Origin: Micromonospora sp. WMMD1155
GTDB taxonomy: Bacteria; Actinomycetota; Actinomycetes; Mycobacteriales; Micromonosporaceae
DNA length: 64,000 nt
Assembly (NCBI RefSeq): GCF_029581275.1
Contig: NZ_CP120742.1
Span: 4,340,501-4,404,500 of the forward strand
Reading direction: 5' to 3'
Shown in pieces: positions 1 through 64,000 of this stretch; within the stretch, counting starts at the first letter, position 1; every line of letters begins with the position of its first letter. Below the pieces are notes generated by a model that saw only the letters and a list, made by a program, of their open reading frames with translations, was not told where the DNA came from and ran no database searches. The position numbers were made by a program, and so were the translations under genes.

Positions 1-2104
1 CGCCGGTCCGGTGACCTACAGCGACCGGGGGCCGAGCACCGATCCGGCGCGGACCGCCGACGCCGAGTCGACCGCCGACAGCGACCCGTCCGGGCCCGCG
101 CCGGCCTCGACGAGCGGCGGCGGGTTCGACGCGTACGCGGACGCGGCCCGGGACGTGCTGCGCGGGATGGTCGCTTCCAGCGAGGAGCCGATCGCCGGTG
201 GTCGGCACAAGGTGTTCGGTCGGGCCGACCTGGCCGTGGTGCCGACCACCTCCACGATCGCCTCGCACCTGCCCCGGGCGGTCGGGATGGGGCTGGCCGT
301 GGAGCGGCTGCGCCGACTGGACAGCGCCGGTCGGCGTACCGGAGGCGGGGTTCGGGTCGGCAGCGGCGCGGGCGTCGCGCACGTCCCGTGGCCGCCGGAC
401 GCGATAGTGGTGTGCTCGTTCGGGGACGCCTCGGTCAACCATGCCAGCGCCACCGCGGCGTTCAACACCGCCGGGTGGTACGACCACGCCGGTCTGCGCA
501 TCCCGGTGCTCTTCGTCTGCGAGGACAACGGGCTGGGCATCAGCGTCCGGTCACCGGAGGGCTGGGTCGAGGCGACCCTGCGCGCCAAGCCGGGCATCCG
601 CTACTTCAGCGCGGACGGGGCCGACCCCGTGCGGACGTACGAGGTGGCGGCGGAGGCCGCGGCCTGGGTACGCCGCAACCGTCGTCCGGCGGTGCTGCAC
701 CTGCGCACCGTCCGCCTGATGGGGCACGCCGGGGCGGACGCGGAGTCGGCGTACCGCAGCCCGGCCGAGCTGGCCGAGGACCTGGACCGCGACCCGGTGG
801 TCGCGACCGCGCGGCTGCTCGTCGACGCCGGGGTGGCGACCGGCGAGGAACTGCTGGCGCGGTACGACGAGACCGGCTGGCAGGTACGCCGGTTGGCCGA
901 GGAGGTGCTGGGCGAGCCGAAGCTGGCGTCGGCGGCCGACGTGGTGTCGGCGCTGGCGCCCCGCCGTCCGGTGCGGGTGGCGCGGGCGGTGGCCGACGCC
1001 GCGGCGCGGGCCGGCGGTCCGGGCGCGGCAGCCCGCGCGGAGGCGTTCGGTGGCAAGCCGCCGGAGCTGACCGGTCCGCTGACCCTGGCGCAGAGCATCA
1101 ACGCCGCGCTCGCCGACGGGATGCTCGATCATCCGCAGATGGCGGTGTTCGGCGAGGACGTGGCCGCCAAGGGCGGCGTGTACGGGGTGACGAAGGGGCT
1201 GCGGGACCGTTTCGGCCCGGCCCGGGTCTTCGACACCCTGCTGGACGAGACGTCGGTGTTGGGGCTGGGGCTGGGTGCGGGGCTGGCCGGGATGCTGCCG
1301 GTGCCGGAGATCCAGTATCTGGCGTACCTGCACAACGCCGAGGACCAGCTCCGTGGCGAGGCGGCCACGATGCGGTTCTTCTCGCAGGGGGCGTTCCGCA
1401 ACCCGATGGTCGTGCGGGTGGCCGGGCTGGCGTACCAGGAGGGGTTCGGCGGGCACTTCCACAACGACAACTCGGTGGCCGTACTCCGGGATGTGCCCGG
1501 TCTGGTGGTCGCGGTGCCGGCGCGCCCGGACGACGCCGCGCCCATGCTGCGGACCTGCCTGGCCAGCGCGGCGGTGGACGGCAGTGTGTGCGTGTTCCTG
1601 GAGCCGATCGCGCTCTACCACACCCGTGACCTGTACGCCGACGGTGACGGGGAGTGGCTGGCCGGCTACCCGGAGCCGGGGGCGTGGGTCGCCGGGCACG
1701 TGCCGATCGGTCGGGCCCGGGTCTACCGGGTCGGCTCGGCGGACGACCTGACCATCATCACCTTCGGCAACGGCGTGCGGATGTCGCTGCGCGCCGCGGC
1801 CGTCCTCGCCGAGGAGGGGGTCGGCACCCGGGTCGTGGACCTGCGCTGGCTGGCCCCGCTGCCGGTGGCCGACATCATCCGCGAGTCCTCGGCGACGGGC
1901 CGGGTGCTGGTCGTGGACGAGACCCGCCGTTCCGGCGGGGTCGGCGAAGGTGTGATCGCCGCTCTGGTCGACGCCGGATATGTCGGTGCCGCGCGGCGAG
2001 TCGCGGGAGTTGACTCGTTTGTACCATTAGGTCCGGCAGCACGTCATGTTCTGGTCTCCATGGACGCCATTACCGACGGTGCCCGTACGCTGCTGGCACG
2101 GTAA
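1..2104 (+). CDS. 2-oxoacid dehydrogenase E1, fused alpha/beta subunits (5' end outside window)
   Basis: Thiamine-diphosphate-dependent decarboxylase (E1) of a 2-oxoacid dehydrogenase complex, with the alpha and beta halves on one chain. Counting from the first GTG in the window (11), the alpha half shows ASHLPRAVGMG near residue 85 and the diphosphate loop FGDASVN near 137, a variant of the usual GDG-N motif. Residues about 350-697 form the transketolase-like beta half, with GEDVAAKGGVYGVTKG, the DETSVLG stretch and the C-terminal domain. The frame stays open to the left edge and the usual alpha N-terminus is missing, so the real start lies upstream. Substrate is inferred: a branched-chain 2-oxoacid is likelier than pyruvate because actinobacterial pyruvate E1 (AceE) has a different layout. 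Confidence 0.85.
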   Translation, partial: AGPVTYSDRGPSTDPARTADAESTADSDPSGPAPASTSGGGFDAYADAARDVLRGMVASSEEPIAGGRHKVFGRADLAVVPTTSTIASHLPRAVGMGLAVERLRRLDSAGRRTGGGVRVGSGAGVAHVPWPPDAIVVCSFGDASVNHASATAAFNTAGWYDHAGLRIPVLFVCEDNGLGISVRSPEGWVEATLRAKPGIRYFSADGADPVRTYEVAAEAAAWVRRNRRPAVLHLRTVRLMGHAGADAESAYRSPAELAEDLDRDPVVATARLLVDAGVATGEELLARYDETGWQVRRLAEEVLGEPKLASAADVVSALAPRRPVRVARAVADAAARAGGPGAAARAEAFGGKPPELTGPLTLAQSINAALADGMLDHPQMAVFGEDVAAKGGVYGVTKGLRDRFGPARVFDTLLDETSVLGLGLGAGLAGMLPVPEIQYLAYLHNAEDQLRGEAATMRFFSQGAFRNPMVVRVAGLAYQEGFGGHFHNDNSVAVLRDVPGLVVAVPARPDDAAPMLRTCLASAAVDGSVCVFLEPIALYHTRDLYADGDGEWLAGYPEPGAWVAGHVPIGRARVYRVGSADDLTIITFGNGVRMSLRAAAVLAEEGVGTRVVDLRWLAPLPVADIIRESSATGRVLVVDETRRSGGVGEGVIAALVDAGYVGAARRVAGVDSFVPLGPAARHVLVSMDAITDGARTLLAR

Positions 2105-2215
2105 ATTCCGTTCCACCCGGTGCGCCACTTGCGCAGGGACCGACAACTGTGTGGACTTGCCTGACGGCGTCGCACCGACGCCGCGAGCAGGGACGAGATG
2201 AGGAGGCACGCGACA

Positions 2216-2653
2216 GTGAGCGCGACCGCTGGTCAGGCCGCCGACGGGGTACGCAGCCTGGCGGACCGGTTCGGGATCGAACCGGGGATGGTCGTCATGG
2301 AGATGGGGTACGACGACGACGTCGACCAGGATCTCCGAGACGCCCTGACCGACCGCTGTGGAGATCTGGTCGACGAGGACACCGACGAGGTGGTCGACGC
2401 GGTGCTGGTCTGGTACCGCGACGGCGACGGTGATCTCTTCGAGCTTCTCGTCGATGCCCTCGGCCCGCTGGCCGACAACGGGGTCGTGTGGCTCCTCACC
2501 CCGAAGGCGGGGCGTGACGGGCACGTCGAGCCGAGCGAGGTCGCGGAGTCCGCGCCCACCGCCGGCCTTCAGCAGACCTCGACCGTCAACGCCGGCCGGG
2601 ACTGGAGCGGAGCACGTCTGGTGCTGCGGCGAGGGGCTAAGGCCAAGAAGTAG
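2216..2653 (+). CDS. DUF3052 family protein
   Basis: Small acidic cytosolic protein of 145 residues matching the actinobacterial DUF3052 family, whose function is unknown. It has a conserved acidic core (DDDVDQDLRDAL, then DEDTDEVVDAVLVWYRDGDGDL) and a basic tail ending AKAKK. An upstream ATG at 2198 is in frame, but the strong site AGGAGG at 2201-2206 lies nine bases before the GTG at 2216, so GTG is taken as the start. In M. tuberculosis the same family (Rv2239c) sits between a dehydrogenase E1 gene and ahpE, as here, which supports the call. Confidence 0.85.
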   Translation: MSATAGQAADGVRSLADRFGIEPGMVVMEMGYDDDVDQDLRDALTDRCGDLVDEDTDEVVDAVLVWYRDGDGDLFELLVDALGPLADNGVVWLLTPKAGRDGHVEPSEVAESAPTAGLQQTSTVNAGRDWSGARLVLRRGAKAKK

Positions 2654-2741
2654 CCTCCGCCGCTTCGCGCACCCGGTGGCCCGCACCGCCGCCGGGTGGC
2701 GCGCCGGTGCCGTCTCCCTGACCGAGCCGAGGAGGGTTCGC

Positions 2742-3206
2742 ATGCCCATCGAGGTCGGCGCCGAGGCGCCGGACTTCGTGCTCAAGGACCAGAACAACCA
2801 GGAAGTCCGGCTCTCGGCCTTCCGGGGTCGGCGTGCCGTCCTGCTGGTCTTCTACCCGCTCGCGTTCACCGGCACCTGCCAGGGCGAGCTGCACGAGGTG
2901 CGGGACAACCTCGACGTGTACGAGAACGACGACGTCCAGGTGTTGACGGTCAGCGTCGACTCGGTCTACAGCCACAAGGTCTGGGCCGACCGCGAGGGCT
3001 ACCGGTTCCCCATGCTGGCCGACTTCTGGCCGCACGGCGGTGTCGCCCGGGCGTACGGGGTCTTCGACGACAGCGCCGGCGTCGCCAATCGGGGCACCTT
3101 CGTCATCGACAAGACCGGCGTGGTCCGCTTCGCCGAAATGAGCAGCCCGGGCACGGCCCGCGACCAGCAGGGCTGGCGCAAGGCCATCGCCGAAGTGACC
3201 GTCTGA
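2742..3206 (+). CDS. ahpE: Peroxiredoxin AhpE
   Basis: One-Cys peroxiredoxin of 154 residues that reduces hydroperoxides in the cytosol. In mycobacteria AhpE is recycled by mycothiol/mycoredoxin; the same partner is inferred here. The peroxidatic cysteine is Cys46 in PLAFTGTCQGEL, at the position of Cys45 in the mycobacterial enzyme. The catalytic Thr/Pro are in YPLAFTGTC and the conserved Arg follows later in the fold. The ATG at 2742 follows a GAGGAGGG site, and a longer open frame upstream is not conserved. It lies 88 bp after the DUF3052 gene in a pairing conserved across actinobacteria. Confidence 0.9.
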   Translation: MPIEVGAEAPDFVLKDQNNQEVRLSAFRGRRAVLLVFYPLAFTGTCQGELHEVRDNLDVYENDDVQVLTVSVDSVYSHKVWADREGYRFPMLADFWPHGGVARAYGVFDDSAGVANRGTFVIDKTGVVRFAEMSSPGTARDQQGWRKAIAEVTV

Positions 3207-3283
3207 TCGGGGTACGCCGTGCACCCGGGTCGGTGGCGGGCAGGGTAAGCTTGCCAGCCACCGGCCCGCCGTACGGGCGATCC

Positions 3284-3355
3284 GGGCGCGTAGCTCAGTG
3301 GGAGAGCACTCGCCTTACAAGCGAGGGGTCGCAGGTTCGAAACCTGCCGCGCCCA
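3284..3355 (+). tRNA. tRNA-Val (anticodon TAC)
   Basis: A complete cloverleaf can be drawn. The acceptor stem is GGGCGCG (3284-3290) with CGCGCCC (3348-3354) and discriminator A at 3355. There is a D-arm GCTC...GAGA, an anticodon stem CTCGC/GCGAG around the loop CTTACAA with anticodon TAC at 3316-3318, and a T-arm around TTCGAAA. Anticodon TAC reads GUA-type valine codons. CCA is not encoded: the genome continues CCC. The gene stands alone with no integrase or attachment repeat beside it. Confidence 0.95.
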
Positions 3356-3481
3356 CCCTTCACCACCGTCAGTCCTCGACCGCCGTGACGAGCGTGCGGT
3401 CCAGCCGAACCACCCGGGGAACGCTATTCGTGTCCGCGCGGGGATGGACCTCCCTCGGGCGGCTCGTTAGCCTCGATCACC

Positions 3482-4054
3482 ATGACCAACGCAGACGAGC
3501 ACGGTCACCCCGAACCGCCGATCGCGGGTGACGAGACCGCCACTCTGCTGGGCTCCCTGGAGCGCCAGCGCGCGACCTTCGCGTGGAAGACCGGTGGGCT
3601 CGACGCCGACGGGCTGCGGGCGACGCTCGGCCCGTCGTCGATCACCCTGGGCGGGCTGCTCAAGCACCTCGCCCTCGTCGAGAGCCTCTACTTCTCGCTG
3701 AAGCTGGCCGGGCGCTCGCCCGGCGCACCCTGGGACACCGTCGACTGGGAGGCGAACCCGGGCTGGGACTGGCGGTCAGCCGCCGAGGACACCCCGGAGC
3801 AGCTCTACACGCTCTGGCGGGATTCGGTGGCCCGCTCCCGCACCATCGTGACCGAGCTACTGACCGACGCCGGACCGGAGCAGTTGGCCCGGGGCGAGTG
3901 GCCCGACGGCCGGGTGCCGAGCCTGCGGCGGATTCTCGTCGACCTGATCGAGGAGTACGCCCGGCACGTCGGTCACGCCGACCTGATCCGCGAGTCGGTG
4001 GACGGGCTCACCGGGGAGGACCCGCCCGGGCCGGCCGTCCCGCTCACGCCATGA
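3482..4054 (+). CDS. DinB/DUF664 family protein
   Basis: Predicted cytosolic four-helix-bundle protein of 190 residues from the DinB/DUF664 group, related to mycothiol- and bacillithiol-dependent transferases. Visible signatures are ITLGGLLKHLALVE near residue 58 and the C-terminal EEYARHVGHADLIRE, which place the three metal-ligand histidines typical of the fold. The reaction is not known. The ATG at 3482 is the only sensible start. A second member of the family lies at 9318-9836 with the same two motifs. Confidence 0.8.
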   Translation: MTNADEHGHPEPPIAGDETATLLGSLERQRATFAWKTGGLDADGLRATLGPSSITLGGLLKHLALVESLYFSLKLAGRSPGAPWDTVDWEANPGWDWRSAAEDTPEQLYTLWRDSVARSRTIVTELLTDAGPEQLARGEWPDGRVPSLRRILVDLIEEYARHVGHADLIRESVDGLTGEDPPGPAVPLTP

Positions 4055-4061
4055 TGGGCGG

Positions 4062-4610
4062 GTGCAGGACACCGTCGCCGTCGCGCTGATCACCTCTCTG
4101 TCCACGTTGGCCGCCGCCGGCCTGACCGGGTTGGTCGGCGCGCTCAGCACCCGCCGGCAACTCGCCCATCAACTCACCGTCGCCCGCCAGGAGAGCGTCG
4201 AGCGCCGGGCGACGCGCCGGGACGAGCTGCGGCGGGACGCGTATGTCGGGTTCCTGAGCGCCTGCGACCAGGCGTACCGGCAGTTGGACCGGCGGTGGCT
4301 CGACGTCGGCGGGAGTGAGCCGGTGCCCGGCTACGACGAGGCGTACGCGGCGATGCGCGCCGTGGACGAGGCGTACAACCTGGTGTTGCTGGAGGGCCCG
4401 GCGGCTGTGGACTCGGTGGCCCGGTCCGTGCTGACCAGCCTCACCCTGGAGTACGCCGACCAGCGCCGCTTCCGCGACGAGCCGGGCGACGCCGCGACGC
4501 CGCTGCGCGAGCGGCACCGGGAGCGTTGGATCACCGCGATCGAGACACGAACGAAGCATCGGATCGCGTTCGTCGACGCGGTACGCCCGGTGTTGAACGC
4601 CGACGCCTGA
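4062..4610 (+). CDS. Hypothetical protein with one N-terminal membrane segment
   Basis: Protein of 182 residues that I do not recognise. Residues about 5-28 form one hydrophobic helix (VALITSLSTLAAAGLTGLVG), followed by a charged, probably helical cytosolic part rich in Arg and Glu, so it is likely membrane-anchored. The GTG start at 4062 lies seven bases after the stop of the DinB gene, suggesting co-transcription. No catalytic motif is visible. Confidence 0.65.
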   Translation: MQDTVAVALITSLSTLAAAGLTGLVGALSTRRQLAHQLTVARQESVERRATRRDELRRDAYVGFLSACDQAYRQLDRRWLDVGGSEPVPGYDEAYAAMRAVDEAYNLVLLEGPAAVDSVARSVLTSLTLEYADQRRFRDEPGDAATPLRERHRERWITAIETRTKHRIAFVDAVRPVLNADA

Positions 4611-4747
4611 CGTTCAAGATCCGGGCAACTTCACCGATAGTGCTGCCTCGGCCGTCGGCGAGACCGCAGGATCACCGACGTTGTGCGGATCATGGAGGTG
4701 GGAGAGGGTGGTTCGTGCGGCGGGCGAGCAACAGGGGGAGCGTGAGC

Positions 4748-5377
4748 GTGGAACTGGCGGGCATCGGCGCGGTGCTGTTCGACATGGACGGCACCCTGGT
4801 CGACTCGGACGCGGCCGTCGAGCGGGCCTGGAAACGGTGGGCGGCCGAGTACGCGGTCGACCCGGCAGCGGCGCTGGCCATCGCGCACGGCAGCCCCGCC
4901 GACCGGACCATCCGCCGGCTGTTGCCCGACGTCGACGACCACGCGGTCGCCACCGCGGCGGCACGGCAGCTCGCGTTGCAGTACGACGACCTGTCCGACG
5001 TGGTCGCCACCCCCGGAACGCGCGAACTCCTGGACACCCTGGCCCGGTCAAGGCTGCCCTGGGCCGTGGTGACCAGCGCCGACGCCCGGCTGGCTCAAGC
5101 GCGGCTCGGCGCGGCCGGGATCGTCGCTCCGGTGCTGGTCACGGTCGAGGACGTGCGGGTCGGCAAACCGGACCCGGAGGGCTACCTGCGGGCCGCCGCC
5201 CTGCTCGGCGTACCCGTTGCGCGGTGCCTGGTCGTGGAGGACGCCGAGGTCGGCTTGCGAGCCGGGCGGGCGGCCGGCGCACTGACCGCCGCGTTGAAGG
5301 GACTCGACGGCGATCTGCGTCTGCACGACCTGGCGCAGCTGGCGCGTCACCTGGAGTCGACGCCGACCGCACCCTGA
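4748..5377 (+). CDS. HAD-superfamily phosphatase
   Basis: Cytosolic phosphatase of about 209 residues in HAD subfamily IA, close in plan to small sugar-phosphate and phosphoglycolate phosphatases. All four HAD motifs are present: the nucleophile loop FDMDGTLVDSD near the N-terminus, the Ser of VVTSADA, the Lys of VGKPDPEGY and the acidic VVEDAEVGLRAG. The site AGGGGGAG at 4733-4740 fits the GTG at 4748 better than the in-frame GTG at 4742, which is too close. The substrate cannot be told from sequence. It converges on the next gene with a 12-bp gap. Confidence 0.85.
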   Translation: MELAGIGAVLFDMDGTLVDSDAAVERAWKRWAAEYAVDPAAALAIAHGSPADRTIRRLLPDVDDHAVATAAARQLALQYDDLSDVVATPGTRELLDTLARSRLPWAVVTSADARLAQARLGAAGIVAPVLVTVEDVRVGKPDPEGYLRAAALLGVPVARCLVVEDAEVGLRAGRAAGALTAALKGLDGDLRLHDLAQLARHLESTPTAP

Positions 5378-5389
5378 CGGGCAGCTGCC

Positions 5390-5992
5390 TCATCGTGTCC
5401 GACGGCGGGTCAGATGGACGGCGGTCAGGGCGATCACCAGCAGACTGACGGCGAAGAGCACGGCGTTGAGGGCGACAGTGGGATAGCCCAGTCGGGGCAC
5501 GTCGAGGAACGGGTAGAGGTAGCGGTCCTCGGCCCCGCCGAGGGCGCCCCGGACCAGGATGACGGTCAGCCACACCAGCGGATAGCCGAGCAGGCCGACC
5601 GCGTACGCCGGGCGCAGCGCGACCCGGGGTCGACGGCTCAGCCAGTGGGCGGCGGCCAGTGGCGGCGCCACGACGTGCAGCAGCAGGTTGGCGGCGTCGG
5701 AGATCGTCCCCCGGGCGTCGGCGTTCGCCACCATGGCGTAGCGGCTCCACGGGTTGGCCAGCACCAGGACGAAGACGACTGCGGTGCCGACGAGGTAGAC
5801 GGTGAGCGCGGTCCGCAACCGGTCACCGCCACCGGCCAGCAACACCACCAGGTAGGCCAGGTCGACCTGCACGGTGAAGTAGAAGAGCAGCTCGACGGGA
5901 TCGTCGCGGGCGGCGACCAGCGCGAGGACCAGCCCGACGGCCACCACCGCGGCCGTGCCCAACCGCAGGGCCCGGGTGACGTCCCCCGTCAC
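5390..5992 (-). CDS. Pr6Pr-type integral membrane protein
   Basis: Integral membrane protein of 200 residues with about six hydrophobic segments, for example GTAAVVAVGLVLALVAA near the N-terminus and AVLFAVSLLVIALTAV near the C-terminus, ending in a basic tail (TRRRTR). It resembles the Pr6Pr family of small actinobacterial membrane proteins, whose function is unknown. Its GTG start overlaps the stop of the upstream glycosyltransferase by four bases, so the two are translationally coupled. Confidence 0.7.
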   Translation of the reverse strand: MTGDVTRALRLGTAAVVAVGLVLALVAARDDPVELLFYFTVQVDLAYLVVLLAGGGDRLRTALTVYLVGTAVVFVLVLANPWSRYAMVANADARGTISDAANLLLHVVAPPLAAAHWLSRRPRVALRPAYAVGLLGYPLVWLTVILVRGALGGAEDRYLYPFLDVPRLGYPTVALNAVLFAVSLLVIALTAVHLTRRRTR

Positions 5993-7182
5993 GGGGTCGC
6001 CTCCACCGGGGGCAGCGCCTCGTACAGCCTGACCAGCTCGGCCAGGTAGCGCTCCCCGGACCAGGCCGCCACCGCCGCCCGGCCGTCCCGGATCACCTGC
6101 GCGCGCAGGTCGCTGTCGGTCAGCAGCCGGGTCAACAACGCGCCGTACGCCGCAGCGGTGGGTTCGGCGACCGGCCGGGCGGCGCCGGTGCCCGGCCGCT
6201 GCACCAGCGCGGTGTCCACCATGGCCACCGGCAGTCCGTACGCTTCGGCCTCGGACAGCACCAGGCCCTGGGTGTCGGTGGTGGAGGTGAACGCGAGCAC
6301 GTCCGCGGCCCGGTAGTGGGCGCCGACCCGGTCGTGCGGTACCGGGCGCAGCAGGCGCACCGCGCCGGCCACCCCGTATCGGTGGGCCACCCGGCGGATC
6401 GCGAGCCGGTTCCGTCGGGCACCCAGCAGCACCAGGTGAGCGGCCGGCAACGTCCGGCGGACCTGGGCGAACGCGGCGAGCAGCAGCTCCGGGTTCTTCT
6501 CCGGCGTGGCCCGGCCCACCGCGAGCAGCACCGGCGCGTCCGCCGGGATGCCCAGCCGGGCCCGTAGCCGCCGCCGGTCATCGGCATCGGCGCGCGGCGC
6601 GGCGGCCGGGGTCGGCAGGACCACGATCGGGGTACGCCCCGCCATCGCCGCCATCATCGTCGCGGTCTTCACCGAGGGGGCGATCAGGACGCTGGTGTGC
6701 GCCAGCAGGCACCGCCCCAGCTCCGCCAGTCGGGTCTGCCGGTCCGGTCCGGGACGGCAGAGGGCCCACAGGTCCCGCGCGCCCCACCGCAGGCCCAGCC
6801 GCAGGCCCGCGTACGCGGCCCCGATCGGGATCTCCGGGTAGTGCGCCGCGTACGCGACCAGGTCGGTGTGCCAGGTCAGCACGGTCGGTACGCCCCGAGC
6901 GGCGGCCCACCGCAGGCCGGCGACGCCGAGCGGGCCGGTGGTGTGCACGTGCACCACGTCCGCCGGTGCGTCCGGCGACCGGGGCACCGCCAGCCGGTAG
7001 GGGCGGGTCGGCACCGCCAGCGAGGGCACCTCACCCGGTCGGCGGCGACGTCGCAGGGGGCCCGGGCAGTGCAGCACGACCCGGTGCCCGGCGGCGCGCA
7101 GCAGCGCCACGGCGGTGCCGACCGAGGTCGCCACCCCCTCCGGGTTGTCGAGGTGGCTGTCGCTGACGTGGGCGATGCGCAC
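5989..7182 (-). CDS. Glycosyltransferase family 4 (GT-B fold)
   Basis: Retaining GT-B glycosyltransferase of about 397 residues that would transfer a sugar from a nucleotide donor to a lipid or glycan at the inner face of the membrane. The N-terminal domain starts MRIAHVSDSHLDNPEG and carries DVVHVHTTGPLGVAGL. The donor domain has VGRATPEKNPELLLAAF and SEAEAYGLPVAMVD, the E-x7-E signature. The GTG at 7182 is chosen because homology begins there; the frame is open further upstream but runs antisense to the next gene. It is coupled to the Pr6Pr gene and near a pyruvyl transferase, suggesting surface glycan work. Donor and acceptor are unknown. Confidence 0.85.
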   Translation of the reverse strand: MRIAHVSDSHLDNPEGVATSVGTAVALLRAAGHRVVLHCPGPLRRRRRPGEVPSLAVPTRPYRLAVPRSPDAPADVVHVHTTGPLGVAGLRWAAARGVPTVLTWHTDLVAYAAHYPEIPIGAAYAGLRLGLRWGARDLWALCRPGPDRQTRLAELGRCLLAHTSVLIAPSVKTATMMAAMAGRTPIVVLPTPAAAPRADADDRRRLRARLGIPADAPVLLAVGRATPEKNPELLLAAFAQVRRTLPAAHLVLLGARRNRLAIRRVAHRYGVAGAVRLLRPVPHDRVGAHYRAADVLAFTSTTDTQGLVLSEAEAYGLPVAMVDTALVQRPGTGAARPVAEPTAAAYGALLTRLLTDSDLRAQVIRDGRAAVAAWSGERYLAELVRLYEALPPVEATP

Positions 7183-7303
7183 GTCGCCATCATGGTGGGC
7201 CCGCGCACCCCCTCCGTCGCGTCCGCGACCGCGCGGGGCCGGGTGGCGCCGTCCGGGTCGGTTCTGCTGCACTGTCCGCTGGCGACGACGAGGGGGAGCC
7301 GCG

Positions 7304-7783
7304 GTGGAGTTGACGTTGACGCCGATGACGGCACCGGAGCTGGCCCGGTTGCGGGGGCCGTTGGAGCAGGGGTACGCCGAGGACCTGGTGGCACATCGAG
7401 GGTTGAGCCCGGAGGCGGCCCGCGAGCGGTCGGTCGAGCAGATCCGGGAGTCGCTGCCGGCGGGCGCGGCGACCGACTGGGCACTGCTGCGGGTGGGCCG
7501 TGTCGACGACACCGAGGTCGGCTGGATCTGGGTGACCCTGCCGGCGGCGACCGGTTCGCGCCAGGCCTGGATCCACAACATCGAGGTGCATCCGGAGCAC
7601 CAGGGGCGCGGTCACGCACGGCGGATGATCCAGCTCATCGAGGCCGAACTCGCCCAGCTCGGCGTACCCGAGTTGGGGTTGAACGTCTTCGGGACGAACA
7701 CCGTGGCGATCGGTCTCTACCGCAGTCTGGGGTTCGAGGTGACGTCCCAGCAGATGGCGAAGCGGATCGACCCGGTGGGCTGA
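7304..7783 (+). CDS. GNAT family N-acetyltransferase
   Basis: Cytosolic acyl-CoA-dependent N-acetyltransferase of 159 residues. The acetyl-CoA loop is HPEHQGRGHARRM near residue 98, preceded by the beta strand IHNIEV and followed by LNVFGTNTVAIGLYRSLGF, the typical motif B. GTG at 7304 follows AGGGGGAG at 7291-7298. It diverges from the glycosyltransferase gene and precedes the pyruvyl transferase by 92 bp. The acceptor substrate is unknown. Confidence 0.85.
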   Translation: MELTLTPMTAPELARLRGPLEQGYAEDLVAHRGLSPEAARERSVEQIRESLPAGAATDWALLRVGRVDDTEVGWIWVTLPAATGSRQAWIHNIEVHPEHQGRGHARRMIQLIEAELAQLGVPELGLNVFGTNTVAIGLYRSLGFEVTSQQMAKRIDPVG

Positions 7784-7875
7784 GTCGGCGAGCCGTCGGG
7801 ACCGGTCCCTCCGGCAGGACTGTTCACCTGCCCAGCGGGAAACCGGCGCGGACCGCACCTGGGGAGGAGCGACGG

Positions 7876-9018
7876 ATGACGCACGGCGGCGGACTGACCA
7901 TCGGTGTGCTCGGCTCGTACGGCGGGCGAAACCTCGGCGACGAGGCGATCCTGACCGGCCTGCTCACCGACCTGCGCACGCAGGAACCCAACGCCCGGAT
8001 CATCGTCTTCTCCCGTAACCCGGAGCACACCCGGGCCGCCCATCCGGACGTCGAGGCGGTGCCCTGGGAGGGCGTCAGCCGTACCGACTCCGCGCTGGTC
8101 CTCGCCCAGCTCGACCTGCTCATCCTGGGCGGGGGAGGCATCCTCTACGACCGGGAGGCCCGCCGCTACCTGCGGGTGGTCCGGGTCGCCCAGGAGCGGG
8201 GCCTGCCACTGATCACGTACGCGGTGGGGGTCGGGCCGCTGGGCGAGGCGGTGGACACCGGCATGGTCCGGGAGACGCTGTCCAGCGCGGTCCAGGTGAC
8301 AGTGCGGGACCAGGAGTCCCGGATGGTGCTGGAGGAGGCCGGGCTACTCAACCCGATCACCGTCACCGCGGACCCGGCGTTCCTCCTGCAACCGGAGGAG
8401 TTCCCGGCCCACCTGCTGGCCGAGGAGGGGATTCCGGTCGGCCAGCGGCTGGTGGGGATCAGCGTGCGGGAACCGGGACGGGCCGCCGAACGGCTGGACG
8501 TGGACGGTTACCACCGGCTGCTCGCCCAGATCGGCGACTTCCTGGTGCACCGGATCGACGCGTACGTGCTGTTCGTACCCATGGAACGCGACGACATCCG
8601 GCACGCCCACGGGGTGCTGTCGCACATGGTCGCCGCCGACCGGGGTCGGATCCTGCACGGCACCTACTCGCCGCAGCAGATCCTCGGGCTGATGCGCCAC
8701 TTCGACCTCGCCGTGGGCATGCGCCTGCACTTCCTGATCTTCGCGGCGATGGTCGGCACACCGTTCCTGCCCCTGCCGTACGCCGGCAAGGTCTTCGACC
8801 TGGCCCAACGGCTCGGCGTGCCGGCCCTGCGCGGCGTGGAGCGGGAGGTTGAGGGGCCGCTGCTGGCCGAGGTCGACCGGCTGTGGGACGAGCGGGAGCA
8901 ACGCGCCGAGGGCACCGCGCGACGGGTGGCCGAGGTGTGCGATCAGGCAAGGGGCACCTCGGAGGTCACCCGGGGCGTGTTGGAGAGCCTGCGCAGCCAG
9001 ACCCTCACCCGGGTCTGA
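7876..9018 (+). CDS. Polysaccharide pyruvyl transferase family protein (CsaB-like)
   Basis: Enzyme of 380 residues that by family transfers pyruvate from phosphoenolpyruvate to a hexose in a cell-surface polysaccharide, forming a ketal. The N-terminus has GSYGGRNLGDEAILTGLL, the hallmark of the family. A glycine-rich turn LLILGGGGILYD follows at about residue 80, and the C-terminal half has VGMRLHFLIFAA. ATG at 7876 follows GGGGAGGAG. In Bacillus CsaB pyruvylates wall polymers that anchor S-layer proteins. Whether that applies here is inference, but the nearby glycosyltransferase fits surface glycan modification. Confidence 0.85.
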   Translation: MTHGGGLTIGVLGSYGGRNLGDEAILTGLLTDLRTQEPNARIIVFSRNPEHTRAAHPDVEAVPWEGVSRTDSALVLAQLDLLILGGGGILYDREARRYLRVVRVAQERGLPLITYAVGVGPLGEAVDTGMVRETLSSAVQVTVRDQESRMVLEEAGLLNPITVTADPAFLLQPEEFPAHLLAEEGIPVGQRLVGISVREPGRAAERLDVDGYHRLLAQIGDFLVHRIDAYVLFVPMERDDIRHAHGVLSHMVAADRGRILHGTYSPQQILGLMRHFDLAVGMRLHFLIFAAMVGTPFLPLPYAGKVFDLAQRLGVPALRGVEREVEGPLLAEVDRLWDEREQRAEGTARRVAEVCDQARGTSEVTRGVLESLRSQTLTRV

Positions 9019-9028
9019 GTCGACGCGG

Positions 9029-9235
9029 TCAGACCGCCGGGCCGGTCCACCGGTAGCGCCACTCGCGGGCCTCCTCCCGAGCGGTCTCCAACTCGTAGAT
9101 CTGCGCGTCGGCGAGCCCACCCGCGCCGACGTGGTGATGGGTCAGCGGCGGGCGGCCGTTGCTGTCCAGCTCGACGGTGATGGTCTGCCCGTCCGCCGTG
9201 CCGCCGACGAGCAGGATCTGCACGGATGAAGCCAT
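9029..9235 (-). CDS. Small hypothetical protein
   Basis: Protein of 68 residues, not recognised. It begins MASSVQILLVGGTADGQTI, continues with a short His-rich stretch (LTHHHVGAGG) and ends with a charged helix (YELETAREEAREWRYRW). It converges on the pyruvyl transferase with a 10-bp gap. Length, base composition and the clean ATG support a real gene. No membrane segment or metal motif is clear. Confidence 0.6.
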   Translation of the reverse strand: MASSVQILLVGGTADGQTITVELDSNGRPPLTHHHVGAGGLADAQIYELETAREEAREWRYRWTGPAV

Positions 9236-9317
9236 GCGCCCATCCTGCCCGCCGTGCCGCCGGTCCGCAGCGGATAGCGGGGCAGCGGGGGAGCCGCTTC
9301 GTGGCTAGGGTCGGCGG

Positions 9318-9836
9318 ATGGAGCAGACGATCGATCCGTCGCTCGGTCCGGTGCTCGCCCGCACCGGCGACGAGCGTGCCGTGCTGGAATCATTCCTCGA
9401 CTTACACCGTGGGGTGCTGCTGCGCAAGCTGCGCGGTCTGTCCGACGCCGACGCCGGCCGTCGGTTGGTGCCCTCGGCCACCACGCTCGCCGGGCTGGTC
9501 AAGCACCTGACCCTGGTCGAGCGGAACTGGTTCCCGACCCTGCTGGCGCCCGAGCCCGGCGACGTCTACCTGACCTCGGAAGAGGACGCGGTGGCCAGCT
9601 TCGTCCTCGGCGAGCAGGAGACCGTCGCCGCGCTCGTCGAGGCGTACGAGCGGGCCTGCGCCCGATCCCGGGCCGTCGCCGCGAGCTTCGACCTCGACCA
9701 CGTGGTGCCGCACCCGCAGCTCGGTCAGGTGTCGCTGCGCTGGATCCTGGTGCACATGATCGAGGAAACGGCCCGCCACGCGGGTCACGCCGACATCCTG
9801 CGCGAGCTGACCGACGGCGAGTGCGGCGCGATCTGA
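9318..9836 (+). CDS. DinB/DUF664 family protein
   Basis: Second DinB/DUF664 four-helix-bundle protein of the window, 172 residues. It carries TLAGLVKHLTLVERNWF near residue 56 and the family signature WILVHMIEETARHAGHAD near the C-terminus, with the expected metal-ligand histidines. A role as a mycothiol-dependent transferase is possible but unproven. It lacks the Pro-rich tail of the copy at 3482. The stop is followed closely by a tandem-repeat array and a palindromic element. Confidence 0.8.
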   Translation: MEQTIDPSLGPVLARTGDERAVLESFLDLHRGVLLRKLRGLSDADAGRRLVPSATTLAGLVKHLTLVERNWFPTLLAPEPGDVYLTSEEDAVASFVLGEQETVAALVEAYERACARSRAVAASFDLDHVVPHPQLGQVSLRWILVHMIEETARHAGHADILRELTDGECGAI

Positions 9837-9850
9837 CCCCCGGCCGTCGC

Positions 9851-9959
9851 GGGCCTCGCGTGGGCCTCGCGCGCCTCGCGTGGGCCTCGCGCGCCTCGCG
9901 CGCCTCGCGCGTCTCGGGCGCCTCGCGCGCCTCGCGTGGGCCTCGCGCGCCTCGCGTGG
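9851..9959. repeat. Short GC-rich tandem array (9- and 11-bp units)
   Basis: About eleven head-to-tail copies of GCCTCGCGC, interspersed with the 11-bp variant GCCTCGCGTGG and one degenerate unit (GTCTCGGGC). It lies in the 325-bp gap between the DinB gene and the SNF2 helicase gene and runs straight into the palindrome at 9964. Both strands give open frames, but these are pure repeat translations (Ala-Ser-Arg strings) and are not genes. Confidence 0.85.
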
Positions 9960-9963
9960 CCAA

Positions 9964-10038
9964 GATCAACACGAGTTCGCTGATGTCGGGGTGTCCGACC
10001 GACGTGGATACCGCGATATCGGCGAAGTCGTGTCGATC
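9964..10038. repeat. GATC-capped 75-bp intergenic palindrome (copy A)
   Basis: Imperfect inverted repeat with 33-bp arms (9964-9996 and 10006-10038) around a 9-base loop, with 27 of 33 positions pairing. Both ends are GATC. The arm core, TTCGCTGATGTCGGGGTGTCC, is shared in closely related form with the elements at 53456-53530 and 58826-58900, all exactly 75 bp from GATC to GATC. It stands between two genes on the same strand, unlike the other copies, which lie between converging genes. Confidence 0.8.
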
Positions 10039-10161
10039 ACGCAAGCGGGTCCGCCACGATGCCGGTGCGCGCCGTACGGCGAGCCGGTTCGGCGGTGGCT
10101 GCGGACGCAGGACCCGGCGGGCCGCCTATTCTGGGGCGCGGGCGGCGACGAGGGGGAGTAG

Positions 10162-13100
10162 GTGCTGGTCATCCACGGGCTGTGGTCGCCCGGCGACGGC
10201 TCGACCGGCAGCCTCGCCGTGTGGGCCGAGGACAGCACCGCCCCGATTCCCGCTCCGCGCTCGGGCCGACCAGCCCGGGACCGCCCACACCCGTTCGCCG
10301 CCGGGCACGTTGACCTGGCCGCCGTCCTCGCCGACGCCGCCGAGCCGACCCGGCCGGACACCGCGCTGCTCACCCTGCCCACCCGGGCGGGCGCGCCGAC
10401 CGACTCACCCGAACTGATCCGGGCCACCGTCGCACCCGCGACCCGCGGGCGGCTCACCCTCGCCGGGTGGCGCGTTCCCGTCCTGGTGTACGCCCCAGAC
10501 GACGCGCTGTCGCTGCTACGCGCCCTGGACGACCTCCCGGCGGTGCCCGGGGCAACCCTGCGTCACCTCGCCGAGCTGGCAGACTTCGCCGCCGACCTGG
10601 TGACCCGTGGCCGCGTCCTGCCCGGCGTCAGCGCGACGTCGGCGAGCCCTACCCCGGCGACCGTCTCGCCGCCGAGCACCACCGCGCCGCCTGTCCCGTC
10701 CGCGAGCATCCCGGCGGCAGGGGCTTCGTCGGGCGGTGCCGCGCAGGTGTCGGCGCGGGCGGTCTGGCGTCCGCTGCTGACCGGCACCGACGCCGCGTGG
10801 GCGCGATCGTTGGCGCTGGCCCTACCACCCGCCGCCCGGGCCGCCGTCGTGCGGCCCGACGTCGCCGCCGCCCCGCCGCACCCCGCCCCCGCTCTGCCCT
10901 CCACCCCGACCACCGCGAGCCCGGCTGCCACGGGCCCCGCCGCCGTCGACCTGCCCGGCGCTGCCAGGGTGGCCGGTGGTGCGGGCGGGCGTGAGCTGAC
11001 GGCGGCCGAGGTGGTAGCGGATGCGCTCGACGCGCTGACCGACGCCGCCGCGCGGGCCGCGCTGGCGACCACCACGCTGTCCCGGGGGCTGCGGCCGGGT
11101 GGTCCGGCACCGGCCTGGCTGGCGGCGCTCACCGGTCCGCAGCGAGATTTCACAGTCGACGCCACGGCGTTGGCCACCCTCCGCGACGAGCTGAACGTCT
11201 GGCAGCGGGACGCCGCCGGCGGCCCGGTGCGGGCCAGTTTCCGGCTGGTGGAGCCGGCTCCGGACGAGGTCACCGAGCCGATCCTGGCCACCCGCCCGGC
11301 ACCGGGAGACATCGTGCCGGCATCGGTCGAGTCCTCCGGCGCTGCGCGGTGGCGGTTGGAGTTCGGGTTGCAGGCGGCCGACGAGCCCGGCCTGCACGTC
11401 GACGCCGGCCAGGTCTGGCGGGCACCGCAGACCCTCGGCGGCCTGACCGGGCGTACGGGCAACCCGCAGGAGACACTGCTCGCCGAGTTGGGGCGGGCCA
11501 GTCGGCTCTGGCCGGACCTGGACGCGGCACTGCGTACCGCCGCTCCGGAGGTGATGCAGCTCGACGTCGAGGGGGCGCACCGGTTCCTCAGCGAGGGCGC
11601 ACCGGTGCTGCACGCGGCCGGGTTCGGGGTGCTGCTGCCGTCCTGGTGGCAGCGCCCGTCGGCGCGGCTCGGCGCCCGCCTGCGCGCCCGCAGCCGTACC
11701 GCGCCCGGCACGGTGAGTGGCGCCGACGCCGGTGTCGGCCTGGACGCCCTGGTGGACTACCGCTGGGAGATCGCCCTCGGCGACCAGCCGCTGTCCGCCG
11801 AGGAGTTGGCGGAGTTGGCCGAGCTGAAGACCCCGCTGGTGCGGTTGCGTGGCCGGTGGGTGGAGCTGGACCCGGGGCGGCTCGCCGCCGGTCTGCGCCT
11901 GCTCCGGTCCTCCGGTGAGTTGACGGTCGCCGACCTGCTCCGCCTCGGGCTGGCCGACGGCGAGGCCACCGGCGCGCTACCGGTGTTGGAGGTGACCGCC
12001 GACGGGGCGCTGGGTGACCTGCTCGCCGGTGCGGTCGAGCGGCGGCTCACCCCGCTGGAGCCGCCGCCGAGCTTCCAGGGGACGCTGCGGCCGTACCAGC
12101 AGCGGGGTTTGGCGTGGTTGGCGTTCCTGCGCTCGCTCGGGTTGGGCGGCGTGCTCGCCGACGACATGGGGTTGGGCAAGACGGTGCAGCTGCTCGCGTT
12201 GCTCGCCGGGGACCCACCGGACGCCGGGCCGACCCTGCTGGTCTGTCCGATGTCGCTGGTCGGCAACTGGCAGCGGGAGGCGGCCCGGTTCACGCCGACG
12301 CTGCGGGTGCACGTACACCATGGGGCGGAGCGGGCGCGGGGGGCGGAGTTCACCGCGGCCGCGCACGGCGCGGACCTGGTCCTCACCACCTACTCGGTGG
12401 CCGCCCGCGACGCCGCCGACTTGGCCGGCATCGACTGGCACCGGGTGGTCGTGGACGAGGCGCAGGCGATCAAGAACGCGTCGACCCGGCAGGCCGAGGC
12501 GGTCCGTGCGTTGCCCGCGCGGCAGCGGGTGGCGGTGACCGGTACGCCGGTGGAGAACCGGCTCGCCGACCTCTGGTCGATCATGCAGTTCGTCAACCCG
12601 GGCCTGCTCGGGCCGGCGGCGACGTTCCGTAAGAGGTTCGCCGAGCCGATCGAACGCAACGGCGACGCCGAGGCGGCCGAGCGGCTGCGCCGGATCACCG
12701 GCCCGTTCGTGTTGCGTCGACTCAAGACCGACTCGTCGATCATCTCGGACCTGCCGGAGAAGTTGGAGATGGAGGTGCTCTGCAACCTCACCGCCGAGCA
12801 GGCAGCGCTCTACCGGGTGGTGGTCGACGACATGCTCGCCCGGATCGAGAGCAGCGACGGCATCGAGCGACGCGGTCTGGTGCTGGCCACCATGACCCGG
12901 CTCAAGCAGGTCTGCAACCACCCGGCCCAGTTGCTGCGCGACGGTTCGGCGTTGGAGGGGCGCTCCGGCAAGCTGGCCCGGCTGACCGAGATCCTGGAGG
13001 AGGTGCTTGCGGCGGGGGAGAAGGCGCTGCTGTTCACCCAGTACGCCGAGTTCGGCGCGATGTTGCGCGGTCACCTGTCGGCTCGGTTCGGCCGGGAGGT

Positions 13101-13503
13101 GCTGTTCCTGCACGGCGGGCTCGGGAAGGCCGAGCGGGACGCCATGGTGCAGCGTTTCCAGTCGGCGGAGGGCCCGGCGCTGTTCGTCCTCTCCCTGAAG
13201 GCCGGCGGCACCGGCCTCACCTTGACCGCGGCCAACCACGTGGTGCACGTGGACCGGTGGTGGAACCCGGCGGTGGAGGACCAGGCCACCGACCGGGCGT
13301 TCCGGATCGGGCAGCGCCGTCGGGTGCAGGTCCGCAAGTTCGTCTGCGCGGGCACCGTGGAGGAGAAGGTCGCCGCGATGATCAACGACAAGCGCGCCCT
13401 CGCCGAGCGGGTCGTGGGCACCGGCGAGCAGTGGATCACCGAGCTGTCCACCGGCCAGTTGCGGGAGTTGTTCGCCCTGGAGGCCGGGGCGGTGGTGGAG
13501 TGA
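10162..13503 (+). CDS. SNF2-family DNA helicase/translocase
   Basis: ATP-driven double-stranded DNA translocase of 1113 residues. The first 600 or so residues are a poorly conserved Ala/Pro-rich region plus the bacterial SNF2-associated domain. The motor follows: Walker A DDMGLGKTVQ near 667, the DEAQ box VVDEAQAIKN near 765, TGTPVENRLADLW near 792, and the second RecA lobe with LFTQYAEFG, LHGG and the arginine-finger motif DRAFRIGQ. GTG at 10162 follows AGGGGGAG at 10151-10158. It overlaps the SWIM-finger gene, a pairing common in actinobacteria. The role is unproven: chromatin or repair, or removal of bound proteins. Confidence 0.9.
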   Translation: MLVIHGLWSPGDGSTGSLAVWAEDSTAPIPAPRSGRPARDRPHPFAAGHVDLAAVLADAAEPTRPDTALLTLPTRAGAPTDSPELIRATVAPATRGRLTLAGWRVPVLVYAPDDALSLLRALDDLPAVPGATLRHLAELADFAADLVTRGRVLPGVSATSASPTPATVSPPSTTAPPVPSASIPAAGASSGGAAQVSARAVWRPLLTGTDAAWARSLALALPPAARAAVVRPDVAAAPPHPAPALPSTPTTASPAATGPAAVDLPGAARVAGGAGGRELTAAEVVADALDALTDAAARAALATTTLSRGLRPGGPAPAWLAALTGPQRDFTVDATALATLRDELNVWQRDAAGGPVRASFRLVEPAPDEVTEPILATRPAPGDIVPASVESSGAARWRLEFGLQAADEPGLHVDAGQVWRAPQTLGGLTGRTGNPQETLLAELGRASRLWPDLDAALRTAAPEVMQLDVEGAHRFLSEGAPVLHAAGFGVLLPSWWQRPSARLGARLRARSRTAPGTVSGADAGVGLDALVDYRWEIALGDQPLSAEELAELAELKTPLVRLRGRWVELDPGRLAAGLRLLRSSGELTVADLLRLGLADGEATGALPVLEVTADGALGDLLAGAVERRLTPLEPPPSFQGTLRPYQQRGLAWLAFLRSLGLGGVLADDMGLGKTVQLLALLAGDPPDAGPTLLVCPMSLVGNWQREAARFTPTLRVHVHHGAERARGAEFTAAAHGADLVLTTYSVAARDAADLAGIDWHRVVVDEAQAIKNASTRQAEAVRALPARQRVAVTGTPVENRLADLWSIMQFVNPGLLGPAATFRKRFAEPIERNGDAEAAERLRRITGPFVLRRLKTDSSIISDLPEKLEMEVLCNLTAEQAALYRVVVDDMLARIESSDGIERRGLVLATMTRLKQVCNHPAQLLRDGSALEGRSGKLARLTEILEEVLAAGEKALLFTQYAEFGAMLRGHLSARFGREVLFLHGGLGKAERDAMVQRFQSAEGPALFVLSLKAGGTGLTLTAANHVVHVDRWWNPAVEDQATDRAFRIGQRRRVQVRKFVCAGTVEEKVAAMINDKRALAERVVGTGEQWITELSTGQLRELFALEAGAVVE

Positions 13504-14408
13504 GCGAGCCCGGCACCGACCGGTTCGCCGACTACGGGCGCCCCCGCCGCGTCGACGGGGGTCTGCGGGCGCGCAGCGCGCGGGGTGCCATCGGGCGCTC
13601 CTGGTGGTCCCGGCGTTTCCTGGAGGTGCTGGAGTCGTTCGCGCTGGGCACCCGGTTGACCCGAGGTCGTTCCTACGCACGTGCCGGCCAGGTGCTGACG
13701 CTCGACATCGCACCCGGCCGGGTCAGCGCCGTGGTGCAGGGCTCCCGCCCGAAGCCGTACCAGGTGTCCATCGCACTGCGGCCGTTCCCGGCCGCGCTCT
13801 GGTCCCGGATCGAGGAGGAGTTGGCCGGGCAGGCGTTCTTCAGCGCCCGACTGCTCGCCGGAGACCTCCCCGACGAGCTGGAGGAGTTGTTCGGCGCCGC
13901 CGGGGCGCCGCTGTTCCCGGCCGCTGTGGACGAGCTGACCCAACGCTGCAACTGCCCCGACTTCGCCGTCCCGTGCAAACACCTGGCGGCGACGTTCTAC
14001 CTGCTGGCCGAGGCGTTCGACGCGGACCCGTTCGAGTTGCTGCACTGGCGTGGTCGGTCCCGTGCGGAGCTGCTGGACGAGCTGCGCGCCCGGCGGGTGC
14101 AGGCCACCGGCGCCGTCGCGCTGCCCGAGGCGGTGGACCCACCGTCCGAATCGGACGGTGGCCCGTCGACCGTGGCGCCGGTCGGCGCGGCCCGCGCGCT
14201 CGTCGGACTGTCGACGACTCCGCTACCGGAGGCGGTGGACCGGTTCTGGCTGCCGCCGGTGCCGTTGCCGGACCAGCCGCCTCGACTGGTGACCGCCCCC
14301 GACCTGCTGCTCCGCCAGCTCGGCGCGCCGGCACCCGCCATCGGGGGCCCCGGAATGCTCGAACGGTTGCGCCGCGCGTACCGGGCGTTCGGCCCGGACG
14401 GCAGGTGA
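13500..14408 (+). CDS. SWIM zinc-finger protein
   Basis: Protein of 302 residues with the SWIM zinc finger CNCPDFAVPCKH (C-x-C...C-x-H) at about 150-161, a module that binds DNA or proteins. An N-terminal region begins DRFADYGRPRRVDGGL with conserved Arg/Trp residues (IGRSWWSRRFLE), and the C-terminal third is Pro-rich. The GTG start overlaps the SNF2 stop as GTGA, so the pair is translationally coupled and probably acts together. The finger may help direct the helicase to its target; this is inferred from the pairing. Confidence 0.85.
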   Translation: MSEPGTDRFADYGRPRRVDGGLRARSARGAIGRSWWSRRFLEVLESFALGTRLTRGRSYARAGQVLTLDIAPGRVSAVVQGSRPKPYQVSIALRPFPAALWSRIEEELAGQAFFSARLLAGDLPDELEELFGAAGAPLFPAAVDELTQRCNCPDFAVPCKHLAATFYLLAEAFDADPFELLHWRGRSRAELLDELRARRVQATGAVALPEAVDPPSESDGGPSTVAPVGAARALVGLSTTPLPEAVDRFWLPPVPLPDQPPRLVTAPDLLLRQLGAPAPAIGGPGMLERLRRAYRAFGPDGR

Positions 14409-14412
14409 GCCG

Positions 14413-14670
14413 TCACGTCCAGCGGCGGCGGAACCGCCACATGATGGCCGCGTTCGCCACCAGCACCACCGCGCAGATCGCACCGGTCAGCCGACCGGCG
14501 AACACGGCTATCGCCGGCAGCGACGCCCACAGCACGATGGTCAACAACATCAGGTAGCGGCCCCTGCGGGCCCGGACCCGGTGGTCCAGCCGCTTGAAGA
14601 ATGCCGGGTCGCTCTCCCGGAGCTGACGGGTGATCTGGTCGAACCTGCGCTGATCCTCTTTGCTGAGCAT
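14413..14670 (-). CDS. DUF3040 small membrane protein
   Basis: Protein of 85 residues of the actinobacterial DUF3040 type. The N-terminal half is a charged cytosolic helix (LSKEDQRRFDQITRQLRES), followed by two hydrophobic segments at about 40-58 and 60-77 and the basic end RFRRRWT. Function is unknown; the family is widespread in actinomycetes. It converges on the SWIM-finger gene with a four-base gap. Confidence 0.75.
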   Translation of the reverse strand: MLSKEDQRRFDQITRQLRESDPAFFKRLDHRVRARRGRYLMLLTIVLWASLPAIAVFAGRLTGAICAVVLVANAAIMWRFRRRWT

Positions 14671-15136
14671 GGCGCTGCCTTCCCCTCACGCGTTCAGCGG
14701 TTCGGCGGCATACCCGCTGTGGTGCCGGCTCACGCTCGCCTGCTGCAGCTACTTTTCCTCCTCGCGAGGCCCGGTGACGTCGAGCGCGCAGACCATCGTG
14801 AGGTCACCTCATGTCCGGCTTACCTGAACCTTAAGTTTGTCTGTGGTCGTGAACGACGCGGAAAGTGGCGCGTACGGCGGTGTGGTCCGGTCCGTACCCG
14901 GCCGCCGCACGTCCGCCCTGCTGAGAAGGTCTGCGCCCGTCCCCGCCCCGCCGACCGGCGCAGAAGCCGCACTGAACGCTGTCTTAAGTGCCCTCGGGAG
15001 GGTGTTCGGCCCACCTTGAAGGGCCCCGGGGGCTTGGTTACCTTGCCGTAGCAACTCCCCTCAGGCAACAGTCGCCGCACCTGCCGCACCTGCCCGGTCG
15101 CAGCTTCCGGCGCTCATCAGAAATCGGGATTGGTAC
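14671..15136. other. 466-bp gap upstream of the DUF1800 operon, no gene seen
   Basis: I find no convincing coding sequence here: short frames on both strands have unlike codon use and no ribosome site. The left end should hold the DUF3040 promoter and the right end holds the candidate operon promoter at 15016-15044. An AT-richer patch (CTGAACCTTAAGTTTGTC, about 14824-14841) stands out from the surrounding GC-rich sequence and may be a regulator or promoter site. Confidence 0.5.
15016..15044 (+). promoter_or_regulatory. Candidate promoter of the DUF1800-ApbE operon
   Basis: TTGAAG at 15016-15021 and TACCTT at 15039-15044 are separated by exactly 17 bases, a sigma-70-like layout. It would give a leader of about 85 nt before the ATG at 15137. 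Both hexamers are imperfect, so this is a candidate only. Confidence 0.4.
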
Positions 15137-17221
15137 ATGGCCGACCAGAATGTGCCACCACGTCAACCGCGGGACGACCGCGGTTGGGACGGACGCCAGC
15201 ACCACAACGCGGACGGCTACGGCGACCCCAACGCGTCCGCGCCCTACGGGTACGACTCGCCCCACCCCTACCAGGGCGGCTACCCCGCACCGGCCGACCC
15301 CCGTGAGCAGTACGGCGAGGGTTACGCGTACGCCGGGCAGCCCGCCCCGCGCGGGCCGCAGTGGGTCGGCCCGGAAGGGCTCGGTCACCAGGTAGCGGCG
15401 CGGCCCGGCACCGGACTGCCCACTCTGGACGACGACGAGTCGGGCCCCAGGGTCGGCCGGCGCAAGGCGATGGTGGCCCTCGGCGGCACCGCCGCCGTCG
15501 TCGCCGGTGGCGCGGCGCTCGCCATGACCCCGCAGCTCCGCGGCATCTTCGGTGACGAGGTGGCCGGTGACGCCACCGGCAGCACGGTCACCGACGGCAC
15601 CGCCGCACGGCCCAGTGGCCAGCAGCCCAGCACGGTGCGTACCTACACCGAGCAGAACGAGAGCTACATGGGCTCCCGGGCCGGTGAGGCGCTGAAGAAG
15701 AACGCGCCGGCCGGTGGACGGATCCTCTCCGGCCCGGCCGCCGCCGCCGCGGCGACCGAGGTGACGGTGAAGACGGTGCTGGCCAAGGACCCGATCCTGC
15801 ACCTGGCCCGCCGGGCCACCTTCGGGCCCACCCCCGAGGTCGTCGCCGACATCAAGAAGCAGGGCATCGACGCCTGGGTCCGCGCCCAGTTGGACCCGGA
15901 CAAGATCGCGCCGAGCAAGGCCGAGCTGAAGCTCGCCGAGCTGCCCACCCAGAAGCTCAGCGTGCAGCAGTTGCGGACCCAGCGGGACCAGCTCAACGAG
16001 CAGGGCGCCCAGCCGGAGCGGGAGATGGTCGACGCGACCATCGCCCGGCAGATCTGGTCGAAGCGCCAACTCTTCGAGGTGATGGTCGACTTCTGGAACG
16101 ACTTCCTGCACGTGGCGGCCGACTTCGACGGTGGCGAGGTCTACCGCAACTCGTTCGACCAGGACGTCGTGCGTAAGCACGCGCTGGGCAGCTACCCGGA
16201 GATGCTGATCGCGGCGAACAAGCACCCCGCGCTGCTGATCTACCTGAACCAGAAGGACTCCCGCAAGGACGCGATCAACGAGAACCTCGCCCGGGAGAAC
16301 CTCGAGCTGTACTCGGTCGGCGTCGACGGCGGCTACAAGGAGCCGGACGTCCGCCAGGCCGCCATGCTGCAGACCGGCCGTGGCATCGACAAGGACGGCA
16401 AGTACGTCTTCAGGCCCGAGCAGCACTACGTCGGCAAGGTGAAGATCCTCGGCTTCACCCACGCGAACAACTCGTCGGACCCGAAGAAGGCCGACGCGGC
16501 GATCGACGCGTACATCACCTACATCGCGCTGCACCCGTCGACGGCCAAGTACGTGGCGCAGAGCCTGGCGACCCGGTTCGTCTCGGACACTCCGCCGAAG
16601 TCCCTGGTGGACCGGCTGGCCAAGGTCTACACCTCCAACAACGGCCTGATCAAGCCGGTGCTGATGGCGATGTTCTGCTCCACCGAGTTCTGGGCCGCCG
16701 TGGGCCAGAAGGTGCGCCGCCCGATGGAGTACCTGGTCGCCACGTACCGCACCCTGGGCGTCTCGCCGGAGGCGTCGCCGAAGCACAACAACGGCGACAA
16801 CAAGCGCACCCCGTACGCGCGGGGCCTGCGGCAGATCCACGACAAGCTGCGCGAGTTGGGCCAGTTCCCGATGGGACACCCCACCCCGGACGGCTACCCG
16901 GACGTCTACGTCGCCTGGACGTCGGCCGGCACCATGGTCAACGGCTGGAACGAGGCGGGCGAGATCCTCGCCGGCTACCGCACCACCTTCACGTACACGG
17001 CGCCGGAGAAGCTGGTCGCCAAGCCGCCGGCCACCGCCGGGGCGTACGTGGACGCGCTCTCGATGCGCCTGGTGGGCCAGAAGCTGAGCACCCGGGAGAA
17101 GAACCTGATCCTCGGTGTCGCCGGCGTCGCGGCCACCGCCAAGGTCGACGCCACGTTCAACGGGGCCATCACCGCCGTCGCGCGGGCGATCCTCGCTTCC
17201 CCCCAGCACCACCTCCGGTGA
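15137..17221 (+). CDS. DUF1800 domain protein with twin-arginine-like signal
   Basis: Protein of 694 residues. A Pro/Gly/Tyr-rich N-terminal tail (about 1-105) precedes GRRKAMVALGGTAAVVAGG, a twin-arginine-like signal or anchor, so the bulk is probably outside the membrane. The DUF1800 domain covers roughly residues 210-690: HLARRATFGPTPEVV, then LFEVMVDFWNDFLHV, and ENLARENLELYSVGVDGGY. The family has no firmly assigned activity. DUF1800 and DUF1501 genes are commonly found side by side in bacteria, as here. It is first gene of a five-gene operon that also encodes a transmembrane flavin electron-transfer set. Confidence 0.85.
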   Translation: MADQNVPPRQPRDDRGWDGRQHHNADGYGDPNASAPYGYDSPHPYQGGYPAPADPREQYGEGYAYAGQPAPRGPQWVGPEGLGHQVAARPGTGLPTLDDDESGPRVGRRKAMVALGGTAAVVAGGAALAMTPQLRGIFGDEVAGDATGSTVTDGTAARPSGQQPSTVRTYTEQNESYMGSRAGEALKKNAPAGGRILSGPAAAAAATEVTVKTVLAKDPILHLARRATFGPTPEVVADIKKQGIDAWVRAQLDPDKIAPSKAELKLAELPTQKLSVQQLRTQRDQLNEQGAQPEREMVDATIARQIWSKRQLFEVMVDFWNDFLHVAADFDGGEVYRNSFDQDVVRKHALGSYPEMLIAANKHPALLIYLNQKDSRKDAINENLARENLELYSVGVDGGYKEPDVRQAAMLQTGRGIDKDGKYVFRPEQHYVGKVKILGFTHANNSSDPKKADAAIDAYITYIALHPSTAKYVAQSLATRFVSDTPPKSLVDRLAKVYTSNNGLIKPVLMAMFCSTEFWAAVGQKVRRPMEYLVATYRTLGVSPEASPKHNNGDNKRTPYARGLRQIHDKLRELGQFPMGHPTPDGYPDVYVAWTSAGTMVNGWNEAGEILAGYRTTFTYTAPEKLVAKPPATAGAYVDALSMRLVGQKLSTREKNLILGVAGVAATAKVDATFNGAITAVARAILASPQHHLR

Positions 17222-17229
17222 GGCACCCG

Positions 17230-18612
17230 ATGGAGAAGACTGTGTACAACTCTTTCCCCCTGCACCCCGAATGCCCCGACGTGCGGCGGCTGGCCGACAA
17301 CCCGGCCGAGGCGATGCTGCGCGCGGAGGCGGACATCGTCGCCGCCGAGAACGCCGCCGAGCTGGACCGCTACCGCACTCTCGAGAACCTGGAGGAGGCC
17401 CAGCAGGACGGTCGCGGCGTCACCCGGCGGACCTTCGTCGCGGGTGCCGCGGCCACCGCCACCGCCCTGGCCACGGCCCAGTTCGTCACCACGTCGGCGT
17501 CGTTCGCGGCGACCAAGACCGGCACCCTGATCCACGTCTTCCTCTACGGCGGGCTGGACGGGCTGAGCCTGGTCGCACCGGACAACGACCCGGTGCTCAG
17601 CAAGGCCCGCCCCGACCTGCTGCTCGGCAACGACTCGTTGGCCCTGGGCCGCGGGTTCAAGCTGACCAGCGCGTTCAAGCCGCTGGAGAAGTGGCTCACC
17701 GCCGGCCAGCTCGGCTTCATCCCGGGCGTCTCGGACGAGCGGCTGTCGCGCAGCCACTTCCAGGCCGCGGACGCCTGCAACCTGGGCGGACTGCCCAACG
17801 AGACCGGTGGTCGGGGCTGGCTGGACGGTCTGGTCGACAACCTGGGCAAGGGCACCGCGTTCCGCAGCGTCGGCATCGGCAGCACGCTGCCCCGCTCGCT
17901 GGTCGGCAACAACGGCGCGTTGTCGCTGAACAGCGTCGGATCGTTGCGGCTCAACGGCGACGAGAAGTACCGGGCGGCCACCGAGAAGGCCATCAAGGGG
18001 CTCTTCACCGGGATCAACCACCCGGTCGAGGAGGCCGTGCAGGAGGGCATGGGCGCGCTGGCCACCGCCCAGAAGCTCGCCGCCAAGCCGTACGAGCCGG
18101 TCGAGGGCGTCACGTACGAGGGCGTCGGGAACGCGTTCAAGCAGCTCGCCCAGCTGATCAAGGGTGGCGCCAACGTCCGGGTCGCCACGGTCGGCATGGG
18201 TGGCTACGACACCCACGAGAACCAGGGCACCAGTGCGGGTGGCCAACTGCACCGCCGGTTGAACGAACTGGCCAAGGCCATGGCGGCCTTCTTCACCGAC
18301 CTCGGTCCGCAGGCCGCCGACGTGACGATCATGGTGTCCAGCGAGTTCGGCCGCCGGGTCGGCTCCAACACCGGCGGCACCGACCACGGGCACGGTGGCG
18401 TGGTCACGGTGCTCTCCGGCAAGAAGCTGGCCGGCTCCCTGCTGGGCACCTGGAACGGGCTGGACAAGCTGGACTCCGGTGACGTGCCGGAGTACAACAA
18501 CATGTTCAACGTCTACGGCGCGGTGGCACAGGGCCGGTTCGGGCTCACCAACGCCGAGGTCCAGAAGGTCTTCCCCCGCCAGAAGTACGCCCCGATGAAG
18601 CTGTACGCGTGA
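17230..18612 (+). CDS. DUF1501 domain protein with internal twin-arginine motif
   Basis: Protein of about 460 residues of the DUF1501 family, related to the alkaline phosphatase/sulfatase fold; activity not established. A twin-arginine motif VTRRTFVAGAAATATALA starts near residue 64, after a long N-terminal region, suggesting folded export. The core starts LIHVFLYGGLDGLSLV; later VATVGMGGYDTHENQG and STDHGHGG-like TDHGHGGVV supply the metal-type His/Asp residues. ATG at 17230 is preferred because GGTGAGG lies six bases ahead. A GTG at 17218 overlapping the DUF1800 stop is the alternative and would add four residues. Confidence 0.85.
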   Translation: MEKTVYNSFPLHPECPDVRRLADNPAEAMLRAEADIVAAENAAELDRYRTLENLEEAQQDGRGVTRRTFVAGAAATATALATAQFVTTSASFAATKTGTLIHVFLYGGLDGLSLVAPDNDPVLSKARPDLLLGNDSLALGRGFKLTSAFKPLEKWLTAGQLGFIPGVSDERLSRSHFQAADACNLGGLPNETGGRGWLDGLVDNLGKGTAFRSVGIGSTLPRSLVGNNGALSLNSVGSLRLNGDEKYRAATEKAIKGLFTGINHPVEEAVQEGMGALATAQKLAAKPYEPVEGVTYEGVGNAFKQLAQLIKGGANVRVATVGMGGYDTHENQGTSAGGQLHRRLNELAKAMAAFFTDLGPQAADVTIMVSSEFGRRVGSNTGGTDHGHGGVVTVLSGKKLAGSLLGTWNGLDKLDSGDVPEYNNMFNVYGAVAQGRFGLTNAEVQKVFPRQKYAPMKLYA

Positions 18613-20027
18613 CGTACCCGCACACCCACGCCGCCGGCCGTCGTACCGGGACCTCGTCCCGGCACGGCGGCCGGTCGGCTGCCCCCGTACCCCCGCAGAT
18701 CCCGGACCGGCGCGGACCCGGCGGCCGACGGCTGCTGGGCGTGCTGCTCCTGGTCGGCCTGGTCGCCAGTGTGCTGCCGTGGTGGTTGGGCACCCCCGCC
18801 GGTTCGTTGCGCAGCACCGCGGCCACCGTCACGGCGGCGGGCCGGATCACCGGCCTGATCGCCGGCTACCTGCTGCTGGTGCAGGTGCTGATGATGAGCC
18901 GGCTGCCCGTGCTGGAACGCTGGATCGGCGGCGAGCAGATGGCCCGCTGGCACCGCGACGTCGGGGCGACGCTGCTGGTCGCCGTGCTGGCGCACCTGTC
19001 GCTGATCCTCGTCGGCTACGCGGACCTGCGGAACCAGTCGATAATCGCCGAGGTCGGCACGCTGCTCGGCGACTACGAGGACATGGTCTCGGCGTTCGTC
19101 GCCACCGGCATCATGATGCTGGTCGGCTTCAGCAGTGTCCGGGCGATCCGGCGGGCGTTGCCCTACGAGCTGTGGCACGCGCTGCACCTGTCCAGCTACC
19201 TGGTCCTGCTGCTCGGCTTCGGCCACCAGTTCACCCACGGCGCCCAGTTGTACAAGCCCGGTCCGGTGCGTACCGGCTGGATCGCGCTCTACCTGCTGGT
19301 GGTCGCCGCCCTGCTCTGGGGGCGGGTGATCGCGCCACTGGCGTTCAACCTGCGGTACAAGCTGCGGGTCGCCGACGTGGTCGCGGAGAGCCCGGACACC
19401 ATCTCCATCTACCTCACCGGTGAGCGCCTCGGTCGGCTGACGATGCTCGGTGGCCAGTACTTCCGCTGGCGCTTCCTCACCCGAGGTTGCTGGTGGCAGT
19501 CGCACCCGTTCTCCGTCTCCGCCGCCGCGAACGGTCGCTGGCTGCGGCTCACCGTCAAGGTCGTCGGCGCGCACACCGCGGACCTGCGCGACCTGGAGCA
19601 GGGCACCCGGGTCTGGGCGCAGGGCCCGTCGGGCACCTTCACCGCCGCGCACCGGGTCCGGGAGCGGGCCCTGCTGATCGCCGGCGGCAGCGGCATCACG
19701 CCGATCCGGGCCATGTTGGAGGAACTGCCCCCGGGCGCCGCCCTGATCTACCGGGCCCGCACCCCGGCCGACGTGCTGCTCAGCCGGGAGCTGGACTGGC
19801 TGGCCCAGGAACGGGACACCTCCGTCTGGTACGTCATCGGCTCCCGCGACGACCCCGGCCCCCGCCAGCTGATCAGCCCGGACGGGTTGCGTCAGCTGGT
19901 GCCCGACGTGGCCCGGCGCGACGTCTACCTGTGCGGGCCACCCGGGCTGGTGGAACAGTCGGTGCGCGCGCTGCGCCGTGCCGGTGTGCCCCGGCGGCAG
20001 ATCCACCTGGCCACGTTCGAGCTGTAG
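18609..20027 (+). CDS. Ferric reductase-like membrane protein with FAD/NAD(P)H domain
   Basis: Protein of 472 residues predicted to pass electrons from cytosolic NAD(P)H through FAD and haem across the membrane. After a basic N-terminal tail come about six membrane segments. Two histidine pairs spaced for haem are visible: the His of ARWHRDVG with that of LAHLSL, and those of LWHALHLSSY with FGHQFTHG. The soluble C-terminal half is a ferredoxin-NADP reductase module: QYFRWRF, the FAD motif HPFSVSAA, the NAD(P) motif IAGGSGITPIRAM and YLCGPPGLVEQ. GTG at 18609 overlaps the DUF1501 stop (GTGA). Confidence 0.88.
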   Translation: MTYPHTHAAGRRTGTSSRHGGRSAAPVPPQIPDRRGPGGRRLLGVLLLVGLVASVLPWWLGTPAGSLRSTAATVTAAGRITGLIAGYLLLVQVLMMSRLPVLERWIGGEQMARWHRDVGATLLVAVLAHLSLILVGYADLRNQSIIAEVGTLLGDYEDMVSAFVATGIMMLVGFSSVRAIRRALPYELWHALHLSSYLVLLLGFGHQFTHGAQLYKPGPVRTGWIALYLLVVAALLWGRVIAPLAFNLRYKLRVADVVAESPDTISIYLTGERLGRLTMLGGQYFRWRFLTRGCWWQSHPFSVSAAANGRWLRLTVKVVGAHTADLRDLEQGTRVWAQGPSGTFTAAHRVRERALLIAGGSGITPIRAMLEELPPGAALIYRARTPADVLLSRELDWLAQERDTSVWYVIGSRDDPGPRQLISPDGLRQLVPDVARRDVYLCGPPGLVEQSVRALRRAGVPRRQIHLATFEL

Positions 20028-20040
20028 GAAGGGCACCCCC

Positions 20041-20640
20041 ATGCGTCGCGCGTTCCTCGCGATCACCGGCCTGGCCGCCAGCACCACCGCGCTGGTCGTC
20101 TTCAAGGGCTCCCCGGCCACCAACCAGGTCGCCCAGAACCTGCCGACCGTCCAACCGGTCGACCCCACCGGGCAGGTCGTCGACCCGGGCGCCGACCCGA
20201 ACGCGCCGGGCACCGACCCGGCGGACGGCGCGGCGACGCCGTCCAGGAGCGCCGACGCGCCGGTGTCGCCCAAGCCCGGCAAGACCACCGCCCGCCCGTC
20301 GGCCACCAAGACCACCAAGGCCCCGAGCGCGCCACGCACCACCAAGCCACCCCAGTCGACCAACCGCCGGGTCACCGGAGCCGGCTTCGACAACGAGTAC
20401 GGGTACGTGCAGGTGCAGATCGTGGTCTCCGGCAACCGGATCGTCGAGGCCGTCGCGTTATCGCTGCCCAGCGGCGGCGAATCCGACATCCACAGCAGCG
20501 ACGTCAGCAACGCGTACGACGGCACCGGCGGGGAGGTGGTGCGGAAGCAGAACGCCAACCTCAACACCGTCTCCGGTGCCACCGAGACCAGCAACTCCTA
20601 CAAGCAGTCGCTGCGGTCCGCCATCGAGCAGGCGTTCTGA
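20041..20640 (+). CDS. Exported FMN-binding protein
   Basis: Protein of 199 residues. An N-terminal hydrophobic segment (AFLAITGLAASTTALVVF) exports or anchors it, followed by a long Pro/Thr/Lys-rich linker (about 35-108). The FMN-binding domain carries the flavinylation motif SGAT at 178-181, where Thr181 would hold covalent FMN. It would act outside the membrane, taking electrons from the haem/FAD protein encoded just upstream (13-bp gap). The flavinylating enzyme ApbE is the next gene, one base after the stop, strongly supporting this role. Confidence 0.88.
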   Translation: MRRAFLAITGLAASTTALVVFKGSPATNQVAQNLPTVQPVDPTGQVVDPGADPNAPGTDPADGAATPSRSADAPVSPKPGKTTARPSATKTTKAPSAPRTTKPPQSTNRRVTGAGFDNEYGYVQVQIVVSGNRIVEAVALSLPSGGESDIHSSDVSNAYDGTGGEVVRKQNANLNTVSGATETSNSYKQSLRSAIEQAF

Positions 20641-20641
20641 C

Positions 20642-21412
20642 GTGTCGACCGCGCTGACCCGACCGGGTCTCTGCCGGGTCGAGCAGATCATGGGTACGGC
20701 GATCACGGTGGACCTCGCCGACGACCTGCCACCGGCACGGGCGGGTGAGCTGGCGGACGACGTCTTCGCCTGGATGCGCGAGGTGGACGCCCGCTTCAGC
20801 ACGTACCAGCCGGACAGCGAGGTGTGCCGCTTCGACCGGGGTGAGGTGCTGCTCTCCGAGGCGTCGGCGGACCTGCGGTTCGTGCTGGAGACCTGCGCCG
20901 ACCTGTGGGGCGTCACCGACGGGTTCTTCGACGCGTACGCCACCGGGCGGCTCGACCCGTCCGGTTTCGTGAAGGGCTGGGCAGCGCAGGTCGCCTCGGA
21001 CCGGCTGCTCGCCGCCGGTGCCGCGAACCACTGCGTGAACGCCGGCGGCGACGTGCGCGTACGCGGGATGTCGCCCTCCGGGGAGCCGTGGCGGATCGGC
21101 ATCCGGCACCCGTGGGACGCGATGGCGACCTGCCTGGTGCTCACCGGGACCGATCTGGCCGTGGCCACCTCCGGGGTCTACGAGCGGGGTCGGCACGTGC
21201 TGGACCCGCGCCGGGGCGCGCCGGCCGGCGGGCTTCGCTCGGTGACCGTCGTCGGCACCGACCTCGGGGTTGCCGACGCGTACGCCACCGCCGCCCTGGC
21301 CATGGGAACCGCCGGTCGCGGCTGGCTGGATCGCCTGGACGACCACACCCACGCCGTCGTCACCGACGACGCCCGCCACTACTACTCCGCCGACATCCCG
21401 CTGACCGACTAG
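20642..21412 (+). CDS. apbE: FAD:protein FMN transferase (ApbE)
   Basis: Mg-dependent enzyme of 256 residues that attaches FMN from FAD to a Ser/Thr of a target flavoprotein; the likely target is the FMN-binding protein encoded directly upstream. Family landmarks are the N-terminal MGTAITVDL, the FVKGWAAQ stretch, VNAGGDVRVRG and the metal-binding tail of the active site ATSGVYERGRHVLDPRRG. No signal peptide is evident, so it probably acts in the cytosol or uses its target before export. GTG start at 20642. The stop shares CTAG with the stop of a small converging frame. Confidence 0.88.
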   Translation: MSTALTRPGLCRVEQIMGTAITVDLADDLPPARAGELADDVFAWMREVDARFSTYQPDSEVCRFDRGEVLLSEASADLRFVLETCADLWGVTDGFFDAYATGRLDPSGFVKGWAAQVASDRLLAAGAANHCVNAGGDVRVRGMSPSGEPWRIGIRHPWDAMATCLVLTGTDLAVATSGVYERGRHVLDPRRGAPAGGLRSVTVVGTDLGVADAYATAALAMGTAGRGWLDRLDDHTHAVVTDDARHYYSADIPLTD

Positions 21413-21570
21413 CGGATCGGGCGGTGGGTGCCGGCCGGGCGGGAACCGGTGGGGCGGGGGCGGCCGGGGCGCGAGCCGGACGGTCGGGTGCCGGCCCAGC
21501 CGTGTCGTCGGTGGCCGCGTCGGGGCGGTTCGGTGCCGCCCGGATGGGACGCTCTGTCGTTCGTGGACAT
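21409..21570 (-). CDS. Possible small basic Arg/Pro/Gly-rich protein
   Basis: Frame of 53 residues, beginning MSTNDRASHPGGTEPPRRG and ending in a run of Arg, Pro and Gly (THRPIR). A clear ribosome site, GGGGGAG, lies two bases before the ATG at 21570, closer than ideal. It is in the strand direction of the primase-like gene, 107 bp downstream of it, and its TAG stop shares the palindrome CTAG with the apbE stop. Low-complexity composition means it could be chance; no homology is recognised. Confidence 0.3.
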   Translation of the reverse strand: MSTNDRASHPGGTEPPRRGHRRHGWAGTRPSGSRPGRPRPTGSRPAGTHRPIR

Positions 21571-21677
21571 GTCTCCCCCGATCGTGGCGCGCGCTCGCGC
21601 CGTCCCCCTGTCAACGAGGACCCGCGCCCCGGCGACGCTGTCGGTCACCGGATGGATCGTCGGACGGGGCGTCTTCT

Positions 21678-22358
21678 TCACATTCCTCGTCGGGGCAGCG
21701 GCAGGTGACCGGGCACCAGGTCGGGGGTGAGCGTCACCCCGGTGGCGCGTAGCGCCCCGATCAACGTGTTCTGCACGAGGTACGAATCCGGAAGTCGCCA
21801 GCGGGCCTGCTCGGGGGCGACCGCCCAGCGGACCGTCCCCTCGGGCAGCCGGGTGGGTGGTGCGGGGATCCACGAGCCCGGTCCGTGCCGGACCACGTGG
21901 AAGCAGTGCTCCAACTCCGGCCGCAGCGGGTCGCCGGGGCGGACCAGGAACATCCACCGCCCGGTGGGCGTGGCCAGCACCGGTCCGCGTACGCCGGTGC
22001 CGGCCGGGTGGATCCGCACCGCGTCGAGCACGAGCCGTCCGAGGTGGGTGGGCACCTCCAACACGTCGAAGGCCCGGCCGGTGGGCAGCAGCACCCCGTG
22101 CGGGCGGCTGCGCCACCAGGTCGCCACCCGGGCCGGGTCGGCGCTGGCGGCCAGTTCCCAGTTCTCCAGGGCGGGGTGGCAGCCCACCGTGGGACAGCCG
22201 GCCCGGCCGCAGACGAAGCGACTGCGGGCCAGACAGGCCCCCGGGGTGACCTGCCAGCCGTGTGCGGCGTACCGCATGGCGACCCGGCGCAGCCGGACGC
22301 GTTCCAGCGGCGACAGTTCGACGACGCGCGGTCCGACATTCCCCCACATGTGTGCCAT
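21678..22358 (-). CDS. Primase-polymerase (prim-pol) domain protein, catalytic motifs degenerate
   Basis: Protein of 226 residues with the N-terminal fold of bifunctional DNA primase/polymerases. The family zinc/turn region is recognisable (CGRAGCPTVGCHPALENW, where active members usually have GKHP), followed by ATWWRSRPHGVLLPTG. The metal-binding DxD stretch reads AFDVLEVP and the motif II His is missing in TPTGRWMFLV, so catalysis is doubtful. No helicase domain follows. ATG at 22358 follows a GAGGAGGGGAG site. It diverges from an XRE regulator across a 237-bp gap. A regulatory or structural role is as likely as DNA synthesis. Confidence 0.75.
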   Translation of the reverse strand: MAHMWGNVGPRVVELSPLERVRLRRVAMRYAAHGWQVTPGACLARSRFVCGRAGCPTVGCHPALENWELAASADPARVATWWRSRPHGVLLPTGRAFDVLEVPTHLGRLVLDAVRIHPAGTGVRGPVLATPTGRWMFLVRPGDPLRPELEHCFHVVRHGPGSWIPAPPTRLPEGTVRWAVAPEQARWRLPDSYLVQNTLIGALRATGVTLTPDLVPGHLPLPRRGM

Positions 22359-22445
22359 CTCCCCTCCTCGGGCCCGGCGTTCGCCAGGTCCCATGTCGAG
22401 CACCGTCACTGCCGTAACCCACGATCGTTGAGGTTGACGAACGGC

Positions 22446-22462
22446 TCGTGCAACTTGCACGA
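22446..22462. promoter_or_regulatory. 17-bp perfect palindrome, candidate operator
   Basis: TCGTGCAACTTGCACGA is a perfect inverted repeat with 8-bp arms and a single central base. It lies in the gap between the divergent primase-like gene (start 22358) and XRE regulator gene (start 22596), 134 bp before the latter. It is a natural binding site for a dimeric HTH protein. Binding by the adjacent XRE regulator is inferred. Confidence 0.55.
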
Positions 22463-22595
22463 AAAGTACGAGGACTGGCTGTCCGGCTGACGTACATCGT
22501 GTGCGACCAGCGGAAACGTGAAAGTGAATGAAGGCCGCCGCGCCCGGGGACATCGCTTCGACTCGATCGGTCGTCGCGCAGGGGAGGATGGGGAG

Positions 22596-23825
22596 ATGGA
22601 CGAGCTACCCATAGGACGGCGGGTCGCCTACTGGCGCGGACGGCGCAAGATGTCGCAGCAGGTCTTCGCGGACCGGCTGGGCAAGTCGAAGAGCTGGGTG
22701 GACAAGGTCGAACGCGGCGTCCGCCGGTTGGATAAGTTCTCCGTCCTCTACGAGATCGCCGACATCCTCCAGGTGGACGTCCAACTCCTCATGGGCAAGG
22801 ACCCGGAGCGCCGCACCGACGCGTTGAACTGCATCGACCAGATCGAGGTGCAGGAGATCCGGGCGGCGCTGGAGCGTTACGACTCGATGAGCGCCTACTT
22901 CGACGCGGCGCCCTCGCCGCCGCCGCTGGACGACATGCGCAAGGCCGTCAACCACGCCTGGCTCACCTACCAGTACGGCCGCTACGGGATGCTCACCCGG
23001 GCGCTGCCCAAGCTGCTGCGCGACGCCCAGGCGGCCGACGCCGCGTACGGCGGGGACCGGGGCGTCGAGGCGGCGCACCTGCTCGGGCAGGTCTACCAGA
23101 TCGCCTCGTCGGTGCTGCGTAAACTCGGCGAGTGCGAGCTCGCCTGGCTGGCCGCCGACCGGTCGATGGCGGTGGCCCAGCGGGCCGACGACCCGCTGCT
23201 GGCCGGGATCGCCACCACCCGGGTCTGCAACGCGCTGGTCGCGATGGGTCGGGCCCGGCCCGCGTTGGAGCTGAACGTCCAGATCGCCAACCGGCTGGCC
23301 CCGGGTGGCGGCAACGATGTCTCCCCGGCCCGGCTCTCCGTCTACGGGATGCTGCTGCTCCAGGGTGCGATGGCCGCCTCGCGGATCGGCGACACGGCGA
23401 GCGTCGACGACCTCATCAACTGTGCGCAGGAGGCCGCCACCCTGCTCGGCGGCGACCACAACCACTACTGGACGTCCTTCGGTCCGACCAATGTCGAGTT
23501 GCACCGGGCCGCCGCCGCCGTCGAGTTGGGCGACGGTGGTCGGGCCGTGGAGGTGCACCGGCTCCGCATCGCGGAGCCCGCCTTCAACGCCCTGCTGCCC
23601 GAACGCCGCGCCCACCACCTGCTCGACATCGCCCGTGGCTACGCCCAGATGGGCGACGTGGCCAACGCCGGCGAGATGCTGCTGCTCGGCGACCGGCTCG
23701 CCCCGTCGGAGATCCGCTGCCGGCCGATCGCGCACGAGGTGATGTCGGACATCCTTCGTCGCACACGTGGTGCGCCGCCTTCTCCGGTAGCGGAGTTGGC
23801 TGAGCACATGGGAGTAGGGGTATGA
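22596..23825 (+). CDS. XRE-family transcriptional regulator with TPR-like C-terminal region
   Basis: DNA-binding regulator of 409 residues. The helix-turn-helix is at about 8-62: IGRRVAYWRGRRKMSQQVFADRLGKSKSW in parts, then VERGVRRL and LYEIADILQV. The remaining 330 residues are alpha-helical with repeated Ala/Leu pairs, as in TPR-type sensor domains (QVYQIASSVLRKLGECELAWL, then DIARGYAQMGDVANAGEML). ATG at 22596 follows GGGGAGG at 22581-22587. Such regulators are common in actinomycetes and are often linked to development; the signal here is unknown. It may control the divergent gene and the flavoprotein gene 16 bp downstream. Confidence 0.85.
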   Translation: MDELPIGRRVAYWRGRRKMSQQVFADRLGKSKSWVDKVERGVRRLDKFSVLYEIADILQVDVQLLMGKDPERRTDALNCIDQIEVQEIRAALERYDSMSAYFDAAPSPPPLDDMRKAVNHAWLTYQYGRYGMLTRALPKLLRDAQAADAAYGGDRGVEAAHLLGQVYQIASSVLRKLGECELAWLAADRSMAVAQRADDPLLAGIATTRVCNALVAMGRARPALELNVQIANRLAPGGGNDVSPARLSVYGMLLLQGAMAASRIGDTASVDDLINCAQEAATLLGGDHNHYWTSFGPTNVELHRAAAAVELGDGGRAVEVHRLRIAEPAFNALLPERRAHHLLDIARGYAQMGDVANAGEMLLLGDRLAPSEIRCRPIAHEVMSDILRRTRGAPPSPVAELAEHMGVGV

Positions 23826-23841
23826 GCGCGGAGCCGGTCTG

Positions 23842-24414
23842 ATGGCCGGTTCACCGCGCACCAGCGGGCACCGTGAGGTGCTCTACGTCATCGCCTGCGG
23901 CTCACCGCTGGCACGGCACGTCGGCCTCCTGGTCGACCTCGCCCAACAGGATGGTTGGGACGTCTGCGTGGTCACCACGCCGGACGGCGCGAAGTTCGTC
24001 GACCAGTCGGCACTGGCCCGGCAGACCGGCCATCCGGTGCGGACGCACTACAAGAATCCGGGTGACCCGGACGTGCTGCCGCCCGCCGACGCCATGATCG
24101 TCTGCCCGGCCACCGTCAACACGGTCAACAAGTGGGCGGCGGGCATCGCCGACACCCTCGCGCTCGGCCTGCTGGTCGAGGCGCAGGGCAAGGGCATCCC
24201 GATCGTGGCGGTGCCGTACACCAACGTGGCGATGGCCGCCCACCCGGCGTTCCGGGCCGGGGTGGCGCGGCTGGCCGAGTGGGGTGTCACGGTGCTCTTC
24301 GGTGATCACGTCGTCGCGTTGCACCCGCCGGGCACGGGGGAGCAGCACCTGTCCGCCTTCCCGTGGGCGAAGCCCCTGGCGGCGTTGCACACCGTCGCCG
24401 CGAACGCCGCCTAG
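23842..24414 (+). CDS. Flavoprotein of the HFCD / PPC decarboxylase-like family
   Basis: Protein of 190 residues with the FMN-binding homo-oligomeric Cys-decarboxylase fold: LYVIACGSPLARHVG at the N-terminus, MIVCPATVNTVNKWAAGIAD in the middle (the PATANT-like FMN motif) and PIVAVPYTN. The family includes phosphopantothenoylcysteine decarboxylase and lantibiotic decarboxylases. A full Dfp is not present and no peptide substrate gene is nearby, so the substrate is unknown. It starts 16 bp after the XRE regulator gene and may be its partner. Confidence 0.8.
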   Translation: MAGSPRTSGHREVLYVIACGSPLARHVGLLVDLAQQDGWDVCVVTTPDGAKFVDQSALARQTGHPVRTHYKNPGDPDVLPPADAMIVCPATVNTVNKWAAGIADTLALGLLVEAQGKGIPIVAVPYTNVAMAAHPAFRAGVARLAEWGVTVLFGDHVVALHPPGTGEQHLSAFPWAKPLAALHTVAANAA

Positions 24415-24534
24415 GCTCACCAGGACCGGCAGGCCCGGACGACCGCCTCGGGAAACGCGGCCCGGCGCTTCGGGTCGACGCGGCCGGGCGGGCGTCACCG
24501 CCCGAGGGCCCTCGCGCCGGTAAGCTGGCCCGCC

Positions 24535-25401
24535 GTGAGCACAAGCGGATCCGCGCCCACGGTGGCCGACGTGGTGGCCGAGCTGGAACGGCGTTTCCCG
24601 GCGGCCTGGGCCGAGGAGTGGGACCGGGTGGGCCTGGTGCTCGGCGAGCCGTCCGCGCCGGTGCGCCGGGTGCTCTGTGTGGTCGACGTGGTGCCCGAGA
24701 CGGTCGCCGAGGCGCTGGCCGCCGACGTGGACATGATCGTCTCGCACCACCCTCTGCTGCTGCGTGGCGTCTCGTCGGTCGCTCCGACGACCTTCAAGGG
24801 GCGGATCATCCACGACCTGATCCGGGCCGGTGTGGCGCTCTACGCGGCGCATACCAACGCCGACGTGGCCGCCCCCGGCGTCTCCGACGCCCTCGCCGCC
24901 CGGTTCGGGCTGACCGGGCTGCGCCCGCTGGCGCGTCCCGCGCCCGGCTCGCCCGCCCACGGCGACGACCGGGGCTTCGGCCGGGTCGGCGAGCTGCCCC
25001 AGCCGATGACCCTCGCCGAGCTGACCCGGCACGCCGCCGCCGTGCTTCCCGTCACGTCCTGGGGAGTTCGCGCTGCGGGCGATCCCCGGCGTATGGTTCG
25101 TACCCTCGCCGTCAGCGGCGGGTCGGGGGACGGTTTCCTCGGCGCCGCGACCGCCGCCGGGGTGGACGCCTTCCTCACCGCCGACCTGCGGCACCACCCG
25201 GCCGGCGAGCACCTCGCCGCCGATGGTCCCGCCCTGCTCGACGCCGCCCACTGGGCGACCGAACGACCGTGGCTGGACGACCTGGCCGCCCTCCTCCGGG
25301 AGGCGCCGGGCGTCGAGACGCTGGTGTCCGACCTGGATACCGACCCGTGGACAGTGCACGCCGCCGCACCCGTTGTGGACGACAAGGAGCCCCGACCGTG
25401 A
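24535..25401 (+). CDS. Nif3-like dinuclear metal centre protein
   Basis: Protein of 288 residues of the conserved YbgI/Nif3 family, which forms a toroidal hexamer with two metals per subunit; precise reaction unsettled (GTP cyclohydrolase I type 2 has been proposed for some). Metal ligands appear in VSHHPLLLRG near residue 65, AAHTNAD near 102 and the C-terminal LTADLRHHPAGEH. GTG start at 24535. It overlaps the zinc-ribbon gene downstream (GTGA), as in mycobacteria (Rv2230c-Rv2229c). Confidence 0.9.
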   Translation: MSTSGSAPTVADVVAELERRFPAAWAEEWDRVGLVLGEPSAPVRRVLCVVDVVPETVAEALAADVDMIVSHHPLLLRGVSSVAPTTFKGRIIHDLIRAGVALYAAHTNADVAAPGVSDALAARFGLTGLRPLARPAPGSPAHGDDRGFGRVGELPQPMTLAELTRHAAAVLPVTSWGVRAAGDPRRMVRTLAVSGGSGDGFLGAATAAGVDAFLTADLRHHPAGEHLAADGPALLDAAHWATERPWLDDLAALLREAPGVETLVSDLDTDPWTVHAAAPVVDDKEPRP

Positions 25402-26135
25402 AGGCTGACCCTCAGGTGCAGCGCCGCCTGCTCGACCTCCAGGCGATCGACACCAACCTCGCCCAGCTCGCCCACCGTCGGCGGTCGCTGCCCGAGCGGG
25501 CCGAGTTGGAGGCGCTGGCCCGGGAGTTGTCGGCGTTGGAGGACGAGCGGGTCCGCGCCCAGGTGGCCGTCGACGACCTGGACCGGGACATCGCCCGGAT
25601 GGAGAAGGACGTCGAGCAGGTCCGGGCCCGTAAGGAGAAGGACGAGAACCGGCTGGCCGCCGGCACCGGTCCGGCCCGCGAGTTGGAGGCGCTCCAGCAC
25701 GAGCTGGTCTCGCTGAACCGGCGGCAGAGCGACCTGGAGGACGCCGAGCTGGAGCTGATGGAGCAGCGGGAGACCGCGCAGGGCGTCCTCGACGGGGTGG
25801 AGCAGCGGTTGGCCGACGCCCGCGACAAGCGGGCCGCCACCGAGCAGCGCCGCGACGAGGCGATGGCCGAGATCGCCAAGGAGGAGGAGTTCAAGCGCGG
25901 GGCCCGTCAGCCGCTCGCCGCCGACCTTCCTGCCGACCTGGTCAAGCTCTACGACAAGATCCGCGAGGACACCGGGCTGGGCGCCGCGCTGCTCACCGCC
26001 GGGCGCTGCGGCGGGTGCCGGTTGGAGCTGTCCGGCGCCGACCTGGCCCGGATCCGCGGGGCCGCCCCGGACGACGTGGTCCGCTGCGAGGACTGCCGAC
26101 GGATCATGGTCCGCACCAACGAGTCGGGTCTGTAG
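25398..26135 (+). CDS. Coiled-coil zinc-ribbon protein (CT398/Rv2229c type)
   Basis: Protein of 245 residues. Residues about 8-180 form a long antiparallel coiled coil rich in Glu, Arg and Leu, and the C-terminus is a four-cysteine zinc ribbon, RCGGCRLELSG and RCEDCRRIMV. The family binds nucleic acid or partner proteins; its function is unsettled. The GTG start overlaps the Nif3 stop by four bases and the next gene, RNase H/phosphatase, begins three bases after the stop. The trio is a conserved actinobacterial operon. Confidence 0.9.
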   Translation: MKADPQVQRRLLDLQAIDTNLAQLAHRRRSLPERAELEALARELSALEDERVRAQVAVDDLDRDIARMEKDVEQVRARKEKDENRLAAGTGPARELEALQHELVSLNRRQSDLEDAELELMEQRETAQGVLDGVEQRLADARDKRAATEQRRDEAMAEIAKEEEFKRGARQPLAADLPADLVKLYDKIREDTGLGAALLTAGRCGGCRLELSGADLARIRGAAPDDVVRCEDCRRIMVRTNESGL

Positions 26136-26138
26136 GTC

Positions 26139-27293
26139 GTGGCGCCGCGCGTCGTCACCGTCGAGGCCGACGGCGGGTCCCGGGGCAATCCCGGCCCCGC
26201 CGGCTACGGCGCGGTGGTCCGTGACCCGGAGACCGGCGAGGTGCTCGCCGAGCGCTCCGAGTCGCTCGGCACGGCGACCAACAACGTCGCCGAGTACCAG
26301 GGGTTGATCGCCGGGCTGACCGCCGCCGCCGAGGTGGGCGCCAGCGAGGTGGACGTCCGGATGGACTCCAAGCTGGTGGTCGAGCAGATGTGCGGCCGGT
26401 GGCAGATCAAGCACCCCGGCCTGCGACCCCTCGCCGCCCAGGCGGCCGGGCTGGTCGGCCGCTTCGCCGCGGTCCGGTTCGCCTGGATTCCCCGGGACCA
26501 GAACCGGCACGCCGACGCGCTCGCCAACGCCGCCATGGACGCCGCCGCCGGCCGACCCACGTCGACCGGCGCCGCCGCCCCGGCGGTCGGCAGTGACCCG
26601 GCGACCGCCCCAGCGGTCGGCAGTGACCCGGCGACCGCCCCGGCGTCCTGGGAGCCCCGGCCGACCTTCACCGCCACCCGGCTGATCCTGGTCCGGCACG
26701 GCGAGACCGAGTACACCGAGCAGCGCCGCTACTCCGGGCGCGGCGACGTGCCGCTGTCCGAGAAGGGCCGGGCCCAGGTCCGCGAAACCGCCACGAGGGT
26801 GGCCGCGCTGGCCCCGACCGTCGCGGCCGTGCTCAGCTCACCGCTGTCCCGGTGTACGGCCACCGCGGCGGCGATCGCCGCCGCGCTCGGTGACGTGCCG
26901 GTGCGTACCGAGGACGACCTGATCGAGTGCGACTTCGGCCAGTGGGAGGGGCGCACCTTCGCCGAGGTACGCGAGGGGTGGCCGGGGGAGATGGACGCCT
27001 GGCTCGCCTCACCCCGGGTCGCCCCGCCGGGCGGGGAGTCGTTCACCCACGTCGCCGAACGCGCCCAGCGCGTCGTGGCGGGGCTGCTCACCGCGTACCC
27101 CGGGGAGACCGTGGTGCTCGTCTCGCACGTCTCGCCGATCAAGCTGGTGCTGCGCGACGCCCTCGCCGCCGGCGACGGGTTCCTGCACCGACTCTTCCTG
27201 GACGCGGCCGGGATCTCGGTGCTCGACATGTGGCCCGACGGCGGCGTCGCCGTCCGCACCGTCAACGACACCTCCCACCTCGCCGGCCTCTGA
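26139..27293 (+). CDS. Bifunctional RNase H / histidine phosphatase
   Basis: Protein of 384 residues with two enzymes. RNase HI-like domain (about 1-140) has all four acidic residues: Asp in VEADGGSRGNPG, Glu in NNVAEYQGL, Asp in RMDSKLV and Asp in HADALANA; it cuts RNA in RNA-DNA hybrids. The C-terminal phosphoglycerate-mutase-like domain (about 180-384) has LVRHGETEYT and the second His in VLVSHVSP. The M. tuberculosis relative Rv2228c pairs RNase H with an alpha-ribazole phosphatase (CobC) activity. The linker is built from a 30-bp tandem duplication. GTG start at 26139. Confidence 0.92.
   Translation: MAPRVVTVEADGGSRGNPGPAGYGAVVRDPETGEVLAERSESLGTATNNVAEYQGLIAGLTAAAEVGASEVDVRMDSKLVVEQMCGRWQIKHPGLRPLAAQAAGLVGRFAAVRFAWIPRDQNRHADALANAAMDAAAGRPTSTGAAAPAVGSDPATAPAVGSDPATAPASWEPRPTFTATRLILVRHGETEYTEQRRYSGRGDVPLSEKGRAQVRETATRVAALAPTVAAVLSSPLSRCTATAAAIAAALGDVPVRTEDDLIECDFGQWEGRTFAEVREGWPGEMDAWLASPRVAPPGGESFTHVAERAQRVVAGLLTAYPGETVVLVSHVSPIKLVLRDALAAGDGFLHRLFLDAAGISVLDMWPDGGVAVRTVNDTSHLAGL
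26583..26642. repeat. 30-bp tandem duplication in the RNase H-phosphatase linker
   Basis: Two copies, 26583-26612 and 26613-26642, differing at one base and in frame, encode AVGSDPATAP twice in the linker between the two enzyme domains. Being a multiple of three it changes linker length without disrupting the frame. Confidence 0.9.
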
Positions 27294-27446
27294 GCCGTTC
27301 ACCAGTCGGCTGGTCGGTCGCGCCGTTCGGCGCAGCCGACCGGCCGTTCGGCGCAGCACCCTCCGATCGGGCCGCGTGACGGCCGTCACAAAGTCGTAGC
27401 CTCCGGCCGTTACATCGAGAGCCTCGACTCCCCGGAGGTGTGTCAG

Positions 27447-27689
27447 ATGGCTGCACCGGAACCGGAGGCGCCCACCACGGCGCCGACCAGGGCGAAGGAC
27501 CACAGCCCCTGGAACTGGTTGCTCTTCATTCCCATCGTGGTGCCGCTGGTCCCGGCCTTCTTCAACGCCGACTCGCCCCGGGTCTTCGGGTTTCCGCGCT
27601 TCTACTGGCTGCAACTGGCGTTCATCCTGCTCGGCGTCGGCACCACGACGCTGGTGTACCAAATGACCAAGAAGCGTGGAGGTCGCTGA
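27447..27689 (+). CDS. DUF3311 small membrane protein
   Basis: Protein of 80 residues with two membrane segments, WNWLLFIPIVVPLVPAFF and FYWLQLAFILLGVGTTTLVY, and a short basic tail (TKKRGGR). It matches DUF3311, which is typically encoded just ahead of a sodium:solute symporter and is probably an accessory subunit of it, as with other two-part symporters. ATG at 27447 follows GGAGG at 27434-27438. Its stop overlaps the symporter ATG by one base. Confidence 0.85.
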   Translation: MAAPEPEAPTTAPTRAKDHSPWNWLLFIPIVVPLVPAFFNADSPRVFGFPRFYWLQLAFILLGVGTTTLVYQMTKKRGGR

Positions 27690-29338
27690 TGTGGCGGGAT
27701 CACCTCACCGAGATCATCGTCTTCACGCTGCTGTTCCTCCTGGTCAGCGCGATGGGTTTCGTGGCCGCCCGCTGGCGGGCCCCGAAGGACATGGCGCACC
27801 TGGACGAGTGGGGCCTGGGCGGGCGCAGCTTCGGCGGCTGGATCACCTGGTTCCTGGTCGGCGGCGACCTCTACACCGCGTACACCTTCGTGGCGGTGCC
27901 GGCCCTGATGTTCGGCGCGGGGGCGGCCGGGTTCTTCGCCGTGCCGTACACCATCGTGATCTATCCGTTGGTGTTCCTGGTGCTGGTCCGGCTCTGGTCG
28001 GTGTCGCACCGGCACGGGTTCGTCACGCCTGCCGACTTCGTCCGTAAGCGCTTCGACTCGCCGGTGCTGGCGCTGCTGATCGCGATCACCGGCATCGTGG
28101 CCACCATGCCGTACATCGCGTTGCAGCTGGTCGGCATCGAGGCGGTGCTCAAGACGATGGGGGTCACCGGCGACAACGCGCTGGCCCGGCACCTGCCGAT
28201 CATCATCGCGTTCGCGATCCTGGCCGCGTACACGTACCAGTCGGGTCTGCGCGCACCGGCGCTCATCGCGTTCGTCAAGGACAGCCTGATCTACATCGTC
28301 ATCCTGGTGGCGGTCATCTACCTGCCGTACAAGCTGGGCGGTTGGGGGGACATCTTCGCCGCCGCGGACGCGAAGTTCGACGCCTCGCCCAACCCGAACG
28401 ACGGCATCCTGCTCAACGGCAACAACCAACTCCAGTACGTCACGTTGGCGTTCGGCTCGGCGTTGGCGCTCTTCCTCTACCCGCACAGCATCACCGGTGT
28501 GCTGGCCAGCCGGAACCGCGACGTGATCAAGCGGAACATGTCGGCGCTGCCCGCGTACAGCCTGCTGCTCGGGTTGATCGCCCTGCTCGGCTACATGGCC
28601 ATCGCGGCCGGTGTGAAGCCGCTGCCGGGCAACTCGGCCGGGTCGGTGGACAACAACACGGTCGTGCCGTTGCTGTTCGACCAGCAGTTCCCGGACTGGT
28701 TCGCCGGTGTCGCGTACGCGGCGATCGGCATCGGCGCGCTGGTGCCGGCGGCGATCATGTCGATCGCGGCGGCGAACCTGTTCACCCGCAACATCTACAA
28801 GGAGTACCTGAAGCGGGACGCCTCACCGGCCCAGGAGGCCAACGTCTCGAAGATCACCTCGCTGGTGGTGAAGGTCGGCGCGGTGGCCTGCATCGTCTTC
28901 CTCGACCCGCAGTTCTCCATCGACCTCCAGCTGATCGGCGGCGTGATCATCCTCCAGACGCTGCCGGCGGTGGCGCTGGGCCTCTACACCAGGTGGTTCC
29001 ACCGCGCCGGCCTGATCACCGGTTGGGTGGTCGGCATGGGGTTGGGCATGTGGATGCTCTACCAGGTGGCCAGCCCGACCCGGAAGCACTTCGGTGGCTC
29101 GGCGTTCCCGCTCTCGGAGTTCGGGTTCGACACCACCAAGACGATCTACGTCGGCATCGTGGCGGTGGCGGTCAACCTGGCCGTCGCCGCGCTGGTGACC
29201 CTCGCCGTACGGGCCGCGAAGGTGGCCGAGGGCGTCGACGGCACCGAATCGGACGACTACTTCGCCGACGAGGGCGACCCCCGGGTCACCCCCGGCACCG
29301 ACCGCGACGCCGACTCGGCCCGCGAACCGGTCGCCTGA
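27689..29338 (+). CDS. Sodium:solute symporter family permease
   Basis: Integral membrane permease of 549 residues with about 13 hydrophobic segments, of the SSS family that couples uptake of small organic solutes to Na+. Characteristic parts are EWGLGGRSFGGWITWFLVGGD near residue 40 (split here), the SVSHRHGFVTPADFVRKRF loop, YTYQSGLRAPALIAF and FLYPHSITGVLASRNRD. With the DUF3311 partner it most resembles monocarboxylate-type carriers; the substrate is inferred. The acidic tail ends in the cytosol. A strong terminator follows at 29347. Confidence 0.88.
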   Translation: MWRDHLTEIIVFTLLFLLVSAMGFVAARWRAPKDMAHLDEWGLGGRSFGGWITWFLVGGDLYTAYTFVAVPALMFGAGAAGFFAVPYTIVIYPLVFLVLVRLWSVSHRHGFVTPADFVRKRFDSPVLALLIAITGIVATMPYIALQLVGIEAVLKTMGVTGDNALARHLPIIIAFAILAAYTYQSGLRAPALIAFVKDSLIYIVILVAVIYLPYKLGGWGDIFAAADAKFDASPNPNDGILLNGNNQLQYVTLAFGSALALFLYPHSITGVLASRNRDVIKRNMSALPAYSLLLGLIALLGYMAIAAGVKPLPGNSAGSVDNNTVVPLLFDQQFPDWFAGVAYAAIGIGALVPAAIMSIAAANLFTRNIYKEYLKRDASPAQEANVSKITSLVVKVGAVACIVFLDPQFSIDLQLIGGVIILQTLPAVALGLYTRWFHRAGLITGWVVGMGLGMWMLYQVASPTRKHFGGSAFPLSEFGFDTTKTIYVGIVAVAVNLAVAALVTLAVRAAKVAEGVDGTESDDYFADEGDPRVTPGTDRDADSAREPVA

Positions 29339-29346
29339 CCGCTGGG

Positions 29347-29384
29347 TACGCCCGGGCACCGACGCCGGTCGGTGCCCGGGCGTA
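29347..29384 (+). terminator. Terminator hairpin after the symporter
   Basis: Perfect 17-bp stem, TACGCCCGGGCACCGAC (29347-29363) pairing with its complement at 29368-29384, around a GCCG tetraloop, nine bases after the symporter stop. No T-run follows, as is usual in high-GC actinomycetes. Confidence 0.8.
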
Positions 29385-29501
29385 TCTGTGTCCAGGGCCG
29401 TCGTCGTCGCGGGGCGGTGAGGTGGTTTCAGACGCTGTCGAGCTGATGTCGCAAACGAATCATGCGCCGAGATCGCCCCACCACGACACCGCCGCGCGTG
29501 G

Positions 29502-29960
29502 TCAGCGGCGGCGGTTGCGGTTCACCAGGGCCTGGTTGAGGCGACCCAGCAACCGCGCCAGGGTTTCCCGGTCCTCGGGGCTCCAGTCGGCCAGCATGTC
29601 GCCGTAGAGCCGGGTTCGCGCGGACCGCACCGCCGCCATCCGTTGCAGCCCCGCGGTGGTGGCGGAGATGACGGTGCCTCGGCCGTCGGACGGGTCCGGG
29701 GTACGGGTGATCAGGCCGTCCCGTTGGAGCGCGGACACCTGCCGGGTCACTGTCGAGCCGTCCAGGTTGAGTTGGGCGGCGAGCGCGGAGACGTTCTGCG
29801 GGCCGGCGTTGTCCAGGTGCCGCAGGATCACGTACGCCGCCCGGTCGAGCACCCGGTGCTCGGCGGTGCCGGTGGCCCGCCGGGTGGCCTCACCGAAGCG
29901 CATCAGCAGGGCCACCTCGGTCTCGATGTGCCCCAGGGTGATCTCGTGGTCGTCGCTCAT
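29502..29960 (-). CDS. MarR-family transcriptional regulator
   Basis: Winged-helix dimeric repressor of 152 residues. The helix-turn-helix is LDNAGPQNVSALAAQLNLDGSTV in parts, near residue 50-75, and the wing is TRTPDPSDGRGTVISAT. It diverges from an MFS transporter gene, and the 54-bp gap contains two 13-bp operators, a classic drug-responsive MarR/efflux arrangement. The effector is unknown. ATG at 29960 begins one base outside the operator region. Confidence 0.9.
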   Translation of the reverse strand: MSDDHEITLGHIETEVALLMRFGEATRRATGTAEHRVLDRAAYVILRHLDNAGPQNVSALAAQLNLDGSTVTRQVSALQRDGLITRTPDPSDGRGTVISATTAGLQRMAAVRSARTRLYGDMLADWSPEDRETLARLLGRLNQALVNRNRRR

Positions 29961-29962
29961 AG

Positions 29963-29997
29963 CTGTATGATACAGAATAAGTATCTGTACAATACAG
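29963..29997. promoter_or_regulatory. Double MarR-type operator between marR and MFS genes
   Basis: Two 13-bp inverted repeats: CTGTATGATACAG (29963-29975, perfect) and CTGTACAATACAG (29985-29997, one mismatch). Their centres are 22 bp apart, two helical turns, so two dimers would sit on the same face. The region is strikingly AT-rich for this genome and should contain both promoters; TACAAT at 29988-29993 may be a -10 for the MFS gene. Confidence 0.75.
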
Positions 29998-30014
29998 CTA
30001 TCTGAGGAGTCGGA

Positions 30015-31247
30015 GTGGATCGGCGTTCCGAACCGAACCGCAGTGCCATCTACGCCACCACACTGGTGGCCTTCCTCGCCATCGCCGGCATCGCCGTCGT
30101 CGACCCGATCCTGCCCGCCATCGGCGACGCGATCGGCGTCACCGCCTGGCAGGTCGAGTTGCTGTTCACCGCGTACATCGCGGTCATGGCCGTCGGCATG
30201 ATCCCGGCGACGCTGGCCAGCGGCCGGTTCGGCTTCAAGCCGGTGCTCATCACGGGTGTCTCGGTGGTCGGCGTCGCCGCGATCCTCGCCTCGTTCAGCG
30301 ACACCATCGTGCAGCTCTCCGTGCTGCGTGGCGTCTGGGGGCTGGGCAACGCGATGTTCTTCGCCACCGCCATGGTGGTGCTGGTCAACCTGGCCGTCGA
30401 CCGGGAGTGGGTGGTCGGCCTCTTCGAGACCGCCCTCGGACTCGGCTTCGCCGTCGGCCCACTCATCGGCGGCCTGCTCGGCGAGGTCACCTGGCGGCTG
30501 CCGTTCTTCGTCTGCGGCGTCTTCATGGTCCTCGCCCTCGGCGTGGCCTCCCGCAAGCTCCGCGAACCCGCCAACCGGCAGCCCCCGGTACGCGTCGGCC
30601 AGATCTTCGCCACCTTCCGCCGGCCGGCGTTCATCGCCCTCTGTGCGGTGACCGCCGCGTACAACTTCGTGTTCTTCGTGGTCCTCGGCTACACGCCGCT
30701 CTTCCTCAAGCTGGACATCATCCCGCTGGGGCTGGCCTTCACCGGCTGGGGTCTCGGTCTGGCCGCCGGCATCCTGGTGATCGGCCACCGGCTGGCCCAC
30801 CGCATCGGCGCCGTGCAGACCGTCGGCGTGGCCATCGCCGGGCTGCTGGTCTGCATGGTCCTCTTCGCCACCTCCACCGGCACCGCCGAGTCGCTCGTCG
30901 TGCTGGTGCTCGCCGGACTCTGCATGGGGATGGCCAACGCCAACCTCACCGACCTGGCCCTCGGGCTCGGCTCCACCGACCGGCGGGTCGCCACCGGCGC
31001 GTTCAACCTGGTCCGCTGGGGTGCCGCCGCACCGGCACCGATCATCTCCGGCAAGCTCGCCGAACACTCGCCGGCCCTGCCGTTCTGGGTCGGCCTCGGG
31101 GTGCTCGCCGTCGGTGTCCTCGTCTACCTGGCCTTCGCGCACGTGATGGCCGCCGGCTACGGCGAGCGGGTCCTCTGGTCCCGCTGGAACCGCGCCGCCG
31201 CCGGTGCCGAGAACACCGCCGAAGAGCCGGTAGGCGAGGCCTACTGA
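30015..31247 (+). CDS. MFS transporter, probable drug exporter
   Basis: Major facilitator protein of 410 residues with 12 predicted membrane segments. The loop between helices 2 and 3 reads GRFGFKPVLITG, helix 4 RGVWGLGNAMFF, and helix 5 carries ALGLGFAVGPLIGGLLG, the motif C typical of exporters. GTG at 30015 follows a GAGGAG site. It is controlled with, and probably by, the divergent MarR regulator. The substrate is unknown. Confidence 0.88.
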   Translation: MDRRSEPNRSAIYATTLVAFLAIAGIAVVDPILPAIGDAIGVTAWQVELLFTAYIAVMAVGMIPATLASGRFGFKPVLITGVSVVGVAAILASFSDTIVQLSVLRGVWGLGNAMFFATAMVVLVNLAVDREWVVGLFETALGLGFAVGPLIGGLLGEVTWRLPFFVCGVFMVLALGVASRKLREPANRQPPVRVGQIFATFRRPAFIALCAVTAAYNFVFFVVLGYTPLFLKLDIIPLGLAFTGWGLGLAAGILVIGHRLAHRIGAVQTVGVAIAGLLVCMVLFATSTGTAESLVVLVLAGLCMGMANANLTDLALGLGSTDRRVATGAFNLVRWGAAAPAPIISGKLAEHSPALPFWVGLGVLAVGVLVYLAFAHVMAAGYGERVLWSRWNRAAAGAENTAEEPVGEAY

Positions 31248-31265
31248 GTGCCGCGGGCTCGCGCC

Positions 31266-31362
31266 GCCCGCCCCGCCCGCCCGCCCCGCCCGCCCGCCCC
31301 GCGCGCCCGCCCCGCGCGCCCGCCCCGCGCGCCCGCCCCGCGCGCCCGCCCCGCGCGCCCGT
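31266..31362. repeat. 13-bp GC-only tandem array
   Basis: About seven copies of a 13-bp unit, CCCGCCCCGCGCG, with the first units carrying CCCG in place of CGCG, 19 bp after the MFS stop. It runs directly into the palindrome at 31366-31443. The open frames across it are repeat translations (Arg-Pro-Ala strings), not genes. Confidence 0.85.
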
Positions 31363-31365
31363 CCC

Positions 31366-31443
31366 AAGATCCGCGCACTTTCGGGGATGTTGCTGCCTCC
31401 GGGCTCGCTGAGGCAGCAACATCCCCGATGTTGCTCGGATCTT
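31366..31443. repeat. GATC-capped intergenic palindrome (copy D), likely bidirectional terminator
   Basis: Inverted repeat of 78 bp, AAGATC...GATCTT, with 74 bp between the outer edges of the two GATC sites. The inner arms GGGGATGTTGCTGCCTC and GAGGCAGCAACATCCCC pair perfectly around a short loop. It stands between the converging MFS and TSUP genes, where it could terminate both. Its layout (GATC, nine bases, TCGGGGATGT) parallels the 75-bp elements elsewhere in the window though the sequence differs. Confidence 0.8.
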
Positions 31444-31478
31444 GCGCGTCGACGCCGGGGCGGGCGGGGTGGACGCCC

Positions 31479-32240
31479 TCAGGCCAGGGCGCGGTAGAGC
31501 AGGTAGAGGCCGATCGTCGTACCGAACACCACGATCATCGTCTTGAGCACCACCGGCGGCAGCCGACGGACGAGCCGGGCACCCGCGTACCCCCCGATGA
31601 GGGTGGCGGGCGCGACCACCGCGACCGCCGCCCAGTTCAGCGGGCCGAACAGGGCGAAAATCACGAGCGTGGTCAACCCGACCACGGCCGAGAGCAGATT
31701 CTTGATCGCGCTCACCCGCGCCAGGGTCGCGTCCAGCACCAGGGCCAACCCGGCGACCAGCATCACCCCCAGGGCCGCGCCGAAGTACCCGCCGTACACC
31801 GCGCCGAGCGCGACCATCGTCTGCACCGCGACCGTCCGCTGGCGTGGCGACAGGTCCCGGGGGTGACCGACCAGGCGGCGCAGCGGGTCCTGGAAGGCCA
31901 GGACCGCTGTCGCGCCGAGAACCAGAAAGGGTACGACCAGCTCGAACGCGCGGGCCGGGGTGGCCAGCAGCAGCAACGCCCCGAGGATCGTGCCGACGAT
32001 CGTGGTCGGCACCAGCGTGGCCAGGGCACGGGGGCGTGGCAGGTCCTGCCGGCTGCCCGCCACGCTGGCCACGTACCCGGGGAAGACGGCGACGGAGTTG
32101 CTGACGTTCGCCGGCACCGGGGGCAACCCGACCGCGAGCATCGCCGGAAAGGTGATCAACGAGCCCCCACCGGCCACCGCGTTGACAGTGCCAGCGGCGA
32201 GACCGGCGGCGAGCAGCAGCGCGGCGTGGGAGAGATCCAT
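31479..32240 (-). CDS. TauE/SafE (TSUP) family membrane transporter
   Basis: Membrane protein of 253 residues with about eight hydrophobic segments of the TSUP family, whose members export sulfite or organosulfonates or move related anions. The family repeat appears as AAGLAAGTVNAVAGGGSLITFPAM near the N-terminus (in parts) and AVYGGYFGAALGVMLVAG in the second half. Substrate cannot be assigned. It converges on the MFS gene across the repeat array and palindrome. Confidence 0.85.
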   Translation of the reverse strand: MDLSHAALLLAAGLAAGTVNAVAGGGSLITFPAMLAVGLPPVPANVSNSVAVFPGYVASVAGSRQDLPRPRALATLVPTTIVGTILGALLLLATPARAFELVVPFLVLGATAVLAFQDPLRRLVGHPRDLSPRQRTVAVQTMVALGAVYGGYFGAALGVMLVAGLALVLDATLARVSAIKNLLSAVVGLTTLVIFALFGPLNWAAVAVVAPATLIGGYAGARLVRRLPPVVLKTMIVVFGTTIGLYLLYRALA

Positions 32241-32347
32241 AGCCCCACGAGGCTAGCCGTCGCCCTCCGAGGCGACTCCGCCGGACCGCCATTGAGCTGC
32301 GCGATCTTGCCCAGGCGGGGCGGCAATACCGGCAGCACGCTCGTCGT

Positions 32348-32353
32348 TAGGAT
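32348..32353 (+). promoter_or_regulatory. Candidate -10 box of the RNase P RNA gene
   Basis: TAGGAT lies seven bases before the first paired base of the RNA (32361), the right distance for a -10 element. No good -35 is visible 17 bases upstream. Confidence 0.4.
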
Positions 32354-32360
32354 GAGAGCG

Positions 32361-32787
<427 letters not shown>

Positions 32788-32793
32788 CCCACC

Positions 32794-32823
32794 AGCTCAG
32801 AGCCGTGATCACGGCTCTGAGCT
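32794..32823 (+). terminator. Perfect 30-bp palindrome after rnpB, terminator
   Basis: AGCTCAGAGCCGTGA and its exact complement abut without a spacer (32794-32823), with TGATCA in the centre, seven bases after the RNase P RNA. It can form a long hairpin and is the likely rnpB terminator. Confidence 0.7.
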
Positions 32824-32904
32824 GTTCATGTTCGGTTGCCGATGATCGTTCATGGTCAGCCTCGGGCGGTGCTTGACGCCCTGGCCGCAGCCGCTTCGGC
32901 TATC

Positions 32905-32931
32905 TTGACCAGCGACTTACCGCTTTACTAT
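32905..32931 (+). promoter_or_regulatory. Candidate promoter of the GntR-ABC operon
   Basis: TTGACC (32905-32910) and TACTAT (32926-32931) with a 15-base spacer lie about 30 bp before the GTG at 32960. A direct repeat TACTA-TGG-TACTA overlaps the -10, and TTACT/AGTAA form an inverted pair around it, a plausible site for the GntR repressor itself. Confidence 0.4.
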
Positions 32932-32959
32932 GGTACTAGGAAAGCAGTAAGGGGCTCCC

Positions 32960-33355
32960 GTGTTCGTCTTCCGGCTCGACACCCACTCCGGCGTGCCGCC
33001 GTACCTGCAACTCGTCCAGCAGGTCCGCCAGGCGGTGCTGCTGGGCTTCCTCCAACCCGGTGACCGCCTCCCGCTCATCCGCGAGGTGGTCGAGGACCTG
33101 GCGATCAATCCGAACACCGTCGCCAAGGCGTACCGGCAGATGGAGCAGGAGGACTTGGTCACCGGCCGTCCCGGCCAGGGCACGTTCGTCAACGAACAGC
33201 AGTCGGCCGTGATGTCGGCTTCGACGTACACGTCGCTGCGCCGCGGCCTGACGACCTGGCTGCGCCGCGCCTACGCGACCGGCCTCGACGAGCAGGCGGT
33301 CAACGCGCTTTTCGCCTCCGTCCACCAGCAGACGAGGAACGAGGACGTGGCATGA
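32960..33355 (+). CDS. GntR-family regulator, YtrA type
   Basis: Short repressor of 131 residues: a winged HTH with the GntR signature (PPYLQLVQQVRQAVLLGFL, DRLPLIREVVEDLAINPNTV, then AYRQMEQEDLVTGRPGQGTFV) and only a brief C-terminal helix region, as in the YtrA subfamily that controls neighbouring ABC transporters. GTG at 32960. It overlaps the ABC ATPase start (ATGA), so it very likely regulates its own operon. Effector unknown. Confidence 0.9.
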   Translation: MFVFRLDTHSGVPPYLQLVQQVRQAVLLGFLQPGDRLPLIREVVEDLAINPNTVAKAYRQMEQEDLVTGRPGQGTFVNEQQSAVMSASTYTSLRRGLTTWLRRAYATGLDEQAVNALFASVHQQTRNEDVA

Positions 33356-34251
33356 CGGCGACCGAGTTCGCGCTGCGCGCGGACGGTCTGGGCAAGCGGT
33401 ACCGGAAGGGTTGGGCGCTGCGGGACTGCACCCTGGCCCTGCCTGCGGGCGGCGTGATCGCCCTGGTCGGGCCGAACGGCGCGGGCAAGACCACGCTGCT
33501 GCGCATGGCCGTCGGGTTGCTGGCGCCGAGCACCGGCAGGGTGGAGGTCCTCGGCCACGACGTCACCGCCAGCACCTCGCAGACTCTGTCCCGGGTCGGC
33601 TACCTGGCCCAGGACCACCCGCTGTACAAGCGCTTCACCGTGGCCGAGATGCTCCGCTTCGGCCGGGCCTGCAACCTGCGGTTCGACCAGGGATTGGCCG
33701 AGCGTCGGCTGGCGAAGCTGGGCATCCCGCTCGACCGTAGGGTCGGCACGCTCTCCGGCGGGCAGCAGGCCCAGGTCGCGTTGGCTCTGGCCCTGGCGAA
33801 GCGGCCGGACCTGCTCGTCCTCGACGAGCCGGTGGCCAGTCTCGACCCGCTGGCCCGGCACGAGTTCCTGCAGGTCCTCATGGGCGCGGTGGCCGAAGGC
33901 GGGGTGACCGTCCTGTTCTCCTCCCACGTCGTGCACGAGCTGGAGCGCGTCTGCGATCACCTGGTCGTGCTCAACGACGGCCGGGTCACGCTCTCCGGTG
34001 ACATCGACACCCTCCTCGCCGAGCACCGGCTGCTCGTCGGCCCGCGCACGGCCAACGACCTCGACCGGGCCGCCGGCGTCGTGCAGGCCGTCCACAGCGA
34101 CCGGCACACCACCCTGCTGGTACGCGACGGCGCGATCCCGGCCGCGCCCGGGTGGCAGCCCCAGCCGGTCGCGTTGGAGGACCTGGTGATGGCGTACCTG
34201 CGTCGGCCGTCCGAGTCGAGCGCTCCGGTCACGTCGGGGGTGGCGGCATGA
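33352..34251 (+). CDS. ABC transporter ATP-binding protein
   Basis: ATPase subunit of 299 residues. Walker A GPNGAGKTT is at about 40-48, the signature LSGGQQAQVALA near 135-146, Walker B LLVLDEPVASLDP near 156 and the switch His in FSSHVVHELE. A C-terminal extension of about 80 residues follows, as in bacitracin- or Ytr-type exporters. It starts within the GntR stop codon and overlaps the permease gene, giving one three-gene operon. It would drive export of an antibiotic or lipid-like substrate; this is inferred from context. Confidence 0.9.
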   Translation: MTATEFALRADGLGKRYRKGWALRDCTLALPAGGVIALVGPNGAGKTTLLRMAVGLLAPSTGRVEVLGHDVTASTSQTLSRVGYLAQDHPLYKRFTVAEMLRFGRACNLRFDQGLAERRLAKLGIPLDRRVGTLSGGQQAQVALALALAKRPDLLVLDEPVASLDPLARHEFLQVLMGAVAEGGVTVLFSSHVVHELERVCDHLVVLNDGRVTLSGDIDTLLAEHRLLVGPRTANDLDRAAGVVQAVHSDRHTTLLVRDGAIPAAPGWQPQPVALEDLVMAYLRRPSESSAPVTSGVAA

Positions 34252-35219
34252 CGTGGCTGATCTGGCGGCAGCACCGGACCGAGGTCGGCGTTCTGGGGCT
34301 GCTCGTCGGCCTGTTCGGCGTCGCCCTGCTGGTGCTCGGGGCGCAGGCCCACGACCTGTTCCCCGGCGGTCCCGCCCGGTGTGCGGGGGAGGCCGGTGTC
34401 ACTGAGGCGTGCACGGCCTCCTTCCGTCGGCTTGACGAGGAGTACGGGTACGTCGAGAACCTTCTGGCGGCCTTCTATCTGGTCCCCGTCGTCATCGGCG
34501 CGTTCCTCGGTGCGCCGCTGCTCGCGCGGGAACTGGAGGACGGCACCTGGCAGCTCGCCTGGACGCAAGCCGTGCCGCGGATGCGCTGGCTGGCGGCCAA
34601 GCTCGCGGCACTGGCCGGCGTCACCGTCGCGCTCACCGGGATGTTCACGGCGGTGCTCACCTGGTTCCGTCAGCCGTTCGACGTGTGGGAGGGGCGGTTC
34701 CAGTACGACGCCTTCGACCTGGAGGGACTCGTGCCGGTGGCGTACGCCCTGTTCGCGTTCGGCGTCGCCACCGCCGCCGGGGCGATCCTGCGGCGCAGCC
34801 TGCCCGCGTTCGGCGTCGCGTTCGGGGCGTTCCTCGCCGCCCGGATGTCGGTGGCGCTGGTGGCCCGTCCCGCGTACGCCACCCCGCTCACCACCATGGA
34901 GCCGATCCCCGTCGGGAAGGACCAGGCGGGGCACCGGCCCGGGACCGGCTTCGCGGACTGGGTTATCGAACACGGCTACGCAGACGCCGCCGGGCGCAGG
35001 CTGAACTCGACCGAGTACTACGAGCTGGAGGATGCCGCCGACCGGGCCGGCACCAACCTCAACCAGTTCCTGCACGCGCGGGGCGTCCAGCAGTTCGGGG
35101 TCTACCACCCGGCCGACCGGTTCTGGACCTTCCAGCTCATCGAGGCGTCCCTGTTCGTCGCCGTCGCGGCGGCCCTGATCGGTGTGGTGGTGTGGCGGCT
35201 ACGACGCCGCATCATCTAG
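34248..35219 (+). CDS. ABC transporter permease
   Basis: Membrane subunit of 323 residues with about six hydrophobic segments and a large extracytosolic loop between the fourth and last (about 205-290). It begins MTWLIWRQHRTEVGVLGLL, with FLGAPLLARELEDGTWQLAWTQ in parts following the second segment, a motif of ABC-2 type permeases. ATG at 34248 overlaps the ATPase stop (ATGA). It is the partner of the ATPase. Confidence 0.88.
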   Translation: MTWLIWRQHRTEVGVLGLLVGLFGVALLVLGAQAHDLFPGGPARCAGEAGVTEACTASFRRLDEEYGYVENLLAAFYLVPVVIGAFLGAPLLARELEDGTWQLAWTQAVPRMRWLAAKLAALAGVTVALTGMFTAVLTWFRQPFDVWEGRFQYDAFDLEGLVPVAYALFAFGVATAAGAILRRSLPAFGVAFGAFLAARMSVALVARPAYATPLTTMEPIPVGKDQAGHRPGTGFADWVIEHGYADAAGRRLNSTEYYELEDAADRAGTNLNQFLHARGVQQFGVYHPADRFWTFQLIEASLFVAVAAALIGVVVWRLRRRII

Positions 35220-35309
35220 GCGCCCCGGGGACGGGCGGTGGGAGCGAGACGGTTGCCAGGCGGTTACTCGACCGGTTTGCCACCTCCGGCCTCCGGGAAG
35301 AACTGGCTC

Positions 35310-35486
35310 ATGTCTATCTGGAGCCGGTTCACGAAGAGGCGCAGGGAGAAGATCGAACAGCAGCGTTCCGAGGCTGTGGCCAGGGCGATGGCTCGTGGCG
35401 CCACCCCGGAGGAGGCGGCGGCCGCCGGAGAACGCGCCGCGCGCGGCAACACCGCCACCACCATGATGGGCGCCATCAACACCTGA
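35310..35486 (+). CDS. Small charged hypothetical protein
   Basis: Protein of 58 residues starting MSIWSRFTKRRREKIEQQ, mostly one charged helix rich in Arg, Glu and Ala, with no membrane segment; not recognised. The ATG at 35310 follows a GGGAAG site. It ends seven bases before a strong terminator, which supports it being a transcribed gene. Confidence 0.6.
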   Translation: MSIWSRFTKRRREKIEQQRSEAVARAMARGATPEEAAAAGERAARGNTATTMMGAINT

Positions 35487-35492
35487 TCCGTC

Positions 35493-35525
35493 GGTGCGAC
35501 CGGGACGAGCCGTCCCGGTCGCACC
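35493..35525 (+). terminator. Terminator hairpin
   Basis: Perfect 15-bp stem GGTGCGACCGGGACG (35493-35507) with its complement at 35511-35525, around an AGC loop, seven bases after the small gene ending at 35486. Confidence 0.8.
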
Positions 35526-35614
35526 CGGGCCGTTCGTCGGAGAGTCGATCGCTGCCCCGGCTACGGGATTGGGGCTCTTCGAGCCACCGAATGAGACGTG
35601 GTGCGTTGCGGCGG

Positions 35615-35806
35615 TTAGGGCCGCTCGGTGACCTGGGCGACGAAGGCGGCCCAGGCCGCTGGGGCGAAGGTCAAGGACGGGCCAGCGGCGTCTTTCGAGT
35701 CACGGACAGCCACGAGACCGGGCAGGTTGCTTGCCACCTCGACGCAGTTCCCGCCGCTCGCGCCGCTGCGGGTGGACTTGCGCCACCGGGCGTTACTGAG
35801 GTCCAT
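35615..35806 (-). CDS. DUF397 domain protein
   Basis: Protein of 63 residues of the DUF397 family: ARWRKSTRSGASGGNCVEVA, then VAVRDSKDAAGPSLTFAPAAWAAF in parts. The ATG at 35806 is five bases after GGGAG; an in-frame TTG four codons earlier is less likely. It overlaps the end of the XRE/DUF5753 gene by 14 bases, the standard pairing seen in Streptomyces whiJ/abaA/bldB-type clusters, where the small protein modulates the DNA-binding partner. That role is inferred here. Confidence 0.9.
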   Translation of the reverse strand: MDLSNARWRKSTRSGASGGNCVEVASNLPGLVAVRDSKDAAGPSLTFAPAAWAAFVAQVTERP

Positions 35807-36599
35807 GATGGCTCCCAACTTCCTTCAGCAGGTCGATGGACTGCCGGCGAGGTAGCGCCTCGTTCCGGACGCTCTCCCACCTTGCCTGAAGCGTAGCCAC
35901 CTCATCGTCCTTGTCGATGACCTCCCCGCCAAGCTGGTTTTCGAGGTGGCCGACCCACACGCCCTCGCTGGACCGAGCCAGCGCGAACGGTCCGGACAGC
36001 CCGATGTGCAGGCCGCTCGCGATCGGGATGACATGGACGTGAACGTGCGGAAGTTCGGCCATCGCGACCAGGTGGGCGACCTGCTGGGCCATGATCCCGC
36101 CGAGGCCGTCGCCCGTTCGACGTATCGCGGCTTCGTCCAGCACGGCGACAAACTGTGGGCGGTGCTGTCCGGTGAGGATCGCTTGCCGGTTCATTCGCGC
36201 CTCAACCCGCTGCTCGACCTCCTCGTCGGTGAGGGTTTCCACGGTTCGCAGGACCGTGCGAGCGTAGTGCTCCACCTGTAGGAGGCCGGGGATCAGGTTG
36301 GGTTCGAAGTAGCGAAGCTGCGTCGCGCCCCGTTCCGCGTCCAGCCAGGGCAGGAACCACGACGGCGCGCCGAACTTCGTCGCCAGGCGCTCGAAGAGTC
36401 CGCCGTTCTTCAACGCCCGATCAGCGCCCTTGATGAAGTCGATCGTCAGCGCCCGGGTGCCGCTCTCCACGGCGCTGACGTGTGAGGCGCTGAAGCCCGC
36501 CGCCCGGCCGAACGACTCCTGCGTCATCCCGGACGCCCCGCGAGCGCGGCGGATCTCGCTCACGACGAAGTCCGCGAGTGGACTCGGCACGTCAGCCAT
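35793..36599 (-). CDS. XRE-family regulator with DUF5753 sensor domain
   Basis: Regulator of 268 residues. HTH at about 13-65 (MTQESFGRAAGFSASHVSAVE, split around the recognition helix, then FIKGADRAL). The DUF5753 domain follows: RYFEPNLIPGLLQVEHYART, VEARMNRQAILT, and a C-terminal part ending SIDLLKEVGSHHG. WhiJ-type actinomycete regulator paired with the overlapping DUF397 gene. It diverges from a set of three tiny coupled genes that may be part of the same module. Confidence 0.9.
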   Translation of the reverse strand: MADVPSPLADFVVSEIRRARGASGMTQESFGRAAGFSASHVSAVESGTRALTIDFIKGADRALKNGGLFERLATKFGAPSWFLPWLDAERGATQLRYFEPNLIPGLLQVEHYARTVLRTVETLTDEEVEQRVEARMNRQAILTGQHRPQFVAVLDEAAIRRTGDGLGGIMAQQVAHLVAMAELPHVHVHVIPIASGLHIGLSGPFALARSSEGVWVGHLENQLGGEVIDKDDEVATLQARWESVRNEALPRRQSIDLLKEVGSHHGPQ

Positions 36600-36840
36600 T
36601 CAACGCTCCTCACATCGGAGATCGACTACCCGAGGTGCCACACGCCTCGGGCCGGTCCGGCCAGCTCCGGCCCGGACGCCTGGAACGCCTTCCGAGCGTA
36701 GTGGTCTCCACAGCAGAGTGTCACCAGGCGGCGCGGCTGGTAGGACCACGAGACCGGCGGTCGCGTTCGTAGCGGGGCCGCTTCCGATGGGCGAGCACTC
36801 ACGGGAGCGGCCCCCTCCCAACGGCACCGAGGGGGAGAGC

Positions 36841-36933
36841 GTGCCCGACGACAAGCCCGAGAGGCCCGAGCCGAAACCAGCGAGCCGACCGCAGGCGAGC
36901 CGCGCTGTCGCGTACCCCTGGGGGTTGCGGTGA
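36841..36933 (+). CDS. Possible 30-residue Pro/Lys-rich leader protein
   Basis: Short frame MPDDKPERPEPKPASRPQA... ending YPWGLR. Its GTG at 36841 follows AGGGGGAGAGC and its stop overlaps the next GTG by four bases, exactly like the genes behind it, so it may be real or may serve to couple translation of the next gene. Too short for homology. Confidence 0.4.
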   Translation: MPDDKPERPEPKPASRPQASRAVAYPWGLR

Positions 36934-37190
36934 TCGGGACGATGACGGCCGGTGACGTGGTCTACCTGAGCACCGCGGCGAGTGTGCAGTTCCTGCGCCC
37001 GATCTTCGTGCGCGTCATCCGCGAGTTGCCGGAGCGGCACACGTACCACGGTTGGGTCTGGATCGAGGGTTACCAGCTGAACGCGGCGGGCGACGCGGTC
37101 GCGCGGCGCGAGTTGTTCGTGATGCGGGCGGGCGTGCGGACGCAGGCCCTGCCGACCGAACGCCGTCGGCGTCCGGTGCGGGTCGGATGA
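36930..37190 (+). CDS. Small conserved hypothetical protein
   Basis: Protein of 86 residues, not assigned to a function: GDVVYLSTAASVQFLRPIFV, then YHGWVWIEGYQL and a basic tail (ERRRRPVRV). The fold looks like a small beta barrel. GTG start at 36930 overlaps the 30-residue frame and its stop overlaps the next ATG (ATGA), so three genes form a coupled set facing the XRE/DUF397 pair. Confidence 0.65.
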   Translation: MIGTMTAGDVVYLSTAASVQFLRPIFVRVIRELPERHTYHGWVWIEGYQLNAAGDAVARRELFVMRAGVRTQALPTERRRRPVRVG

Positions 37191-37444
37191 CCCCGCACCT
37201 GCCGATGCGCCCGGCGTGGTTGTGCCGCAACTGCGCCGCGCCCTGGCCGTGCGGTCCGGCTCGGCTCGACCTGGCGGCCGAGTTCTACGGTCATTCGATC
37301 GCGCTGGCGTTCTACCTGGCCGCGTCGATGCAGGAGGCGATCGACGACGGGTACGGGCTGGGGCTGCGCCCGGACCTGGCCGCGCTGCACGCCCGGTTCC
37401 TCGGGTGGCTGTCGCTGGCCCGGCGGCCTCGACGTTGGACCTGA
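37187..37444 (+). CDS. Small Cys-containing hypothetical protein
   Basis: Protein of 85 residues with an N-terminal CRNCAAPWPCGPAR motif (CxxC plus a third Cys, possibly metal binding) followed by a helical region AEFYGHSIALAFYLAASMQEA and LHARFLGWLSLARR. Similar small proteins recur beside XRE/DUF397 modules in Micromonospora-type genomes, sometimes named flavin reductase without support. ATG overlaps the previous stop. A strong terminator follows two bases after the stop. Confidence 0.65.
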   Translation: MTPHLPMRPAWLCRNCAAPWPCGPARLDLAAEFYGHSIALAFYLAASMQEAIDDGYGLGLRPDLAALHARFLGWLSLARRPRRWT

Positions 37445-37445
37445 G

Positions 37446-37483
37446 GACACCGGCCGGGTGGGTCACCCTACCCGGCCGGTGTC
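37446..37483 (+). terminator. Terminator hairpin after the three-gene set
   Basis: 14-bp perfect stem GACACCGGCCGGGT (37446-37459) with its complement at 37470-37483 and a partly pairing 10-base loop. It stops the rightward set and may also end leftward transcription through the CBM remnant at 37499. Confidence 0.8.
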
Positions 37484-37498
37484 TTGATCCCTGGAACC

Positions 37499-37741
37499 TC
37501 AGTGCTTCTTGAACACCGGCATGGTGTCCAGCGTGGTGGTGATGGTCTGCGTGGTGCCGCCCCGGTACGTCTTGCCGCTGGCCAGGCTCCAGGTGTCCCA
37601 GTTCGTGGTGGGCGGCATGGTCAGCGTGCGACCGGCGTCGCCGTCGACCCGCACCGTCAGGGTGCGGGCGTTCTGGCCGTCGCCGCCGGTGCTGTTGGCG
37701 TAGCGGACGGTGAGCTGCTTCGTGCCGTCTTCCGGCTCTCT
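37499..37741 (-). pseudogene. 3' remnant of a carbohydrate-binding (CBM6/35-like) protein gene
   Basis: On the minus strand an open frame without any start encodes the end of a beta-sandwich carbohydrate-binding module: KQLTVRYANSTGGDGQ, RTLTVRVDG, then PTTNWDTWSLASGKTYRGG and QTITTTLDT before the TGA. This is the order of the last strands of CBM6/35-type domains of secreted glycosidases. About 80 codons are left; the catalytic part, signal peptide and promoter are gone, and a MerR-type promoter for the next gene now occupies the upstream side. Called a decayed gene. Confidence 0.6.
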
Positions 37742-37794
37742 TTCGCCGCCTGCCGCACCCGTATGGCAGGCGCACCGCTGTGAGGCTCTCGGGC

Positions 37795-37826
37795 TTGCAA
37801 CCGATACGTAGGTACGGGCTTACCGT
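37795..37826 (+). promoter_or_regulatory. MerR-type promoter with long spacer
   Basis: TTGCAA (37795-37800) and TTACCG or TACCGT (37820-37826) are separated by 19 or 20 bases rather than 17, the hallmark of promoters that MerR-family proteins activate by DNA twisting. The spacer contains CGATACGTAGGTACGG, a roughly dyad sequence. It lies just before the ATG at 37833 of an operon whose second gene encodes a MerR protein. Confidence 0.6.
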
Positions 37827-37832
37827 CGGGCT

Positions 37833-38186
37833 ATGAGTGACCACATCGCGACGGACGACGCCTGGGTGCCGGAGGACTGCACCCTGCCGACGGCTGAGCG
37901 GCCGCTGCGGCTCGCCGAGTTCGACCAGTTCTTCGCGGAGGCCGTGCGCGGCCTCGATCGGCTGTCGGCCCAGCATCTGCGGTTCCATCTCGACGGCGGT
38001 ACGCAGGTCGAAGAGGCGGCGCGGGACCTGACAACCCGGGAGTCGTCCTGCTGCTCGTTCTTCACCTTCGGCCTCTCCCGGCCTGACGGGAAGTCGCTGT
38101 TACTGGACGTTCGGGTGCCGGCGGCCCACGTCGACGTGCTCGACGCCCTCGTCAAGCGGGCCGTGTCTGTTCGGGACCATCGGTGA
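37833..38186 (+). CDS. Conserved hypothetical protein, MerR-associated
   Basis: Cytosolic protein of 117 residues, helical then beta-rich, with a conserved core PLRLAEFDQFF and RDLTTRESSCCSFFTFGL containing a Cys-Cys pair. It is often found directly before MerR regulators in actinobacteria, so it may bind the same metal or thiol signal; function unproven. ATG at 37833. It overlaps the MerR gene by four bases (GTGA). Confidence 0.75.
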   Translation: MSDHIATDDAWVPEDCTLPTAERPLRLAEFDQFFAEAVRGLDRLSAQHLRFHLDGGTQVEEAARDLTTRESSCCSFFTFGLSRPDGKSLLLDVRVPAAHVDVLDALVKRAVSVRDHR

Positions 38187-38590
38187 CCGGACCGGGACTG
38201 CGCAGCGGGCAACTGGCCGACGCGGCCGGAGTCAACCAGCAGACGCTGCGCTACTACGAGCGTCGGGGCCTGCTCGATCCGCCGCAGCGGTCACCGGGCG
38301 GGCACCGGCTCTACCCGACCGAGACGGTCACCCTGCTGCGAGTCATCAAGACCGCGCAACGTCTGGGTTTCACTCTCAACGAGGTCGCCGACCTGCTCGA
38401 CGCCGTCCGGAATCGGCGGTCCGGCGCTGGTCTACAGGCACGTGCCAGCGACAAGCTGATCGAGGTAGAGCAGAAGCGGGCGGACCTGACCGTCACCCGC
38501 GACACCCTGCGGGCCGCCATCTCGGCCGGTTGCGACGACCTGATCGCCTGCGCCGGGACCTCCTGCTGCCCGCTGCCCTTCGCCGAGTGA
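38183..38590 (+). CDS. MerR-family transcriptional regulator, probable metal sensor
   Basis: Regulator of 135 residues: MerR HTH (LADAAGVNQQTLRYYERRGLL), the wing motif SPGGHRLYP, a dimerising helix (about 80-110) and a Cys-rich C-terminus DDLIACAGTSCCPLPF. The cysteine pattern suggests a thiophilic metal such as mercury as effector, but no reductase or transport genes follow, so the signal is uncertain. It probably acts on its own operon promoter at 37795. Confidence 0.88.
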   Translation: MTGPGLRSGQLADAAGVNQQTLRYYERRGLLDPPQRSPGGHRLYPTETVTLLRVIKTAQRLGFTLNEVADLLDAVRNRRSGAGLQARASDKLIEVEQKRADLTVTRDTLRAAISAGCDDLIACAGTSCCPLPFAE

Positions 38591-38804
38591 ACGGATCGAA
38601 GGTCGATCGCGCGCCGGTTCACCGCCGCGCGTTGACCCGGCAGACACGAGCCGCCCACCAGACGGCCCCGAACGTGGCCGGGTGTGCTCGAACTCAAACG
38701 AAGGGCAAGGAGTCAGCAACGGGTCACCAACCGTCATCAGTCTGTGACGTGGGCGGGGTCGGAGATTGACGTGGTGCTGCGACCGTCGGGGTGTGGCGAT
38801 TCAG

Positions 38805-39335
38805 ATGCTGATGAAGGCGCGGCGGATCAGCGCTTCGCTGATCGTTGCGATGCTCGTGCTGGCCGGGGCGACCGGTTGCACTCCTGTGATCAAGGCCGTC
38901 ACCGGCCTGACCGTGGACGCCGACGGTCAGCCCTTCGCGGTTCTGTCCTGGTGCGCGGACCGACCACCAGGCAGCGTCATCCTCCTTGCCGAGAAACGCT
39001 CGGTCTCGCCCTCGCCGTCCGGCACGGTGGCCTCCCAGAGTCAGCCCTCCTGGATGCGACAACGGTATGCCGTGCCGCGTGCCGCCACCTCGCCGACCGG
39101 GGTGCGCCTGGAGGGGTTCCCACCTGATCCGGCCCCTGACCCGGACGAGGCCTTCCGGATGTACGGAGTCGCCGATGACAGCAGCTTCACCTCGCACGCG
39201 GTGAGCTTCCGGTTCGCTGAGGTGGCGGACCTGCGGCCCGGATCTGTTCTGATCACCGAGGTCGTGGACAACCTCGACGAGCAGCGGACCGTGTCCATGG
39301 AGGAGTTCGCGAGCCTCGCAAAGGACGAATGCTGA
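38805..39335 (+). CDS. Putative lipoprotein or secreted protein
   Basis: Protein of about 176 residues, function unknown. The signal region is KARRISASLIVAMLVLAGATGC, whose Cys could be lipidated although the lipobox (ATGC) is weak. The mature part has no known domain; it contains VLSWCADRPPGSVIL and FRFAEVADLRPGSV. ATG at 38805 is preferred over the GTG at 38793 because it gives a cleaner signal peptide; a second ATG is at 38811. Confidence 0.6.
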   Translation: MLMKARRISASLIVAMLVLAGATGCTPVIKAVTGLTVDADGQPFAVLSWCADRPPGSVILLAEKRSVSPSPSGTVASQSQPSWMRQRYAVPRAATSPTGVRLEGFPPDPAPDPDEAFRMYGVADDSSFTSHAVSFRFAEVADLRPGSVLITEVVDNLDEQRTVSMEEFASLAKDEC

Positions 39336-39458
39336 CCAGTGCTGATGGGCCGTGGCGCTCGGACCGTCTCTGCGCGGTGGTCGCCGGCTCGGCCCGCCGC
39401 CGACTCGCGGGCGCACGGCGTGCGAGCCGTTACGAGCCGGAGTCCTCGGCGTATCGGG

Positions 39459-40382
39459 TCAGCAGCGCGCGCTGCCGAGCGGGGCGGGCCCGGCGAGCGC
39501 TTCGACTGTCGCCGTCGGCGCGGGCGAGGGCGGGGCGGCGCTCGGTGAGGACGGGGCCGAGGGCGAGGCCGGGGGAGACGGCGAGGGTGAGCTGCTCGGC
39601 GTGGCCGGGCTGACGAGGGACACCGTGCTGCGTTGCACCTGCTTGGTGACCATCCGGATGCCGGTGGCGGTCGCCCGGTGCCCGTACACGTCGGTGACCT
39701 TGATGCTGAACGGCCCGGGGCCGAGCCCACCCTCGACGGTCCAGTAGTTGTCGGTCTGGCGGATCGCCTTGCGGAAGCCGCCGCTGGTCCCCTTCGCCTC
39801 GACCGAGCGCAGCGGGTTGCCGTGGTTGCCGACCTGGACGGCGAACCACCACTGCGAGGCGCCGCCCTTGATCCGGAAGGTGAGCCCGCCGTCGAGCGGC
39901 GGGTTGAGTGCCGCCCGGTACGTCACTGACGCGATGCCCTGCGACCGGTCGGCGATCCGGGTGAACGCCTCGGTGGAGAGGTCGATCTTCGTCGGCCCGC
40001 AGCCGCCGCACTGGTCCATGACCATGACCCGGACGGTGCCCTTCGGGCCGGTCACGTCCAGGTAGCTGCCGCAGGCCGCTCCCTTCGAGTACTGCGACGA
40101 GCCGAGGGCCACGTAGAGCCGGTCCGCGGGCGGGCCGGGAAAGGAGCAGTTGCCACCGGAGCGACCCGCGTCGTAGAAGCTGGCCTTTCCCTTGTGGACG
40201 GTGTTCCCCGACGGGGGCGCGGCGCAGGCCGGGGTGGCGCCGCCGCGTACGGCGAGGGTGATGCCGAGGGTGGCGGCCAGGGCGGTGAGGCCGGCGCCGA
40301 CCAGCCAGTGCCGGGTCCGCCGACTCATCCGGGGTGTGCTGGCCGGGGTGTCGTTCTCGGGGTCCGTGCCTGGTGCCGTCAC
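39459..40382 (-). CDS. Secreted expansin-like protein (EXLX1 type)
   Basis: Secreted protein of 307 residues that would loosen plant-type cell walls without hydrolysis. A signal anchor (HWLVGAGLTALAATLGITLAV) precedes domain 1, a double-psi barrel with KGKASFYDAGRSGGNCSFPG (in parts), MDQCGGCGPTKIDLSTEAF (the catalytic-site Asp) and domain 2, a CBM63-like sandwich with WWFAVQVGNHGNPLRSV. The C-terminal 50 residues are Pro/Ser-rich. No cellulase gene is close, though a carbohydrate-binding remnant lies 2 kb away. Substrate binding is by family resemblance. Confidence 0.8.
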   Translation of the reverse strand: MTAPGTDPENDTPASTPRMSRRTRHWLVGAGLTALAATLGITLAVRGGATPACAAPPSGNTVHKGKASFYDAGRSGGNCSFPGPPADRLYVALGSSQYSKGAACGSYLDVTGPKGTVRVMVMDQCGGCGPTKIDLSTEAFTRIADRSQGIASVTYRAALNPPLDGGLTFRIKGGASQWWFAVQVGNHGNPLRSVEAKGTSGGFRKAIRQTDNYWTVEGGLGPGPFSIKVTDVYGHRATATGIRMVTKQVQRSTVSLVSPATPSSSPSPSPPASPSAPSSPSAAPPSPAPTATVEALAGPAPLGSARC

Positions 40383-40426
40383 GGCGCCTGATGTTGCCGC
40401 ACCGGGCTACGGTCACGCAAAGACGG

Positions 40427-41029
40427 TCACTCGCCGGGTCTACGGGGTCGCAACCCGTCAAGGGCGGTGGTGACGACCTGGTCGGCGTACTCGGTGGTGA
40501 GCGGACCGCTGCGGTAGAGCCACCTGTTCAGCACCGGCCCCCAGATCAGGTCCACCGCCACGTCGAGGTCGAGGTCGTCGGCGAGTTGCCCGGCCTGCTG
40601 GGCACTGCGAAGGCGTTGCCGTTTGGCCTCCCGCAACGGCCCGTCCAACCGTTGCGCGTACGCGGCTGCCAACTCGGGGTCGAGCGTTATCTCGGTGGCG
40701 AGGGCGCGCATCGGTTGCTCGTACCGGGGATCGTTCATCTCCTCGACGGTGGCGCGGAGCACCAGGCTGAGGTCCGCGGCCAGGTCACCGGTGTCCGGCA
40801 ACGTCGGTGGCTCGCCCTCGGTGCCCTCGCTGAGCAGGAGGAAGGCGTCGAAGATGACCGCGCCCTTCGACGGCCACCAGCGGTAGATGGTCTGCTTGCC
40901 GACCCCGGCCCGGGTGGCGATGCCCTCGATGCTGACCTTCGCGTACCCGATCTCCTGGAGCAGGTCGAAGGCCGCGGTGAGGATGGCGCGCCGTGACGTC
41001 TCGTTGCGGCGGGCCGTGTTGGGCGTCAT
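40427..41029 (-). CDS. TetR/AcrR-family repressor
   Basis: Repressor of 200 residues. The N-terminal HTH reads ILTAAFDLLQEIGYAKVSIEG, ATRAGVGKQTIYRWWPSKGA (both split), then an all-helical ligand domain. It diverges from an SDR oxidoreductase gene and the 125-bp gap holds two identical operator palindromes flanking the SDR promoter, so it very likely represses that gene and itself. The inducing ligand is unknown. Confidence 0.9.
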   Translation of the reverse strand: MTPNTARRNETSRRAILTAAFDLLQEIGYAKVSIEGIATRAGVGKQTIYRWWPSKGAVIFDAFLLLSEGTEGEPPTLPDTGDLAADLSLVLRATVEEMNDPRYEQPMRALATEITLDPELAAAYAQRLDGPLREAKRQRLRSAQQAGQLADDLDLDVAVDLIWGPVLNRWLYRSGPLTTEYADQVVTTALDGLRPRRPGE

Positions 41030-41048
41030 GGCCCGAGACGATACCAGC

Positions 41049-41069
41049 GACGAGACGGACCGTCTCGTC
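41049..41069. promoter_or_regulatory. TetR operator O1
   Basis: Perfect 21-bp palindrome centred on A41059; its core is CGAGACGGACCGTCTCG. It lies 20 bp before the tetR start and touches the -35 box of the SDR promoter. Confidence 0.8.
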
Positions 41070-41098
41070 TTGACGGCGGCACCACCGGGAGTTAGCCT
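41070..41098 (+). promoter_or_regulatory. Promoter of the SDR gene
   Basis: TTGACG (41070-41075), a 17-base spacer and TAGCCT (41093-41098). The two TetR operators lie immediately before and about ten bases after it, a layout suited to tight repression. Confidence 0.6.
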
Positions 41099-41108
41099 TC
41101 TGGCCGTA

Positions 41109-41127
41109 ACGAGACGGACCGTCTCGT
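41109..41127. promoter_or_regulatory. TetR operator O2
   Basis: ACGAGACGGACCGTCTCGT, the same palindrome as O1 (19 bp, perfect), near the expected transcription start of the SDR gene and 27 bp before its ATG. Confidence 0.8.
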
Positions 41128-41154
41128 CTCGCGAGAACCGATGGGGAGATTGTC

Positions 41155-41979
41155 ATGCGTACCTGGTTCATCACCGGCGCCAGCCGTGGCCTGGGCCGTG
41201 CCTTCGCCGACGCCGCCCTCGACCGGGGCGACCGGGTGGTCGCCGCGTCCCGCAGCATCGCCGCCGCCGACTTCGACGAGCGGCACGCCGACCGGCTGCT
41301 GACCCTGCCCCTCGACGTGACCGACCGGGCGGCGGTCAGCACCGCGGTGGACACCGCCGTGGCGCACTTCGGGCGGCTCGACATCGTCGTCAACAACGCC
41401 GGCACCATGTCCATGGGCATGGTCGAGGAGTTCACCGAGGCCGAGGCGCGCGCCCAGTTCGAGGTGAACTTCTTCGGCGCGCTCTGGGTCGGTCAGGCCG
41501 TGCTTCCGCACCTGCGGGCCCAGCGGTCCGGCCACATCGTGCAGGTGTCCAGCATCGCCGCGCTCGGTGGTTTCCCGAGCACCGGCATGTACAGCGCGAG
41601 CAAGTTCGCCCTGGAGGGCATGAGCGAGGCCCTGGCCATGGAGGCGGCGGCCTTCGACATCACGGTCAGCATCGTGCAGCCGGGCGGATACTGGACCGAC
41701 CTCTACACCAGCATCGCCGCCACCACCCCGTTGGAGGCGTACGCGCCACTGCGCGCCGAACTGGAACGACAGTGGGCGGAAGGCTCGGTCGACAGCGAGC
41801 CCAGGCTCGCGGCCGAAGCGTTGCTACGACTCGTCGACAGCGACGACCCGCCGCTGCGGCTCCTGCTCGGAAGCATGGTGTACGACCTCGCGTTCGACAT
41901 CTCCCGACGGCGGATGGACACCTGGGCGGGCTGGGAGCAGGTCAGTCGAGCCGCCGAGAAGGCCGTCGCAGCGCCCTGA
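41155..41979 (+). CDS. Short-chain dehydrogenase/reductase
   Basis: NAD(P)-dependent oxidoreductase of 274 residues, classical SDR. The cofactor motif TGASRGLGRAF is at about 7-17, NNAG at about 82-85, the catalytic Ser in VSSIAA near 129 and YSASK near 142-146. Regulated with the divergent TetR repressor through two operators. Substrate unknown. It is followed after 134 bp by an epoxide hydrolase gene, and both may serve detoxification; this link is inference. Confidence 0.88.
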   Translation: MRTWFITGASRGLGRAFADAALDRGDRVVAASRSIAAADFDERHADRLLTLPLDVTDRAAVSTAVDTAVAHFGRLDIVVNNAGTMSMGMVEEFTEAEARAQFEVNFFGALWVGQAVLPHLRAQRSGHIVQVSSIAALGGFPSTGMYSASKFALEGMSEALAMEAAAFDITVSIVQPGGYWTDLYTSIAATTPLEAYAPLRAELERQWAEGSVDSEPRLAAEALLRLVDSDDPPLRLLLGSMVYDLAFDISRRRMDTWAGWEQVSRAAEKAVAAP

Positions 41980-42113
41980 GCACCGTATCGCCACGGGCCG
42001 GGGGCGCACCGTTCTAGGCTCCGAATATGGCGGCGGCGTGCCCATTTCGGAAATGGCGCACAGGCGCATGAATTCTCCTCGCAGGGCGCAAACCTAGTCG
42101 GAGAGGAACCCGC

Positions 42114-43340
42114 ATGGCTGTCAAAACCAAGACCCGTCCCGGCACCACGGAGATTCGGCCGTTCTCGGTCGACATTCCCCAGGCCGACCTCGACGACCTG
42201 AAGAGGCGCATCAAGGCGACCCGGTGGCCGGACAAGGAAACGGTGGACGACCAGTCGCAGGGCGTGCCACTCGGGACCATTCAGGCCGTCGCCCGTTATT
42301 GGGAGAAGGAGTACGACTGGCGCAAGGTCGAGGCACGACTGAACGCCCTGCCGCAGTTCATGACGACGATCGACGGAGTGGACATCCATTTCATCCACGT
42401 ACGTTCGAAGCACGAGGACGCGCTGCCGCTCATCGTCACCCACGGCTGGCCCGGTTCGGTGATCGAGCAGATGAAGATCATCGAACCGCTCACCGATCCC
42501 ACCGCCCACGGCGCGAGCGCGTCCGACGCCTTCCACCTGGTGATCCCGTCGCTTCCCGGGCACGGCTTCTCCGGCAAGCCGACCGAGTCGGGCTGGAGCC
42601 CGCAGAAGATCGCCACCGCCTGGACCGAGTTGATGAAGCGCCTCGGCTACACGCGGTTCGTCGCGCAGGGCGGCGACTGGGGTGCGGTCATCGTGGACCA
42701 GATGGGCCTCCAGGCGCCCCCGGAACTGCTCGGCATCCACACCAACATGCCCGGCGCGATCCCACCCGAGATCGACCTGCTGTTCCAGGGCGACACCACC
42801 GGCGCGAACAACGCCATGGGCTCACTGCCGTCCGGTCTCTCCGCCGACGAGATGCGTGCCGCCGAGGAGGCCAACTACGTCTGGAAGCACGTCGCGTACG
42901 CCCTGATGATGGCGACGCGTCCGCAGACGCTCACCGGGCTGGCGGACTCCCCGGTCGGTCTGGCGTCCTTCCTGCTCGACCACGACGCCAAGAGCCTCGC
43001 GCTGATCGCGCAGGTCTTCGACGGTGCCAAGGCGGGCCTGACCCGTGACGACATCCTGGACAACATCTCGCTCTACTGGCTGACGAACACCGCGGTCTCC
43101 GCGTCCCGGCTGTACGCGGAGAACAAGCTCTCGTTCTTCGCCGCCAAGGGCGTCAAGATCCCGGTCGCGGTCAGCGTCTTCCCCGACGAGCTGTACGAGG
43201 CACCGCAGAGCTGGGCCGAGCAGGCGTACTCCAATCTCATCTACTACAACAAGCTCGACGTCGGCGGGCACTTCGCGGCCTGGGAACAGCCGAAGATCTT
43301 CTCCGAGGAGCTTCGGACCGCCTTCCGGTCGCTGCGGTAG
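42114..43340 (+). CDS. Epoxide hydrolase (alpha/beta hydrolase, EHN domain)
   Basis: Enzyme of 408 residues opening epoxides to diols. The N-terminal epoxide-hydrolase region begins IRPFSVDIPQADLDDLKRR. The oxyanion motif HGWPGSV is near 110, the nucleophile Asp lies in QGGDWGAVIVDQMG near 185 and the catalytic His in VGGHFAAWEQP near 385. The two lid tyrosines fit RLYAENK and NLIYYNK. ATG at 42114 follows GGAGAGGA. Codon use is slightly less GC-extreme at the start of the gene. The redoxin gene starts directly after its stop. Confidence 0.88.
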   Translation: MAVKTKTRPGTTEIRPFSVDIPQADLDDLKRRIKATRWPDKETVDDQSQGVPLGTIQAVARYWEKEYDWRKVEARLNALPQFMTTIDGVDIHFIHVRSKHEDALPLIVTHGWPGSVIEQMKIIEPLTDPTAHGASASDAFHLVIPSLPGHGFSGKPTESGWSPQKIATAWTELMKRLGYTRFVAQGGDWGAVIVDQMGLQAPPELLGIHTNMPGAIPPEIDLLFQGDTTGANNAMGSLPSGLSADEMRAAEEANYVWKHVAYALMMATRPQTLTGLADSPVGLASFLLDHDAKSLALIAQVFDGAKAGLTRDDILDNISLYWLTNTAVSASRLYAENKLSFFAAKGVKIPVAVSVFPDELYEAPQSWAEQAYSNLIYYNKLDVGGHFAAWEQPKIFSEELRTAFRSLR

Positions 43341-44282
43341 ATGGCCGTGCACCTGCCCCCGCTGAACGGGGCGGTCGAGTGGCTCAACTCCGAGCCACTC
43401 GACCCCGCCGACCTGCGCGGGCGCGTCGTCCTGGTCAACTTCTGGACGCTGACCTGCATCAACTGGCTACGCCAGGAGCCGTACGTTCGGGCCTGGTCGC
43501 AGGCGTACCGCGACGACGGGCTGGTCGTCGTCGGGGTGCACACGCCGGAGTTCTCGTTCGAGCACGACGTCGACCAGGTGCGCCGCGCGGTCGAGGCGCG
43601 GTCGATCGACTACCCGGTCGCCGTCGACAACGACTACGCGATCTGGCGGGCCTTCGACAACCACTACTGGCCGGCGCTCTACTTCGTCGACACCGACGGG
43701 GTCATCCGCGACGAGCACTTCGGCGAGGGGCGCTACGAGCAGTCCGAGCGGACGCTGCAACACCTGCTCGGCATCGAGCGGGACCCCGTACCCGTCGACG
43801 GGGTCGGGCCGGAGGCGGAGGCCGACTGGGACGACCTGCGGACGCCCGAGACGTACCTCGGTTTCAGTCGCGGCGAACACTTCGCGTCGCCGGACGGCCC
43901 GGCGCTCGACGAACGTCGCGCCTACCACCTGCCCGAGCGCCTGGGTCTCAACCAGTGGGCGCTGGCGGGGGACTGGACGATCGGCGCGGAGAGCGTCACG
44001 GTCGACCAGGCCGGTGGCAGCATCGCCTTCCGGTTCCACGCCCGTGACGCCCACCTCGTGCTGGGCCCCGTGCCGGGACGGTCGATCCCGTTCCGGGTGC
44101 TCCTCGACGGGGAGGCGCCCGGCCCGTCGCACGGCGTCGACGTCGACGCCGACGGCCACGGGGTGCTTCAGGACGGTCGCCTCTACCAGCTCGTACGCCA
44201 GGACGGCGCGGTCCGCGAGCGGACCCTGGAGGTCACGTTCGGCGAGCCCGACGCGGCCGCGTACGCCTTCACCTTCGGGTAG
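43341..44282 (+). CDS. Thioredoxin-fold protein with DipZ-like C-terminal domain, lacking CxxC
   Basis: Protein of 313 residues. Residues about 1-150 form a redoxin fold: LVNFWTLTCINWLRQEPYV (in parts), VGVHTPEFSFEHD, and YFVDTDGVIRDEHFGEG. The active site reads C-I-N-W where thioredoxin-like relatives have C-x-x-C, so the resolving Cys is gone. Residues about 160-313 match the carbohydrate-binding-like C-terminal domain of DipZ (TPETYLGFSRGEHF). The membrane part of DipZ is absent and no signal peptide is seen. The ATG follows the previous TAG with no gap, indicating coupling. Confidence 0.82.
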   Translation: MAVHLPPLNGAVEWLNSEPLDPADLRGRVVLVNFWTLTCINWLRQEPYVRAWSQAYRDDGLVVVGVHTPEFSFEHDVDQVRRAVEARSIDYPVAVDNDYAIWRAFDNHYWPALYFVDTDGVIRDEHFGEGRYEQSERTLQHLLGIERDPVPVDGVGPEAEADWDDLRTPETYLGFSRGEHFASPDGPALDERRAYHLPERLGLNQWALAGDWTIGAESVTVDQAGGSIAFRFHARDAHLVLGPVPGRSIPFRVLLDGEAPGPSHGVDVDADGHGVLQDGRLYQLVRQDGAVRERTLEVTFGEPDAAAYAFTFG

Positions 44283-44305
44283 TACGTGTGTCGGATCCGG
44301 GCCGC

Positions 44306-45178
44306 TCAGCGACGCAGGTCGACGCTGACCGTGTCGGAGACCGGCGACAGGCAGTGCACCCGCGGCCCGGGACGGAGCCGGGCGTCGCCGGCGTACCGGT
44401 CGGCGAGGGCCTTCTCCGCCGCCTCGTCCCCGTCGTCGGCGGCGAGCAGCAACGCGGCGATCTCGTCCACCAGCGTGAGGTCGGCGGTGGCGAGATCCTC
44501 GGTCATCGCACCGAAGCCGTCCCAGAGCAGCAACTCGTCCTTCTGCCGATGGGCCAGTTCGATCAGGACGTAGTCGTGGATGAACCAGTCGCCTCGGAAC
44601 GGAAGCTCCGGGCTGACGCCGTAGCGGTCGGGGTCGATCGTCCCGGCCCGGAACGCCGACCACACCCGCGCCGCCGAGTCGAACAGCCCGGCCTTCGGGT
44701 CGATGTCGTAACCGTCGAACCCCCAGTCACCGGCCGGGTCGAGCTCCGGGTCGGCCCAGACCCACCGGTGGCCGTTCCAGTACTCCACCAGCACGTGGTC
44801 GTGGTGCCAGTCGGGAGCGAAGTACGAGGCGAAACCGACCCGGCTGCGGCTGGGAATGCCGTGCTGACGCAGCACCGCGACGGAGAGCAGCGTGTGGTCC
44901 CGGCAGCAGCCGGCCACCCGGTCCACGGCCGGCCGCTCGGCGGCCAGGGGCAGCGGGAAGCGGGACTGGTCGGTGTCGAGGATGCGGTCCACCCAGCGAC
45001 AGTTGACCTCTTCGAGCCGGTCGGGGGGCAACTCGACCCCACCGGCGCGGTAGTGGACGATCACATTGCGGACGGTGGCCGCCACCGAGGCGATGTCGGC
45101 TGGGACGGCGTCGAGCAGCGCGGCGTGCCGACCGGGATCGCTGTACGGGGAGTGCTGACGGTAGTCATCGATGCTCAT
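44306..45178 (-). CDS. Transglutaminase-like domain protein
   Basis: Protein of 290 residues with a transglutaminase/protease-like core. The triad is visible: Cys in AGCCRDHTLLSVAV near 90, His in WHHDHVLVEYW near 125 and Asp in RWVWADPELDP near 140. Such bacterial enzymes act as peptidases or cross-linkers; its substrate is unknown. No signal peptide, so probably cytosolic. It diverges from a GNAT gene (65-bp gap) and converges on the redoxin gene. Confidence 0.85.
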   Translation of the reverse strand: MSIDDYRQHSPYSDPGRHAALLDAVPADIASVAATVRNVIVHYRAGGVELPPDRLEEVNCRWVDRILDTDQSRFPLPLAAERPAVDRVAGCCRDHTLLSVAVLRQHGIPSRSRVGFASYFAPDWHHDHVLVEYWNGHRWVWADPELDPAGDWGFDGYDIDPKAGLFDSAARVWSAFRAGTIDPDRYGVSPELPFRGDWFIHDYVLIELAHRQKDELLLWDGFGAMTEDLATADLTLVDEIAALLLAADDGDEAAEKALADRYAGDARLRPGPRVHCLSPVSDTVSVDLRR

Positions 45179-45243
45179 GCGACGAGTCTGCCGTCCCGCG
45201 CCGGGGTCGGTGGGGCCGCTCGGCCTGCAATATCGTCAATCTC

Positions 45244-45819
45244 ATGACGACGCCCGAGATCACCATCGCCACCCCGGCAGACCGCGAGGCGGTTGTCGAT
45301 TGCCTGGTCGCCGCGTTCGTGAAGGATCCCATCCTGCGCCACCTCTTCCCCGACGACGACACCTACCCGCGATACGCCGCCACCTTCTTCGGGAACCTCT
45401 TCGACAAGCGGGTGCACCTGTCGTCCATCTGGACGATCGGCGGCGGCGCGTCGGTCGCCCTCTGGGACCCGCCGGCCGGGCAACCGGCTGCCGCGCACGG
45501 GTCGCCGACGGACGCTCCCTACCCGGCCGACGTGCGGGCCCGGGTCCAGGGCTACGACGACACGATGCACGCCGCCCTGCCGACGTACCCGTTCTGGTAT
45601 CTCGGTGTGCTGGGCACCCACCCGGACAGCGCCGGACGCGGCTGGGGCCGGGCCGTCATGCGGGCCGGGTTGGATCGCGCCGCCGCCGAGGGGCTTCCGG
45701 CGATCCTGGAGACCAGCAACCCGGGCAACGTCGACCTGTACCGCCGGGCCGGCTGGGAGGTGCTGGGCACGCTGTCGGAGCCGGTACCCACCTGGATCAT
45801 GCAACAGCCACCCCGCTAG
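45244..45819 (+). CDS. GNAT family N-acetyltransferase
   Basis: Protein of 191 residues with the acetyl-CoA fold. The pyrophosphate loop is HPDSAGRGWGRAVMRA near 127, preceded by WYLGVLGT and followed by LETSNPGNVDLYRRAGWEV. The N-terminal half (LVAAFVKDPILRHLFPDD) resembles GNAT enzymes found in natural-product and resistance loci. Acceptor unknown. Confidence 0.85.
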   Translation: MTTPEITIATPADREAVVDCLVAAFVKDPILRHLFPDDDTYPRYAATFFGNLFDKRVHLSSIWTIGGGASVALWDPPAGQPAAAHGSPTDAPYPADVRARVQGYDDTMHAALPTYPFWYLGVLGTHPDSAGRGWGRAVMRAGLDRAAAEGLPAILETSNPGNVDLYRRAGWEVLGTLSEPVPTWIMQQPPR

Positions 45820-45924
45820 CGGGACCGGCGCGCCGGGTCGACCCGACCGATGTGGGCACCGGATGTCGGGTCGACCACCTGCCCTCCCGCCTAGCGTGGC
45901 TGCTGGAAAGGGAAGGAGATCCTG

Positions 45925-46797
45925 GTGCTGGAGCGGCTCAACGAAGCCATGACGTACATCGAGCGGCACCTCGACCGGAAGATCGAGGTGGCCGAGCTGG
46001 CGCGGATCGCGCTGACGTCGGAGTACCACTTCCGGCGGCTGTTCTCCGCGCTGGCCGGGATGCCGCTGTCGGAGTACATCCGTCGGCGTCGGCTCACCGT
46101 CGCCGGGGCGGACGTGCTGGCGGGGGAGCGGACGTTGCTCGACGTCGCGGTGCACTACGGCTACGGGTCGACCGAGGCGTTCGCCCGGGCGTTCCACGCC
46201 GTGCACGGCGTGGGGCCCGGAGAGGCTCGGCGTACGGGGGCGGCGCTGCGTGCCCAGCCCCGGATGTCCTTCCGACTCACCGTCGAAGGGAGCGGCAGTA
46301 TGGAGTACCGGATCGTCGACAAGGACGCGTTCGCGCTGGTGGGGCGCAAGGCTCGGGTGCCGCTGGTGCACGAGGGGATGAACCCGGCGATCGTGGCGTT
46401 CATCAAGGGCATCGACCAGGAGACGACCGAGCGGATCGAGGCGCTCTCCGACCAGGAGCCGAAGGGGATCGTCAACGTCAGTGACAACCTCGCCGACAGT
46501 CGGGCCGAGGGCACCGAGTTGGACTACTGGCACGGAGTGGTGACCGGTGCCGTACCGCCGGAGGACCTGGATGCGCTGCCGGTGGCGGCGGGCACCTGGG
46601 CGGTGTTCACCACCTCGGGCGCGTTCCCCCAGGCGGTGCAGTTCCTGTGGCGGGACGTGTTCACCCAGTGGTTCCCGTCCAACCCGTACCGCAGCCGACC
46701 CGGACCGGAGATCTCCCGGGTCCGGGTCTCCGCGGACGGCACCGAGGCGGACGCCGAGCTGTGGATTCCCGTCGAACGGGTACCCACCCCTATGTAG
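45925..46797 (+). CDS. AraC-family regulator with GyrI-like effector domain
   Basis: Regulator of 290 residues. The N-terminal AraC domain has two HTH motifs: KIEVAELARIALTSEYHFRRL near 22 and LLDVAVHYGYGSTEAFARAF near 70 (in parts). The C-terminal half (about 120-290) is a GyrI/Rob-like small-molecule binding fold (YRIVDKDAFALVGRKARVPL). This plan is typical of multidrug and stress-response activators. GTG at 45925 follows GGAAGGAG. It is followed by a PadR regulator gene 20 bp on. Confidence 0.88.
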   Translation: MLERLNEAMTYIERHLDRKIEVAELARIALTSEYHFRRLFSALAGMPLSEYIRRRRLTVAGADVLAGERTLLDVAVHYGYGSTEAFARAFHAVHGVGPGEARRTGAALRAQPRMSFRLTVEGSGSMEYRIVDKDAFALVGRKARVPLVHEGMNPAIVAFIKGIDQETTERIEALSDQEPKGIVNVSDNLADSRAEGTELDYWHGVVTGAVPPEDLDALPVAAGTWAVFTTSGAFPQAVQFLWRDVFTQWFPSNPYRSRPGPEISRVRVSADGTEADAELWIPVERVPTPM

Positions 46798-46809
46798 AGT
46801 TCCGATACA
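46793..46809. promoter_or_regulatory. Possible PadR operator
   Basis: TGTA and TACA half-sites (46793-46796 and 46806-46809), nine bases apart, lie just before the PadR ATG in an AT-richer patch. PadR proteins often bind such ATGT/ACAT dyads. Short and imperfect, so weakly supported. Confidence 0.3.
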
Positions 46810-46817
46810 GTGGTCGG

Positions 46818-47150
46818 ATGCGGATGACCATTCCGGTGGCCAAGGTGCTCGCGGCGCTGCTCGCCGAACCCGACGCGCAGCGCTACGGGCTGGACCTGAT
46901 GCGCATGACCGACCTGCCCAGCGGCACCCTCTACCCGGTGCTGCACCGGCTCACCGAGGCCGGCTGGCTGGCCGCCGACTGGGAGGAGATCGACCCCGTC
47001 GCGGCCGGTCGGCCGGCCCGCCGCTACTACCGGCTCACCGCCGTCGGGGTGACGCGGGCCCGGCAGGCGCTAGCCGACCTGCGAGCCGCGATCCCCGACG
47101 GCCGTCCATCGTGGGGCGGCACCGAGCCGACCGGAGCGCCGGCATGGTGA
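46818..47150 (+). CDS. PadR-family transcriptional regulator
   Basis: Winged-helix repressor of 110 residues, the short PadR form: VAKVLAALLAEPDAQRYGL, LPSGTLYPVLHRLTEAGWL (the recognition helix) and GRPARRYYRLTAVG (the wing). ATG at 46818; a second ATG two codons later is possible. It overlaps a downstream membrane-protein gene that is frameshifted. PadR regulators of this sort usually control the partner gene. Confidence 0.88.
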   Translation: MRMTIPVAKVLAALLAEPDAQRYGLDLMRMTDLPSGTLYPVLHRLTEAGWLAADWEEIDPVAAGRPARRYYRLTAVGVTRARQALADLRAAIPDGRPSWGGTEPTGAPAW

Positions 47151-47690
47151 GCCGACGGGTCGCCGAGTTGCTGTTGGAGCTGGCCGCCCGCCGCTGGTCG
47201 GTCGACGTCCGCGACGACCTGCGCCGCGAATGGGCCGCCGCCTCAGGTGCAACTGCCGCTCTGGTCGCTGTTGACCACCGGATCGGCGGTGCTCCTCGCG
47301 GTGCACGCCGCACGCTGGGCCCGGCACACCGCGCTCGGCGGTCCGCTGCGAATCGCGCTCGGGGTGGTGCTCCCCATCGGTGCGGTCATGGCCCTGGCCG
47401 GGTACACCCTCGACCCCGACGACATGCCCGGCTCCGGCCCCGTGATCGAGGCCACGGCGGGAGACTCCGTCGACCGGATCTCGGCACCGCTGTGGCTCTT
47501 CTCCTGCCTGACCGACTGGAACTTCGGCCTGCCCCGGCCGACCCGTTGGAAGATCTTCCTGATCGCCGACGAGGTGCTCGTGGAGCCGATGTTCTATCTG
47601 GCCTGCTCGCCCTACGCGCTCGCGTACACCATCCGGGCGGCCCGGTCGGCCCCCGCCGAGCAGGTCGCCCTCGCGGCGACCCCGGTGTGA
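47144..47690 (+). pseudogene. PadR-linked membrane protein gene, frameshifted
   Basis: The first part, ATG 47144, encodes a cytosolic start MVSRRVAELLLELAARRW, DVRDDLRREWAA, typical of the membrane protein that follows PadR genes in actinomycetes. At about 47243-47247 the good reading passes to another frame, which continues LPLWSLLTTGSAVLLAVHAA, two membrane segments and a C-terminal region to the stop at 47690. After the shift the first frame is nonsense. The segment between start and first membrane helix is also shorter than I would expect, so a small deletion is likely. Alternatively a short protein starts at GTG 47247. Confidence 0.6.
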
Positions 47691-47693
47691 ACC

Positions 47694-48191
47694 TCAGTCG
47701 GGTACGTCGTCCCAGGTGGTGCCCGGCTCCAGGTAACCGGCGACCTGGTTCTCGCGCAGCGCGTAGGCGAGGACCAGCAGGGCGTGCTTGTCCAACTCGG
47801 GCAGCCGGTCCACCGGGAACCACCCGACGGCCAACGACTCGTCGTCGTTGACCCGGGCGGTGCCGGACACCAGCCGGCACAGGAAGCCCAGGTTCAGGTA
47901 TTCGCAGCGGTCCCCGTTGGGATAGGTGTGCGGGTGCGAGACGGCGCTGGACAACCGCACCGGCGCGACCTCCAGACCGGTCTCCTCCCGCACCTCACGG
48001 ACCAGCGCGGCGGCCGGCTGTTCGCCCGGCTCGACGAAACCACTGATCACCGACCAGCGGCCGTCGTCGGCCCGCTGACCGAGCAGCAGCTCACCGGCGT
48101 CGTTGCGGACCACCGCGCTCACGCTGGGCAGCCAGAGCAGGTCGTGCCCGACATGCTTGCGCATGCCCACGATGTAGTCCGGTGTTCCCAT
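47694..48191 (-). CDS. NUDIX hydrolase
   Basis: Mg-dependent nucleoside-diphosphate-X hydrolase of 165 residues. The Nudix box is complete: GFVEPGEQPAAALVREVREE followed by TGLEV, near residues 50-75. The N-terminus (HVGHDLLWLPSVSAVV) and the SSAVSHPHTYPNGDRCEYLN loop resemble ADP-ribose or nucleotide-sugar hydrolases; the exact substrate is not known. It converges on the membrane-protein remnant with a three-base gap. Confidence 0.88.
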   Translation of the reverse strand: MGTPDYIVGMRKHVGHDLLWLPSVSAVVRNDAGELLLGQRADDGRWSVISGFVEPGEQPAAALVREVREETGLEVAPVRLSSAVSHPHTYPNGDRCEYLNLGFLCRLVSGTARVNDDESLAVGWFPVDRLPELDKHALLVLAYALRENQVAGYLEPGTTWDDVPD

Positions 48192-48250
48192 CCGGCGATC
48201 ATAGGCACGACCCCACCGGCCGGCGCCGCCCCGTCACGGCACGTCGGGGA

Positions 48251-49525
48251 TCAGGCCGACCAGCTGACGGTACGGCGGAAGCGCTCGTACTCCCGGACGA
48301 GCTCGGCGTCGATCTGTTCCATGCGGGCCTCGGTGAGCACCACCGAGGGGTCCTGCCACTGTCGGTCGGTGAGCATCCGGCGACGCAGTCCGGTCGGCGG
48401 GTGGGCGGCGAACAGCGACGCCTCGTCGCGGACCGACAGTTGGCGCAGCAGCGGCAGCCGATCGGCGTTCGCGGCGCGGGCCTCGGCCAACGCCGAACGC
48501 CACCGGTCCGGGCCGTGCCCCGCCCGGGTCTCCCGGCGCACCGCCAGCGCCATCGACTCTGCGCTGAGCAACGCGTCGAGCAACTCGGTCGCGCCAGCCG
48601 AACCGGCCACCCGGGCGGAGAGTTCGTCGGCGAGGTACTCGGCCCGTTGGCTGTCCCGCAGCGCCACACTCACCAACACCAGGTGACCGACGAACAGCAC
48701 CCGGGACACCACCCACTGGAACGCCCGACCCAGCGCGTCGCCCACCATCTCCACCAGCCCACCACCGCCGCCGGTCTGCACCGGCCGGAACAGGTCCGCC
48801 GCGGAGCCGAGCATGGTGAACGCGGGCTGCGTGAGCAGGCCCCGACGCGGGTCACCGTTGACGAAGTGGCCCAACTCGTGGCCGAGCAACGCCACCCGCT
48901 CACCGGCGGTGAGCGAACCCCACAGCGGCAGCCCGAGGCACAGCACCTTTCGTCGCCGCAGGCCGACCGCGCCCGCGTACGCGTTGAGCTCGCCGTCGAC
49001 GCCGACCACGTCGGGCGTCGGCGCCCCGATCACGGTGGTCACCTCGTCGATCAGCGCGAACAACTCCGGTGCCCGGTCCCGGGAGAGCACCTCCAGGTCC
49101 GGGTCGAGCCGACCGAAGCGAGGCCGCAGCGCGATCGCCAGACCCACCATCACGACACCGGGCAGGATCGCCAGGTTGGGAAACGGAAACGCCACGGTCA
49201 GCCACACACCGGTCACCGCGAGCGCGAGCACCCCCGCGACGAGCACCAGGGACACCAACGCGGTAAGCGTTCGGGCGCGATTGGACCCGTTGGCGCCCAG
49301 CGGTCGCCCGGCCAACTCGGTGAACTGCCGCGTGGTCGCCCGGAACGCCATCCGGTAGGTCCACCTGTCGACCCAGGTCCAGCCGAACTCGCGTTCCCGC
49401 CGCACCGGGTCGTATGTGTTCAGATTCCACTCGCAACTGGGGCACCAGGGCACGGCGTCGCGTACGGATCTCGTCGTGGCCCCACACCCCGGGCACGCCC
49501 CCGTACCGGTCACCGTGTTGATCAC
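48251..49525 (-). CDS. M48-family zinc metallopeptidase with N-terminal zinc ribbon
   Basis: Membrane-bound protease of 424 residues. An N-terminal zinc ribbon (CPGCG, then CPSCE) precedes two membrane segments at about 88-130 (LVSLVLVAGVLALAVTGVWL, NLAILPGVVMVGLAIAL). The active site is HELGH at 216-220 with the third ligand Glu in SQRAEYLADELSAR, the Ste24/HtpX pattern, and further membrane segments lie between them. Likely role is quality control of membrane proteins. The zinc ribbon is an actinobacterial addition. Confidence 0.88.
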   Translation of the reverse strand: MINTVTGTGACPGCGATTRSVRDAVPWCPSCEWNLNTYDPVRREREFGWTWVDRWTYRMAFRATTRQFTELAGRPLGANGSNRARTLTALVSLVLVAGVLALAVTGVWLTVAFPFPNLAILPGVVMVGLAIALRPRFGRLDPDLEVLSRDRAPELFALIDEVTTVIGAPTPDVVGVDGELNAYAGAVGLRRRKVLCLGLPLWGSLTAGERVALLGHELGHFVNGDPRRGLLTQPAFTMLGSAADLFRPVQTGGGGGLVEMVGDALGRAFQWVVSRVLFVGHLVLVSVALRDSQRAEYLADELSARVAGSAGATELLDALLSAESMALAVRRETRAGHGPDRWRSALAEARAANADRLPLLRQLSVRDEASLFAAHPPTGLRRRMLTDRQWQDPSVVLTEARMEQIDAELVREYERFRRTVSWSA

Positions 49526-49722
49526 GGGGACGATCCTGCACCAGGTACGTCGTACGCCGGAACTGGCCGTTCAGCCGAAGGTCGGCGGTGGGAAAAGTGT
49601 CCCGGCCTGGGCTTCTTTTGCTGTTCCGGCCCGACGAACGCCCTGCATATCTACTGTGGAGAGGGTCGGCGACTTGTGCGATCCGGTGGCGGCCGGCCGG
49701 ATCGCGGTGCACAGTGATTCCC

Positions 49723-49926
49723 ATGAGCGACAGCGGACGTGGTGGGCAGTTCTACTGGTGCACCCGGCATCACCGGGTCGAGACGGACGCCGACGTGTGT
49801 CCGGCGAAGCACGTACTCGGCCCGTACGACTCGGCGGCCGACGCGGAGAACGCCCTGCAACGAGTGCAGGAGCGGAACGAGGCGTGGGATGCCGAGGACG
49901 CTCGTTGGGCCGGGGAGGACAGATAG
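49723..49926 (+). CDS. Small conserved hypothetical protein
   Basis: Protein of 67 residues with FYWCTRHHRVETDADVCPAK (one possible Cys/His metal site), then the conserved LGPYDSAADAENALQRV and an acidic end. Similar small proteins are frequent in streptomycetes and relatives; function unknown. ATG at 49723 is the first good start after the divergent M48 gene. Confidence 0.7.
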   Translation: MSDSGRGGQFYWCTRHHRVETDADVCPAKHVLGPYDSAADAENALQRVQERNEAWDAEDARWAGEDR

Positions 49927-50005
49927 GCGGCGCGGGACGGCTCGCGCCGAGGCATTTCGTGCTCCGCGACGCACGCGAGAGCACGTCCCCGAGGAGGGAA
50001 CCACG

Positions 50006-51064
50006 ATGGCCGAAGCACAGCAGGCCACCACCCGTCCGACTGCCCGACGTACCACCGCGAAGAAGACCGCCGCGGCGGAGCGGAACACGGCGGCGAGCCG
50101 GACCACCCCCGTCCGCAAGTCCACCGCGGGTGCGACGGCGGCGAAGGCCCCGGCGCGCAAGGCGGCCGGCGGCGCGGGGCGTGCCCCGGCCAAGAAGACC
50201 ACCACGGCGGCCAAGAAGGCCCCCGCGAAGAAGGCCACCACGACGAGCAGGACCACCACGACGAGCACGGCCAAGAAGGCCCCGGCGAAGAAGACCACGA
50301 CCCGCACGACGACGGCCGCGGCGAAGCGGGCCCCGGCATCTCGCACCTCCACCGCCGCCGCGTCGCGGCCCTCGACGCGGCCCGCGACGCGCAAGAGCAC
50401 CGCGACCGCGAAGAAGACCACCGCCGCCGCGAAGAAGACGACGGGTACGGCGAAGAAGACCACCGGTGCCGCGAAGAAGACGGTGAGCGCCGCGAAGAGG
50501 ACCACCACCTCGGCGGCGAAGAAGACCACCGCCGCGGCGAAGGCGCCGGCCCGCAAGACCGCCACCGCGACGAGGGCAACGGCGCGGAAGACCGCGACCG
50601 CGGCGAAGGCGCCGGCCCGCAAGACCGCCACCGCGGCGAAGGCGCCGGCCCGCAAGACCGCCACCGCGGCCAAGGCACCGGCGCGGAAGACCGCGACAGC
50701 GGCGAAGGCACCGGCGCGGAAGACGGCGGCGAAGGCGTCCGCCGTCAAGAAGACGGCGGCGAAGAAGACGGCCGTCACGAAGGCCGCCGTCAAGAAGGCC
50801 CCGGCGAAGAAGGCCGCGTCCACCCGACCCAGCGGTGGCGCTCGCAAGGCCCCGGCGAAGAAGGCCCCCGCCGCAAAGGTGACCGGCACCTCATCGACGA
50901 CCGCGCGCAAGGCGGCGGCGAAGAAGGCACCGGCGAAGAGGACCGTCGCCGCCAAGGCCCCGGCCCGCAAGGTCACCGCCCGCAAGTCACCGGCCCGCCC
51001 GGTCGCCGCCCGCGCCACCGCCCCCCGGGGTACGCGCAGCACCGCCCGGAAGGCCACCGGCTGA
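50006..51064 (+). CDS. Histone H1-like Lys/Ala-rich DNA-binding protein
   Basis: Protein of 352 residues made almost only of Ala, Lys, Thr, Arg and Pro, with AAKK, APAKK and ARKTA repeats throughout. It resembles the basic tails of actinobacterial HU/HupB and eukaryotic histone H1, but no folded HU domain is present. A run of KAPARKTATAA repeats (about 175-240) is encoded by 33-bp DNA repeats. It should bind DNA without sequence preference and compact it. ATG at 50006 follows GAGGAGGG. Repeat number may vary between strains. Confidence 0.85.
   Translation: MAEAQQATTRPTARRTTAKKTAAAERNTAASRTTPVRKSTAGATAAKAPARKAAGGAGRAPAKKTTTAAKKAPAKKATTTSRTTTTSTAKKAPAKKTTTRTTTAAAKRAPASRTSTAAASRPSTRPATRKSTATAKKTTAAAKKTTGTAKKTTGAAKKTVSAAKRTTTSAAKKTTAAAKAPARKTATATRATARKTATAAKAPARKTATAAKAPARKTATAAKAPARKTATAAKAPARKTAAKASAVKKTAAKKTAVTKAAVKKAPAKKAASTRPSGGARKAPAKKAPAAKVTGTSSTTARKAAAKKAPAKRTVAAKAPARKVTARKSPARPVAARATAPRGTRSTARKATG
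50540..50735. repeat. 33-bp repeats inside the H1-like gene
   Basis: About five in-frame copies of a 33-bp unit encoding GCGAAGGCGCCGGCCCGCAA-type sequence (KAPARKTATAA), nearly identical at DNA level. Multiples of three keep the frame. Confidence 0.8.
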
Positions 51065-51130
51065 GCGGGCCGCGGACATCTCGGCCGGTCACCGGAAGCG
51101 GATCACCGGCGGCGCTGTCAGGATTGACCC

Positions 51131-52561
51131 GTGGTCATCCGACGCGTACTCGCGCCCCGCATCGACTTCGGCGCGCTGCGCCGCGAACTCGGCCTGCCCG
51201 AGGAGTTCCCGCCCGACGCCCAGCGTGAGGCGGACGAGGCGGCGGGCGCGCCGCCTCGTCCGCCCGTCGACCGCACCGACGTACCGTTCGTCACCGTCGA
51301 CCCGGCGACCTCCCGGGACCTGGACCAGGCGATGCACCTCGCCCGCCGTCCCGGTGGGGGTTACCGGGTGCGGTACGCGATCGCCGACGTCGCCGCGCAC
51401 GTCAGGCCGGGCGGCGCGTTGGAGGCGGAGACCTGGCGGCGGGGGCAGACGATCTACCTGCCCGACGGGAACGTGCCGCTGCACCCCCACACCCTCAGCG
51501 AGGGCGCCGCCAGTCTGCTGCCCGACGACGACCGGGCCGCGGTGATCTGGACGATCGACCTGGACGCCGACGGCGGCACCGTGGCTGTCGAACTGGAACG
51601 CGCCATGGTCCGCAGCCGCGCCAAACTCGACTACGCCGGGGTGCAGGCGGCGGCCGAGGCCGGTCGACTACCCGACCCGATCGCGCTGTTGCCGGAGATC
51701 GGCGACCTGTTGACCGCCCGTGGGTTGCGTCGCGGCGCGATCAACCTGCCGCTGCCCGAGCAGGACCTGGAACCCGACGGCGAGGGCTGGCGGCTGGTGC
51801 TGCGCGCGCCGGTGCCCATGGAGGAGCACAACGCCCAGATCTCCCTGCTGACCGGGATGGCCGCCGCCGACATCATGCTGGCCGGCCGCATCGGGTTGCT
51901 GCGGACCATGCCGGCTCCCAAGCCGGAGGCGGTGCAGCGGCTACGGGCCGCCGCCGCACCGCTGGGCGTGCACTGGCCGGAGGAGATGGGCCCGGGTCAG
52001 GTGATCGCCGGTCTGGACCCCGCCCAGCCGCGCGCCGCCGCTTTCATCGACCAGGCGGCCGAGTTGATGCGCGGTGCCGCGTACACCGCCTTCGACGGGA
52101 CGGTGCCGGAGCAGCCGGAGCACGGCGGTGTGGCAGCCGCGTACGCCCACGTCACGGCGCCGTTGCGACGCCTGGCCGACCGGTACGCCACCGAGGTCTG
52201 CCTGGCGCTGCACGAGGACCGGCCGGTGCCCGACTGGCTCCGTGCCGCGTTGCCCCGGCTGCCGGAGGTGATGGCGAGCACCGACCGGACCGCCTCGGCG
52301 GCGGCCCGGGGCGCGGTCGACCTGGCCGAGGCCGCGGTGTTGGAGCACCGGGTGGGCGAAACCTTCGACGCGGCGGTCCTCGACGTCGACGCCCCGCCCA
52401 ACGGTCGGTCCCGTCCCCGACCGCCGGGCGGCACCGTGGCCCTGGACGAGCCGCCGGTACGCGCCCGCTGCCTCGGGCGACTGCCGCTCGGCGAACGGGT
52501 CCGGGTCCGCCTGGTCACCGCCGACCCGGCGGCCCGCACCGTCCTGTTCGAGTTGGCCTGA
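51131..52561 (+). CDS. RNB-domain ribonuclease (RNase II/R family)
   Basis: 3'-5' exoribonuclease-type protein of 476 residues. The RNB active site is FVTVDPATSRDLDQAMHL near residues 52-69, with the Asp set that holds Mg. YRVRYAIADVAAHV and YLPDGNVPLHPHTLSEG follow, and the C-terminal RRLADRYATEVCL carries the conserved Arg. Unlike full RNase R there are no cold-shock domains at the N-terminus and only a short C-terminal beta domain. GTG at 51131. Actinobacteria often carry such a short RNB protein beside longer nucleases. Confidence 0.88.
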   Translation: MVIRRVLAPRIDFGALRRELGLPEEFPPDAQREADEAAGAPPRPPVDRTDVPFVTVDPATSRDLDQAMHLARRPGGGYRVRYAIADVAAHVRPGGALEAETWRRGQTIYLPDGNVPLHPHTLSEGAASLLPDDDRAAVIWTIDLDADGGTVAVELERAMVRSRAKLDYAGVQAAAEAGRLPDPIALLPEIGDLLTARGLRRGAINLPLPEQDLEPDGEGWRLVLRAPVPMEEHNAQISLLTGMAAADIMLAGRIGLLRTMPAPKPEAVQRLRAAAAPLGVHWPEEMGPGQVIAGLDPAQPRAAAFIDQAAELMRGAAYTAFDGTVPEQPEHGGVAAAYAHVTAPLRRLADRYATEVCLALHEDRPVPDWLRAALPRLPEVMASTDRTASAAARGAVDLAEAAVLEHRVGETFDAAVLDVDAPPNGRSRPRPPGGTVALDEPPVRARCLGRLPLGERVRVRLVTADPAARTVLFELA

Positions 52562-52606
52562 CCGAGCCGTCCGGCGGCGGCCTGACGCGCTTGCGGGCCG
52601 GAGGGC

Positions 52607-52713
52607 CCGAGCCGGCCTGACCTCGACGGCCTGACGCGGTGCCGGGCCGGACGGTCCGAGCCGCCCGAGCCGGCCTGACCTCGACGGCCTGACGCGGTGC
52701 CGGGCCGGACGGT
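52607..52713. repeat. 58-bp period repeat, two identical 49-bp copies
   Basis: Identical 49-bp segments at 52607-52655 and 52665-52713, separated by nine bases; a degenerate third copy lies at about 52561-52600. They fill the gap between the RNB gene and the F420-reductase gene and end 17 bp before the latter's ATG, so they form the leader region of that gene. No promoter-like hexamers are evident in the unit. Confidence 0.85.
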
Positions 52714-52729
52714 TTGCGAGGATGACCGC

Positions 52730-53428
52730 ATGGCATACGACGCGAGCACGCTCCCCGACGTGTCCGGGCTGACGGTCGGCATCATCGGTGGCACCGGCGA
52801 CCAGGGGCGGGGCCTGGCCTACCGGTTCGCGCGGGCCGGGCAGACGGTGCTGATCGGTTCCCGCAACGCGGAGCGGGCCGCCGAGTCCGCCGCCGAGATC
52901 GCCGCGCTGCCGGGCGTGCCGGCCGACGCCGGTGTCACCGGCGCGGCCAACGACGAGGTGGCCCGGCGCAGCGACGTGGTGATCATCGCGGTGCCGTGGG
53001 ACGGGCACGCCGCCACCGTCGCCGCCCTCGCCGAGCCGCTCGCCGGTCGGATCGTCGTCGACTGCGTCAACCCGCTCGGCTTCGACAAGCAGGGCCCGTA
53101 CGCGCTGACCGTCGCCGAGGGCAGCGCCGTGCAGCAGGCCGCCGCGCTCCTGCCCGACTCCCGGGTCTGCGCGGCGTTCAACCACGTCAGCGCCCCGCTG
53201 CTGGCCGACCCGGAGGTCGACCGGATCGACCTGGACGTGCTGATCTGCACCGAGGACCGCGAACTCGTCGGCATCGTGGGTGCGCTCGCCGCCCGGATCC
53301 CGGGGATGCGCGGCATCTACGCCGGTCGGCTGCGCAACGCCCACCAGGTCGAGGCGTTCACCGCCAACCTGATCGCCATCAACAAGCGCTACAAGGCACA
53401 CGCCGGCATCCGCGTCACCGACGTCTGA
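52730..53428 (+). CDS. F420-dependent NADP reductase (Fno type)
   Basis: Enzyme of 232 residues exchanging hydride between NADPH and reduced coenzyme F420 in the cytosol. The dinucleotide motif is VGIIGGTGDQGRGLAYRFA near residue 16, then SRNAERA for NADP. AAFNHVSAPLL near 155 and the C-terminal RLRNAHQVEAFTANLIAINK are family features. ATG at 52730 follows a GAGG site. F420 use is widespread in actinomycetes. It converges on panB across the 75-bp palindrome. Confidence 0.88.
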   Translation: MAYDASTLPDVSGLTVGIIGGTGDQGRGLAYRFARAGQTVLIGSRNAERAAESAAEIAALPGVPADAGVTGAANDEVARRSDVVIIAVPWDGHAATVAALAEPLAGRIVVDCVNPLGFDKQGPYALTVAEGSAVQQAAALLPDSRVCAAFNHVSAPLLADPEVDRIDLDVLICTEDRELVGIVGALAARIPGMRGIYAGRLRNAHQVEAFTANLIAINKRYKAHAGIRVTDV

Positions 53429-53453
53429 CCGGGTTCCCGGTCCGACGATCGCC

Positions 53454-53532
53454 GTGATCCACTCGGGTTCGGTGATATCGCGGTGTCCCGGTGCCGGGGA
53501 TACCCCGACATCGGCGAACCCGAGTCGATCAC
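53454..53532. repeat. GATC-capped 75-bp palindrome (copy B)
   Basis: Inverted repeat GTGATC...GATCAC with exactly 75 bp between the outer ends of the GATC sites (53456-53530). Arms of about 34 bp match at most positions, with cores TTCGGTGATATCGCGGTGTCC and its near-complement. Closely related to copies A and C. Lies between the converging F420-reductase and panB genes and is a likely bidirectional terminator. Confidence 0.8.
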
Positions 53533-53545
53533 GGCTCCTGCTGGA

Positions 53546-54391
53546 CTAGAAGGTGTGTTCGGCGGCGGGGAACTCGCCACCCCGGACCTCGTCGGCGAAA
53601 CGGCGGGTGGCGTCGGTGAGGGCCCCGGCCAGGTCCGCGTACCGCTTGACGAAGCGTGGCGTCTTCCCGGTGCGCAGGCCGGCCATGTCCTGCCAGACCA
53701 GCACCTGCGCGTCGGTGTCCGGGCCGGCGCCGATGCCCACCGTCGGGACCGGCAGCTCGTTGGTGATCCGCTTGGCCACCTCGCCGGGCACCATCTCCAG
53801 CACCACCGCGAACGCGCCCGCCTCCGCCACCGCCCGTGCGTCGGCGAGCACCTCGTCGGCGGCGTCGCCCCGGCCCTGCACGCGGTAGCCGCCCAGGGTG
53901 TGTTCGCTCTGCGGGGTGAAGCCGATGTGCGCCATCACCGGAATGCCGGCGCCGACGATCGCGGCGATCTGCGCGGCGCAGCGACGGCCACCCTCCAGCT
54001 TCACCGCGTGGCAGCCGCCCTCCTTCATGAACCGGACGGCGGTGCGCAGCGCCTGGCCGGGCCCCTCCTCGTAGGAGCCGAACGGCAGGTCACCCACGAT
54101 CAGCGACTGCCGGGTCGCCCGCACCACGGCCCGCACCAGCGGAAGCAGCTCGTCGGCGGTGATCGGCAGGGTCGTCTCGTAGCCGAACACGTTGTTCGCG
54201 GCCGAGTCGCCGACCAGCAGCACCGGGACGCCGGCCTGGTCGAAGATCGACGCCGTGTACTGGTCGTACGAGGTGAGCATCGGCCACCGCTCACCGCGTT
54301 CCTTGGCGGCGATCAGGTCCCGGGTGCGGACCCGTCGGGTGGCCGGGCCCCCGTAGAGCGCGGTCACCTCGTTCGGAGTGGACTCCACCAT
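53546..54391 (-). CDS. panB: 3-methyl-2-oxobutanoate hydroxymethyltransferase (PanB)
   Basis: First enzyme of pantothenate synthesis, 281 residues: it adds a hydroxymethyl group from methylene-tetrahydrofolate to 2-oxoisovalerate. Family marks are [62 protein letters not shown] and [19 protein letters not shown] (Mg and ketoacid site). Length and order are normal. It follows nadE on the same strand after a terminator, so it has its own promoter in the 210-bp gap. Confidence 0.95.
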
Positions 54392-54557
54392 CTCTGTCTC
54401 CCTTCCTCGAGGCCGCGTGCGCGGTCCCCGGGTTCAGTCGCGATCGTCGCACCGCGAGACGGGGCGATGGCAGGGCCCAGTGCAAGATGTCACTCCACCG
54501 CGACGCGAGGCCGTCGGCGGCAGAGCCGCGAGGCCGTCGCGGGCAGTGCCGCGGGGC

Positions 54558-54587
54558 GGTGTCGGGTCGTGCCACCGACCCGACACC
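54558..54587 (-). terminator. nadE terminator hairpin
   Basis: 12-bp perfect stem GGTGTCGGGTCG (54558-54569) with its complement at 54576-54587, six-base loop, about 15 bases after the nadE stop in the direction of transcription. Confidence 0.7.
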
Positions 54588-54601
54588 CCACGGTGTACGG
54601 C

Positions 54602-56359
54602 TCAGCCGCGCTCGCGCCACCGGTTGGTGATCGGCAGACGGCGGTCCCGACCGAACGCCTTCATCGAGATCTTCGTGCCCGGCGCGGACTGCCGTCGCTT
54701 GTACTCGGCGGTATCCACCAGCCGCAGCACCTTGTCCACCACCGCCGGGTCGTGGCCCGACTCGACCAGCCCGTCGCGGCCGAGGTCGCCGTCGACGTAG
54801 CCGATCAGGATCGGGTCCAGCACGTCGTACTCGGGCAGGCTGTCGCTGTCGAGCTGCCCCGGGCTCAGCTCGGCGCTCGGCGGCTTCCCGATCGAGTTCT
54901 CCGGGATCGGCGGGGTCTCGCCGCGCCGGGCCGCGTCGGTGTTGCGCCACTTGGCGAGTCGCCAGATCAACGTCTTCCAGACGTCCTTGACCGGGTTGAA
55001 GCCGCCCACCGAGTCGCCGTACAGGGTGGAGTAGCCGACCGCCAGCTCACTCTTGTTGCCGGTGGTCAGCACCAGGTGGCCCTCCTGGTTCGACAGCGCC
55101 ATCAGGATCACGCCACGAACCCGGGCCTGCAGATTCTCCACGGCCAGGCCGGACAGCGACAGGTTGGCCAGGAACCCGTCCACCATCGGCTGGATCGGTT
55201 CGACCCGGTAGTCCAGGCCGGTGCGCTTGGCCAGGTCCGCGGCGTCCTCCCGGGAGTGCTCGGAGGAGTGCTGGCTGGGCAGCGACACTCCGACCACCCG
55301 GTCCGGTCCGAGGGCGTCGACGGCCAACGCGGCCACCACCGCCGAGTCGATGCCGCCGGAGAGACCGAGGACCACCGACGGGAACCGGTTCTTGTTGACG
55401 TAGTCGCGCAGACCGAGGACCAGCGCCTGCCACACCTCGGCCTCGTCGGCCACCGGCTCGATCAGACCGCCGGTGGCGGCCGGGCCGGTCGGCGCGGCCG
55501 GAATCCCGTCGAGGGTGCTGCGGACGATCCGCATGCCGTCCGCGACGGACTCGCCGGTCGGCAGGTCGGTGGCGGTCGGCAGGTCGACGTCGTGCACGAG
55601 CAGGTGCTCGACGAACTGGGGAGCCCGGGTGAGCAGGTCACCGTCCGCGCTGACGATCATCGAGTCACCCTCGAAGACCAGTTCGTCCTGGCCGCCGATC
55701 ATGTTCACGTACGCGATGGCGGCACCCGCCTCGGCGGCCCGGCGGCGCACCAGCGGCAGCCGGATGTCGTCCTTGTTCAGCTCGTACGGCGAGCCGTTGA
55801 TGTTGACCACGAGGCCGACGCCCGCGCGCCGGGCGGCGGCGAACGGGCCCCCGGCCTGCCACAGGTCCTCGCAGATGGTCAGCGCGACGTCCACCCCGCC
55901 GATCCGCACCACGGTCAGCGCGTCCCCGGAGACGAAGTAGCGGTCCTCGTCGAAGACGCCGTAGTTGGGCAGGTGGTGCTTGAAGTAGCGGGCGGCGACG
56001 GTGCCCCTGTGCAGCAGCGCGGCGGCGTTACGGGCCCCCCGGCCCGGCTCGGCGTCCCCACTGACCTGCGGCGGCCCGTCGGCGTCCAGGTAGCCGACCA
56101 CGACCGGCACGTCGCCGAGCCCGTCGGTGGCGAGGTCGGCCGCGAGCCGCTCCACGGCGGCCCGGGACGCGGCCACGAAGGAGCGCCGGAAGACCAGGTC
56201 CTCGACCGGGTAACCGGTCAGCATCAGCTCCGGGAAGAGCACCAACTGGGCGCCGGCATCGGCGGCCTGGCGAGTCCAGCTGCGGACCAGGTCGGCGTTG
56301 CCGGCGATGTCGCCGACGCTCGGGTTGACCTGGGACAGGGCGAGACGCAGGGTGGGCAT
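54602..56359 (-). CDS. nadE: Glutamine-dependent NAD+ synthetase
   Basis: Two-domain enzyme of 585 residues making NAD from nicotinic acid adenine dinucleotide with ammonia from glutamine. The N-terminal nitrilase-type amidase has the triad Glu in FPELMLTGYP, Lys in YFKHHLPNYG and Cys in LTICEDLW. The C-terminal ATP-pyrophosphatase synthetase has the PP-loop LGLSGGIDSAVV (SGGIDS at 334-339), TTGNKSELAVGY and an C-terminal ITNRWRERG. ATG at 56359. Same type as mycobacterial NadE. Diverges from glnA2. Confidence 0.95.
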   Translation of the reverse strand: MPTLRLALSQVNPSVGDIAGNADLVRSWTRQAADAGAQLVLFPELMLTGYPVEDLVFRRSFVAASRAAVERLAADLATDGLGDVPVVVGYLDADGPPQVSGDAEPGRGARNAAALLHRGTVAARYFKHHLPNYGVFDEDRYFVSGDALTVVRIGGVDVALTICEDLWQAGGPFAAARRAGVGLVVNINGSPYELNKDDIRLPLVRRRAAEAGAAIAYVNMIGGQDELVFEGDSMIVSADGDLLTRAPQFVEHLLVHDVDLPTATDLPTGESVADGMRIVRSTLDGIPAAPTGPAATGGLIEPVADEAEVWQALVLGLRDYVNKNRFPSVVLGLSGGIDSAVVAALAVDALGPDRVVGVSLPSQHSSEHSREDAADLAKRTGLDYRVEPIQPMVDGFLANLSLSGLAVENLQARVRGVILMALSNQEGHLVLTTGNKSELAVGYSTLYGDSVGGFNPVKDVWKTLIWRLAKWRNTDAARRGETPPIPENSIGKPPSAELSPGQLDSDSLPEYDVLDPILIGYVDGDLGRDGLVESGHDPAVVDKVLRLVDTAEYKRRQSAPGTKISMKAFGRDRRLPITNRWRERG

Positions 56360-56547
56360 GTCCTCATCTTGCCCCAGCCTCGGCGGCTGAATCCCACCCC
56401 TCGGACGAGATGGCCGCCACGCTGCGACGGACGCGTCCGCCGGGCGGTGCGGCCGCGGGCCCCCCGAGCAGCAGGGCACGGGGTTCTTCGACGGCAGGGC
56501 GCACGCCTGTGGGGCGGGAGGTGAGGGGACGGCCGGCGGCGGTTCGC

Positions 56548-56563
56548 GTAACGTCTGCGTAAC
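56548..56563 (+). promoter_or_regulatory. GlnR-like box upstream of glnA2
   Basis: GTAACGTCTGCGTAAC: two GTAAC half-sites separated by six bases, matching the actinobacterial GlnR pattern (gTnAC-n6-GnAAC). It lies 80 bp before the glnA2 GTG, in the divergent gap with nadE. Binding by GlnR is inferred from the pattern. Confidence 0.55.
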
Positions 56564-56643
56564 CAGGCCCGGGAAGACTGGGCGATCAGGCCGGGTGCAG
56601 CCCGGCCAATGCGGACAAATGAGTGTCGCGAGGGGTTGGGGAA

Positions 56644-57993
56644 GTGGACCGTCAGCAGGAGTTCGTCCTCCGGACGCTGGAAGAGCGGGACATCCGGTTC
56701 GTCCGGCTGTGGTTCACCGACGTGCTGGGCACGCTCAAGAGCGTCTCGGTGGCGCCAGCGGAGCTGGAGGCCGCCTTCGAGGAGGGCATCGGCTTCGACG
56801 GCTCGGCGATCGAGGGCTTCGCCCGGGTCTTCGAATCGGACATGGTGGCCATGCCCGACCCGACCACCTTCCAGGTCTTCCCGTTCGAGGGCGGGGTCAG
56901 CGGCGAGAGCGCCCGGATGTTCTGCGACATCCTGCTGCCCGACGGCGGGCCCTCCTGGGCCGACCCCCGGCACGTGCTGCGCCGGGCCCTGTCCAAGGCC
57001 GCCGAGAAGGGCTTCACCTTCTACACCCACCCGGAGATCGAGTTCTTCCTGCTGGAGAACGGCCCGCAGGACGGCTCGCTGCCCACCCCGGTCGACACCG
57101 GCGGCTACTTCGAGCACACCACCCACGCGGTGGCCCGCGACTTCCGCCGTCAGGGCGTGCTGGCGCTGGAGCGCATCGGCATCTCGGTGGAGTTCAGCCA
57201 CCACGAGGTCGCCCCCGGCCAGCAGGAGATCGACCTGCGCTACGCCGACGCGCTGACCACCGCCGACAACATCATGACCTTCCGGCACGTGGTCAAGGAG
57301 GTGGCGCTCTCCACCGGCGTGCAGGCCAGCTTCATGCCGAAGCCCTTCACCGACCAGCCGGGCAGTGGCATGCACACCCACCTGTCGCTGTTCGAGGGGG
57401 AGCGCAACGCCTTCCACGACTCCGGCGACCCGATGAAGCTCTCCAAGGTGGCGAAGTCGTTCATCGCCGGCCTGCTGGTGCACGCCCGGGAGTACACGGC
57501 GGTCACCAACCAGTGGGTCAACTCGTACAAGCGGCTCTTCCCGCAGCACCTGCCGGACCGCATCACCGAGAGCCCGGCGTACGTCTGCTGGGGTCACCTC
57601 AACCGGTCCGCGCTGGTCCGCGTGCCCGCGTACGGCAAGCCCAACTCGGCCCGGGTCGAGGTCCGCTCGCTGGACTCGGCGACCAACCCGTACCTCGCCT
57701 TCGCGGTGCTGCTCGGTGCCGGCCTGAAGGGCATCGAGGAGGGGTACGAGCTGCCGCCCGGCGCCGAGGACGACGTCTGGGCGCTGACCAGCGCGGAACG
57801 GCGTGCGATGGGCTACGAGGCGCTGCCGGAGAACCTGGCCGAGGCGATCGACGTGATGGCCGAGTCCGAGCTGGTCGCCGAGGTGCTCGGCGAGCACGTC
57901 TTCGACTTCTTCCTGCGCAACAAGCGGGCCGAGTGGGAGCAGTACCGCCGCGAGGTCACCCCGTACGAGCGGCAGCGTTACCTGGCGCTGTAG
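56644..57993 (+). CDS. glnA2: GlnA2-type glutamine synthetase-like enzyme
   Basis: Protein of 449 residues of the type I glutamine synthetase family. Metal and ATP residues appear in GFDGSAIEGFARVFESDM, YTHPEIEFFLLENG, FMPKPFTDQPGSGMHTHLSLF and NSARVEVRSLDSATNPYLAFA. Where adenylylated GlnA has NLYDLPP it reads EEGYELPPGAEDDVW, so control by GlnE is doubtful. The plan, C-terminus (YLAL) and place near glnE match M. tuberculosis glnA2 (Rv2222c) and S. coelicolor GlnA2, the latter a gamma-glutamylpolyamine synthetase. Glutamine synthesis or polyamine use cannot be told apart here. GTG at 56644. Confidence 0.88.
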   Translation: MDRQQEFVLRTLEERDIRFVRLWFTDVLGTLKSVSVAPAELEAAFEEGIGFDGSAIEGFARVFESDMVAMPDPTTFQVFPFEGGVSGESARMFCDILLPDGGPSWADPRHVLRRALSKAAEKGFTFYTHPEIEFFLLENGPQDGSLPTPVDTGGYFEHTTHAVARDFRRQGVLALERIGISVEFSHHEVAPGQQEIDLRYADALTTADNIMTFRHVVKEVALSTGVQASFMPKPFTDQPGSGMHTHLSLFEGERNAFHDSGDPMKLSKVAKSFIAGLLVHAREYTAVTNQWVNSYKRLFPQHLPDRITESPAYVCWGHLNRSALVRVPAYGKPNSARVEVRSLDSATNPYLAFAVLLGAGLKGIEEGYELPPGAEDDVWALTSAERRAMGYEALPENLAEAIDVMAESELVAEVLGEHVFDFFLRNKRAEWEQYRREVTPYERQRYLAL

Positions 57994-58026
57994 CGGCGGG
58001 GCTGACGCGGTTGCGCCCTGCCGCTA
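57991..58026 (+). terminator. Possible terminator after glnA2
   Basis: TAGCGGCGGGGC (57991-58002) pairs with GCCCTGCCGCTA (58015-58026) at 11 of 12 positions around a 12-base loop; the first bases include the glnA2 stop codon. Confidence 0.5.
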
Positions 58027-58080
58027 TCGTCTCGATCACCGCGCCGGTACCCCTCCGGGCGGAGAGTCGGGAGGCAGTCG

Positions 58081-58506
58081 GTGCTGGAGGATCTGCTCAG
58101 CGGTGCCTGGCAGAGCGTCGTGTTCGGGATCGTGGGCGTCGGGCTCATGGCGGCCGGGTTCGGGCTGGTCGACCTGCTGACCCCGGGCCGGCTGCGGGAC
58201 CTGATCTGGGTCGACCGCAACGCCAACGCCGGGCTGTTGCTCGCCGCCAACCAGCTCGGCATCGCCGGGATCGTCTTCACCGCGATCCTGACCAGCTACA
58301 GCGACTTCGGCAAGGGGCTCGCCTCCACCGTGGTCTTCGGGCTGGTCGGCCTGGCCATCATGGCGCTGGCCTTCGTCGTGCTGGACCTGCTCACCCCGGG
58401 CAAGCTCGGCGAGGTCATCTGCTCACCCGAGCCGCACCCGGCGGCCCGGGTCAGCGCCGCCACCCACTTCGGGGCCGCACTGATCGTCTGCGCCTGCATC
58501 GCCTGA
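58081..58506 (+). CDS. DUF350 family membrane protein
   Basis: Integral membrane protein of 141 residues with four hydrophobic segments arranged as two related halves (FGIVGVGLMAAGFGLVDLLTPG and VFGLVGLAIMALAFVVLDLLTPG, in parts), the DUF350 duplication. Family function is unknown; it may modulate transport. GTG start at 58081, 87 bp after glnA2. Ends in a cluster of small uncharged residues and two Cys. Confidence 0.85.
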   Translation: MLEDLLSGAWQSVVFGIVGVGLMAAGFGLVDLLTPGRLRDLIWVDRNANAGLLLAANQLGIAGIVFTAILTSYSDFGKGLASTVVFGLVGLAIMALAFVVLDLLTPGKLGEVICSPEPHPAARVSAATHFGAALIVCACIA

Positions 58507-58586
58507 CGACGCGCGCAGGCGTGGCGGTTCCGGTCCACGATCTCCGGCCGGTCGAGGTGCGCGCGGGCGTCGTACCCCGGTCGTAG

Positions 58587-58745
58587 CGTGCCGGGCATGA
58601 ACCGACGTGTCGGCGGGCCGAGGCGGCCGGTGGCAAGGTGCTGGTCGCGGCGCGTACGGCGCCGAGCGGGTTCACCCTCGCCCACCTGCTCGACCCGGCC
58701 GGCAACCACCTCGGCGTGTTCACGCCGCCGCCCGGCCAGAACTGA
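58587..58745 (+). pseudogene. 3' remnant of a glyoxalase/VOC-family gene
   Basis: A frame with no start, bounded on the left by TAG at 58584, encodes the last strands of a vicinal-oxygen-chelate protein: AEAAGGKVLVAARTAPSG, then FTLAHLLDPAGNHLGVF, including the DPxGN motif, before the TGA at 58743. Only about 43 codons are recognisable. The rest of the domain (about 80 residues) is absent, so this is a truncated relic. The other frame starting at ATG 58598 is a shadow. Confidence 0.6.
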
Positions 58746-58823
58746 CGCCTCCGCCCCCGGGCGGTCGGCCGTTCCCCGGCGATCGGCCGGCCCCGGAGGG
58801 GCCCGGCCCGGAGGTGCACGGCG

Positions 58824-58902
58824 GTGATCGACACCCAGATCGCCGATGTGGCGGGGTCCCCGCTTAGGGACACCGCCACATCGGCGAAACGGAGTGGATC
58901 AC
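58824..58902. repeat. GATC-capped 75-bp palindrome (copy C)
   Basis: Inverted repeat GTGATC...GATCAC with exactly 75 bp between the outer ends of its GATC sites (58826-58900). The arms share the core TCGCCGATGTGGCGG and its complement. Lies between the VOC remnant and the converging secreted-protein gene, likely a bidirectional terminator. Confidence 0.8.
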
Positions 58903-58915
58903 GGGCGCCGGGGGC

Positions 58916-59371
58916 TCACTTGCCGGGCGTACCCGCCGGGCCGCCGTGGTGGCCCCACCCACGGTGACCGCCGGGGAAGACGCCGGCCTCGACGGCCTTG
59001 GTGATGGCGTCGGCCTGCTCCTGGGTGAGCTTGCCATCCTTGACGGCCTGGTCCAGCCGCTCCTTGAGCGCGGCCTTGCGGTCCTCGCCGGAGGGGCGCT
59101 GCGGCCGATCGGCCGGCCGGTGCTGCTCGCGGACCTTCTCCAGGGCGGCGGTCACCTTGTCGGTGGGCACGCCCAGCTCCTTGGCGAGCGCCTCGGCGAA
59201 CTCTCCCTGCCGGTCGGCCTTAGCGCCGGGGCCCGGGGCGGTGCTGGCGCTCGGCGCCGGGGTGGGGGTGTCCGCGGCGAACGCGATCGTCGGGGCCGCG
59301 ATCCCCACGCCGAGGACCCCGGCGGTGGCCAGGCCGGCCAGCAGGTGCTTCCTACGGATGGTGCGGGACAT
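58916..59371 (-). CDS. Putative secreted helical protein
   Basis: Protein of about 151 residues with a signal peptide (MSRTIRRKHLLAGLATAGVL and on to the AFA-ADT cleavage site), a short Pro/Ala/Ser linker and a charged helical domain (EFAEALAKELGVPTDKVTAA, LKERLDQAVKDGKLTQEQAD), then a Gly/His tail (GGHRGWGHHGG). Function unknown. ATG at 59371 has GGAGGAC ahead; an in-frame ATG at 59395 would only lengthen the leader. It diverges from the Vgb gene. Confidence 0.7.
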   Translation of the reverse strand: MSRTIRRKHLLAGLATAGVLGVGIAAPTIAFAADTPTPAPSASTAPGPGAKADRQGEFAEALAKELGVPTDKVTAALEKVREQHRPADRPQRPSGEDRKAALKERLDQAVKDGKLTQEQADAITKAVEAGVFPGGHRGWGHHGGPAGTPGK

Positions 59372-59555
59372 GCTGTCCTCCAGAGGTTCGGTCATCGTGC
59401 AGGGTCGTCACCGACAGTGACCGGGCAGTCTGGGTGGAAGCCGTGGCGATCCTGTCAGCGGGCTGACAATCGCGGCGGGTGGCGGACGAAGTCGGTTGTG
59501 GAGCGCTGGCCGTACCGGTCAGGGTGGGCGATCCGACCACGGAAGGACACCGCAC

Positions 59556-60503
59556 GTGACGACCGTCGACATTCGGGAGATACCGCTCGTCGCGCCGGGA
59601 GCGGGCCCGTACGGCATCACGGCTGGCCCCGACGGCGCGTTGTGGCTGACGCTGGTCCACGCCGGAGCGATCGCCCGCCTGGGGGCGGACGGCACGGTCC
59701 GTACCCATCCGCTTGATCCGGCCGGCGGTCGCCCCTTGATCATCACGGCCGGGCCGGACGACGCGCTCTGGTTCACCCGCTCCGGCGACGACCGGATCGG
59801 TCGGATCAGCCTCGACGGCGAGCAGCGCACTGTCGCCCTACCCGCGGGCAGCGGACCGGACGGCATCGCCACCGGAGCCGACGGCGCGCTCTGGTACGCC
59901 GGGATGACCTCCGACACGATCGGCCGGGTCGACACCGACGGCACTGTCACCGTGTTCCCGCTGCCGGTGACCGGCGGGTTCGCCTCGATGATCACCGCCG
60001 GGGCGGATCAGGCGCTCTGGTTCACCCTCAACCAGGCGAACGCGATCGGCCGCATCGACCTCGACGGTCGGGTCACGGTGCATCCGCTGCCCACCGCGAA
60101 CGCCGGACCGGTCGGCATCACCCTCGGCGCCGACGGGGCGGTCTGGTTCGTGGAGATCGCCGCCGGTCAGCTCGGCCGGATCACCCCGGACGGCGAGATC
60201 GTCGAGTTCCCGCTACCGGACCGTGCGGCCCGGCCGCACGCGATCGTGGCCGACCCGGCGGGCGGCGTGTGGTTCACCGAGTGGGGCGCCAACCGGATCG
60301 GCCACCTCGATCCGACCGGCCGGATCGACGCTCACGACCTGCCCACCCCCGATGCCGAGCCACACGGCATCACCCGCACCGCCGACGGCGTCTGGGCCGC
60401 CCTGGAAATCGGCGCGGTAGCCCACCTGCCCCACCCCGCCCAGTCCTCGGTGATCAAGAGGTTTGCGTCAGGATCCGGGCCGGAATTGACGCAAACCTCT
60501 TGA
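59556..60503 (+). CDS. vgb: Virginiamycin B lyase-like beta-propeller protein
   Basis: Protein of 315 residues with seven repeats of the type GITAGPDGALWLT / DRIGRI, forming a beta propeller. It matches streptogramin B lyases, which open the lactone ring of type B streptogramins and so give resistance. Candidate catalytic residues are the His of ARPHAIVADPAGGVWFTE and the Glu and His after it (WFTEWGANRIG, PHGITRTADG). Actinomycete homologues are common and may have other substrates. GTG at 59556. The last 17 residues and the stop are read from the inverted repeat at 60449-60508, an odd C-terminus. Confidence 0.8.
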   Translation: MTTVDIREIPLVAPGAGPYGITAGPDGALWLTLVHAGAIARLGADGTVRTHPLDPAGGRPLIITAGPDDALWFTRSGDDRIGRISLDGEQRTVALPAGSGPDGIATGADGALWYAGMTSDTIGRVDTDGTVTVFPLPVTGGFASMITAGADQALWFTLNQANAIGRIDLDGRVTVHPLPTANAGPVGITLGADGAVWFVEIAAGQLGRITPDGEIVEFPLPDRAARPHAIVADPAGGVWFTEWGANRIGHLDPTGRIDAHDLPTPDAEPHGITRTADGVWAALEIGAVAHLPHPAQSSVIKRFASGSGPELTQTS

Positions 60504-60508
60504 TCACC
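60449..60508. repeat. Palindrome E carrying the stop codons of both converging genes
   Basis: Inverted repeat with perfect 22-bp arms (60449-60470 and 60487-60508), each ending GGTGATCAAGAG or its complement, around a 16-base loop. The TGATCA at 60501-60506 is read as TGA for vgb (60501-60503) and, on the other strand, as TGA for the LD-carboxypeptidase (60504-60506). Likely bidirectional terminator, related in its GATC caps to copies A-D but of different sequence. Confidence 0.8.
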
Positions 60509-61457
60509 GGGGGAGACGGGGGGAGACGGCGGGGGCCACCGTCAGGGTTCCGGTTTCGGTGTTGATGGTCGCTCGGGTGCCCACCGGGACCGTCAGTTGG
60601 TCTTTGCCGTGGCCGATGGGGAGGCCGCCGAGGACCGGTACGCCCAGGTCGCCGAGGCGTTCGGTGAGCACGTCCACGATCGTGGTGTCCCAGCCGTCGC
60701 CGCAGTCGGTGAACTGCCCGACCGCCACCCCGGCCAGGCCGTCCAACGCGCCGGCCCGACGGAGGTGGGTGAGCATCCGGTCGACCTTGTACGGGGGCTC
60801 CTGCACATCCTCGATCAACAGCACCGCACCGGTCAGGTCGGGCAGGTCCGGTGTGCCGATCGACGCGGCGATCATGCACAGGTTGCCGCCGAGCAGGGTG
60901 CCGGTGGCGTGACCCGGCACGCGGACGTCGAACGTCTCCTCGGTGGGCACCGCACTGATCGACACCGGTTCGGTCGTCATCAGCGCCGCGTGCAGGGACT
61001 CGGCGGAGCGCAGCGGGGTCCGCTCGTCGCGCCAGGCCGCCCCCGGGCCATGCACCCCGGCCAGCCGGGCGCCCCGCCACAACGCGAACTGCAGGGCGGT
61101 GATGTCCGAGAAACCGGCCACCACCTTCGGGTCGCGGCGGACGGCGGCCATGTCGACGGCGTCCACGATCCGCTGGACGCCGTACCCGCCCCGGGTGCAG
61201 ATCACCCCCCGGATCTCCGGATCGGCGAAGGCCGCGTTCAGGTCGGCGGCGCGCAGCTCGTCGGTGCCGGCGAGGTAGCCGTGGCGGGCGTACGCGTTCG
61301 GGGCCGGCACCGGGCGCAGACCCCAACCGACCAGCAACTCCATGCCCCGGGCCACCCGCTCCGGCGAGGTCGGCCCGGACGGCGACACCAGCAGCACGGC
61401 GTCACCGGGCACCAGCACGGGTGGGCGGACGGCGGCGGTGGTGTGCTCGCTGATCAC
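60504..61457 (-). CDS. LD-carboxypeptidase / MccF-like serine peptidase (S66)
   Basis: Peptidase of about 317 residues that removes the terminal D-Ala from peptidoglycan tetrapeptides in recycling (LdcA) or cleaves microcin-type adducts (MccF). Triad: Ser in GFSDITALQFAL, Glu in VLLIEDVQEPPYKVDRML and His in GLPIGHGKDQLTVPVG. ICTRGGYGVQRIVD is also typical. GTG at 61457 taken because homology begins at VLVPGDAVLLVSPSGP. Ends within palindrome E. The role is inferred between the two subfamilies. Confidence 0.88.
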   Translation of the reverse strand: MISEHTTAAVRPPVLVPGDAVLLVSPSGPTSPERVARGMELLVGWGLRPVPAPNAYARHGYLAGTDELRAADLNAAFADPEIRGVICTRGGYGVQRIVDAVDMAAVRRDPKVVAGFSDITALQFALWRGARLAGVHGPGAAWRDERTPLRSAESLHAALMTTEPVSISAVPTEETFDVRVPGHATGTLLGGNLCMIAASIGTPDLPDLTGAVLLIEDVQEPPYKVDRMLTHLRRAGALDGLAGVAVGQFTDCGDGWDTTIVDVLTERLGDLGVPVLGGLPIGHGKDQLTVPVGTRATINTETGTLTVAPAVSPRLPR

Positions 61458-61546
61458 AACCGCAGAGCCTAACGATCCCACCAGCACGGGCACGCTGGTC
61501 CGTGGCAGGGCGTGGCACGGGGTGGCGTACCCGCTAGCCTCGACGG

Positions 61547-62314
61547 GTGGCAACCGCGCTGGTGATCGAGAACGACCCGACCGACGACGCCCGCCGGCTG
61601 GGCGAGTGGCTGACCGAGGCGGGGCTGGAGTTGTGGGTGGTCCGCCCGCACGCCGGCGACGAGCTCCCCGCCGACCTGGAGGGGTACGCGGCGCTGGTGG
61701 TGCTCGGCGGCGAACAGCAGGCGTACCCGCTGCCGGACGGCTCGCCCGGCGCGCCCTGGTTCCCGGCCGTGGAGGGCCTGTTGCGCAAGGCGGTCCGGCA
61801 CCGGGTGCCGACCCTGGCCGTCTGCCTGGGCGCGCAGCTGCTCGCCACCGCGCACGCCGGGCTGGTCGAGCGCAGCCCGTCCGGGCCGGAGATCGGCCCC
61901 GGCGTGGTGGGCCGGCGCGACGCCGCCGAGAGCGACCCACTGTTCCGGTACGTGCCGTTGATCCCGGACGTGCTCCATTGGCACGTCGACGAGATCACCG
62001 AGCTGCCCCGGGGCGCGACCCTGCTGGCCGCGTCGACCCGTTACCCGCACCAGGCGTTCCGGCTCGGTGACCGGGCCTGGGGTCTGCAGTTCCACATCGA
62101 GTGCGACGCCGCGATGATCGCCGACTGGTCGACCGACTCGGCCCAACTCGCCGAGCTGGGCTACGACCCGGAGTTGGTGGTGGCGGCCTGCGCCTCGGTG
62201 TTGGCCGACATCGAGGAGGTCTGGCAGCCGTTCGCCGCCCGGTTCGCCGCGCTGGCGCTCGGCGAGTTGGACGACAGCGTGACGCGGCGCGGCCTGCCGC
62301 TGCTCGGGCACTGA
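61547..62314 (+). CDS. Class I glutamine amidotransferase-like protein
   Basis: Protein of 255 residues with the triad of class I amidotransferases: Cys in AVCLGAQLLA near 92, His and Glu in LQFHIEC near 180. VVLGGEQQAYPLPDG is the oxyanion side. It is a stand-alone domain whose partner is unknown. GTG start at 61547; its stop overlaps the glnE start (TGATG), a pairing conserved in streptomycetes, so it may serve nitrogen metabolism. Confidence 0.85.
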   Translation: MATALVIENDPTDDARRLGEWLTEAGLELWVVRPHAGDELPADLEGYAALVVLGGEQQAYPLPDGSPGAPWFPAVEGLLRKAVRHRVPTLAVCLGAQLLATAHAGLVERSPSGPEIGPGVVGRRDAAESDPLFRYVPLIPDVLHWHVDEITELPRGATLLAASTRYPHQAFRLGDRAWGLQFHIECDAAMIADWSTDSAQLAELGYDPELVVAACASVLADIEEVWQPFAARFAALALGELDDSVTRRGLPLLGH

Positions 62315-64000
62315 TGAGCCGGCCGACCAGGACGCCGGGGCGGCTCGCCCGGTACGGGTTCGGCACCGCGGAGGGCGACGGCGGCGCGCGCGCCGCGGAC
62401 CTTCTCGGCCCGGACGGGCTGCGGCTGTGGCGGCCGGAGGAGCAGGAGCCGACCGACGAGCCGGCCGGGGAACTGCTCGCCGCGCTGTCCCGGGCCGCCG
62501 ACCCGGATCTGGCCCTGCGCCAACTGCACCGCATCGTCGAGGCCGCGAGGCGGACCGACGGCACCAACGCGCCGGGCGGCGGCAGCCGTGCCAGTGTGCC
62601 GGGCAGCGGCAGCGGCACCAGTGCGCGAGGTGGCGGCAGCGGCACCAGTGCGCGAGGTGGCGGCAGCGGTGCCGGGACACCGGGCGGCAGCGGCGGCGAC
62701 GCGTACCCTCCGCTGCTGGCGGAGCTGCACGCCGACCCCGGGCTGCGGCGGCGACTCATCGCCGTGCTGGGCGCGTCGTCGGCGCTCGGCGACCACCTGG
62801 TGGCGAACCCCGAGCACTGCCTGACCCTGCGTACCGCCCCGGACGGGCTCGCCCCCGTTGCCGAAGGGCGGCTGGAGGTGACCGACGGCGGCAACCCGGT
62901 GGCGGCGCTGCGCACCGCGTACCGGTTGGCGTTGCTGCGGATCGCCGCGGCGGACCTGACCGGTGGCCGCGGCCTGGAGCAGACGATGGCCGCGCTCTCC
63001 GCGCTTGCCGACGCGACGCTCGCCGCCGCGTACGAGATCGCTGTCGCCGAACTGGCGGACGGCACCGAGCGGCCCCGGCTCGCGGTGGTGGCGATGGGCA
63101 AGTGCGGCGGTGGCGAGCTGAACTACGTCTCCGACGTGGACGTCATCTTCGTCGCCGCCGAGGACGCCGACCTGTCCGCCGCGACCCAGGTGGCGACCCG
63201 GCTGATCTCCGTCTGCGGGATGGTCGCCTGGCCGGTGGACGCCGCGCTGCGCCCCGAGGGCAACCGGGGCCCGCTGGTGCGGACCCTCGCCAGCCACCTC
63301 GCCTACTACCGGCGGTGGGCGCGCACCTGGGAGTTCCAGGCGCTGCTCAAGGCCCGCCCGGCCGCCGGTGACCTGCCGCTGGCCCAGGAGTGGATCGACC
63401 AGCTCGCGCCACTGGTGTGGCGGGCGGCCGAACGGCCCGAGGCGGTCGAGGACGTGCGCGCCATGCGCCGCCGGATCATCGACAACATCCCGCCGAAGGA
63501 GCTGGAACGCGAGATCAAACGCGGCCCCGGCGGGCTGCGCGACATCGAGTTCGCCGTCCAGTTGCTGCAACTCGTGCACGGTCGCGGCGACGAGACGCTG
63601 CGGGAGCCGGGCACCATCCCGGCGCTGCGCGCGCTCGTCGCCGGCGGCTACGTCGGTCGCGCCGACGGCGAGGCGCTGCTGCGCGGCTACCGCTTCCTGC
63701 GCGGCGTCGAGCACCGGCTGCAACTCCAGGGCCTCCGTCGCACCCACACCGTGCCGACCGAGCCGGGCGCGCTGCGCTGGCTCGCCGCCGCGCTGGGTTT
63801 CACGGCCACGCCGGGGCGCAGCGCCGTGGAGAGCTTCCGGGCCGAGTGGGTCACCCACGCCACCGAGGTACGCCGGCTGCACGCCAAACTGCTCTACCGG
63901 CCGCTGCTGGAGTCGGTGGCCCGGGTGCCGGCCGACGGGCTGCGGCTCACCCCCGAGGCGGCCCGGAACCGGTTGGAGATCCTCGGTTTCGCCGACCCGG
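62314..64000 (+). CDS. glnE: Glutamine synthetase adenylyltransferase/adenylyl-removing enzyme (3' end outside window)
   Basis: Bifunctional enzyme that adds AMP to, or removes it from, glutamine synthetase in response to nitrogen status. The start ATG 62314 overlaps the previous stop. Residues 1-80 are a divergent N-terminus, then a Gly/Ser-rich stretch (about 88-130), then VLGASSALGDHLVANPEHC. The first nucleotidyltransferase domain has MGKCGGGELNYVSDVDVIFV with its metal Asp pair near 255-275, and DIPPKELE, FAVQLLQLVHG follow. 562 codons lie in the window; the second, adenylyltransferase domain is beyond the right edge. Confidence 0.92.
   Translation, partial: MSRPTRTPGRLARYGFGTAEGDGGARAADLLGPDGLRLWRPEEQEPTDEPAGELLAALSRAADPDLALRQLHRIVEAARRTDGTNAPGGGSRASVPGSGSGTSARGGGSGTSARGGGSGAGTPGGSGGDAYPPLLAELHADPGLRRRLIAVLGASSALGDHLVANPEHCLTLRTAPDGLAPVAEGRLEVTDGGNPVAALRTAYRLALLRIAAADLTGGRGLEQTMAALSALADATLAAAYEIAVAELADGTERPRLAVVAMGKCGGGELNYVSDVDVIFVAAEDADLSAATQVATRLISVCGMVAWPVDAALRPEGNRGPLVRTLASHLAYYRRWARTWEFQALLKARPAAGDLPLAQEWIDQLAPLVWRAAERPEAVEDVRAMRRRIIDNIPPKELEREIKRGPGGLRDIEFAVQLLQLVHGRGDETLREPGTIPALRALVAGGYVGRADGEALLRGYRFLRGVEHRLQLQGLRRTHTVPTEPGALRWLAAALGFTATPGRSAVESFRAEWVTHATEVRRLHAKLLYRPLLESVARVPADGLRLTPEAARNRLEILGFADP
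62611..62664. repeat. 27-bp tandem repeat in glnE linker
   Basis: Two identical 27-bp copies (62611-62637 and 62638-62664), followed by a partial third, encode SGTSARGGG units in a Gly/Ser-rich linker ahead of the adenylyl-removing domain. Confidence 0.85.

Follow-up and report, generated by a model that had tools for sequence, protein, structure and literature searches.

Co-transcription of a DUF1800-DUF1501 gene pair with an MsrQ-like flavinylation trio is suggested in one clade of Micromonosporaceae

Organization of the five-gene block

The window analysed here is a 64-kb stretch (C1:4340501-4404500) of the 7.34-Mb genome of Micromonospora sp. WMMD1155. Five genes lie in a row on its forward strand. 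The first two encode a DUF1800 protein (15137..17221, 694 aa; PF08811, 385 bits) and a DUF1501 protein (17230..18612, 460 aa, ATG start; PF07394, 70 bits), and are referred to below as the pair. They are followed by a trio encoding an MsrQ/NOX-like membrane reductase (18609..20027, 472 aa, GTG start), an FMN_bind protein (20041..20640, 199 aa; PF04205) and an ApbE FMN transferase (20642..21412, 256 aa, GTG start; PF02424, 152.5 bits). All five gene identities agree with the Pfam matches. The stop of the DUF1501 gene and the start of the reductase gene overlap by 4 nt (GTGA, 18609..18612), 13 nt separate the reductase and FMN_bind genes, and a single nucleotide separates the FMN_bind and apbE genes. 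At the DUF1800/DUF1501 junction (17218..17230), an alternative GTG start of DUF1501 at 17218 would overlap the DUF1800 stop by 4 nt. The preliminary description of this locus, which reported five genes joined by stop-start overlaps or gaps of at most 13 nt, was correct in its coordinates and gene calls. A consensus-only scan of the coding strand between 14600 and 21800 revealed no terminator-like site.

The DUF1800 protein of the window is 93% identical (best segment) to a protein of Micromonospora cabrerizensis and 96% identical to one protein of M. chokoriensis. A gene for a Prim-Pol N-terminal domain protein (21681-22553, minus strand) adjoins the operon, and is found in synteny in most compared relatives, with or without the pair or the trio. 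In addition, the genome contains two further DUF1800-DUF1501 pairs (C1:2025215-2026480 and C1:1509046-1510284) with short Tat-type signals, beside which no flavin unit was found.

The redox trio

The reductase consists of a ferric-reductase transmembrane domain, an FAD domain and an NAD(P) domain (Ferric_reduct, 52.5 bits; FAD_binding_8, 24.4 bits; NAD_binding_1, 42.2 bits). Its residues H115, H129, H193 and H206 are invariant in all 38 aligned sequences, and these four histidines are fit to bind haem as putative ligands. The sequence relatives of the reductase in the PDB are FAD-binding FR-type proteins, 8qta among others, and we take these entries to be the bacterial NOX of Streptococcus. 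The FMN_bind protein has an N-terminal hydrophobic anchor, a Pro/Thr/Ser-rich linker and the motif SGAT at residues 178-181, as judged from motif and hydropathy. Its detection is marginal, with a Pfam score of 23.3 bits, barely above the cut-off of 22, and 24.7 bits in the FMN_bind search of the class sample. The earlier reading of the three genes as a flavinylation unit, composed of a haem/FAD membrane reductase, an FMN_bind protein with SGAT and ApbE, is borne out by Pfam and by the motif.

No signal peptide was seen on inspection of the N-terminus of the window's ApbE, which begins directly at the catalytic core; its likely substrate, the FMN_bind protein, is N-terminally anchored. Meanwhile, none of the 17 readable ApbE starts among 20 loci of the class sample carries a signal-like stretch (hydropathy, by eye). 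FMN loading prior to export would be one answer to the combination of a cytosolic ApbE with an exported substrate.

MsrQ-like flavinylation systems of Actinobacteria have been described (Meheust et al. 2021, PMC8238504). The trio of the window shares with them a PF01794 membrane protein with C-terminal PF00175, an FMN_bind gene with [S/T]GA[S/T], and an adjacent apbE gene. By its domain content, the trio appears to be of a known kind, that of the MsrQ-like flavinylation systems. The proposal of an undescribed extracytosolic redox system is therefore not upheld for the trio, which matches these published systems. Unlike them, however, the trio of the window comes after a DUF1800-DUF1501 pair; the neighbours named in the section text of PMC8238504 are VIT1 and NuoF-like genes, not DUF1800 or DUF1501. 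We found no report of a flavin unit linked to DUF1800-DUF1501 in a search that lay outside the supplementary cluster tables of PMC8238504, where the linkage is possibly listed.

The DUF1800 and DUF1501 proteins

Both DUF1800 and DUF1501 are exported families with a wide distribution, and no function for either was found in the literature consulted under their names. The DUF1800 protein starts with a low-complexity tail of about 107 aa, followed by RR and a hydrophobic stretch at residues 112-130 (hydropathy). The tail (window 15137-15460) is rich in Gly, Pro and Tyr, and is probably cytosolic. Residues 222-691 form an all-helical domain in the AF2 model, in which 421 residues have a pLDDT of at least 90, and no solved structural relative of this confident model was found. 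The haem motif CxxCH is absent from all 63 DUF1800 sequences inspected.

The DUF1501 protein has a 65-aa N-terminal extension followed by a twin-arginine (Tat-type) motif at R66-R67. The extension (window 17230-17424) is helical and conserved. Among loci that are mostly close kin, an extension of at least 40 aa is present in 68 of 69 linked loci versus 1 of 46 unlinked ones; it is absent in the linked locus L171 and in Phytohabitans, and present in L188, where no trio was found. Residues 92-460 are predicted to adopt the fold of the alkaline phosphatase superfamily. The AF2 model has a mean pLDDT of 77, and its Foldseek matches have low TM-scores of about 0.25-0.35. The predicted fold is like that of the superfamily members NPP, PafA, EptC/MCR, LtaS, BcsG and the sulfatases, with which the protein has about 10% identity in structural alignments, and the conserved Asp/His set may be like theirs. 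Residues D110, S175, H176, D327, H329 and H386 are conserved in 66 of 66 aligned sequences, and may include metal ligands and the nucleophile. The predicted fold and the invariant residues point to a concrete candidate enzyme class for DUF1501. No conserved redox-cofactor motif was found in the DUF1800 or the DUF1501 family.

Conservation of the block in Micromonosporaceae

Searching with the DUF1800 protein of the window yielded 68 named loci, 56 of which contain all five genes, so that the neighbourhood is not limited to the strain from which it was first described. Eight of the 68 are cut by contig ends. A locus from a MAG (L099) has four genes, its remaining 3.8 kb yielding no ApbE. Three Phytohabitans loci, each with flanks of about 10 kb in both directions, carry the pair alone. 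Junctions were listed for 22 of the 71 linked loci examined. In 19 of these 22, the reductase gene begins before the end of the DUF1501 gene, with an overlap of 4 nt in 15 and of 8 nt in four; these counts are biased towards overlaps by a script choosing the in-frame start nearest to the DUF1501 stop. The other listed loci show a 1-nt gap in two rows (one contig twice) and a 104-nt gap in one row.

Of 111 Micromonospora genomes, 85 have a reductase orthologue (at E 1e-120 or below) and 78 a DUF1501 orthologue (at E 1e-100 or below). Both are present in 78 genomes, the reductase only in seven and neither in 26; the DUF1501 orthologue was never found alone. They adjoin each other in 77 of these 78 genomes and lie on separate contigs in G432; in G400, the DUF1501 match covers the C-terminal half only. 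The absence of DUF1501 without reductase in these genomes, together with the common overlaps, indicates that the linkage is held and that a functional tie is possible. The five-gene arrangement exceeds chance, and it is confirmed that the block is real and conserved within one clade of Micromonosporaceae rather than an accident of one strain.

Joining and parting of the pair and the trio

The block occupies a syntenic place with a DUF3040 gene on one side and Prim-Pol, helix-turn-helix, flavoprotein-like and NIF3-like genes on the other, the last two labels having been assigned in this analysis. At this place, the pair and the trio occur together in Micromonospora L033 and L162, and the trio alone in L158, L159, L160, L163 and L164. 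L161 has the trio with its reductase in two frames, and L157 has an intact trio preceded by the last 109 residues of DUF1501 only. The pair alone was found there in L092 and L095, and also in L094, which lacks a Prim-Pol match. DUF1800 is split between two frames in L162 and L093; as with the L161 reductase, this reflects mutation or assembly error. Since the two modules occur apart both ways at one syntenic place, neither the pair nor the trio needs the other. Operon linkage seen in a single clade should be used with caution as a guide to function.

The trio without the pair is the more widespread state, seen at loci retrieved from many further genera of the family. On a tree of 44 reductases built by a quick method, the linked/alone label requires four changes over 43 labelled rows, and three of these changes are forced by starred branches. 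The pattern fits a single joining, after which two genera and one Micromonospora subclade would have lost the pair. In a DUF1800 tree of 65 rows, the Phytohabitans rows nest among the linked ones (support 100 for the shared clade and 88 for their exact place within it), suggesting that this genus either lost the trio or branched off before the trio arrived. No FMN_bind match, a domain that is hard to detect, was found in three Phytohabitans genomes. Their reductase relatives are only 34-46% identical, and each genome has three ApbE matches, none of which adjoins a reductase relative. Another electron carrier could serve in Phytohabitans. As part of the explanation that we favour with some confidence, the pair and the trio became neighbours once, in the ancestor of Micromonospora, Asanoa and relatives.

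Occurrence across the class and in other phyla

Of 197 genomes of the class, 70 contain DUF1800, 121 ApbE and 80 FMN_bind. The numbers of genomes with both, DUF1800 only, the second family only and neither are 44, 26, 77 and 50 for ApbE (odds ratio 1.10, p 0.88) and 33, 37, 47 and 80 for FMN_bind (odds ratio 1.52, p 0.18), in statistics that ignore kinship and include incomplete genomes. At the genome level, DUF1800 occurs with ApbE or FMN_bind no more often than expected by chance. In 26 of the 70 DUF1800-bearing genomes, neither ApbE nor FMN_bind was matched, and six of these (G091, G103, G125, G145, G165 and G184) are single-contig assemblies of 1.2-1.5 Mb with a completeness of at least 99%. 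DUF1800 and FMN_bind lie within 50 kb of each other in three of the 33 genomes that have both, many of the assemblies being fragmented, and all three are Micromonospora. Among 40 class loci fetched with their flanks, the pair is present in all 40 and the trio in two, both Micromonospora; several of the fetched locus sets were selected for their spread or contrast rather than at random.

Ten annotated plasmid contexts (53 records matched) contain the pair in Thermus, Actinomycetota, Acidobacteriota and Proteobacteria. Their gene tables, which are incomplete, list no gene for FMN_bind, ApbE or ferric reductase with the pair in any of the ten. Three plasmid pairs (Azospirillum, Rhodobacter and Paracoccus) are located among polysaccharide genes, and that of a Sphingomonas plasmid sits between cytochrome oxidase genes. 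On a Thermus thermophilus plasmid, DUF1800 is annotated in two pieces around an IS982 transposase, and DUF1501 is intact. The DUF1800-DUF1501 pair occurs as a two-gene unit in several phyla. Predicted operons of the two families, some adjoining chitin synthase genes, have been reported together with the twin-arginine motif of DUF1501 (PMC5122149). The window likewise has both families in one predicted operon; however, that report names genes for chitin synthase and a sugar epimerase as neighbours of the pair, whereas in the window the neighbours form a flavin electron-transfer unit.

DUF1501 beside cytochrome-bearing proteins

Planctomycete DUF1501 clusters are already in print (PMC4452313). 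On the Singulisphaera plasmid pSINAC01, two of the three DUF1501 genes adjoin a gene for a PSCyt1-PSCyt2-PSD1 protein with a cytochrome domain, and at four more plasmid loci (Bacteroidota, Alteromonadales) DUF1553 adjoins DUF1501 in a cluster that includes a cytochrome gene. In a further set of 33 IMG/VR loci, every PSD1-type protein has two CxxCH motifs, and DUF1501 lies within 1 kb on the same strand in 28 of the 33; one of the two search patterns itself includes the CH of the inner CxxCH, and several loci are near-duplicates, so that these are not 33 independent cases. The IMG/VR contigs (L246-L278) are filed as viral, and may be misfiled bacterial DNA.

When the DUF1501 profile of the window is compared with that of these plasmid loci, the two agree around the D-x-H, EFGR and DH motifs (P 5e-5, probability 67.5%). 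A comparison of DUF1800 with the PSD1 profile gave a weak, non-significant local match over 65 columns (P 0.0007, probability 27%), with P values of 0.15-0.80 for reversed or unrelated control profiles and 0.054 for the PSCyt2 profile. Like the window, the PSCyt1-PSCyt2(DUF1549)-PSD1(DUF1553) systems have DUF1501 beside a large partner and a redox protein in or near the unit. However, the PSCyt/PSD1 partner carries c-haem motifs and its homology to DUF1800 is a weak hint, whereas the possible carrier in the window is a separate flavoprotein. With DUF1800 and the cytochrome-bearing PSCyt/PSD1 proteins, DUF1501 has partners of two kinds, which provide a testable frame.

Functional interpretation

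From their linkage to the flavin unit, DUF1800 and DUF1501 had been proposed to be redox partners or substrates of that unit outside the membrane. This proposal is opposed by the close orthologues of the pair in the three Phytohabitans genomes without a trio, by the trio without the pair in several lineages, by the 26 DUF1800-bearing class genomes lacking ApbE and FMN_bind matches, and by the phosphatase/sulfatase fold predicted for DUF1501. An electron link between pair and trio confined to this lineage is possible, and the DUF1501-cytochrome neighbourhoods in other phyla lend it some indirect support.

We consider it probable that the pair and the trio are co-transcribed envelope modules rather than an obligate redox pair. 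The first module would be an NAD(P)H-driven MsrQ-like electron exporter, in which the reductase may pass electrons through FAD and two haems to covalent FMN on the anchored FMN_bind protein, and ApbE would load the FMN onto that protein. In the second module, DUF1501 would be exported by the Tat route and act as a metal-dependent enzyme of the alkaline phosphatase superfamily, by its predicted fold a putative hydrolase or transferase of phospho- or sulfo-esters. DUF1800 would be its constant helical partner, and the pair would probably act on a cell-surface polymer. Both modules would share one transcription unit and be co-expressed, neither needing the other. The held linkage in Micromonospora, the possible use of another carrier in Phytohabitans, the marginal detection of FMN_bind, the low Foldseek TM-scores and mean pLDDT of the DUF1501 model and the location of DUF1501 by c-type cytochromes elsewhere speak against this explanation.

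The same linkage, kept over several genera with overlapping reading frames, could alternatively mean that DUF1800/DUF1501 have the flavinylated FMN_bind protein as their electron partner in this clade, in a role like that of the c-type cytochrome domain in the DUF1501-PSCyt/PSD1 systems found in Planctomycetes, Bacteroidota and Alteromonadales, and that they draw electrons from other carriers elsewhere. The constant company of the reductase orthologue in the 111 Micromonospora genomes argues for such a partnership, as do the cytochrome-bearing neighbours of DUF1501 (pSINAC01, the four plasmid loci and 28 of the 33 IMG/VR loci) and the P value of the DUF1800-PSD1 match relative to its controls. 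However, the modules occur apart both ways, genome-level co-occurrence was absent among the 197 genomes, neither family has a conserved redox motif, and the fold predicted for DUF1501 is that of a hydrolase or transferase; the DUF1800-PSD1 similarity is local and non-significant, the PSCyt2 comparison reached only its P of 0.054, and the 33 loci came from a search whose pattern includes the inner CH motif. We regard this partnership as unlikely.

A broader form of this idea, which we hold to be quite doubtful, is that DUF1501 enzymes generally use an extracytoplasmic electron carrier, a fused or adjacent c-type cytochrome with PSCyt/PSD1 and, in this clade, a flavinylated FMN_bind protein supplied by the MsrQ-like reductase, and that DUF1800 is a haem-free distant relative of PSD1. 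If DUF1800 were such a relative, the Micromonospora flavin unit would be a second electron-supply solution for DUF1501 systems, and flavin would replace haem in one conserved extracellular chemistry.

Pure hitch-hiking, with the pair and the trio as unrelated chance neighbours whose overlap is costly to break in a compact GC-rich genome, would need a single joining event only and would accord with a trio that repeatedly outlives the pair and with the truncated DUF1501 remnant still overlapping the intact reductase in L157, but appears improbable given retention over several genera and the pair-only state in none of the 111 Micromonospora genomes.

Other features of the window

Apart from the five-gene block with its probable two co-transcribed modules, the window encodes a Lys/Ala/Pro-rich repeat protein (49739-51061) that resembles the histone H1-like HC2 with 29.3 bits, below the cut-off of 40. 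The AT skew reaches 0.414 at 50-52 kb, probably owing to this repeat gene. In addition, the gene at 26139-27290 encodes an RNase H domain fused with a histidine phosphatase domain.
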